Below are positions 1 through 30,648 of a stretch of DNA of 30,648 bases, piece by piece. Source of the stretch: a virus; the IMG/VR virus record IMGVR_UViG_3300025168_000401, positions 1 to 30,648 of that record, one strand, 5' to 3'. The notes beneath the pieces were generated by a model that saw only the letters and a list, made by a program, of their open reading frames with translations, was not told the DNA's origin and made no database searches. Positions within the stretch are counted from its first letter, which is position 1; every line of letters starts with the position of its first letter. The position numbers and the translations under genes are program-made.

Positions 1-114
1 AAAAAAGTTATGGGTATGATTGGTGAAATTATTAAAGTTAATAACAAAAAAGTTAAAGTTGATTTTGATGGTCAAACATTCAGTGTTCCTAAATCAATGA
101 TAATAATAAAATAA
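1..114 (+). CDS. C-terminal end of a small unknown protein (cut by window start)
   Basis: The frame is open from base 1 to a TAA at 112-114 and encodes about 37 residues rich in lysine, valine and isoleucine. A basic beta-like stretch (VNNKKVKVDFDGQTFSVP) suggests a small beta-barrel or nucleic-acid-binding type fold, but this is only an impression. Internal ATG codons at 10 and 16 could be starts. The true start probably lies before the window. Five bases separate it from the next gene, so the two are likely co-transcribed. No function can be assigned. Confidence 0.5.
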   Translation, partial: KKVMGMIGEIIKVNNKKVKVDFDGQTFSVPKSMIIIK

Positions 115-119
115 TAATT

Positions 120-359
120 ATGACAAAAAACCAATTAATTAATGTAATTACAAGTCTAAAGATAGACTTAAAATATTTAAAGAAAGATCTGCAATTTAGA
201 TTAGAGGGGAATGACATAGAGGGTGCAACTAAAAAGTATGAAAACAATTATCCTTCTTTAGCTGGTACATTTGAAGCATATGCCAGAATGGATAATGATA
301 CATTTAAGAGATCCATTAAAGCTATTGAAAATATGGAAAAAGAATTGCAAATAAATTAA
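120..359 (+). CDS. Small hypothetical protein, 79 aa
   Basis: The ATG start is preceded by an A/T-only stretch (ataataatt), the usual context in this genome. The product is mostly charged and helical (many K, E, D, N) with no cysteine pair, signal peptide or membrane segment. A coiled-coil-like pattern runs through residues 10-35 and again near the C-terminus. I do not recognise a family. Its position between the truncated first gene and the DUF932 gene suggests an early or middle accessory gene. It is accepted as real because it fills the space on the coding strand with the same codon bias as its neighbours. Confidence 0.6.
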   Translation: MTKNQLINVITSLKIDLKYLKKDLQFRLEGNDIEGATKKYENNYPSLAGTFEAYARMDNDTFKRSIKAIENMEKELQIN

Positions 360-360
360 A

Positions 361-442
361 AGTAATGCGCAGGAGGCTTGGATACCCGAGAGAGCTTTCG
401 TATATTTACGGTATAAATAGATGCAAAACGAATAAAAACTAA
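361..442 (+). other. GC-richer intergenic island, possible structured leader RNA
   Basis: Between the 79-aa gene and the DUF932 gene the composition changes sharply: 365-410 is much richer in G and C than its surroundings. It can form small hairpins: CTTGG/CCGAG with one G-U pair, and CGTA/TACG around TATT at 400-411. The string TATAAATA at 412-419 matches the T4 late-promoter core. A 25-codon frame (ATG 365 to TAA 442, starting MRRRLGYPREL) also runs through it, but its arginine-rich codons differ from every other gene here. A leader RNA or promoter region is more likely than a gene, at low confidence. Confidence 0.3.
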
Positions 443-461
443 TTAAAAAAAAATAAAAGTT

Positions 462-1280
462 ATGATCAATATAGAAAATTTACAATCAGCAAAATTTATG
501 AGTAAGGAAGAAATTAGTAAAGTAGCTCCTTCAGTATTTACAATGAATCCTTCAAATGAGGTATCAGATAAATATACTCATATTCCAACAGAAGAAGTTA
601 TTAATGATATGGAAGAATTAGGTTGGGGAGTTGTTGATGCAAAAGAAGTTAAAGCTAGAACTAAATCAACAAAAGGATTCCAAAAACACTTACTAGTATT
701 TAGAAATAATGATATTGTTATTAATGGAGAAGATGGAGATACTGTTTTTCCACAAATATTATTAACAAACTCTCATGATGGTAAAAATGCTTTTACATTT
801 ACAGCAGGATTATTTAGAATGATTTGTGAAAATGGTTTAGTTATTGCAGATACAGAATTTGAAGATGTAAAAATGCGTCATATGGGTTATACATTTGAGG
901 ATCTACAATCAATGATTAAAGAAATGGTGGAAAAATTACCATTAACAGTTGAATCTATGAATAAAATGAAGGCCGTTGAGTTAGAAGGAGAGCAAGTATT
1001 AGAATTAGCAAAATCATTACTTGATATTAGAGTTGAAGGAACAGATAATACATTTAATGATATTGCAATTACTAATGTATTAGAATCTCAACGTAAAGAA
1101 GATGAAGGAATGGGATTATGGGAGGTATTTAATAGAGTACAAGAAAATATTATAAATGGTAATTTTTATTACAATACTAAATCAGGAAAACAAAGACAAG
1201 CTCGTATAATTAAGAATTTCAAACAAGATATTGATTTAAATAGAAACATGTTTGCAAAAGCTTTAGAATTTGCTTGTTAA
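462..1280 (+). CDS. DUF932 family protein (phage/plasmid-like TIGR03299 type)
   Basis: This 272-residue protein fits the DUF932 family found in many phages and plasmids. The core pattern is seen at about residues 75-130: a block HLLVFRNNDIVINGEDGDTVFPQILLTNSHDGKNAFTF is followed by GLFRMICENGLVI, matching the family's 'SHDG....F..GLFRxxCxNGL' signature. The C-terminal half is helical and ends in basic residues (KSGKQRQARIIKNF). The family's biochemical role is not settled; it is often near recombination or replication genes. The start is ATG after an A-rich run (aaataaaagtt), the same leader used at 5831. The gene stands alone, with a terminator 15 bases downstream. Confidence 0.85.
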   Translation: MINIENLQSAKFMSKEEISKVAPSVFTMNPSNEVSDKYTHIPTEEVINDMEELGWGVVDAKEVKARTKSTKGFQKHLLVFRNNDIVINGEDGDTVFPQILLTNSHDGKNAFTFTAGLFRMICENGLVIADTEFEDVKMRHMGYTFEDLQSMIKEMVEKLPLTVESMNKMKAVELEGEQVLELAKSLLDIRVEGTDNTFNDIAITNVLESQRKEDEGMGLWEVFNRVQENIINGNFYYNTKSGKQRQARIIKNFKQDIDLNRNMFAKALEFAC

Positions 1281-1294
1281 TAAATTAATACATG

Positions 1295-1329
1295 CGCATA
1301 TAACCGCGTTTTTTTGCGGTTTTTATGCG
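1295..1329 (+). terminator. Nested-hairpin intrinsic terminator after the DUF932 gene
   Basis: The inner stem ACCGC (1303-1307) pairs with GCGGT (1316-1320) around a T-rich loop and is followed by TTTT. An outer stem CGCATA (1295-1300) pairs with TATGCG (1324-1329), enclosing the inner hairpin and its T-run. It lies 14 bases after the stop codon and separates the DUF932 gene from the glycan cassette. The T-run inside the outer stem is unusual for a simple intrinsic terminator. Confidence 0.7.
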
Positions 1330-1391
1330 TTGTATAATATATATAATATGAATGTCACATAGTAATGCAAAATAAATAAAAAAACAAATAT

Positions 1392-2423
1392 ATGAGTTGG
1401 GAAAATTTATATCCAGAAGAAAATAATTTAGTTAAACTGTCCTTAGAGCATGGGGGTAGTATAAAACCTTTAATAATTCCAAGTAAATTTACAGGAGGAA
1501 CGGGACTATGTAATGCTACTATTTATAATGATGAAAATGAAGGATTATTAGTTAATATAAGGCATGTGGGATATGTTATGCACCATGTTGAATTTAACCA
1601 AAAATATTGGGGAATGTGGGGGTGTATGCAATACATGAATCCTGAAGAATTTGCATTTTTAGAAACAACTAATTATTTATGTCATTTAGACGATGATTTA
1701 AATATAAGTAGATCAAGTAAAATTGATACTACTAAATATGATAAACCTCCACTTTGGGATTTTATAGGACAAGAAGATGTAAGAATATTTAGATGGAATA
1801 ATAAATTATATACTTGTGGTGTAAGAAGAGATATTGATGAAATTGGAACGGGAAGAATGGAAATGTGTGAAGTTATATTAGGTAATGAAGGATTTGTTGA
1901 AGCTACAAGAGATAGAATAGAAGTTCCTGAAAAGGATGGATATCTTGAAAAAAATTGGATGCCTGTTTTAGATATGCCTTACCATTTTATTAGACATGCT
2001 GATCCCATAGAATTAGTTAAAGTTGATTGTAAAAATAAAAATTGTGAAGTAATTGTAAAAAAAGATCCTAGTGAAAAAATTGCTAAAAAACTATCAGGTT
2101 GTGATTTAAGAGGAGGGTCACAAGTAATACCATTTGGGGAATATAGATTATGTATTACTCATGAATGCTTTTTTCCATGGCATCCTGTTGGAAATGAAAA
2201 AGATGCTCATTATTATCATAGATTTGTTTTTTATGATAAAGATTGGAATATAGTTAAAATATCTAAACAATTTAAATTTATGGATGCTATGATAGAATTT
2301 AATTGCGGGTTAGCTGAAGTTGGTGATGATTTATTAATTACCTTTGGCTTTCAAGATAATGCTGCGTATGTACTTAAAATGCCTAAAATAATATTAGAAA
2401 AAATTGAATATGAGAAATTATAA
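1392..2423 (+). CDS. GH130-like five-bladed beta-propeller protein (putative glycosidase or phosphorylase)
   Basis: The 343-residue product resembles the beta-propeller module related to GH130/GH43-type enzymes that is often attached to glycosyltransferases. The signs are an early NIRHVGYVMHHVEF blade, EDVRIFRWNNKLYTCGVRRD at mid-length, a RGGSQVIPFGEYRLCITHE strand, and the C-terminal FNCGLAEVGDDLLITFGFQD. The last matches the family's 'F.AGLA..GD.L.ISFG..D' pattern. EDVR and GGS are plausible active-site loops. Whether it is a glycosidase, a phosphorylase or only a sugar-binding propeller cannot be told from sequence. The TPR gene starts inside its 3' end, and a glycosyltransferase follows, so a role in glycan or surface modification is inferred. 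Confidence 0.65.
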   Translation: MSWENLYPEENNLVKLSLEHGGSIKPLIIPSKFTGGTGLCNATIYNDENEGLLVNIRHVGYVMHHVEFNQKYWGMWGCMQYMNPEEFAFLETTNYLCHLDDDLNISRSSKIDTTKYDKPPLWDFIGQEDVRIFRWNNKLYTCGVRRDIDEIGTGRMEMCEVILGNEGFVEATRDRIEVPEKDGYLEKNWMPVLDMPYHFIRHADPIELVKVDCKNKNCEVIVKKDPSEKIAKKLSGCDLRGGSQVIPFGEYRLCITHECFFPWHPVGNEKDAHYYHRFVFYDKDWNIVKISKQFKFMDAMIEFNCGLAEVGDDLLITFGFQDNAAYVLKMPKIILEKIEYEKL

Positions 2424-3021
2424 ATTAGAAAATAAATTAAATAAATATATCTTTAATCCTAGAAAAGATAGATGTAATTTTGAATTAGCAAATAGTTATT
2501 TTGATATAGAACAATATGCTTCAGCTATATCTTATTATTTAAGAAGTGCTGAATTATCTAAAAATGATGATTTAGTTTACGAAAGTTTATTATGTTCTTG
2601 GGATTGTATGGCTAAAGTAGGGGGCAGACCTATATTTGAAAGAGGACAAATACTTCAAGCAATATCACATTCTCCACATAGACCTGAAGCTTATAATGCT
2701 ATGTGTTTATGGTTAGAATTTTGTGGACATAGAATTCCTTCTTCAGAAGAAAAATATTTAACCATGTATTCATATGCTTGTATAGGAATTTCTAATATAT
2801 TAAGTAATAAAGATTTTGAGTATTATAATAGGTATGATGGATATTTTGCATTTTTATATTATAAGGCTATTGCAGGATGGCATATAGGAAAAACACAAGA
2901 AAGTAAGGAGTTATTTTTGGAATTAGCAAATAATCCCAATAACAATTTAAATGAAAGGTATAAAACATTAATAAAAGAAACCATTGAGAATGTGGGGATT
3001 TCACATTTAGTCAAAGAATAA
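2410..3021 (+). CDS. TPR-repeat protein of the glycosyltransferase-associated type
   Basis: I chose ATG 2410 over an in-frame TTG at 2404; the gene overlaps the propeller gene by 14 bases and gives 203 residues. The N-terminal part (ANSYFDIEQYASAISYYLRSAE, then LVYESLLCSWDCMAKVGGR, then LQAISHSPHRPEAYNAMC) matches the tetratricopeptide segment that usually follows a glycosyltransferase domain in large bacterial and phage proteins. Typical landmarks are the 'AISYYLRSAE' helix and the 'RPEAY' turn. Here it is a separate gene between the propeller and the glycosyltransferase, so it may scaffold the two. It has no signal peptide or membrane helix. Confidence 0.65.
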   Translation: MRNYKLENKLNKYIFNPRKDRCNFELANSYFDIEQYASAISYYLRSAELSKNDDLVYESLLCSWDCMAKVGGRPIFERGQILQAISHSPHRPEAYNAMCLWLEFCGHRIPSSEEKYLTMYSYACIGISNILSNKDFEYYNRYDGYFAFLYYKAIAGWHIGKTQESKELFLELANNPNNNLNERYKTLIKETIENVGISHLVKE

Positions 3022-3038
3022 AACTAAATATAAAAGAG

Positions 3039-3836
3039 ATGGTAAAGAAGAAAAGTATACCTGTTATTGGGGTACCAGTAGTAAATGGAGTTCATTGGGT
3101 AAAAAGATTAATGTTATCAATTGATTATCCTGTGGATAATTTGTTTATAATTAATAATAATGGAAGAGGAGAAATTGATAAAGAATTAGATAAACTAAAG
3201 AATATATCTAATAAATTTATTAAAAATATACATATAACACACTTACCTTCTAATTTAGGAGTCCCAGCAGCTTGGAATTTGATTATTAAATCTTTTTTAA
3301 TGGAACCCTATTGGATAATTTCTAACCATGATGTTGCTTTTTCACCGGGTTTATTAAAAGAATTTTCAGATATGGCCCAAGATAAGGAGATAAGTATGAT
3401 TCATCCTAGAGCTGGTGAAAATAATGTAGGTACATATGATTTATTTGCTATAACTGAAATGGGGGTGAGAATTGTAGGATTATTTGATGAAAATTTATAT
3501 CCTGCTTATGGAGAAGATACAGATTATATAATAAGAGTTTTAAATTTAGACCCAAAAAAATGTTTAGGATTTAATAATACTTATTTACATGGAGAAGAAA
3601 TTGCTGATTGTGTTAATTATGAAAAAAATGGTCAACAAACATCTAAGGAAGAACCTCAAATGAAAGAAAAATTAGATAGAGTTGATAAGAAAAATTATGA
3701 GTACTTAACTAAAAAGTGGGGAAAAAATTGGAGAGAATTATCTCCTTGTAAACATCCTTTTGATAATAAAGAATATTCTAATTCTTACACTTCATGGGAT
3801 TTAGATTATATAAGAAATAAATATTTAGGATTTTAA
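3039..3836 (+). CDS. Glycosyltransferase, GT-A fold, family 2-like
   Basis: This 265-residue protein has a GT2 layout. An N-terminal strand (IPVIGVPVVNG, residues 7-17) leads into the nucleotide-binding half with NNNGRG at about 39-44. NLGVPAAWN at 72-80 is the usual 'N.G...A.N' helix. NHDV at 96-99 replaces the DxD metal and sugar-nucleotide motif, and GEDTDY at 158-163 is the 'ED' acceptor motif. It should transfer a sugar from a nucleotide-sugar donor in the cytoplasm. The acceptor is unknown: phage DNA, a virion protein or a host glycan are all possible. It belongs to the same cassette as the propeller and TPR genes, 17 bases downstream of the latter. Confidence 0.85.
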   Translation: MVKKKSIPVIGVPVVNGVHWVKRLMLSIDYPVDNLFIINNNGRGEIDKELDKLKNISNKFIKNIHITHLPSNLGVPAAWNLIIKSFLMEPYWIISNHDVAFSPGLLKEFSDMAQDKEISMIHPRAGENNVGTYDLFAITEMGVRIVGLFDENLYPAYGEDTDYIIRVLNLDPKKCLGFNNTYLHGEEIADCVNYEKNGQQTSKEEPQMKEKLDRVDKKNYEYLTKKWGKNWRELSPCKHPFDNKEYSNSYTSWDLDYIRNKYLGF

Positions 3837-3866
3837 AAATAAAAAATTAATTTAATAAAAACAAAA

Positions 3867-4535
3867 ATGAAAAAAATTAAATTTAAAGACTCAGATAATA
3901 ATTCCGATTGGGGAGTAATTACAACTAATAAATTTAAAGTAAATAAAAAAGCAAATAAAAGAGCATGGATAATTGATAATTTTTATGAAGATCCTGATGC
4001 TGTTAGGCAATATGCATTAGAACAAATGTATTGGGATAAGGGTCATGGAGGGGTTGGTTGGAGAACTAGAAAACAATTTGTATTTGATGGAGTTAAGGAA
4101 AAAATTGAAGAAACAATGGGTTGTAATATTACTAATTGGACTGATATTTATTCTATTTGTGGGGTATTCCAAAGTGGATTTTGTAGCGGAAATGTTCCAC
4201 CTTTAGTTTACCATGCTGATTCTCAACAATGGGCTGCTATGGTATTTCTTACACCAAGTGCACCATTTGAAACAGGTACTAAAGTTGTTGCAAATAAAAA
4301 ATCTAAAATATATCACACATCTCAAAGTGATGATATATTTGATTATTTCCCTCAACAAGAAACTTTTGTAGATGGAACCTTATATGAAGATGTTGATACA
4401 TTTGGAAATGTTTATAATAGAATGGTAATTTTTGATGGACAAACTATCCACAGCTCAATGGGATATTTTGGACATAGTATAGAAACCGGTAGATTATGGC
4501 AAATGTTCTTTTTTGATGCTGATTTGGCAAGATAA
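3867..4535 (+). CDS. DUF6445-like putative 2-oxoglutarate/Fe(II) oxygenase
   Basis: The opening 'AWIIDNFYEDPDAVRQYAL' (residues 33-51) is typical of the DUF6445 family, which has the double-stranded beta-helix fold of 2OG/Fe(II) dioxygenases. The expected metal ligands can be placed: H116 and D118 (YHAD) and H195 (DGQTIHSS), with R209 (GRLW) as candidate 2-oxoglutarate contact. Length (222 aa) fits a single domain. The substrate is unknown; hydroxylation of a sugar, protein side chain or base would all fit. It follows the glycosyltransferase by 30 bases and probably belongs to the same modification cassette. The start ATG has an A-rich leader. Confidence 0.7.
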   Translation: MKKIKFKDSDNNSDWGVITTNKFKVNKKANKRAWIIDNFYEDPDAVRQYALEQMYWDKGHGGVGWRTRKQFVFDGVKEKIEETMGCNITNWTDIYSICGVFQSGFCSGNVPPLVYHADSQQWAAMVFLTPSAPFETGTKVVANKKSKIYHTSQSDDIFDYFPQQETFVDGTLYEDVDTFGNVYNRMVIFDGQTIHSSMGYFGHSIETGRLWQMFFFDADLAR

Positions 4536-4557
4536 TAATTAATAAATAAATAATAAA

Positions 4558-4758
4558 ATGGATAAATTTCAAAAAGATTTTTTAGATAAAGTAGGTAGTG
4601 ATGAAATAATTAAAATTGCTAATATCCTAGATAGAGTAGGTTCTCAAGGAAAAATAGTAGAAGTAGTTTATTATGCCTTAACAACAATGTCTAAATCAGA
4701 TGGGAATATGTCTCCTCTTTTAGCATTACAAATTGCTGAGGAGGATTGGGATATATAA
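4558..4758 (+). CDS. Small hypothetical protein, 66 aa
   Basis: This short, mainly helical, acidic protein (MDKFQKDFLDKVGSDEI... ending EEDWDI) has no recognised domain, signal peptide or membrane segment. The start is preceded by aaataaataataaa, the standard A/T-rich context. Its stop codon TAA (4756-4758) directly abuts the RNA locus beginning about 4768, so its transcript could run into the tmRNA. Codon use matches its neighbours, and it fills the gap between the oxygenase gene and the RNA locus, so I regard it as real. Confidence 0.6.
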   Translation: MDKFQKDFLDKVGSDEIIKIANILDRVGSQGKIVEVVYYALTTMSKSDGNMSPLLALQIAEEDWDI

Positions 4759-4768
4759 TATTTATATT
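4759..4768 (+). promoter_or_regulatory. TATTTATATT element at the head of the tmRNA locus
   Basis: This is a close variant of the TATTTATAAT motif found before several gene groups in this window, placed directly after the preceding stop codon. If it were a -10 element, the transcript start would fall inside the P2-like strand (4768-4788). It may therefore instead be coincidental AT-rich sequence, or the RNA may be made by read-through and processing. Confidence 0.25.
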
Positions 4769-4828
4769 TGATCGTTTATAATTATATTAGCTACTTTTTG
4801 GACGTGGGTTCGATTCCCACCATCTCCA
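4768..4828 (+). ncRNA. tmRNA acceptor piece (P2 3' strand, T-arm, 3' acceptor strand)
   Basis: From the P2-like strand at 4768 it runs through TTTTTGGAC to the T-arm and ends at discriminator A4828. The bases at the CCA position read CTA (4829-4831), so a true CCA end is not encoded and would have to be added after cleavage. The 5' end of the mature piece cannot be fixed from sequence. Confidence 0.8.
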
Positions 4829-4850
4829 CTAAATATATACAATAAGATAC
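4829..4850 (+). other. tmRNA intervening segment (loop removed during processing)
   Basis: These 22 A/T-rich bases join the mature 3' end (A4828) to the mature 5' end (G4851). In permuted tmRNAs such a segment is cut out, with RNase P expected to make the 5' end at G4851 of the acceptor stem and tRNA 3' processing enzymes to trim the other side. Confidence 0.7.
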
Positions 4851-4908
4851 GGGGATGTACAGGTATTTGACATAAAGATAAGGGTATAATGAAGATCAAC
4901 GCATAACT

Positions 4909-4941
4909 GGCGAACAAGTTGAACTAGCGATGGCTGCTTAA
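4909..4941 (+). other. tmRNA tag reading frame, GEQVELAMAA-stop
   Basis: Resume codon GGC (4909-4911) opens ten codons followed by tandem TAA TAA. The tag starts with Gly-Glu, as I recall for Bacteroidetes tags, and ends in two alanines, the degron end recognised by Clp-type proteases. The methionine in AMAA is atypical compared with the common ALAA ending. The stop codons sit in the loop of a hairpin TGCTT (4935-4939)/AAGCA (4944-4948). Confidence 0.85.
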
Positions 4942-4948
4942 TAAAGCA

Positions 4949-4980
4949 CCCTAGCTAAACGGCAAATAGGGCAAGTCGTT
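4949..4980 (+). other. H-type pseudoknot downstream of the tmRNA tag
   Basis: Stem 1 is CCCTA (4949-4953) with TAGGG (4967-4971). Stem 2 pairs loop bases AACGGC (4958-4963) with GTCGTT (4975-4980), 6 bp with one G-U. This matches the place of PK2 in standard tmRNA. A competing helix GGGC (4969-4972)/GCCC (4984-4987) is possible. Confidence 0.7.
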
Positions 4981-5040
4981 AAAGCCCGGTGGTGGTGGAT
5001 CCCTTTGGGGATAATTTGGATTTTTTATATAAAATTATTA

Positions 5041-5050
5041 TATTTATACT
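5041..5050 (+). promoter_or_regulatory. TATTTATACT element before the gene at 5053
   Basis: A variant of the TATTTATAAT motif ends two bases before ATG 5053. If used as a promoter it would yield a leaderless message that starts after the ATG, so its role is doubtful here. Confidence 0.2.
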
Positions 5051-5052
5051 AT

Positions 5053-5475
5053 ATGATAAATTTAGATAATATTTTTCACTTATTTAGTTCTAATGATGAT
5101 TTAGATGGAATTGATAATAGCAATATCCATATTGACTTTAAAAACACCCCAATTTATTGGGTTGGAATGTATAAAAAATTAATATTAAATCATATAAATT
5201 TTAATAAAAAGATTACAAAGTTTTTTAAAAAGTCTGATGATGGGTTAGATTTAAATGATGTTCAAGAAGCTGGGGAGTTTGTTACATATAATAGAGCATG
5301 GTCATATATAACTAAAATTGATATTTCTAACAAAGAACATATAAAAGGAATAGATAATTATTCAGACAAACATTTAAATGCATCTTTAAAACTTGGTATA
5401 AATTTTTTCATAGAAACAGAAGAATATGAAAAATGTGCACATCTTCAAAAAATACTTAATTATCTCTCAGAATAA
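5053..5475 (+). CDS. Conserved-looking phage protein with a C-terminal UVR-like motif, 140 aa
   Basis: I start this gene at ATG 5053 rather than at an in-frame TTG (5005), because the longer form would read through the tmRNA 3' hairpin and add a hydrophobic, low-complexity N-terminus. The mature product has an acidic N-terminal part and a helical C-terminal half (EAGEFVTYNRAWSYITKID..., then ...FFIETEEYEKCAHLQKILNYL). The last segment resembles the short UVR helical hairpin seen in UvrB/UvrC and Clp-associated proteins, in which an 'EYExAAxLRD.I' pattern is typical; this is a weak similarity. The function is unknown. It lies between two copies of TGGATCCC. Confidence 0.6.
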   Translation: MINLDNIFHLFSSNDDLDGIDNSNIHIDFKNTPIYWVGMYKKLILNHINFNKKITKFFKKSDDGLDLNDVQEAGEFVTYNRAWSYITKIDISNKEHIKGIDNYSDKHLNASLKLGINFFIETEEYEKCAHLQKILNYLSE

Positions 5476-5628
5476 CTTGGATCCCCAAATTATTTTATAT
5501 ATCTTGGATATAAATTAATATTAGGTATTAAGGTACATATGTTAATATAAAGGATAAAATAATAAGAAATAAAGAGATTAAGGATATAGAGTACAATAGG
5601 TACCTAAGAATACACTAAAAAAATAATT

Positions 5629-5811
5629 ATGAGAAATAAAAACACATGCGTAAGATTAATGGATAAATTAAATGGTACATTTCAAACTTTAAAATTTATT
5701 TTAAGTAGACCTAATGCCGATATTCAAGAGTTTAAAACTGTTATTGATGATGGGAAAGACATTATTGAGGAAGTCAAAAGATTTCTAGACAGAGAAGAAG
5801 AATCAATGTAA
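5629..5811 (+). CDS. Small hypothetical protein, 60 aa
   Basis: The product is a charged, probably helical-hairpin protein (MRNKNTCVRLMDKLNGTFQTLKF..., ending KRFLDREEESM). I recall similar small proteins in T4-like marine phages but cannot name a family. The ATG follows aaaaaaataatt, the usual start context. The 153 bases before it (5476-5628) hold no gene I can support, only A/T-rich sequence and the repeat at 5478-5489. It is followed 19 bases later by the HD hydrolase gene, so the two are probably co-transcribed. Confidence 0.6.
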   Translation: MRNKNTCVRLMDKLNGTFQTLKFILSRPNADIQEFKTVIDDGKDIIEEVKRFLDREEESM

Positions 5812-5830
5812 TTAATTTAAAATAAAAGTT

Positions 5831-6598
5831 ATGAAACTATCAGCAGAAAAAATACAAGCTAATTGGGTAGATTTTATGAGTAATATTAATACTTATATCT
5901 CATCTCCTCGTAAAGAACAATTGGTTAAATTCTATGAAACATATGCCGAGCGTATTATGCTTATGCCCGCTGCTCATAAAAAAGAATACCATTCAGCATT
6001 CCCAGGTGGGTATGTAGATCATGTTAATAGAGTAGTCCATGCAGCCTTATCAATGTCAGATGTTTGGAAATCTTTTGGATGTGATATGAATACCTTTACA
6101 ACTGAAGAATTAGTATTTTCAGCTATTAATCATGATTTAGGAAAAATAGGTGATGCTAATCATGAAGCATATATTCCTCAAACTGATAAATGGAGGAAAG
6201 ACAAATTAGGTGAGGATTATATGTTTAATAAAGAACTAGCATTTTCAGCGGTACCTGATAGAGGGTTATTTTTACTCCAAGATAATAATATTAAATATAC
6301 TTTTAATGAAATGGTAGCTATTCAAACACATGATGGGTTATATGATTCAGCTAATGATAAATATTTAAAAGGATGGATGCCAGAACAAAAACCACGTACT
6401 TCTTTACCTTTTATATTACATCAAGCTGATATGATGGCGGCTAGAATTGAATTTGAAATAGAATGGTTACCTAAATTTAAAAAATCAGATAATACAGATA
6501 AAAATAATTTTACAATTAAATCACCAAAATCAACTAAATCTAAAGCACTTAGTAATATATCAAGCCCAGGATTAAAAAATATGTTAGACAATTTATAA
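5831..6598 (+). CDS. HD-domain phosphohydrolase
   Basis: The 255-residue protein carries the complete metal-binding set of an HD-domain phosphohydrolase: H64 in GGYVDHV, the H101-D102 doublet in NHDLGK, H167 in QTHDG and D200 in HQADMMAARIE. Such enzymes cleave phosphate esters of nucleotides, cyclic dinucleotides or related compounds. The 'AFPGGYVDHVNRVVHAAL' helix and the 'ADMMAARIE' end are typical of HD proteins in T4-like marine phages. The last 40 residues are a polar, serine/lysine-rich tail. The substrate is unknown; nucleotide-pool adjustment or destruction of a signalling nucleotide would both suit a phage. The leader aaataaaagtt is identical to that before the DUF932 gene. Confidence 0.85.
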   Translation: MKLSAEKIQANWVDFMSNINTYISSPRKEQLVKFYETYAERIMLMPAAHKKEYHSAFPGGYVDHVNRVVHAALSMSDVWKSFGCDMNTFTTEELVFSAINHDLGKIGDANHEAYIPQTDKWRKDKLGEDYMFNKELAFSAVPDRGLFLLQDNNIKYTFNEMVAIQTHDGLYDSANDKYLKGWMPEQKPRTSLPFILHQADMMAARIEFEIEWLPKFKKSDNTDKNNFTIKSPKSTKSKALSNISSPGLKNMLDNL

Positions 6599-6599
6599 T

Positions 6600-6878
6600 A
6601 TGGAAACAATATTAATATCAACTTTATCAGCATTATCAATAGTATTAGGATTTGCAGTTTTTAACCTAATGAAAAAAAATGAACAGCAAGAAGATATTCT
6701 AGTTGAATATATGAAATATTTAAATAAAATATCAAAAGCAATAGAAGTATCAGATGCAAGATTAAAAAAATTAGATGCTCAAGGAAGGTTTAAGAGTGAT
6801 GATGAAATAGGTTTTTTCTTTAAAACAGTTATGACAATACAAGATTTATTAAATGGATTTAAAATTAAAGACTTATAA
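6600..6878 (+). CDS. Small membrane-anchored protein with coiled coil, 92 aa
   Basis: The N-terminal ~22 residues (LISTLSALSIVLGFAVFNL) form one hydrophobic helix followed by KK, so the protein is likely anchored with an N-out orientation and a cytoplasmic C-terminus. A heptad-like segment follows (residues ~28-60) and then a motif, FKSDDEIGFFFKTVMTIQDLL, that I remember from unknown proteins of T4-like marine phages. It starts one base after the HD gene's stop (TAATATGG), implying translational coupling. Holin or spanin roles were considered but neither a second membrane helix nor a lipobox is present. Function unknown. Confidence 0.65.
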   Translation: METILISTLSALSIVLGFAVFNLMKKNEQQEDILVEYMKYLNKISKAIEVSDARLKKLDAQGRFKSDDEIGFFFKTVMTIQDLLNGFKIKDL

Positions 6879-6887
6879 TTGTGATAA

Positions 6888-7697
6888 ATGGATAATATAA
6901 TAAAGGCCGCTAAGAAAAAAAGACAGAAAAGAAATTATTTTACTCAAGAAACAGAAGATGCTATTGTTCAATATAATTTAAGTAAAGATAAAAAATTTAA
7001 AAGTAATATATACTCTAAAGAAATACATTATCCTTTTTACAAATTAACTGAAAATATAATTCATACCTTTAAATTTTACTATACTGATGGGGTTGAAAAT
7101 CTAGAAGATCTTCAACATGAAATTATGGTATTTCTCTTGGATAAAATTCATCTTTTTGATCCTTCAAAAGGTGCTAAAGCTTATTCTTATTTTGGTACTA
7201 TTGTAAAAAGATGGTTAATAGTATATAATCAAAAAAATTATAAGAAAAAAATAGAATCTATTGATATAGGAGATATATCTAAACATCAAAATTTAGATAT
7301 TGGAGATAATTCATCTTTTATATTAAATACTAAGTTAGAACAATCTTCACAAAAGTTTATAGAATCAGACAGTAACTTTGGAGATGAACTATATACTCAA
7401 GGGTATAAAGAAGGAGATAGATTATCTATTTTTGTTGATTTATATGTAAAACATATGACTAAATATATTTTTAATTATTTTCCTAAAGAATATGATGCTC
7501 AAATAGCTGATTGCATTCTAGAATTATTTAGAAAAAGAGATGCTATTGATGTATTTAATAAAAAAGCACTTTATATCTACATAAGAGAAATGATTGATGT
7601 TAAAACTCCTAAAATAACTAAAATAGCTAATAAATTATATAAAGTATTTAAGGAAAAATATATAGTATATTCTGAAGCAGGATATTTTCCATCTTAA
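6888..7697 (+). CDS. 55: T4 gp55-like late-transcription sigma factor
   Basis: Residues 70-112 (ENLEDLQHEIMVFLLDKIHLFDPSKG, then AYSYFGTIVKRWLI) match sigma region 2 as found in T4 gp55 and its relatives: a 'D..QE....L.K...FDP.KG.KAYSYF.....R..I' pattern that binds core RNA polymerase and opens late promoters. The N-terminus is basic (KAAKKKRQKRN) and the 269-residue length is somewhat longer than T4 gp55 (185 aa), with an acidic middle insertion. No region 4 is apparent, as expected for this family, which relies on a sliding-clamp-bound co-activator. It lies directly upstream of the virion module, whose leading genes carry a candidate late motif. Confidence 0.8.
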   Translation: MDNIIKAAKKKRQKRNYFTQETEDAIVQYNLSKDKKFKSNIYSKEIHYPFYKLTENIIHTFKFYYTDGVENLEDLQHEIMVFLLDKIHLFDPSKGAKAYSYFGTIVKRWLIVYNQKNYKKKIESIDIGDISKHQNLDIGDNSSFILNTKLEQSSQKFIESDSNFGDELYTQGYKEGDRLSIFVDLYVKHMTKYIFNYFPKEYDAQIADCILELFRKRDAIDVFNKKALYIYIREMIDVKTPKITKIANKLYKVFKEKYIVYSEAGYFPS

Positions 7698-7713
7698 AAA
7701 TTTAATTTTCTAA

Positions 7714-7723
7714 TATTTATAAT
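7714..7723 (+). promoter_or_regulatory. Candidate late promoter, TATTTATAAT
   Basis: The motif ends eight bases before ATG 7732, the first gene of the baseplate group. The same ten bases occur at 11265, 23972 and 29127, also 8-16 bases before first genes of groups. Its TATTTATA part is the reverse complement of the T4 late core TATAAATA. Confidence 0.45.
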
Positions 7724-7731
7724 CAAAAATT

Positions 7732-8085
7732 ATGGGACAATTAGATTCAATAGTATTTGGTGATAAAAAATTTTCGGATATCTTACATGAAATATATGAA
7801 AATCAAACTACTAAAAAACAACAAATTACATCTTTAATAAGTGAATTAAAACCATTAATCCAGGAAATAGGTGATGCTACTTTAATAGTACCTTTAATAA
7901 AAGAATATTTAGAAATTGGAGTAAAAAACGATGAACAATTAATAAAAATGGCTACTATTATTCAAAGAGCAGTTAATAATACTAATGATGAAGGCGAATT
8001 TGGAATTTCAGAAGAAGAAAAAGCTGAATTAATGGCAGAAATGGATAAATTAGAAAGAATTAACAAAGAAAATAAAAATGGCTAG
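7732..8085 (+). CDS. Conserved phage protein at the head of the baseplate group, 117 aa
   Basis: This acidic, all-helical protein (MGQLDSIVFGDKKFSDILHEIYENQ..., SELKPLIQEIGDATLIVPLIKEYLEIGVKNDEQLIKMATIIQR) looks like a protein I remember from T4-like marine phages beside the gp5 gene, though I know no assigned function. The conserved feel of 'DATLIVPLIKEYLE..VKND.QLIK.A..IQR' supports a real gene. The last 8 bases overlap the start of the gp5-like gene, so translation is probably coupled and a baseplate-hub assembly or chaperone role is an inference from position only. Confidence 0.65.
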   Translation: MGQLDSIVFGDKKFSDILHEIYENQTTKKQQITSLISELKPLIQEIGDATLIVPLIKEYLEIGVKNDEQLIKMATIIQRAVNNTNDEGEFGISEEEKAELMAEMDKLERINKENKNG

Positions 8086-9322
8086 AATACCTACAGGGTT
8101 AAATTCTTTAAAACCTTTAAATTTACAATCTTCAAAAGGACCAGAAATAATACCTGTAAGAGTTAAATTTGTTTCTTTAAATGGAAAAGATTATCCTATT
8201 AATTGGAAAGAATATGGAGAATATAGTAGTATAGGTGGTATTTTATTTGAAGAACTATCTAACCCATCAGGAAAGTCTTTATCTACTTTAAGCTTTGCTA
8301 GTCCCCTATATTCTAATATAACATTTTTACCCTTAGTAAATGAAATAGTTTATATAATTTCATTACCTAATGCCACTACCCAAACAAATCCTTCTACTGG
8401 TAAAGCATATTATTATTTTCAAAGTATTAATATATGGAATAGCATACATCATAATGCTTCTCCAAATTCCCTTGCTACTAAACCTACTCAGGATCAAAAT
8501 TATTCTAAAACTGAAGCTGGGGTTGAAGTATCATCAGATGCTGATGCAGAAAATATTAATTTTGGTTTTACTTTTAAAGAAAGAGCAGGAATAAGAAATT
8601 TACAACCTTTTGAAGGTGATGTTTTAATAGAAGGAAGATGGGGTAATACTATAAGATTTGGAAGTACTGTTAATAATAGTACACCTTCTAATCCTTGGTC
8701 AGATAGTGGAGTTAATGGTGAACCTATTATTACTATAAAAAATGGTCAATCCGAAACCGAAAATGATTCTTGGATTCCTCAAGTAGAAAATATTAATACA
8801 GATAAATCTTCAATTTATTTAACATCTAATCAAACAATACCAATAGGAGCAGCTAATACTGATTATAGTTCATATACACCTGCATTTGGTGAAGTTCCTA
8901 GCTCACCTAGCTTATATAATGGTTCTCAAGTTATTATTAATTCAGGTCGTTTATTATTCAATTCTAAAAATGATCATATTTTACTTAGTTCTGCAAGAAC
9001 AATTTCATTTGGAGCACAAAAAGGTTTTAATTTTGATACTACTTCTAATTTTGTTGTTAAAGTAGGAACTAAAATAATGTTAGGGGATAAAGAAGAAAGC
9101 AATACTGAACCTTTAATATTAGGAGATAAATTTTTAGATGATTTTAAATCTTTATTAACTAACATAGTATCTTTAACTACAGCTTTAGGAACTGTAGGTA
9201 CACCTGTACCCTTTACTCCTAATATTGCTGTTGCTCAAACAGCAACTAAAGTAGGACTACAAGCACAAACTATGTTAACTTCAATTGAAAGATATAAATC
9301 AAAAACAACAAGAACTTTATAA
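8078..9322 (+). CDS. 5: gp5-like baseplate central spike/hub protein (no lysozyme domain)
   Basis: The 414-residue protein has the architecture of the gp5/VgrG-type spike. An N-terminal OB-like region (residues ~20-180) contains FLPLVNEIVYII. Then come EGDVLIEGRWGNTIRFGSTV and repeated short beta strands (SSIYLTSNQTIPIG, then VIINSGRLLFNSKNDHILLSS, FNFDTTSNFVVKVGTKIMLG), typical of the gp5 C-terminal triple beta-helix. It ends with PLILGDKFLDDFKSLL, like related tail spikes. T4 gp5 carries an internal lysozyme domain; none is seen here. It would trimerise at the tail tip and pierce the cell envelope. It overlaps the previous gene by 8 bases and the next by one (TAATG). Confidence 0.75.
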   Translation: MARIPTGLNSLKPLNLQSSKGPEIIPVRVKFVSLNGKDYPINWKEYGEYSSIGGILFEELSNPSGKSLSTLSFASPLYSNITFLPLVNEIVYIISLPNATTQTNPSTGKAYYYFQSINIWNSIHHNASPNSLATKPTQDQNYSKTEAGVEVSSDADAENINFGFTFKERAGIRNLQPFEGDVLIEGRWGNTIRFGSTVNNSTPSNPWSDSGVNGEPIITIKNGQSETENDSWIPQVENINTDKSSIYLTSNQTIPIGAANTDYSSYTPAFGEVPSSPSLYNGSQVIINSGRLLFNSKNDHILLSSARTISFGAQKGFNFDTTSNFVVKVGTKIMLGDKEESNTEPLILGDKFLDDFKSLLTNIVSLTTALGTVGTPVPFTPNIAVAQTATKVGLQAQTMLTSIERYKSKTTRTL

Positions 9323-11238
9323 TGGCCTTAGCAGATTTTATATCAAAAATTGTAACTAGTATAACTAGAGCAACATTTCAATTTAATAAATCTTTAGATG
9401 TATTAATAGATAAATTTAAAGAAGGTTGCCCCACAACTCAAGAGTTAAAAATATTAATAGTTCAAAAAAACGAAATTAATGGAGCTTTAGAACAAATAGA
9501 ACAAAAAATAGCTACTTTAAATAAAGTAGCAGAAGGTTCTGAAATAGCAGCTGAAGCTTTAAATACTGGAAAAACTGTAATAAAACAACTACCAGCACCT
9601 TCAGCAGTTCCTCCTGGTGTAGGGTTACCTTTAAATATATTTAATAATTTTTCTGATGCCTTAGACAATTTAGGAACTTTAATAGATAAAGAAAAAGCAT
9701 CCTTAGATACAATTCCTGGAGCTTTAGATATAATTGAAAAAGATGTTGGAACTGTAATTACAAAATTAAAAAAATTTGATGAAGTTTTAAACAAATGTTT
9801 AGAAGAAGATCCTAACATCACACAGGAAGATTTAGATTCAATTGATGCAACTACTGAAAACTTTGTTGGAGTATTAACAAATGCAGAATTAGAAAAATTA
9901 TTAAGTGGACCCCCTGGATTATTATATGGTGATTATTATTTAAGAAAACAAATTGTTCCCACTGAATTTTCTTTTAACAAAAAACAAATTACAGCACAAA
10001 ATAAAGAATCAGTACCACCACCTGGAGAATATTATAAAGAAGAGGTAGCAGTTGAAATGTTGTATGGTGATGAGTCTTTTTCTTCCTCAAATTTAGTTTT
10101 AGTTAATGAAATGAAATGGTTAATTGATACTAAAGACTTAATATTCCTCCCTCCCCCTCCAGCTGAAGATCCTTTAAAAGCTATATATAAAGCAGGACAA
10201 ATTGTAATATTAATGTCTATTTATGGGGCTAATGAAGAAGAAGCAAATGAATTGTATGAATTAGCTTGGGAATTATCACAAAACAAGGGACCAAATAAAG
10301 GGTATTACAATACATTAGTTAATGAAGCATTTGATAATTCTAGAACTGTTTTAGAACAAGCCGTAGCTAATGAAGGGTATGAATGGAAAGAAGGAGATAG
10401 AGTATTAGACTCAACTATTAAAAAGTTATTTTTAGAAGATTACGCTAAAACTATAAGTGAATTAGAATTGAATGGGGCTATATCACAAATAAGAGCACAA
10501 GCCCGATCTTTAGAAAATACAGCAAATTCTATAGGGGGAGGTTATAATGCAAATTCAAAAAGATGGCAAAATGATGGAGATTTTACTAATAATCCAAATA
10601 ATAAATTATATCCATACTCAGAAAGGTTAGCATCAACGGCAGAAAACCTACTAAATGATAATAATATTGGAAATGAATTTATAAGTTTAAGACCAGAAAT
10701 GGCTAGGAGAAAATCATTTATGCAAGCTATTTTTGAAGCAGCAAATTATTTATTTTTATCTGGTAGACCCTATAATTTTAATGACCCTTTAAAAGAATAT
10801 TTTAATTCTAGAGGAATAGGTTATAATCAACCAATTATTAATGATATTAACATAAATGGAACACCTACAGAATTAATATCAGTTATTGAATTAGAAGCTA
10901 TTTATGAAGCTGAATTAAATATTATTAATAATTTTAATTTAAGACCTGATAATTTACTCCCTCCTAATTTTGATACTGCTGAGGATGGTTTAACATTTGA
11001 ACAAAGAAAGGCATATGCAAAAACTAAAGTTTTCTTAAAACTTTTAGATACATTAGGAATAACATGGTATAATGAAAACGCCCAAATATCTTCTGAATTA
11101 CCATTTTGGTCACCTGGAGGAGGCAATCCAAATTCATCATCATACAACCAAAACAATCCAAACGCAGGTCTAACAATAGCTGATAAGTGGTATTTTGAAT
11201 TTGGTAGAAATAATTTACCTATACCTACTGGATTATAA
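9322..11238 (+). CDS. Putative baseplate-associated structural protein, 638 aa
   Basis: I do not recognise a family. The N-terminal ~190 residues are helical with long heptad-like stretches (FKEGCPTTQELKILIVQKNEINGALEQ..., NLGTLIDKEKASLDTIPG). A region with FLPPPPAEDP (about 276-284) makes a proline-rich hinge. After it comes a helical part (AGQIVILMSIYGANEEEANELYELAWEL, ~290-320), and the C-terminal 250 residues look globular, ending WYFEFGRNNLPIPTGL. The start codon overlaps the gp5-like stop (TAATG). Position between the spike and gp25 genes suggests a baseplate hub or hub-connecting part. It has no signal peptide or membrane helix. Confidence 0.65.
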   Translation: MALADFISKIVTSITRATFQFNKSLDVLIDKFKEGCPTTQELKILIVQKNEINGALEQIEQKIATLNKVAEGSEIAAEALNTGKTVIKQLPAPSAVPPGVGLPLNIFNNFSDALDNLGTLIDKEKASLDTIPGALDIIEKDVGTVITKLKKFDEVLNKCLEEDPNITQEDLDSIDATTENFVGVLTNAELEKLLSGPPGLLYGDYYLRKQIVPTEFSFNKKQITAQNKESVPPPGEYYKEEVAVEMLYGDESFSSSNLVLVNEMKWLIDTKDLIFLPPPPAEDPLKAIYKAGQIVILMSIYGANEEEANELYELAWELSQNKGPNKGYYNTLVNEAFDNSRTVLEQAVANEGYEWKEGDRVLDSTIKKLFLEDYAKTISELELNGAISQIRAQARSLENTANSIGGGYNANSKRWQNDGDFTNNPNNKLYPYSERLASTAENLLNDNNIGNEFISLRPEMARRKSFMQAIFEAANYLFLSGRPYNFNDPLKEYFNSRGIGYNQPIINDININGTPTELISVIELEAIYEAELNIINNFNLRPDNLLPPNFDTAEDGLTFEQRKAYAKTKVFLKLLDTLGITWYNENAQISSELPFWSPGGGNPNSSSYNQNNPNAGLTIADKWYFEFGRNNLPIPTGL

Positions 11239-11264
11239 TTAATATAAAAAACAGAAATTATTAA

Positions 11265-11274
11265 TATTTATAAT
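11265..11274 (+). promoter_or_regulatory. Candidate late promoter, TATTTATAAT
   Basis: An exact copy of the motif, ending ten bases before ATG 11285, in the only gap (46 bases) between the 638-aa gene and the gp25 group. Downstream bases AAAACTAACA form the A-rich start context. Confidence 0.45.
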
Positions 11275-11284
11275 AAAACTAACA

Positions 11285-11650
11285 ATGAAATTAACAGAAT
11301 TAAAAAAAGTACTTAAAGAAACTGTTAGAGAAGTAATACAAGAAGAATTAAAAGATATACTTTTAGAGGCAGTAAAATCACCAAAAGTGGTTACACAAAC
11401 ACCAATAATAGAATCTTTTAACCCTCCAGTTTCAACTACACAACTACCCCCTTCAACAACAACCCCTGTAATGTCTTCACAGGATAAAAGAGATGCTTAT
11501 AAAAATATTTTAGGAGAAACAGCAGCAGGTTTTAATACTAATAATGCACAAAATTTTAGACCAAATCCAGGAATGGATGTAACTAATGGTGCTTTACCTG
11601 GTGGGAATGTAGGTATGGATCAAATAATGAATTTAATGAATAGTAAATAA
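11285..11650 (+). CDS. Small phage protein with N-terminal amphipathic helix, 121 aa
   Basis: The first 30 residues (KLTELKKVLKETVREVIQEELKDILLEAV) form a strongly amphipathic, probably coiled-coil helix. It is followed by a low-complexity Pro/Thr/Ser linker (residues ~38-62) and a polar tail with DKRDAYKNILGETAAGF and many Asn/Gly/Met. Similar short proteins with an 'IREELKDILTEAVK' helix occur next to baseplate genes in T4-like marine phages as I recall, with no known function. The stop overlaps the gp25 start (TAATG), so it is translated together with it. Confidence 0.65.
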   Translation: MKLTELKKVLKETVREVIQEELKDILLEAVKSPKVVTQTPIIESFNPPVSTTQLPPSTTTPVMSSQDKRDAYKNILGETAAGFNTNNAQNFRPNPGMDVTNGALPGGNVGMDQIMNLMNSK

Positions 11651-12057
11651 TGGCTCAAATTGTAAGTAATGTTTTTCCAACAGTTAGTAGTGGTAGTGCT
11701 GCCTTAGGCTTTAGTTTACCCCTATCAGGAAGAGCTGTATTTAATCCAACTTTTACAACCAAAGAAGTAATAAGAACTAATTTAATTAATTGGTTATTAA
11801 CTAATAAAGGTGAAAGAGTTATGAAACCTCTTTTTGGTGCAAATTTAAGAGATTTTATAGGAGAAGGAATTAATGATGGAACTAATAGTGCTATAACAAC
11901 AAGAATTAAAGATAATGTTACATTACAATTCCCAGAAATAACTATACAAAATATAAATTTTGATAACCAACCAGATAGAAATACCATAAATTTATTTATA
12001 AATTATATAATTAGCAACATAGGAGTAGAAGATGAAATAAATATAGCAATACAATAA
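11650..12057 (+). CDS. 25: gp25-like baseplate wedge subunit
   Basis: The 135-residue protein matches the GPW/gp25 family: TTKEVIRTNLINWLLTNKGERVMKPLFGANLRDFI is the signature 'I...I...L.T..GER.M.P.FG..L...L' segment, followed by an NIDNITLQFPEI-type beta section (here IKDNVTLQFPEITIQNINF) and a C-terminal strand. gp25 joins the T4 baseplate wedge and interacts with gp6 and the sheath initiation. The length equals the T4 protein closely. The gene is coupled by TAATG overlaps to both neighbours; adjacency to gp6 is the usual T4-like order. Confidence 0.92.
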   Translation: MAQIVSNVFPTVSSGSAALGFSLPLSGRAVFNPTFTTKEVIRTNLINWLLTNKGERVMKPLFGANLRDFIGEGINDGTNSAITTRIKDNVTLQFPEITIQNINFDNQPDRNTINLFINYIISNIGVEDEINIAIQ

Positions 12058-13919
12058 TGGCAAATTTAAATAGAAATATAACATATACTGAAAGAGACTT
12101 TAATAGTTTTAGAAATTCTCTTATAAACTATTCACAAACATACTTTCCTAATACTTATAATGATTTTTCTTCTGATTCAACAGGAATGTTATTTATTGAA
12201 ATGGCCTCTTATGTTGGAGATGTTTTATCATTTTATTTAGATAACCAAATACAAGAAACTTTTATACAATATGCTAGACAAGAACAAAATTTATTTGATT
12301 TAGCTTATATGTTAGGTTCTAAACCTAAAGTTACAACTGCTGCAACTGTAGACATTGCTATTTATCAATTATTACCTAATAAAATTGATATTAATGGAGC
12401 ATCTATACCTGATTTTGATTATGCTTTAATAATTCCAAGTGGTTTTCAATTAACTTCTAATGAAAATGCTAGTGTAAACTTTATAACAGAAGATGTTTGT
12501 GACTTCTCAGTTTCATCCTCTCAAGATATAACAGATGTTTCTATTTATTCTCTATCAGCTAATACGCCTCAAAGGTTTTTATTGAAGAAAACAAGAAAAG
12601 CAATATCAGGAACTATTAATTCAATACAAAGTGTATTTAATGCTCCTTCTAAATACCCTACAGTAAATATAAATGCTTCTAGTATTATTAATGTACTAGA
12701 TTGTTTTGATAGTGATGGAAACCAATGGCATGAGGTATTAAATTTAGCTCAAGATACTGTATTTACTACAAAAATAAATGCCTCATATACAGATCCAAAT
12801 GCAATTCAAGATGACGCTCCTAATTTATTAAATTTAAAACAAGTTCAAAGGAGATTTACAACACGATTTTTAAATTCTACTACTCTTCAATTAGGTTTTG
12901 GAGCAGGAACTGTAAGTGATAATGATGAAGATTTAGTTCCAAACCCAGATAATGTAGGTACAGGATTAGCTTTTTCAAAAGATAAATTAACAGCAGCTTA
13001 TTCTCCCTTAAATTTTATGTTTACTGATACTTATGGTATTGCTCCTGCTAATACAACCTTAACTATAAGATATTTAACAGGAGGAGGATTATCCGCTAAT
13101 GTTGACTCTGGAACATTAACTAATTTTAATAATAATGGAGTAGTATTTAAAAATCCAAACCTTTCAAATACTCCACTAGCTAATATTATATTTGATTCTT
13201 TAGCAACAAATAATATATTAGCAGCTGATGGAGGACAAGGTGCGGATACAGTTGAAGAAATTAGACAAAATGCTTTAGGTAATTTTCAAAACCAATTAAG
13301 AACAGTTACTCAACAAGATTATTTAATTAGAGCATTAAGTATGCCTGCTAATATAGGTACTATAGCAAAATCATTTATTCAACCTACTAAAGTAGCAGAA
13401 TATGGTATAGGTGAATTACCTACAATATTAGATATGTATGTTTTATCTTATAATTCAAATAAAACATTAAGAACAGCTTCTTCAACTTTAAAACAAAACT
13501 TAAAGACTTATTTATCTGAATATAGAATGATAAATGATTCTATAAAAATTAAAGATGCTTATATTATTAATATAATTTGTGAATTTGATATAATAGTACT
13601 ACCTAATTTTAATAATAATGAAGTAATTTTAAACTGTATAAATACCTTAACAGAATATTTTAATATAGATAATTGGAATATTAATCAACCTATTTTATTA
13701 AAAAGTTTAAGCATATTAATCGACAAAGTAGAAGGGGTACAAACTGTAACTAATGTATTTATTAAAAATGTAGCAGGAGCAAGTAAAGGATATAGTGATT
13801 ATTCATATGATATATCAGCAGCAACTAATAATGGTATTGTATACCCATCAGTTGACCCTATGATCTTTGAATTAAAATATCCATCATCTGATATTACTGG
13901 AAGAGTAGTACCATTATAA
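12057..13919 (+). CDS. 6: gp6-like baseplate wedge protein (Baseplate J family)
   Basis: This 620-residue protein begins with the gp6-type N-terminus (NITYTERDFNSFRNSLINY...DSTGMLFIEMASYVGDVLSFYLDNQIQETFIQYARQEQNLFDLAYMLG), then a beta-rich middle and the J-like C-terminal part (LRTVTQQDYLIRALSMPANIGTIAKSF..., EVILNCINTLTEYFNIDNW). In T4 a gp6 dimer forms the main ring of the baseplate wedge and changes shape on contraction. Residue order and length (T4 gp6, about 660) agree. It follows gp25 with a TAATG overlap. This is one of the firmest calls in the window. Confidence 0.9.
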   Translation: MANLNRNITYTERDFNSFRNSLINYSQTYFPNTYNDFSSDSTGMLFIEMASYVGDVLSFYLDNQIQETFIQYARQEQNLFDLAYMLGSKPKVTTAATVDIAIYQLLPNKIDINGASIPDFDYALIIPSGFQLTSNENASVNFITEDVCDFSVSSSQDITDVSIYSLSANTPQRFLLKKTRKAISGTINSIQSVFNAPSKYPTVNINASSIINVLDCFDSDGNQWHEVLNLAQDTVFTTKINASYTDPNAIQDDAPNLLNLKQVQRRFTTRFLNSTTLQLGFGAGTVSDNDEDLVPNPDNVGTGLAFSKDKLTAAYSPLNFMFTDTYGIAPANTTLTIRYLTGGGLSANVDSGTLTNFNNNGVVFKNPNLSNTPLANIIFDSLATNNILAADGGQGADTVEEIRQNALGNFQNQLRTVTQQDYLIRALSMPANIGTIAKSFIQPTKVAEYGIGELPTILDMYVLSYNSNKTLRTASSTLKQNLKTYLSEYRMINDSIKIKDAYIINIICEFDIIVLPNFNNNEVILNCINTLTEYFNIDNWNINQPILLKSLSILIDKVEGVQTVTNVFIKNVAGASKGYSDYSYDISAATNNGIVYPSVDPMIFELKYPSSDITGRVVPL

Positions 13920-13929
13920 AAAATAAGAA

Positions 13930-14850
13930 ATGAAAGATTTATTAGAATTATATAAAGATACACTTAAAGTAACAACTAGAGGAGATCAAGGTATTACAGG
14001 AGTAGCAGCCCCAGGAACTTATTTAGGTAACACACCAGGCCCTATGCCTCCTAAACTTTCACCTTTAGAAGCAGAGTATGATGAAGGAACTAATAATCAA
14101 TTATTAGGACAAGCTGAAAATGGTGGGGGTGCACCAAATGATTCTGATGCTGGAGCAATACCAACATCTGGTTTTGTACAAAGATATACACCTACTAATG
14201 CTTATTATACCGATAATGAAGGTATAGTAAGAGCTAATATTTCAACTAATGATTTAGTTCAATCTACAGCAATAACAGGATTAGATGTTGAAAACTCATT
14301 AGCAGGAACAAAACAAGGAGGTACTGGTGGTCCAATCAATGATCCTAAATCAAATTTTACACAAAATTATACTCCTAAAAATCCTTTTTATACAACGAAA
14401 GAAGGGGTAGTAAGAGCTACAGATGGTGAATCTCCTTTAACAGACACCCTAAAAATTACAGCATTAGATGTTGAAAATCCAGAATCAGGAATAAAACAAG
14501 GAACTGGAGGAGGACCTAATAGAACTTCAAAAGCAAATGGAGCAAAATCTTCATTTATAGATGGGGGAGATTATAAAGTTCTAAGATACCCTACAAGAGC
14601 AAAATTTATAGATACTACTATAAATTCTGAAGATGCAGGTACTTTAGAAACAATGACATTGCAGCAATATACACCTGATAGAACTTACTTAGAGGTATTA
14701 GCAGACCCAAATTTAGATATTGAAAAAGTTGTTGGTACACCTACAGATCAACAACCAGCAAAAGGAGGCATACCCGATAGTATAGATGAAAGTATTGTTC
14801 CTGAAAGTGTTAAACCTAAACTTAATGATTTAAAAAACTTTAACATATAA
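13930..14850 (+). CDS. Virion-module protein with internal tandem repeat, 306 aa
   Basis: The product is low in hydrophobic residues and rich in Gly, Pro, Thr and Asn, suggesting an extended, loop-rich virion protein. Two tandem copies of about 57 residues with a 61-residue period are visible (81-137 and 142-197). Each has YTP.N..YT..EG.VRA, later LDVEN, then a Gly-rich KQG.TGG end. The N-terminal 20 residues form a short helix. No family is recognised. The ATG follows a 7-base spacer after gp6 (AAAATAAGAA), and the position suggests a wedge-peripheral or tail-fibre-adaptor role. Confidence 0.6.
   Translation: MKDLLELYKDTLKVTTRGDQGITGVAAPGTYLGNTPGPMPPKLSPLEAEYDEGTNNQLLGQAENGGGAPNDSDAGAIPTSGFVQRYTPTNAYYTDNEGIVRANISTNDLVQSTAITGLDVENSLAGTKQGGTGGPINDPKSNFTQNYTPKNPFYTTKEGVVRATDGESPLTDTLKITALDVENPESGIKQGTGGGPNRTSKANGAKSSFIDGGDYKVLRYPTRAKFIDTTINSEDAGTLETMTLQQYTPDRTYLEVLADPNLDIEKVVGTPTDQQPAKGGIPDSIDESIVPESVKPKLNDLKNFNI
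14170..14523 (+). repeat. Tandem protein-coding repeat within the 306-aa gene
   Basis: Copy one spans about 14170-14340 and copy two about 14353-14520. Shared blocks are YTP.N..YT..EG.VRA, T..ITALDVEN-like, and G.KQG.TGGP. The DNA has diverged, so the duplication is old and kept by selection on protein. Confidence 0.6.
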
Positions 14851-14854
14851 TTAA

Positions 14855-16300
14855 ATGGCAATTTATAAATTATTTCCGGAAAAAGACGCTACCCTATATA
14901 CTCAAAATACTAATATGAATACAGGGTTAGATGAGATATTAGAAGCATCAACTTATCTATTAGATGATTCAGCACAAACTAGTAGATATTTAATAAAATT
15001 TTCACAAAACGAAATAAACAGTGCATTTACTAGTTATATATCAGGATCACGTATAAGCTATTTAACAACAGATGTTGCATTATCATCTCCTATTACTCAA
15101 AACCCAACAGATTTAGTTAATAGAACTTATTTAAATGTACCCTTTACTAGTTCTACAGGAGCAGGAGTTGGGGCATTTGGAGATATAACAACATCTGGAA
15201 ATACTATATCAAGTATTATAATTACTAATAGGGGAAAAAATTACAAAGCAGGTGATATATTATTAACAACAAATTTATCTCAATCTTTTTCAACTAATGG
15301 TAGAGTTTCTCAAACTACAGGTTCAATAACTTTAAGTAGTGTTGATTTTAAAAAAAGAAAATGGGGAGCTGATTTAAAAAACTATGCTGCTGTAGTTACA
15401 AATTTAAATTCAACATCATACTTAAAGGTTTATCCTGTTTCTCAAAGTTGGGATATGGGAACAGGAAAATTTGGAAATTCACCTGTTACACAAGATGGAT
15501 GTAATTGGGGGGAAAGAAAAACAGGTATTAATTGGACTAATGGAACATTTAATATTAGAACTACAGGATCTTATTCTCAAAATCAAGGTACAACTACTGG
15601 AGGAGGAACATGGTATACTGGATCTTCTACTGCTAAAGTAATAACTTCTTCTCAAACTTTTACGTATGCTGATTCTATAGATTTAGATGTAGATGTAACC
15701 TTTGCTGTAGATGTTTGGTTTAGTCAATCTAATGGGTTAGGTGGAGATATACCTAATGAGGGGTTTATAATAAAACAAACCTCATCAGTTGAATTAATTC
15801 CTTCACAATCAGAAGCATCAACTTTTAAATTTTATTCTGTAGATACTAATACAATTTATCCACCTACATTAGAAATAAAATTTGATGATTTTTTCTATGG
15901 AACATCATCCCAAATGCAAACATTATACCAACCAGAAGCATTTATATCTTCATACAATAATGATGGAGTTTATTACCCACAAAGTGTACAAAGATTTAGA
16001 ATAGCAGCAGTTCCTCAATACCCAGCAAAAATATTCCAAACGGCTTCTGGTTATTTAACTAATTATTATTTACCTAAACAAGCTCAATATGCTATAAAAG
16101 ACTCAGAAACTAATGAATATGTAATAAATTTTGATAGTGAATATACTAAAGTAAGTGCAGATACAACTTCAAGTTATTTTGATATTTACATGGGAGGATT
16201 AGAACCAGAAAGATATTATACTGTTCTATTAAAAACTACTATTAATGGTACTACTAAGGTATTTGATGAAGATATAATGTTTAAAGTAATAAATGGATAA
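14855..16300 (+). CDS. Virion structural protein with DNRLRE-like (jelly-roll) domain
   Basis: The 481-residue protein starts YKLFPEKDATLY..., then RYLIKFSQNEI, the way DNRLRE/CBM96-like beta-sandwich domains begin (ordered 'a D.tl....... g....l.V'). Its pattern resumes at NSTSYLKVYPVSQSWDMGTGKFG, DVDVTFAVDVWF, GDIPNEGFIIK and STFKFYSVDTNTIYPPTLEIKF, the last matching 'f.S.e......P.L.I.y'. An insertion (about residues 80-170) interrupts the first part. The C-terminal ~130 residues are a separate beta-rich domain. It most likely belongs to the baseplate periphery and may bind sugars, but the ligand is not predictable. Its stop overlaps the next start (TAATG). Confidence 0.6.
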   Translation: MAIYKLFPEKDATLYTQNTNMNTGLDEILEASTYLLDDSAQTSRYLIKFSQNEINSAFTSYISGSRISYLTTDVALSSPITQNPTDLVNRTYLNVPFTSSTGAGVGAFGDITTSGNTISSIIITNRGKNYKAGDILLTTNLSQSFSTNGRVSQTTGSITLSSVDFKKRKWGADLKNYAAVVTNLNSTSYLKVYPVSQSWDMGTGKFGNSPVTQDGCNWGERKTGINWTNGTFNIRTTGSYSQNQGTTTGGGTWYTGSSTAKVITSSQTFTYADSIDLDVDVTFAVDVWFSQSNGLGGDIPNEGFIIKQTSSVELIPSQSEASTFKFYSVDTNTIYPPTLEIKFDDFFYGTSSQMQTLYQPEAFISSYNNDGVYYPQSVQRFRIAAVPQYPAKIFQTASGYLTNYYLPKQAQYAIKDSETNEYVINFDSEYTKVSADTTSSYFDIYMGGLEPERYYTVLLKTTINGTTKVFDEDIMFKVING

Positions 16301-16731
16301 TGAAAAAAATAACATTAAAGGCCCAAAGATTTGATAGAGATAAATTTAATGAAACTATAGATACTAGTTTTTCCCAATTAGTAAATACCCCAAATCCTTC
16401 TTTTTTTGATGTAAATTTAGCTGAATTACCTGATTTTTGGTATCTTTATGAAAAATTCTTTTACATTATACCTAAGCTTGGAGCAACAGAATCTCATCAG
16501 TATCTTGCCAAAACTAGTGCTGAGTATGCTGACTTTTCAACTATTAGTGATGAAATACAGGCTTTATTAGATGAAATTGCTGAATTAAGAGCTGAAAATC
16601 TACAGTTAATTAAAGATGCTACTAATTTAGATAACGCAATTGATTCTAATGATGTAGGGTTTAGTGGTACAGGAAGAAGTCAAATAGCAAATACTCCATC
16701 AGTTAGTAATGATGTTTACATAAGAGGATAA
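16300..16731 (+). CDS. Small virion-module protein with coiled coil, 143 aa
   Basis: The N-terminal half is globular with aromatic residues (FDVNLAELPDFWYLYEKFFYIIPKLG), and residues ~82-115 (ISDEIQALLDEIAELRAENLQLIKDATNLDNAI) form a clear heptad coiled coil, followed by a polar tail ending DVYIRG. I do not recognise a family. It is coupled to the gene before it (TAATG) and sits 12 bases before the 2398-residue gene, so it may be an assembly partner or connector for that large protein. The coiled coil suggests trimers or dimers. Confidence 0.6.
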   Translation: MKKITLKAQRFDRDKFNETIDTSFSQLVNTPNPSFFDVNLAELPDFWYLYEKFFYIIPKLGATESHQYLAKTSAEYADFSTISDEIQALLDEIAELRAENLQLIKDATNLDNAIDSNDVGFSGTGRSQIANTPSVSNDVYIRG

Positions 16732-16743
16732 AAATAAATATAA

Positions 16744-19700
16744 ATGGCAATACCAATTTCTTCATCTTTAATACAATTAAATGCTGAAACTTTTTTTCAA
16801 GAAGGATTTGAATTAAGTTTAGATGCTATTGTTCCATCAATAGAATTAACAGGATCCTTTACTGAATTTAAAAGTAAAACTCAATTTTATATATATGATT
16901 ATACTAAAACTATATTATATACAAATTTAGATTATGCAAATGATGGATCATTTTTATTACCTGAATTAGGTACTTCAACTTCAACAGAAACTACTTCTGT
17001 TTACAATCAGTTTGAATTGTCTCCAAATGAAGACATTTACAATCAAGGGTATTCTAATGGTAAATTTTATGCTGTTTATAATTTTATAGACTATGAATTA
17101 GGGTCAGAACTTTTAAATTCTCAACCAACACCTGATAATAGTGATATAGAATTTGAAGATGTTATATCTTATAGGGGTCATCCTTATTTTATTAAAGAAA
17201 TTTCTGGGGATAGGACAGAATTAAGAATTCAAAATAATTTTTTAACACCTCAACAGATAGAAACTTATTATAATGATTTTACAAACAAATTAAGTGCTAG
17301 ACAAGATGTTGATGAGTTTTATTTATCATTTACAGGTAATAGAAATTTTATAGGAATAAATAGTCAATTAGAAACTTCTTCTGAAACTACTACAACTTCA
17401 ATATTAATTAAATTATATCAACCTCTCCCTATAGATTTTGAATTAGAAGAAGAACTTCAAATAATTACAAAAGTAGGAGAAACTCAAGTTTTTGAAGTAG
17501 AATTTAATCCTAATTTAGAGTTTATAGATAATTTACTTTCATTAAAAGGTCCTAATTATAATATAGATATTAAAGATAAAGTTAATAATTCTACTAATTT
17601 TAAATCTTTAAAAGATTTAGTTAATACAAATAGTTCTCAATCTTATTATCAATTTAACTCTTTACAAGATCAAAAAGGTGTATTTTTAACCAAAAATTGG
17701 GGAGATTGGAGTGAATTTGTAAAATTTTCATCTGCTGAACAAAGATTAAATAATTTTTATGATAAGATGGTTTTAATTGAAGATTATGAGGCAGAATTGT
17801 CAAATCTTGAAACTATAACAGGAGCATCAAATGCTACCTTAAATTATTCTTCTAGTTATAATTCTGTTAGCAATAATATTAATAAAATTATTAGTAAATT
17901 TGATAGTTATGAATATTTTTTATATTACGTAACAGGATCTGAATCATGGCCTAAATATACATCAACATATCCTTACACAAACTATTCTGTAACAAGTTCA
18001 GCAGTATTAAATTGGTTTGGAAGTACAGATGAAGATAATACTTATTTTAATACAGGAAAGAATCAAATATATTCAGCTTCTAGATATGATGAAAATAATC
18101 AAGATTATTTATATTATTTAATACCTCCATATATTACTGACAATAGTAGTAATAACCAATATGTTAAGTTTGTAAACATGACAGGTCAAAGTTTTGATGA
18201 AATGTATCTTTATACTGAAGCTGTTGAGCAAGTTAGAAATACAAATTCAGGCTTAACAGGATCAGTTTTACCTTTAGGTATGGCTGATGATGTAATAGAA
18301 TCTTTAGGATTTGAAACATATGGTAATGACTTTAATTCTATAGGGTTTAATGTTAATGGGATAGGAGTATTTCCTGCAACAGGATCAGGTTTAGAATATA
18401 TTGATCGTTACATAGATATAGCTTCTGGCTCAGTTATAAATTATTATGATCAAGAACAATCTACTTTAGGATATGTTATAGCATTATCAGATCCTTCTTT
18501 TCCTTACCCTTTAGATAATGCAGCTCAAGAAATTTATAAAAGAATTTTCCATAATATGGTTTCTTTAGTAAAAAGAAAAGGAACTGTTACTGGATTAAGA
18601 CAATTAATTAATATATGGGGAGTTCCTAATACAATGCTTCGTATAAGTGAATTTGGGGGTAAAAATAAGGATGATAAAAATGATTATGATTTATGGATGA
18701 ATCGTTATAGTAATGCTTTAACTACTTATGATTATAAAAAAGGAGCATTATCACCTAGTGGATCAATAAGAATTCCATGGACACCCTTAACAGGTAATTA
18801 TTATGAAACAGCAGCTGTTCCTGATATAGCTGTTCCTGATTGCATTCAATTTAGATTTAAAGCAGCAGAACCTATAACAGCAACATCTAATTTTTCTCAA
18901 TCTTTATTAGTAAAAAATAGTCAAAATAGTGGTGGTTTCTCCGATTTTGGTATCACATTACACTACTCAGGATCACAATCAGGATCATATTCAGGATCTG
19001 TTTTACCAACAACTAGCCAATATGGAAGTTTATCTTTTAGAATATCCGCATCAGGTGCTGGTGGGTATAGAGAATCAACTCCTATATCATTACCATTTTT
19101 TAATGATGATTGGTGGTCTGTACAACTACAAAGAAAAACCCACATATCAGCATCAAATCAAGATAATACAGATAATGAGTTTGAATTAAGAGTAGCAAAT
19201 AATATATATGATGGTTATGATGGTAATCAAATAGGATTTCAAGGAGTATCAACACTTACAACCGTTGGAAATAATGGGGTTAATATAGCATGGAATAGAT
19301 TTGCTAATGATGCAGCCCTTCCTGCAGTAAGAGGTGTTATGTTAGGGGGATATATGTCTGCAACTGCTGACTATAATAAATTAATAGGACCAACATCAAT
19401 TGGAGTTGGTAGTACAGCTGGTATAGGTTTAGGTGATTCATTTTCAGGATCATTTCAAGAATTTAGATATTATAGAAGAGCATTATCATCATCTCAATTT
19501 AATGATTATGTAATGAATCCTGAATCCATTCAGGGTCATGAAGATTCAAATACTGGAGAGGGTAGTTCTTATGATTTATTATCTTTTAGACTACCTTTAG
19601 GAAATGAATTAGAATATACTGATGTTACAGGTTCTGCAGGGGTTAATTTAGCTGCAGTTGAGGATGGAGGGTCTATAAGTATTTTTAAATTTGGGGGAAC

Positions 19701-22700
19701 ACCTGATATAATTAACTTTCCATCATTTGGGGGAAGTGCTTTAGGATCATTACATCCTTCTTTAGTTAATAAAAAAGGAACATTATATACTTCATCATTT
19801 CTTTACATGACTGGTTATAATACTGGAAGTGGTTATACTATTGCTTACGCAGGAAGTGATGGTACATATACAACATCATTAACATCATCATACTTAGAAC
19901 CTAATACCCAAATAAATTACATGGACCAGCCAGCAGCTGGTATTAGAAACAGAATTAAAAATAAAATTCAAGTAATTGATGGTAATGAGTATGGTACTAC
20001 ACTGTCTCCTTTTAGAAGTATACAACAAGAATTTGAACAAAGTGCTAGTTATACAGAAGATTTAAATTCATTAGAAGTTGGATTTTCATTCCAAAATGAA
20101 ATAAATGATGACATAATTGCTACGTTTGGACATGGAGTAGTTTCTGATGCAATAGCAGACCCAAGATTTATATCAGAAAGCTCAGATAGATATCCTGAAT
20201 TAACTCGTATAGCAAATGATTACTTTAAAAAATATCAAGGTATTACTATTAATGATCCTAGATATACAGGATTACCTACTATAATAGAAAAAGAATATGA
20301 TTATAATAGATTAATAAAATTTTATGAAACCTCATTATTTAAGGCAATTAAAAATTATGTTCCTGCTCGTACTAGTTTAAGTACGGGAATTATCGTAAAA
20401 CAACATCTATTAGAACGAAATAAAACCGATGCAGTGATTGGTATGCATACACAAACTCCTGTAGCTAAGACGCCTGAAACCGGCTCTAATAGCTTTGGAG
20501 CTACTACTCAAACAGGATTTAATAGTATAATGTCGCAACAAAATCTTCTAATTACTTCAAGTATAGGAATGTATTCCTTAACAGGAAGTGCAGGAGGAAG
20601 TATTAATAAATATAATACACCAACTTCATCTTATACAGCATTTACTCAATCATATAATGTTTTAGATCCCTTTACTGGAGACACAGTTATAGTAAATACT
20701 CAAGAAGAATTTTATAATGGTGAGTATAGTGGTAGTAATGTACCAATGATTCCTGCTCAATATAATCCCTATAGAATATTCGCTGATGGAAATGATCAAA
20801 CACCAGACATATTTCCATCACCACCTTCTGTAAATTATTCCGCTGGTGGTGGAGTAAATCTACTTGGGGGTGGAGGTTCAGGTGATTTTGATAACATAAT
20901 TGCAGGAACTAACGCTATTACTTTTGATGTAGATAGTGCTTTAACTGTAGGTAGCTATTATTATACAGGTTCTTTTCAAAATTTAGTCCCGGGTCAACTA
21001 TATAATTTTTCAGCAAATGTAAATATTGTTGGTACCTTAGGTTCGGGTACAGTTACTTTCTTTCCTGCTCTTACACTGGGTGCTTATTCATTTTTTACTC
21101 CAAATTTTGCTTTTATAGCCCTAGATGTAAATGGAGCATCAACAGCAACAAATACTGGTGTTGCGTCTAGTGCATATACTTTTGATTTTATACCAACCAA
21201 TATAGCAGCAGGTACTGTTTATCAACCATCAGGAGAAGGTTTTGATAATGGGGGGTGGGGATTTGCATCATCTGGTGTTACTGGAAATTGTTCTATAGTC
21301 ATTACAAATGTTGTAATAACCCCTATAGGTGAATTAGGTCCTAAACATTTTTACGAAAGAGATGCTTTTACTATAGTACCATCAGCAAGTCAACTATTCC
21401 AAGCTTCTCCATATAATCCTCTTCTTAATAATATAAGTAGTAGTAGAAAAAACTCATTTTTATTTGACCAAGATTTTGATCCTGTATCACCTGGTTTTGA
21501 ATTAAAAGAAGGAATTCCAAATGATTATGCCTTAACTATTTCAGCTTCACAATTAGGGTGGGAAGGAACGGCTACCAATGAAAATTTATTAGAATACTCA
21601 GAGGTACCTGATAGTAATTATACTACAAAAGCAATAATAAACCCAAGATATATAGGATGTTTATTAGAAAGTGCAGATTATAATTTTTACACAGGAATAC
21701 CTTCTGAAAGTTTAGCAATTGGAAGATCTACAGATACAGGAATTACAGGATTAGCAAATCCACCATTTTTACTTACTCAAAATAAAGTTCAATACATTAA
21801 TGGTGAAACTGGTAGTTGGGTTGGAGATACTTCATTTGGTAAAAATGCAGTAATTAATAGAAATCCTATTAATATTGCTCATTTTAAATCTTCTTTAGAA
21901 AGTAAAGAATATTTTGGTACTACTACTTTTAATATAGATCAATTAATTCAAATTCCTTTTGAAGAAATATTAAGTGAACAATCTCCAATTATCACTTCAT
22001 CTTTAATAAATGGTAGTAATGAAAATTTAATAGCAATGTCTTCTACTTTTATGCCTGGAAGAGAAGCAACAATTATTTACAACCAATCAAATAAAACCTT
22101 TAATAATGTAGGGGGTACTATACTTAGTTATACAAATTTAGGTGTAGGAGCTAGAGAAATTAATGCTGGGGGAATTAATTTTATAGCATACCATTCTAAT
22201 CAAGTAAATTTAGATAATATATCACCTATTCAATATTATACTTTACCAATTTGGTACGATTATGATGTTGCTAAAGATTTTTTTAATGCATCAGATCTTC
22301 AAACAGTTAATAATCCAAATATAGAAATTACTCCTATGTCTCAATCACTTCTTTTAAGTGCTTCTTATATGGGATTTGGAGTTAATTATACTGCATATAC
22401 AATATCTCAATCATCTGTACTTAATGCTTCTAATATCAATAAGGTTTACTCATCAGGTAGTGTTATTTATTCTCCTTCTACACAAGAATTTTATAGTGAA
22501 TCCCCACAACCAATTTTATTATATACATCGAGTTTATTAGATGAAAATGGAAAATCACAAGGTATATTAAATTTAAGAGGCCCTAACCCAGGACAATTAC
22601 CTAGTTCTGTTTTTAATGACGCTTTAACTGCAGCTGGCGTAAATACCTATTCTATAAATGGGCCTTCATTAATGATGTTTAATTCCTGGAATAAATTAAT

Positions 22701-23940
22701 ACGTTTAGGAGATATATATCCTTTAGGTTCATCAACTACAACTAGTAGTGTATCTATTAGTAGAATGGGAGCTAGTGGTAATAGGGGAGCGTTTATAAAT
22801 CCTATAATAGCAAGCAGTGGAGATTTATTAGGTAGTGATGGGGGTACATTTCCCAATCCTCGAAATGGTTCTTTACCTTTATTAAGTTCAAATGAAAAAG
22901 AAAACCCAAATAATTATTATAGATGGAATATATCGGGATCATTATTACCTGAATATAGAGTAACAAATAATCAAATTTTGGATATTGAAGTAGGAGATGA
23001 AATAAGGGTCTCATATTCATATTTTGTAGATCCCTCTAATCCTAGTATTTTAGGAAAACAAGATCAGGATTTTACAGTTTTAGGATATAATATGATGCCT
23101 CCCAATATATGGACTACAAATTCAAATTTTAAAGCTAGTTCTACTGTTAAGTTTGAAATACAATCTACTATAGTTGAAGCATATAATACTAATATAACAC
23201 CTACAAGGGTTACATCACAAGGACCTCTTCCAGCAGATGGTTATTTTAGCTTTACAGAATTATGGAAAAGATATAGATCAGCTTTTAATAATAATGTAAC
23301 CTTTAACTTTTCATCTGTTGATGAAGATGAAGATTATATGTATACTAGTGGTTCCATTACAGCACTTAATACTCATTCTGTTGTAGATGGAACTGGAATA
23401 ATTGGAATAACAGCATCATTGTTTAATAGAACTAATGTAACCAATTTAGCACCCGCTGATGTTTGTTGGAATATGTCTACTAATTACATATTAAATTTGA
23501 GTTCTAGTATAAAGACTAATGAACTTTCATCTGATTCTACTGGATCTGTATTATATAATTCATGTTCACTATCACCTATGTTAATTTCAAATCAGGACCA
23601 AACCTCTAAAACATCATTTGCCCCTCTAGATCCTGGATTTTTATTTGATAGACTAGTAGTAACTCCTAACCCAAATGATTTAGAAAATAAAATACCAGAA
23701 GGAAAAATATATGCTATGACTTTAAGGAAAAGAGTAGAAGCAGATGATAGAGTTATATTAAATGCAAACCAACCATCAGGATCAGCAGGTGCTTTAACGT
23801 TATCTGGTGATGGTTATTTAATACCTAATGATATAACTGAAGTACAGCAAAGAAATGTTCAAAAAATAATTAATAAATTAAAATCTGAAAATGTATTTAC
23901 ACAAGACAGTCCTGACAGTTTAGGAGGTTCGAATGCTTAA
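16744..23940 (+). CDS. Giant virion structural protein, 2398 aa, with LamG-like domain
   Basis: The largest gene here takes nearly a quarter of the window. The N-terminal ~670 residues include FSSAEQRLNNFYDKMVLIEDYE, a coiled-coil-like stretch, and FDSYEYFLYYVTGSESWPK, as in large structural proteins of T4-like marine phages in my memory. Residues ~690-950 look like a LamG/concanavalin-type lectin sandwich (CIQFRFKAAE..., DDWWSVQLQRKTH..., GSFQEFRYYRRALS). A Gly-rich hinge (about 1364-1384) leads to a beta-sandwich-like segment (~1385-1529). The remainder is Ser/Thr/Asn-rich beta sequence. A baseplate wedge or peripheral adhesin (gp7/gp10-like position) is inferred from gene order. No signal peptide or catalytic motif is seen. 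Confidence 0.75.
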   Translation: MAIPISSSLIQLNAETFFQEGFELSLDAIVPSIELTGSFTEFKSKTQFYIYDYTKTILYTNLDYANDGSFLLPELGTSTSTETTSVYNQFELSPNEDIYNQGYSNGKFYAVYNFIDYELGSELLNSQPTPDNSDIEFEDVISYRGHPYFIKEISGDRTELRIQNNFLTPQQIETYYNDFTNKLSARQDVDEFYLSFTGNRNFIGINSQLETSSETTTTSILIKLYQPLPIDFELEEELQIITKVGETQVFEVEFNPNLEFIDNLLSLKGPNYNIDIKDKVNNSTNFKSLKDLVNTNSSQSYYQFNSLQDQKGVFLTKNWGDWSEFVKFSSAEQRLNNFYDKMVLIEDYEAELSNLETITGASNATLNYSSSYNSVSNNINKIISKFDSYEYFLYYVTGSESWPKYTSTYPYTNYSVTSSAVLNWFGSTDEDNTYFNTGKNQIYSASRYDENNQDYLYYLIPPYITDNSSNNQYVKFVNMTGQSFDEMYLYTEAVEQVRNTNSGLTGSVLPLGMADDVIESLGFETYGNDFNSIGFNVNGIGVFPATGSGLEYIDRYIDIASGSVINYYDQEQSTLGYVIALSDPSFPYPLDNAAQEIYKRIFHNMVSLVKRKGTVTGLRQLINIWGVPNTMLRISEFGGKNKDDKNDYDLWMNRYSNALTTYDYKKGALSPSGSIRIPWTPLTGNYYETAAVPDIAVPDCIQFRFKAAEPITATSNFSQSLLVKNSQNSGGFSDFGITLHYSGSQSGSYSGSVLPTTSQYGSLSFRISASGAGGYRESTPISLPFFNDDWWSVQLQRKTHISASNQDNTDNEFELRVANNIYDGYDGNQIGFQGVSTLTTVGNNGVNIAWNRFANDAALPAVRGVMLGGYMSATADYNKLIGPTSIGVGSTAGIGLGDSFSGSFQEFRYYRRALSSSQFNDYVMNPESIQGHEDSNTGEGSSYDLLSFRLPLGNELEYTDVTGSAGVNLAAVEDGGSISIFKFGGTPDIINFPSFGGSALGSLHPSLVNKKGTLYTSSFLYMTGYNTGSGYTIAYAGSDGTYTTSLTSSYLEPNTQINYMDQPAAGIRNRIKNKIQVIDGNEYGTTLSPFRSIQQEFEQSASYTEDLNSLEVGFSFQNEINDDIIATFGHGVVSDAIADPRFISESSDRYPELTRIANDYFKKYQGITINDPRYTGLPTIIEKEYDYNRLIKFYETSLFKAIKNYVPARTSLSTGIIVKQHLLERNKTDAVIGMHTQTPVAKTPETGSNSFGATTQTGFNSIMSQQNLLITSSIGMYSLTGSAGGSINKYNTPTSSYTAFTQSYNVLDPFTGDTVIVNTQEEFYNGEYSGSNVPMIPAQYNPYRIFADGNDQTPDIFPSPPSVNYSAGGGVNLLGGGGSGDFDNIIAGTNAITFDVDSALTVGSYYYTGSFQNLVPGQLYNFSANVNIVGTLGSGTVTFFPALTLGAYSFFTPNFAFIALDVNGASTATNTGVASSAYTFDFIPTNIAAGTVYQPSGEGFDNGGWGFASSGVTGNCSIVITNVVITPIGELGPKHFYERDAFTIVPSASQLFQASPYNPLLNNISSSRKNSFLFDQDFDPVSPGFELKEGIPNDYALTISASQLGWEGTATNENLLEYSEVPDSNYTTKAIINPRYIGCLLESADYNFYTGIPSESLAIGRSTDTGITGLANPPFLLTQNKVQYINGETGSWVGDTSFGKNAVINRNPINIAHFKSSLESKEYFGTTTFNIDQLIQIPFEEILSEQSPIITSSLINGSNENLIAMSSTFMPGREATIIYNQSNKTFNNVGGTILSYTNLGVGAREINAGGINFIAYHSNQVNLDNISPIQYYTLPIWYDYDVAKDFFNASDLQTVNNPNIEITPMSQSLLLSASYMGFGVNYTAYTISQSSVLNASNINKVYSSGSVIYSPSTQEFYSESPQPILLYTSSLLDENGKSQGILNLRGPNPGQLPSSVFNDALTAAGVNTYSINGPSLMMFNSWNKLIRLGDIYPLGSSTTTSSVSISRMGASGNRGAFINPIIASSGDLLGSDGGTFPNPRNGSLPLLSSNEKENPNNYYRWNISGSLLPEYRVTNNQILDIEVGDEIRVSYSYFVDPSNPSILGKQDQDFTVLGYNMMPPNIWTTNSNFKASSTVKFEIQSTIVEAYNTNITPTRVTSQGPLPADGYFSFTELWKRYRSAFNNNVTFNFSSVDEDEDYMYTSGSITALNTHSVVDGTGIIGITASLFNRTNVTNLAPADVCWNMSTNYILNLSSSIKTNELSSDSTGSVLYNSCSLSPMLISNQDQTSKTSFAPLDPGFLFDRLVVTPNPNDLENKIPEGKIYAMTLRKRVEADDRVILNANQPSGSAGALTLSGDGYLIPNDITEVQQRNVQKIINKLKSENVFTQDSPDSLGGSNA

Positions 23941-23971
23941 TATAATTTGGATTAGAAACAAAAAATACATA

Positions 23972-23981
23972 TATTTATAAT
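23972..23981 (+). promoter_or_regulatory. Candidate late promoter, TATTTATAAT
   Basis: An exact motif copy in the 57-base gap after the giant gene, ending 16 bases before ATG 23998. The downstream bases AAAATACTAATAAAAA are A-rich as before other starts. Confidence 0.45.
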
Positions 23982-23997
23982 AAAATACTAATAAAAA

Positions 23998-24648
23998 ATG
24001 GGATATTTAAATAATCAAGTAGTAACAGTAGATGCTATTTTAACAAAAAAAGGAAGAGAATTATTAGCTCAAGGCGGTAATGCTTTTAATATAACACAAT
24101 TTTCATTAGCAGATGATGAAGTAGATTATTCTTTATATAATCCAAACCACCCCTCAGGATCGGCTTATTATGGGGAAGCAATTGAAAATATGCCTGTATT
24201 AGAGGCATTTCCTAATGAATTACAAACGATGAAGTATAAATTAGTTACTTTACCTCGTTCAACTGCAGTTATGCCTACTATTCAAGCACCATCAATAATA
24301 CAAATGGTAACAGGAGATACTTTAGCACCATCATTTACACCACAAACCCAAACATTTACAGGTGTAGAGTCAGAAGCAGATGGTTATACTGTAACTATGT
24401 CAAATATTACTTATGCTAATATTACAGGTGGGGGAGCTAATTCAAATGAATTATTAAATCAACAAACAACTTTAGGTACTAATGTTTCTAAAACAGTAAC
24501 AGGAACTAATTTTACAATTACTTCTACATCAATTAATATATTTGGTTCTTTAGATGTATTATATGCAACCTTAACAGTTGTAGGTAGAAGCACAGGAGCA
24601 AGATTACAAATTCCATTTGAGTTAAGAAAATCAGCAGGAATGCAATAA
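23998..24648 (+). CDS. Virion structural protein, 216 aa
   Basis: The start MGYLNNQVVTVDAILTKKGRELLAQG, then FNITQFSLADDEVDYSLYNPNHPSGS, then YYGEAIENMPVLEAFP, looks like a structural protein I remember in T4-like marine phages next to giant adhesin genes. The N-terminal third is mixed alpha/beta; the C-terminal part is a beta-sandwich-like segment (GYTVTMSNITYANITGGG..., TSTSINIFGSLDVLYATLTVVGR). A tail-fibre base or adaptor role is an inference from position. It begins a new group with its own TATTTATAAT motif and is followed 20 bases later by the 357-aa gene. Confidence 0.65.
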   Translation: MGYLNNQVVTVDAILTKKGRELLAQGGNAFNITQFSLADDEVDYSLYNPNHPSGSAYYGEAIENMPVLEAFPNELQTMKYKLVTLPRSTAVMPTIQAPSIIQMVTGDTLAPSFTPQTQTFTGVESEADGYTVTMSNITYANITGGGANSNELLNQQTTLGTNVSKTVTGTNFTITSTSINIFGSLDVLYATLTVVGRSTGARLQIPFELRKSAGMQ

Positions 24649-24668
24649 AAATTTAAAATAAAAAAAAC

Positions 24669-25742
24669 ATGGCTAACGGAGCTTTTACAACATTTGGTGC
24701 AGGTGACATAATTAATAGTATAGATTCTACAACAGGAACTTTATGGAGTGGAAATGAACCTCGATTAACTGAGGCCTATACTTCATCAGTACAAAACTCA
24801 TCTAATTCAGGACAATATTATATTCATGTCTACCAAACAGCATCTACAGAGACTACAGCAGCAGTTCAATTTGATATAGCTTATGGTGATGAAGTAGGTA
24901 GTGGTAGTTTACTTTATAATTCTTTAGTTCCTGGTAAATCACCTTCATCTACTATATTTGGTCAATATCAAAATATAGCTTTAGGAGATGATACAGAACC
25001 TTTTATATTTGGAAATTATTCATCATCATACTTTTATGCTTTATCATTTGAAAGAGCAAGATACAAAGAATCATTAGCATTAGGTACAATGGCTTTATCT
25101 TTATCAGGATCATCAGGTGGTACTGGAGCAGGAGCAGGTGTAACCTTAAGCTTAACAGATAATAGTAGTATAAGTACTGGTAATGTTTTTGGAAATGCCG
25201 GAAGAGTTTATCAAGTAGTTTCAGGATCAGAAGGAACAGTTTATACAGGTTTAAATGCTAATGGTTATACACCAGCTTCAGGATCATATGGTTTATTTTT
25301 ACCAGATGTAGGATTAATACTATTAAATGCAGCAGCATTAGATGGCGATCAACCTTTTGGAACTGATGGAGGTATTAGTTTAGGTACAGCACGAAACTCA
25401 AATCAAAATGATGCTAATATGTCTAAACTGTATGGAGCTATATCTCAAAGTGTATTTGCTGGAAATACTTTTAGATTAAATTCTCAAGAAACATTAGCAT
25501 CTGATTTTTATTTTGTAAGAGCTCAAAATGCAGATTTTAATTATTCTTCAAATCCATCATTTGTTTCAGGTTCAACAGGACAATTATTATGGCCTCAAAT
25601 GCAAAATAATCCACAAACATTTATTACAAGTGTAGGTTTATACAATGAGTCAAATGAATTGTGTGCTATAGCAAAATTAAGCAGACCATTAGCTAAAGAT
25701 TTTACAAAAGAACTACTTGTTAGAGTTAAATTAGATTATTAA
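24669..25742 (+). CDS. Virion structural protein, 357 aa, paralog of the next gene by its C-terminus
   Basis: The product is Gly/Ser/Ala-rich and beta-structured. Its last ~70 residues (from FNYSSNPSFVSGS, via FITSVGLYNESNELCAIAKLSRPLAKD, to ELLVRVKLDY) share a pattern with the end of the following gene. The middle contains GSSGGTGAGAGVTLSLTDNSS-type low-complexity sequence and YGLFLPDVGLILLNAAALDG. The N-terminus (FTTFGAGDIINS) has a counterpart (FTTKDIVITPF) in the next protein. A virion surface or fibre protein is most likely. No catalytic motif is visible. The start has an A-rich leader (aaataaaaaaaac). Confidence 0.65.
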   Translation: MANGAFTTFGAGDIINSIDSTTGTLWSGNEPRLTEAYTSSVQNSSNSGQYYIHVYQTASTETTAAVQFDIAYGDEVGSGSLLYNSLVPGKSPSSTIFGQYQNIALGDDTEPFIFGNYSSSYFYALSFERARYKESLALGTMALSLSGSSGGTGAGAGVTLSLTDNSSISTGNVFGNAGRVYQVVSGSEGTVYTGLNANGYTPASGSYGLFLPDVGLILLNAAALDGDQPFGTDGGISLGTARNSNQNDANMSKLYGAISQSVFAGNTFRLNSQETLASDFYFVRAQNADFNYSSNPSFVSGSTGQLLWPQMQNNPQTFITSVGLYNESNELCAIAKLSRPLAKDFTKELLVRVKLDY

Positions 25743-25747
25743 AATGT

Positions 25748-26935
25748 ATGTCAGCGTACAAACAATTTACAACAAAAGACATTGTAATAACCCCCTTTTC
25801 AGCTAATAAAGGATTTAGCTTTACAGGAAATGCTATGACGGCATCTAATGTAGGAATTGAAGTTTATTTTGGCACTCAACCCCCAGCTAATAAATTAATA
25901 TTTGAAACTTCCCAACAAAGTTTATGGCAATCTAATCAAGCATCTTCTGTTTCAGGATCTCAAAACGCTACAGGATTTGTAAATAAATTAAATACAAATT
26001 CTGTTTATTCAAGTGCAATGCAACTTTATTACTCCAACTATTTTGGAAGTATGTCTGGTAGTTTTGCAGCTACTTCAAGTTTATTATATGGTTTAGAAGG
26101 TCCTCAAAATAATTCATTTGCTGAATATAATAATCTTAATTTAGGCATTGAAGGATCAAATAATATACCTATTGGGGCAGTAAAAAGCCCCCAATATGAT
26201 AATTATTTATCAAGTACTATTACCCAAACTAGAGCGGCTTTAATTGGAGAAAATATATTAGTTGAATCTGCTCTGGATAATAATTATATAACAGCTATTT
26301 CTATTCCATCAAAATTATGGGGTAGTAATATTGAACCTCAAAGTTTTAATTTAGTTTGGAATAATTCAGGAGCAACAGATACAGCAACTCTTTGGGATGA
26401 TGGAAATGGTGATATTAGATTTAGATGGGTAAATTCTGCTACGGGTATTAAAGTACATGATCAATATTGTGGTAATATAATTTATGAACATGGGATGGCT
26501 ATTCTAACACCTATAAGCCAATCAGAAGCTATTGCAGGTGTATATCAAACCCAAGTCTCAGCATTAGGAGTATACGTTTTAGGAGGTCAAAATGGTTATA
26601 ATGGTGCATTTATAAATCAATTAGATTATCTTACTGTTGGATGGTCTTCATCAGTTACCTTATATGAACATCAATATAAATGTACTGTAAGAGAAAATGA
26701 ATTTGGTTATTCTCTAAACCCTTCATTATTATCTGGTAGCCAAGTAAATGTTCCTTTAGGAACTAATAATGTTTATAAAGATTTTGCAACAGGATCATAT
26801 TTTAGTCCTTATATTACAACTGTAGGGTTATATGACAATGATCAAAATTTATTAGCTATTGGAAAATTATCGGTTCCTACTAAAGTTCCAATGAATTCTG
26901 ACTTAGAAATCCAAGTATCATTTGATTCTTTATAA
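25748..26935 (+). CDS. Virion structural protein, 395 aa, paralog of the previous gene
   Basis: ATG 25748 is chosen; an ATG at 25744 is in another frame. The C-terminal ~78 residues (FGYSLNPSLLSGS..., YITTVGLYDNDQNLLAIGKLSVPTK..., DLEIQVSFDSL) correspond to the same module in the previous gene. The N-terminal two-thirds differ. The middle includes IPIGAVKSPQYDNYLSSTITQTRAALIG and AIAGVYQTQVSALGVYVLGG, with typical beta-strand alternation. It is likely another fibre or decoration component. Its stop overlaps the start of the GIY-YIG gene (TAATG), although the latter is not a virion gene. Confidence 0.65.
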   Translation: MSAYKQFTTKDIVITPFSANKGFSFTGNAMTASNVGIEVYFGTQPPANKLIFETSQQSLWQSNQASSVSGSQNATGFVNKLNTNSVYSSAMQLYYSNYFGSMSGSFAATSSLLYGLEGPQNNSFAEYNNLNLGIEGSNNIPIGAVKSPQYDNYLSSTITQTRAALIGENILVESALDNNYITAISIPSKLWGSNIEPQSFNLVWNNSGATDTATLWDDGNGDIRFRWVNSATGIKVHDQYCGNIIYEHGMAILTPISQSEAIAGVYQTQVSALGVYVLGGQNGYNGAFINQLDYLTVGWSSSVTLYEHQYKCTVRENEFGYSLNPSLLSGSQVNVPLGTNNVYKDFATGSYFSPYITTVGLYDNDQNLLAIGKLSVPTKVPMNSDLEIQVSFDSL

Positions 26936-27390
26936 TGTCCTGGATATATAATAAAGAAAAAATAACTGACATTAATCAGTTAAAAAAACAAGTTATGGGG
27001 TTTGTTTATAGAATAGACCACATCCCCTCAGGCAAATCTTACATAGGTAAAAAATTTCTTGTGTTTACTCGTAAACAAAAATTAGGTAAAAAGGAATTAA
27101 AAATATTTGAAGGTCAAAAAGGTAGACCACCTAAATTTAAAGTAGTTTCTAAAGAATCAGATTGGAAAACATATTGGAGTTCAAATAAACAATTATTAGA
27201 ATTAGTTAAAAATGAACCCGAAAAAAACTTTCAACGTATGATTCTTCATTTTGCTAATAGTAAAAAAGAATTAACTTATTTTGAAACTAAATATCAATTT
27301 TTATATGAAGTTTTAGAAAAACCAAATGAATTTTTTAATGATAATATTTTAGGGAAATTCTTCACACGTGACTTTGGAGATACAAATTAG
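26935..27390 (+). CDS. SegE-like GIY-YIG family protein (putative endonuclease)
   Basis: GFVYRIDHIPSGKSYIGKK (residues 22-40) is the GIY-YIG signature, with GFVY in place of GIY and YIG at 36-38. Downstream pieces KKLGKKELKIFEGQ-like, ESDWKTYWSSNKQLLELVK, MILHFANSKKELTYFETKYQFLYEVL and DNILGKFFTRDF match the SegE-type putative endonuclease family of T4-like phages. GIY-YIG domains cut DNA using a metal ion; whether this small, single-domain form is a mobile homing enzyme or a domesticated phage nuclease is open. The gene begins by overlapping the last virion gene stop and precedes the primase by 18 bases. Confidence 0.85.
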   Translation: MSWIYNKEKITDINQLKKQVMGFVYRIDHIPSGKSYIGKKFLVFTRKQKLGKKELKIFEGQKGRPPKFKVVSKESDWKTYWSSNKQLLELVKNEPEKNFQRMILHFANSKKELTYFETKYQFLYEVLEKPNEFFNDNILGKFFTRDFGDTN

Positions 27391-27408
27391 GATTCGTATA
27401 TTTCCTAC

Positions 27409-28341
27409 ATGATAAATGAACTACTAGTAAACTTAGTAAGTAAAGTATTAGGTCAAGGTAAGCAAACTGCTCGTGGTAATAGAGCATTTCATTGTCCTTT
27501 ATGTAATCATTCCAAACCTAAATTAGAAATTAATTTTACAGATAATAAAAAAGGACACCATCCTTGGCATTGTTGGGTTTGTAATGAAAAAGGTAAGTAT
27601 TTAAATATTTTATTTAAAAAAGTTAAAGCTCTACCTGAATATTTTGATGAGTTAAAATTGTTAGTAAAAACAGGTTATCAAGTTAAAGATATAGAAACAG
27701 TTAAATATGATTTAAATCTACCTAAAGAATTTTTACCTATAACTAATAACAATAAAAATTTAATAGGTAAACAAGCATGGTTTTACTTAAAAAATAGAGG
27801 AATAACAATTGAAGATATTCAAAAATATAATATAGGTTATTGTGAATATGGTAGATATTCAAAAATGGTTATTATTCCTTCTTATGATAAAAGTGGTAAT
27901 TTAAATTATTTTACAGGAAGGTCATTTGAAAAAGATCCATACATTAAATATAAAAACCCAGAAGCATCACGTAATATTATACCTAATGAACATTTAATTA
28001 ATTGGTCTTTACCATTAGTAATATGTGAGGGTATGTTTGATGCTATTGCTATAAAACGTAATGCTATTCCTTTATTAGGAAAAAACATACAATCTGAATT
28101 AAGAAAAAAAATAGTTACATCAACAATTAAAAAAATATACATAGCATTAGATACAGACGCTATGAAACAAGCAATTAAATTTGCAGAAGAATTTATAAAT
28201 GAAGGAAAAGAAGTTTATTTAATAGATCTTAAAGAAAAAGATCCTAGTGAAATGGGGTTTTATGATTTTACAACATTAATCCAAAATACATTCCCCTTAA
28301 CCTCCTACCAATTAATGGAAAGGAAATTACAATCAATATGA
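27409..28341 (+). CDS. 61: DNA primase (T4 gp61-type, zinc finger plus TOPRIM)
   Basis: The N-terminal zinc-binding part has C29-x2-C32 and C55-x2-C58 (FHCPLCNHSKPK... PWHCWVCNEKGKY). The core follows with AWFYLKNRGITIEDIQKYNIGYCEYGRY (about 123-150), IIPSYDKSGNLNYFTGR, and a TOPRIM fold. The TOPRIM acidic residues are E207 in CEGMFDAIAI and D248/D250 in IALDTDAMK. It makes RNA primers for the lagging strand with a partner helicase. The 310-aa length is close to T4 gp61 (342). The stop overlaps the nuclease gene start by 4 bases (ATGA). Confidence 0.85.
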   Translation: MINELLVNLVSKVLGQGKQTARGNRAFHCPLCNHSKPKLEINFTDNKKGHHPWHCWVCNEKGKYLNILFKKVKALPEYFDELKLLVKTGYQVKDIETVKYDLNLPKEFLPITNNNKNLIGKQAWFYLKNRGITIEDIQKYNIGYCEYGRYSKMVIIPSYDKSGNLNYFTGRSFEKDPYIKYKNPEASRNIIPNEHLINWSLPLVICEGMFDAIAIKRNAIPLLGKNIQSELRKKIVTSTIKKIYIALDTDAMKQAIKFAEEFINEGKEVYLIDLKEKDPSEMGFYDFTTLIQNTFPLTSYQLMERKLQSI

Positions 28342-29126
28342 AAAAAAGAAATATAAAAAAGTCTTATAATAGGATTTTAGAAATTAGTGAAGATTCAAAA
28401 CAAATCACCTTACCAGATGCAAGATATTATAGAAGAAATGGTAAGTATTATCCTTCTATAACTTATGTCTTAAGTTGTTATCCAAAAGGAAAACATTTTC
28501 AAGACTGGTTAAAAAAAGTAGGTTTTAGTGCTGATTGGATTGTTAAAAAAGCAGCTGAAGAAGGTACTCAAGTACATGAAATGATTGAAGATTATCTTAA
28601 TGGTAAAGAATTAAATTTTTTATCTAATGGTATACCTGTATATAATCCTGATGTTTGGCAAATGTTTTTAAAATTTGTTGATTTTTGGGAAGAATATAAT
28701 CCTACATTGGTTGAAGCAGAAGTACATTTATTTTCAGATAAAATTAAAGTAGCAGGTACTTGTGATTTAGTATGTGAGATAGAAATAGATGGTAAAACAG
28801 AAATGTGGATTATTGATTTTAAAACATCAAATAACTTACAAATAACTCATGACTTACAAGGAGCTATTTATGCTCAATGTTATGAAGAATGTTATGGTAA
28901 AACTGTAGATAGAGTAGGAGTATTATGGTTAAAATCTAAATCTAGAGGTAAAGATAAAGAAGGTAAACGTTTAAAAGGTAAAGGTTGGGAAATGCATGAG
29001 TCAAAACGTACACAAGGTGAAAATATAGATATTTTTAATACTGTTAAAAAATTATTTGATTTAGAATTTCCTAGACATTCTCCTACATTTACAGAATTTA
29101 AAACTACAGCTAAGAGAAACTTATAA
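28338..29126 (+). CDS. PD-(D/E)XK nuclease, RecB/Cas4-like fold
   Basis: The 262-residue product has the key residues of a PD-(D/E)XK nuclease in order: H80 in EEGTQVHEMIED (the G..xH motif), E128, D143 in AGTCDLV, D160 and K162 in WIIDFKTS, and Q174 with Y178 in DLQGAIYAQCYEE. This matches the RecB-like nuclease superfamily. It probably acts in phage DNA processing or recombination. The last ~30 residues are less conserved. Start ATG 28338 overlaps the primase stop (ATGA), showing coupled translation. No cysteine cluster (iron-sulphur, as in Cas4) is visible, so a Cas4 identity is not supported. Confidence 0.85.
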   Translation: MKKRNIKKSYNRILEISEDSKQITLPDARYYRRNGKYYPSITYVLSCYPKGKHFQDWLKKVGFSADWIVKKAAEEGTQVHEMIEDYLNGKELNFLSNGIPVYNPDVWQMFLKFVDFWEEYNPTLVEAEVHLFSDKIKVAGTCDLVCEIEIDGKTEMWIIDFKTSNNLQITHDLQGAIYAQCYEECYGKTVDRVGVLWLKSKSRGKDKEGKRLKGKGWEMHESKRTQGENIDIFNTVKKLFDLEFPRHSPTFTEFKTTAKRNL

Positions 29127-29136
29127 TATTTATAAT
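29127..29136 (+). promoter_or_regulatory. Candidate late promoter, TATTTATAAT
   Basis: An exact motif copy directly after the nuclease stop codon (29124-29126), ending eight bases before ATG 29145. It marks the kinase and nucleotidyltransferase pair as a possible separate transcript. Confidence 0.45.
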
Positions 29137-29144
29137 AAAACTAT

Positions 29145-29945
29145 ATGATAAGTTTAGTTCAAATTTTAAAAGAAGCAATAGGAATGCCAAAAGCAATTAT
29201 ATTAGCAGGTGCACCGGGAGCAGGTAAAGGATATATATTAAGAGGTTTAGATTTAAGTGATTTAAAAGTTTTAAATTTAGACAATCGTTATATGAGTTTA
29301 TTAAAAAAAGCAAATGTATCTTTAGATTTAAAAAATGCAACACCTGAAGAAAGAAGTAAAGGGGCAAAAGCTATGGCTCAAGCAAATAAAGAATTTAAGG
29401 GTGATATAGAGGACACAATTAAAGGTAAAGAATCATTTATATTAGATGGTACAGCAGCTTCATTTAATAATACTATTAAATTAAAAGATGAATTAGAAGA
29501 AGCAGGGTATGAAGTATTTATGCTTTATGTTTACACTGATTTAGAACGTTCATTATCTCAAAACCAAAATCGATATGAAAAATCAGATGGAGAAGATAGA
29601 AGTTTAGCCCCAGCTATTGTAATGCGTACTTGGAAAGGTGTAACTAATAATTTACCTAAATATGCTAGTTTATTTGGTAATAATTTTGTAGCAGTTGCTA
29701 ATACTTTAGAAGGTACTAGAATAACAGATATAAATAAAATTATTAAAAAATATCTTGACCCTTTTAAACCACAAGACACTTTACCTAAATCACCAGCCCA
29801 ACAAAAACGATCTGATGAAAGAAAAGCTAAAGATAAAGAAGAAATTCAAGCTATGTTAGATGATGATTTTATCTATGATGTAATAGAATACACAATGTCT
29901 AAGGAAGAAGCACAAATAAGAATAGAACAATTTTTACGTTCATGA
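29145..29945 (+). CDS. P-loop kinase, zeta-toxin/polynucleotide-kinase-like
   Basis: A Walker A P-loop GAPGAGKG at residues 22-29 follows a short helical extension (SLVQILKEAIGMPKAIILA). Next come LNLDNRYMSLL, FILDGTAASFNN, LKDELEEAGYEVFMLYVYTDLERSLSQNQNR and VMRTWKGVTNNLP. The 'LDG(T)A' strand and 'YV.TDLE..L.RN..R' section are typical of zeta-toxin and polynucleotide-kinase-type small-molecule kinases. The substrate cannot be told: UDP-sugars, RNA/DNA 5' ends or nucleosides are options. The C-terminal 60 residues are charged and lysine-rich (SPAQQKRSDERKAKDKEE), then helical. The stop overlaps the next gene's ATG (ATGA). Confidence 0.75.
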   Translation: MISLVQILKEAIGMPKAIILAGAPGAGKGYILRGLDLSDLKVLNLDNRYMSLLKKANVSLDLKNATPEERSKGAKAMAQANKEFKGDIEDTIKGKESFILDGTAASFNNTIKLKDELEEAGYEVFMLYVYTDLERSLSQNQNRYEKSDGEDRSLAPAIVMRTWKGVTNNLPKYASLFGNNFVAVANTLEGTRITDINKIIKKYLDPFKPQDTLPKSPAQQKRSDERKAKDKEEIQAMLDDDFIYDVIEYTMSKEEAQIRIEQFLRS

Positions 29946-30648
29946 ATAAATTAACAAAATCATTATTAGAAGGACTATTACCTGAAAATAAAAATAAAAT
30001 AGTCGCTTTATATGGTGGGGGTTTTAAACCCCCTATAGGAGGGCATTTTGAAGTAGTAGATGAAGCTTTAAAACAATATCCTGAAATTGATGAATTAATA
30101 ATATTAGTAGGTAGTGGAGAAAGAAATGGTATATCTCAAGCAGAAGCTATATTAATTTGGGAAATTTATCAAAATTATCTACCACCAAAAGTTAAAATAC
30201 AACCTTCAAAAATGCCTATTGGTGATATTTATAGCTTTGCTAAAAATAATCCTCAAGATATTATCTATTGGATAATAGGTAAAAGAGAAGGAGCTGATGA
30301 TGATGAAAAAGATATTATAAATAGAGCAAAAGCTTTAAAGAAAAATCCTGAAAAATATAATAATTTAGATCTAAAAGTTGTTACTACACAAGATGAAGGT
30401 ATGAGAGGTAGAAATGCTAGAGAAGCAGCTAAAAAAGGAAAATTATATTTTACCCCATTCTTACCAGATATTTTATCAAAAGAAGATAAAGAAATGGTAT
30501 TTAACATAGTTTCACCTGTACTAAATGAAAATGCTACATATTCTAGTGAAATAGATTATAAACAGATGATTCAGGATTTAACAGATTATATGATAGAAAA
30601 AGGTAGAAATATAGAACCTTTACCTAAAGTAGAATTTGTAGATGGTGA
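29942..30648 (+). CDS. Cytidylyltransferase-like nucleotidyltransferase (cut by window end)
   Basis: An open frame starts at ATG 29942 within the kinase stop and runs to the last base without a stop. Residues 25-35 (GGGFKPPIGGH) are the nucleotide-binding loop of the nucleotidylyltransferase alpha/beta family ('GGF.P.H..H'). A second element, MRGRNAREA (154-162), fits the 'SGT.IR' region that contacts ATP triphosphate. Members include NMN adenylyltransferase and phosphopantetheine adenylyltransferase; the present one may be an NMNAT-like or other NTP-transferring enzyme, substrate unknown. After residue ~200 the sequence turns into another helix-rich segment, NIEPLPKVEFVDG, suggesting an additional C-terminal domain beyond the window. 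Confidence 0.75.
   Translation, partial: MNKLTKSLLEGLLPENKNKIVALYGGGFKPPIGGHFEVVDEALKQYPEIDELIILVGSGERNGISQAEAILIWEIYQNYLPPKVKIQPSKMPIGDIYSFAKNNPQDIIYWIIGKREGADDDEKDIINRAKALKKNPEKYNNLDLKVVTTQDEGMRGRNAREAAKKGKLYFTPFLPDILSKEDKEMVFNIVSPVLNENATYSSEIDYKQMIQDLTDYMIEKGRNIEPLPKVEFVDG

Follow-up and report, generated by a model that had tools for sequence, protein, structure and literature searches.

A conserved, phage-borne gene for a circularly permuted tmRNA in a marine virus of bacteria

tmRNA is the RNA that frees stuck ribosomes, and a short stretch between two genes of a marine virus of bacteria raises the question of whether a phage carries such an RNA in two pieces and in permuted order, to which type it belongs and what it would do for the virus. 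We analyzed a linear viral record of 30,648 bases (the window, meaning the whole stretch of DNA studied; a linear record is often a fragment) and located a circularly permuted tmRNA gene at 4770–4987 on the plus strand, placed between a 66-codon gene (4558–4758) and a gene starting near 5053. ARAGORN called a permuted tmRNA at 4739–5032 with the tag GEQVELAMAA followed by two stops. An Rfam scan, with E-values based on the whole window against 4,227 Rfam families, returned RF04321 (tmRNA_permuted) at 4770–4941 with 65.7 bits and an E-value of 9.5e-11 (cut-off 47), the sole gathering-level Rfam match within the window. In a control run RF04321 rose above its cut-off in 1 of 14 named genomes, and it also scored the standard-tmRNA control genomes, but under the cut-off. 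A first-pass annotation made from the letters had proposed a permuted tmRNA at this place, and ARAGORN, RF04321 and the covariation described below all back the proposal. The locus is a real, conserved, phage-borne two-piece tmRNA gene, the function of which we infer further below.

The elements of the gene and its usual downstream neighbour are as follows:
4770–4799, plus strand: P2 strand of the 3' (acceptor) piece and 5' end of the gene, from RNAalifold (38 sequences), pair counts and the RF04321 start at 4770; pairs 4770–4773/4894–4897, 4781–4788/4883–4890 and 4792–4796/4874–4880
4804–4820, plus strand: T-arm, stem 4804–4808/4816–4820, loop TTCGATT
4821–4828, plus strand: acceptor 3' strand CATCTCC (4821–4827) and discriminator A4828
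4829–4850, plus strand: intervening segment of 22 nt, removal expected; 16–23 nt in 38 sequences
4851–4857, plus strand: acceptor 5' strand GGGGATG, starting with G1 and carrying G3-U70 for alanyl-tRNA synthetase
4858–4897, plus strand: remaining tRNA-like domain (GGTATTTGACA) and P2 strand of the 5' piece
4904–4905, plus strand: U and A at −5 and −4 of the resume codon, counterpart of E. coli tmRNA U85 A86
4909–4944, plus strand: tag frame GEQVELAMAA (4909–4938) and two stop codons (4939–4944)
4936–4947, plus strand: small hairpin over the stop codon, GCT 4936–4938 with AGC 4945–4947
4959–4987, plus strand: H-type pseudoknot, S1 4959–4963/4975–4979, S2 4969–4972/4984–4987
4999–5012, plus strand: weak terminator-like hairpin; 2 found on both strands of 4400–5600 versus 0.4 expected
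5831–6598, plus strand: phosphohydrolase-like gene (PHROG), usual downstream neighbour

The T-arm, acceptor stem, 22-nt spacer and tag frame all lie where they had been placed before, and the acceptor strands CATCTCC and GGGGATG pair over 7 of 7 positions as claimed, including G3-U70; we take a G-U at the third acceptor pair to be the alanine identity pair of tmRNA. The helix resembling P2 that had been suggested to join the halves (4770–4796 with 4874–4897) covaries in 38 sequences. The extent described earlier was incomplete, as the pseudoknot and the weak terminator-like hairpin lie beyond its elements. In the window A4828 is followed by CTA, so that CCA is not encoded, and CCA is encoded in 8 of 41 distinct sequences. 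The resume codon is GGC (Gly); the A at −4 corresponds to A86 of E. coli tmRNA, described as the main determinant of frame in the excerpt of PMC2481249. For the hairpin over the stop codon (alignment columns 179–181/189–191), the innermost pair is CG in 19 sequences, UA in 10 and GC in 2, with 7 partnerless. The folding energy of the terminator was no better than shuffles in the window and in one relative (L006).

We next asked whether such an arrangement could be a chance resemblance. Partners able to form 7 bp with the acceptor 3' strand occur at 10 of 30,642 plus-strand positions, about 0.02 per 60 nt, and the single such partner within 4701–5200 lies at 4851, the expected place. These counts, together with the RF04321 score and the covariation, rule out chance resemblance. 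The minimum free energy of 4764–4950 alone was no better than that of shuffles (z −0.13), so that it is homology and covariation, rather than the energy of the fold, which support the tmRNA. Upstream signals were also considered: a Bacteroidota −7 promoter (motif TAnnTTTG) at 4763–4770 was discarded, since the P2 strand, which starts at 4770, would overlap with it, and a sigma-70 scan gave 14 sites versus 9.5 expected.

To follow the structure among relatives, we collected 41 distinct window-type sequences, window included, leaving out one cut sequence (L249). The alignment used for pairing (A2) holds 38 of them, again with the window, and omits L192 and L212, which carry a pseudoknot insert, and L233, which has a different tag. 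RNAalifold on A2 predicted the inter-piece helix P2 with compensatory changes. Over the 26 pairs of P2, T-stem and pseudoknot S1, a structure derived from A2 itself, which favours it in the test, 98.9% of cells were paired versus 87.5% in shuffles, and both sides had changed in 108 cells versus 30. The covariation score was 0.386 versus 0.167 shuffled and at most 0.054 once partners were slid by 1–3 columns, a slide that lowered pairing to 39–52%. The number of further pair types in this 26-pair test was not exceptional, being reached by 96 of 500 shuffles. The acceptor stem showed 7 of 7 pairs in 38/38 sequences; several of its letters and the resume codon were preset by the search pattern, so that their invariance in pattern-found sequences is no evidence, and the one acceptor pair left free on both sides was AU in 24, GC in 13 and GU in 1. 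Pseudoknot S2 shows seven sequence variants, each with its exact 4-bp complement in the loop (38 of 38 sequences; shuffles reached a mean of 9.2 and a maximum of 19 of 38).

The reading frame is conserved likewise. A 10-codon tag frame with a stop is present in 40 of the 41 distinct sequences, the remaining one (L233) having 11 codons, and all 40 ten-codon frames end in AMAA. Among these 40, codons 4 and 8 are invariant, codons 7, 9 and 10 show synonymous changes only, and residues 2, 3, 5 and 6 differ in amino acid; the search pattern had preset codon 1 and the larger part of codon 2. The stop itself varies between TAA, TAG and TGA. Judged from these substitutions, the pattern is that of selection on a frame with its AMAA end kept. 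According to the excerpt of PMC11915505, 10 residues is the commonest tag length.

How widely the gene is distributed was assessed from its neighbours and from the RNA. Similarity to the upstream protein (3867–4535) recovered 62 related viral loci, independently of any RNA pattern, and ARAGORN called a permuted tmRNA in 14 of them; a further observation is that the sequence of one locus (L013) ends inside the tmRNA. Homologues of both 3867–4535 and the downstream protein 5053–5475 were present in 18 loci, 14 with the RNA and four without it (L005, L022, L024 and L025). Alignment with L005, L022 and L024 shows an empty site between the same two genes; the neighbour protein of L005 is 92% identical, and L025 lacks the 66-codon gene too. 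As the tmRNA gene is missing in these four loci and in the whole record of Immutovirus immuto, it is dispensable. In the relatives that carry it, the acceptor and P2 pairing, the loss of which would have spoken against the first-pass annotation, is conserved. A more distant relative, the L058 contig, matched RF04321 with 41.2 bits, under the cut-off, and no match to RF04321 was obtained in Immutovirus immuto or in Microcystis phage Mel-JY01, each scanned over its whole record.

Scanning viral contigs with a general permuted-tmRNA pattern returned at least 119 stretches, and ARAGORN called a permuted tmRNA in 68 of 80 loci among the matches listed. The pattern with a GGC resume codon returned 50 stretches from viral contigs, 48 of window type and two (L186, L208) of another type with the tag GKVINLFSAPVRLAA. 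The gene neighbourhood is largely fixed: in all 33 of the 48 window-type GGC-scan loci with at least 4.5 kb of downstream sequence, a homologue of the phosphohydrolase-like gene follows the tmRNA on the same strand at 1.0–4.7 kb. It is also present in L015, L016 and L018, giving 36 of 37 carrier loci, the sole exception being L267, the full contig of L225, which over 11.1 kb downstream showed no homologue of any of 25 window proteins tried. Proteins of the distant carriers are mostly about 30–50% identical to those of the window. The tmRNA gene thus probably belonged to this phage group from early on, with losses in some of its members, and from the gene content of L267 it appears to have moved, or persisted, outside the group at least once.

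This exceptional contig (CALBOT010000027.1; L225, L267) was also the only hit when 84,980 species genomes were scanned with the exact pattern, which would miss diverged copies, and it is filed in a bin of the archaeon Nitrosopelagicus. Four of its seven proteins tried match PHROG, including a CobS-like protein, an endonuclease and an HNH endonuclease, and the contig is likely to be phage DNA within an archaeal bin. A type 9 secretion signal on a protein beside the L225 gene, which would have pointed to Bacteroidota, was dropped since no NCBIfam or Pfam match was obtained. Among 50,697 phage records, the matches (best 20 of 38, 30 of 106 and 60 of 121) fell in the T-arm region with one exception, phage CRBO14223, showing a 21-base identity in the tag region at an E-value of 0.8; the best coverage among the matches listed was 22%. 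The L188 stretch, taken together with its flanks, also drew matches from nine Riemerella phage records.

Which phage and host the gene resides in was approached through the window proteins. Baseplate wedge proteins similar to gp25 and gp6 point to a contractile-tail phage; it had earlier been labelled T4-like, but the nearest isolate is an Immutovirus and not T4 itself. Flavobacterium phage immuto was the best isolate for 3 of 3 proteins tried (38–45% identical), with Mel-JY01 a close second for two of them, and within a 40-kb stretch of immuto there are homologues of 13 of 25 window genes, at 26–57% identity. Near-absence of Shine-Dalgarno motifs is a Bacteroidota trait. Counting ORFs of at least 120 codons, with the frequency before any ATG given alongside, we found the motif at 1 of 25 starts in the window (11% before any ATG), 2 of 29 in immuto (16%) and 8 of 26 in Mel-JY01 (5%). 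Pooling the window with its near relatives gave 3 of 130 (about 2%), whereas distant carriers such as L188–L224 gave 61 of 263 (about 23%). The host of the window phage is likely to belong to the Bacteroidota, judging by its nearest isolate and start signals; the previously proposed Bacteroidetes host is thus likely for the window but may not extend to the distant carriers, which differ. Since these carriers show the motif at 61 of 263 starts and the L188 baseplate protein shares more identity with Mel-JY01 (46.4%) than with immuto (41.6%), the phage family taken together may have hosts of more than one kind, and the occurrence of the same tmRNA type at about 23% and about 2% Shine-Dalgarno starts suggests a host change in the phage group.

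We then compared the RNA with the known permuted types. The alpha_tmRNA model (RF01849) gave 23.3 bits against a cut-off of 50, which the control Caulobacter passes, and beta_tmRNA (RF01850) gave 46.1 against 84, which no named control genome passes and which two plainly beta-type phage loci exceed (L067 and L071, 107.8 and 116.9 bits). Both models match only the tRNA-like core of the window tmRNA, and an alpha or beta subtype was rejected on score. For cyano_tmRNA (RF01851) the score was 43.2 against 70, a weak test as the control Synechococcus elongatus also remained below. The standard model RF00023 (cut-off 47) gave 42.4 bits, truncated on the 5' side, and separately 34.4 bits; a standard-order tmRNA elsewhere in the window, which would have told against a permuted gene, was not found at the cut-off. 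The window RNA shares with RF04321 permuted tmRNA its piece order, tRNA-like domain, G3-U70, short intervening segment and tag frame. Unlike most other permuted phage copies, the tag of which starts with Ala, it resumes on GGC (Gly), a codon also found in the permuted phage tmRNAs L233, L251, L186, L261 and cr50_1. G resume codons were seen besides in L208 and L265, and the tags of this set (L233, L251, L186, L208, L261, L265) are GENKTEMAMAA, GENKVTMRMAA, GKVINLFSAPVRLAA and GKVINLHEVNLLETAA.

Published work places these differences. In the excerpts available, gene-permuted tmRNA is described from three bacterial lineages (PMC9004378, PMC11915505), RF04321 is built from alpha, beta and cyano sequences and 79 distinct phage tmRNAs are given (PMC11915505). 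Ten phages with ssrA were given in 2014, plus the RNA of DS6A (PMC4131195, in part), and another account reports Melnitz and counts 53 two-piece RNAs among 133 distinct phage tmRNA structures, 50 being of marine or aquatic origin (PMC9004378, in part). The marine phage Melnitz resembles our case in its permuted ssrA, aquatic origin and contractile tail, and its tmRNA, according to the same excerpt, has an alphaproteobacterial sequence and is linked to a glutamine riboswitch (PMC9004378); in contrast, the window RNA is not of alpha type, and no riboswitch reaches the Rfam cut-off in the window. The crAss-like phage cr50_1 (MT774375, annotated SsrA) is likewise permuted, with a G resume codon and 60.3 bits on RF04321, but has a much longer intervening segment, another tag (GNNFVTDYTAIGA, ARAGORN) and 82% identity to the window over 45 bases only. 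In cr50_1 (L002, MT774375.1) a tRNA-like gene overlaps the tmRNA end, and a RAGATH-22 RNA lies nearby. crAss-like phages infect Bacteroidales.

The novelty claimed earlier consequently narrows to the subtype: two-piece phage tmRNAs had been published (PMC9004378, in part), and cr50_1 was already annotated and is recognised by RF04321. By its model scores, what is new is an RF04321 member that fits none of the three bacterial clade models well, the cyano test being weak. A search of the literature on two-piece and permuted tmRNA in phages, crAss-like ones included, and in Bacteroidetes, at the level of titles and abstract openings among the matches listed, gave no description of this subtype.

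A set of one-piece phage tmRNAs (L231, L246, L255, L252 and L259) differs from the window in having standard gene order and a tag frame of 33–34 residues beginning GENSY. It shares with the window the resume-codon context TAACTGGCGAA, which was the search criterion, and TTGAC in the tRNA-like domain, and three members (L231, L246, L255) exceed the RF00023 cut-off. These frames are far above the commonest tag length of 10 residues. The L231 frame from its GGC resume codon reads GENSYSVVKLTPIGAESHSSALPLQSVELALAA; where ARAGORN calls members of this group, it gives the inner part only. In L245 a long GGC frame is present, and no T-arm was found in the available sequence. That both gene orders share a near-identical resume context, bearing in mind that this context was the search criterion, fits permutation within the group. 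Scans of viral contigs for other forms returned phage tmRNAs and chance matches, none assignable to a Bacteroidota chromosome. The GE- tag and TTTGACA of the window tmRNA presumably resemble those of Bacteroidota tmRNA, and a literature search for Bacteroidota tags of this kind found none. An independent origin of the window subtype is possible. We tentatively entertain, while doubting it somewhat, the fuller proposal of a fourth permuted lineage that is separate from alpha, beta and cyano, would have arisen from one-piece Bacteroidota-type tmRNA, would be confined to phages and inherited with the phage family across hosts differing in translation-start signals, and has no known bacterial source.

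What the gene does for the phage is best answered by ribosome rescue. Very probably, what lies here is a circularly permuted ssrA gene carried by the phage, its most likely use being to rescue ribosomes during infection. Expression, cleavage, charging, tagging and the benefit to the phage we infer along the following lines. One transcript would carry the 3' piece (P2 strand, T-arm and acceptor 3' strand), the 22-nt spacer and the 5' piece with acceptor 5' strand, tag frame and pseudoknot. Cleavage ahead of G4851 would be the work of host RNase P; the 3' end would be processed back to A4828 and finished by the CCA-adding enzyme of the host, and pairing in the acceptor stem and P2 would hold the two pieces together. 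The RNA would be charged with alanine through G3-U70, enter stalled ribosomes with SmpB, which is assumed to come from the host, add GEQVELAMAA after the alanine and allow release at UAA. Such rescue would be of use in infection, a phase in which the breakdown of mRNA yields many transcripts that lack a stop codon.

Several other uses have to be weighed against this reading. The RNA might act as a decoy that sequesters SmpB or alanyl-tRNA synthetase, or that acts in competition with the host tmRNA, and so damps host trans-translation, a role proposed for the TLD-only RNA of mycobacteriophage DS6A; such a phage RNA has been described, and a similar molecule inhibits tmRNA (PMC4131195, PMC11915505, both in part). 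A decoy, however, needs no tag frame, and here frame, length, AMAA end and pseudoknot are all kept under divergence, which makes such a role improbable. Compatible with rescue is a rewired tagging in which the phage tag would direct proteins to another fate, sparing them or selectively destroying them. Bacteroidota host-type tags read GE..YALAA, and the window tag is unlike these; tag residues 2, 3, 5 and 6 moreover vary around a constant AMAA. An ordinary ssrA degron has an -MAA-like end, which the window tag still resembles, so that we consider rewiring rather unlikely. Selective degradation of host proteins has been suggested for the Melnitz tmRNA (PMC9004378, in part).

It is also conceivable that the locus is an inert fragment of host ssrA captured by imprecise excision, as host ssrA fragments are known in prophages (PMC9004378, in part) and the gene is absent in some relatives. 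However, selection is needed to account for the compensatory changes seen among 38 distinct sequences and for a frame that is conserved in 40; the same neighbour gene stands in 36 of 37 loci, and no host source is known from the exact-pattern scan of 84,980 species genomes, with its one contig that is probably phage. We hold an inert fragment to be extremely improbable and retain ribosome rescue as the preferred reading.

A distinct subtype that occurs in viral contigs and hardly in species genomes would bring the question of how split RNA genes arise and spread within reach of testing, and it raises the prospect that phages carry such rearrangements or even create them. Public viral contigs sample the family well; with its clear covariation and its conserved tag, it allows one to ask directly why a phage should supply ribosome rescue of its own. 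Judging by the Nitrosopelagicus case, permuted tmRNAs reported from archaeal bins could in some instances lie on phage contigs.

Elsewhere in the window, 16744–23940 encodes a protein of 2398 residues with no PHROG match, 26935–27390 a SegE-type GIY-YIG endonuclease (Pfam PF19835), a possible homing enzyme, and 29145–29945 a zeta-toxin-like kinase (Pfam PF06414).
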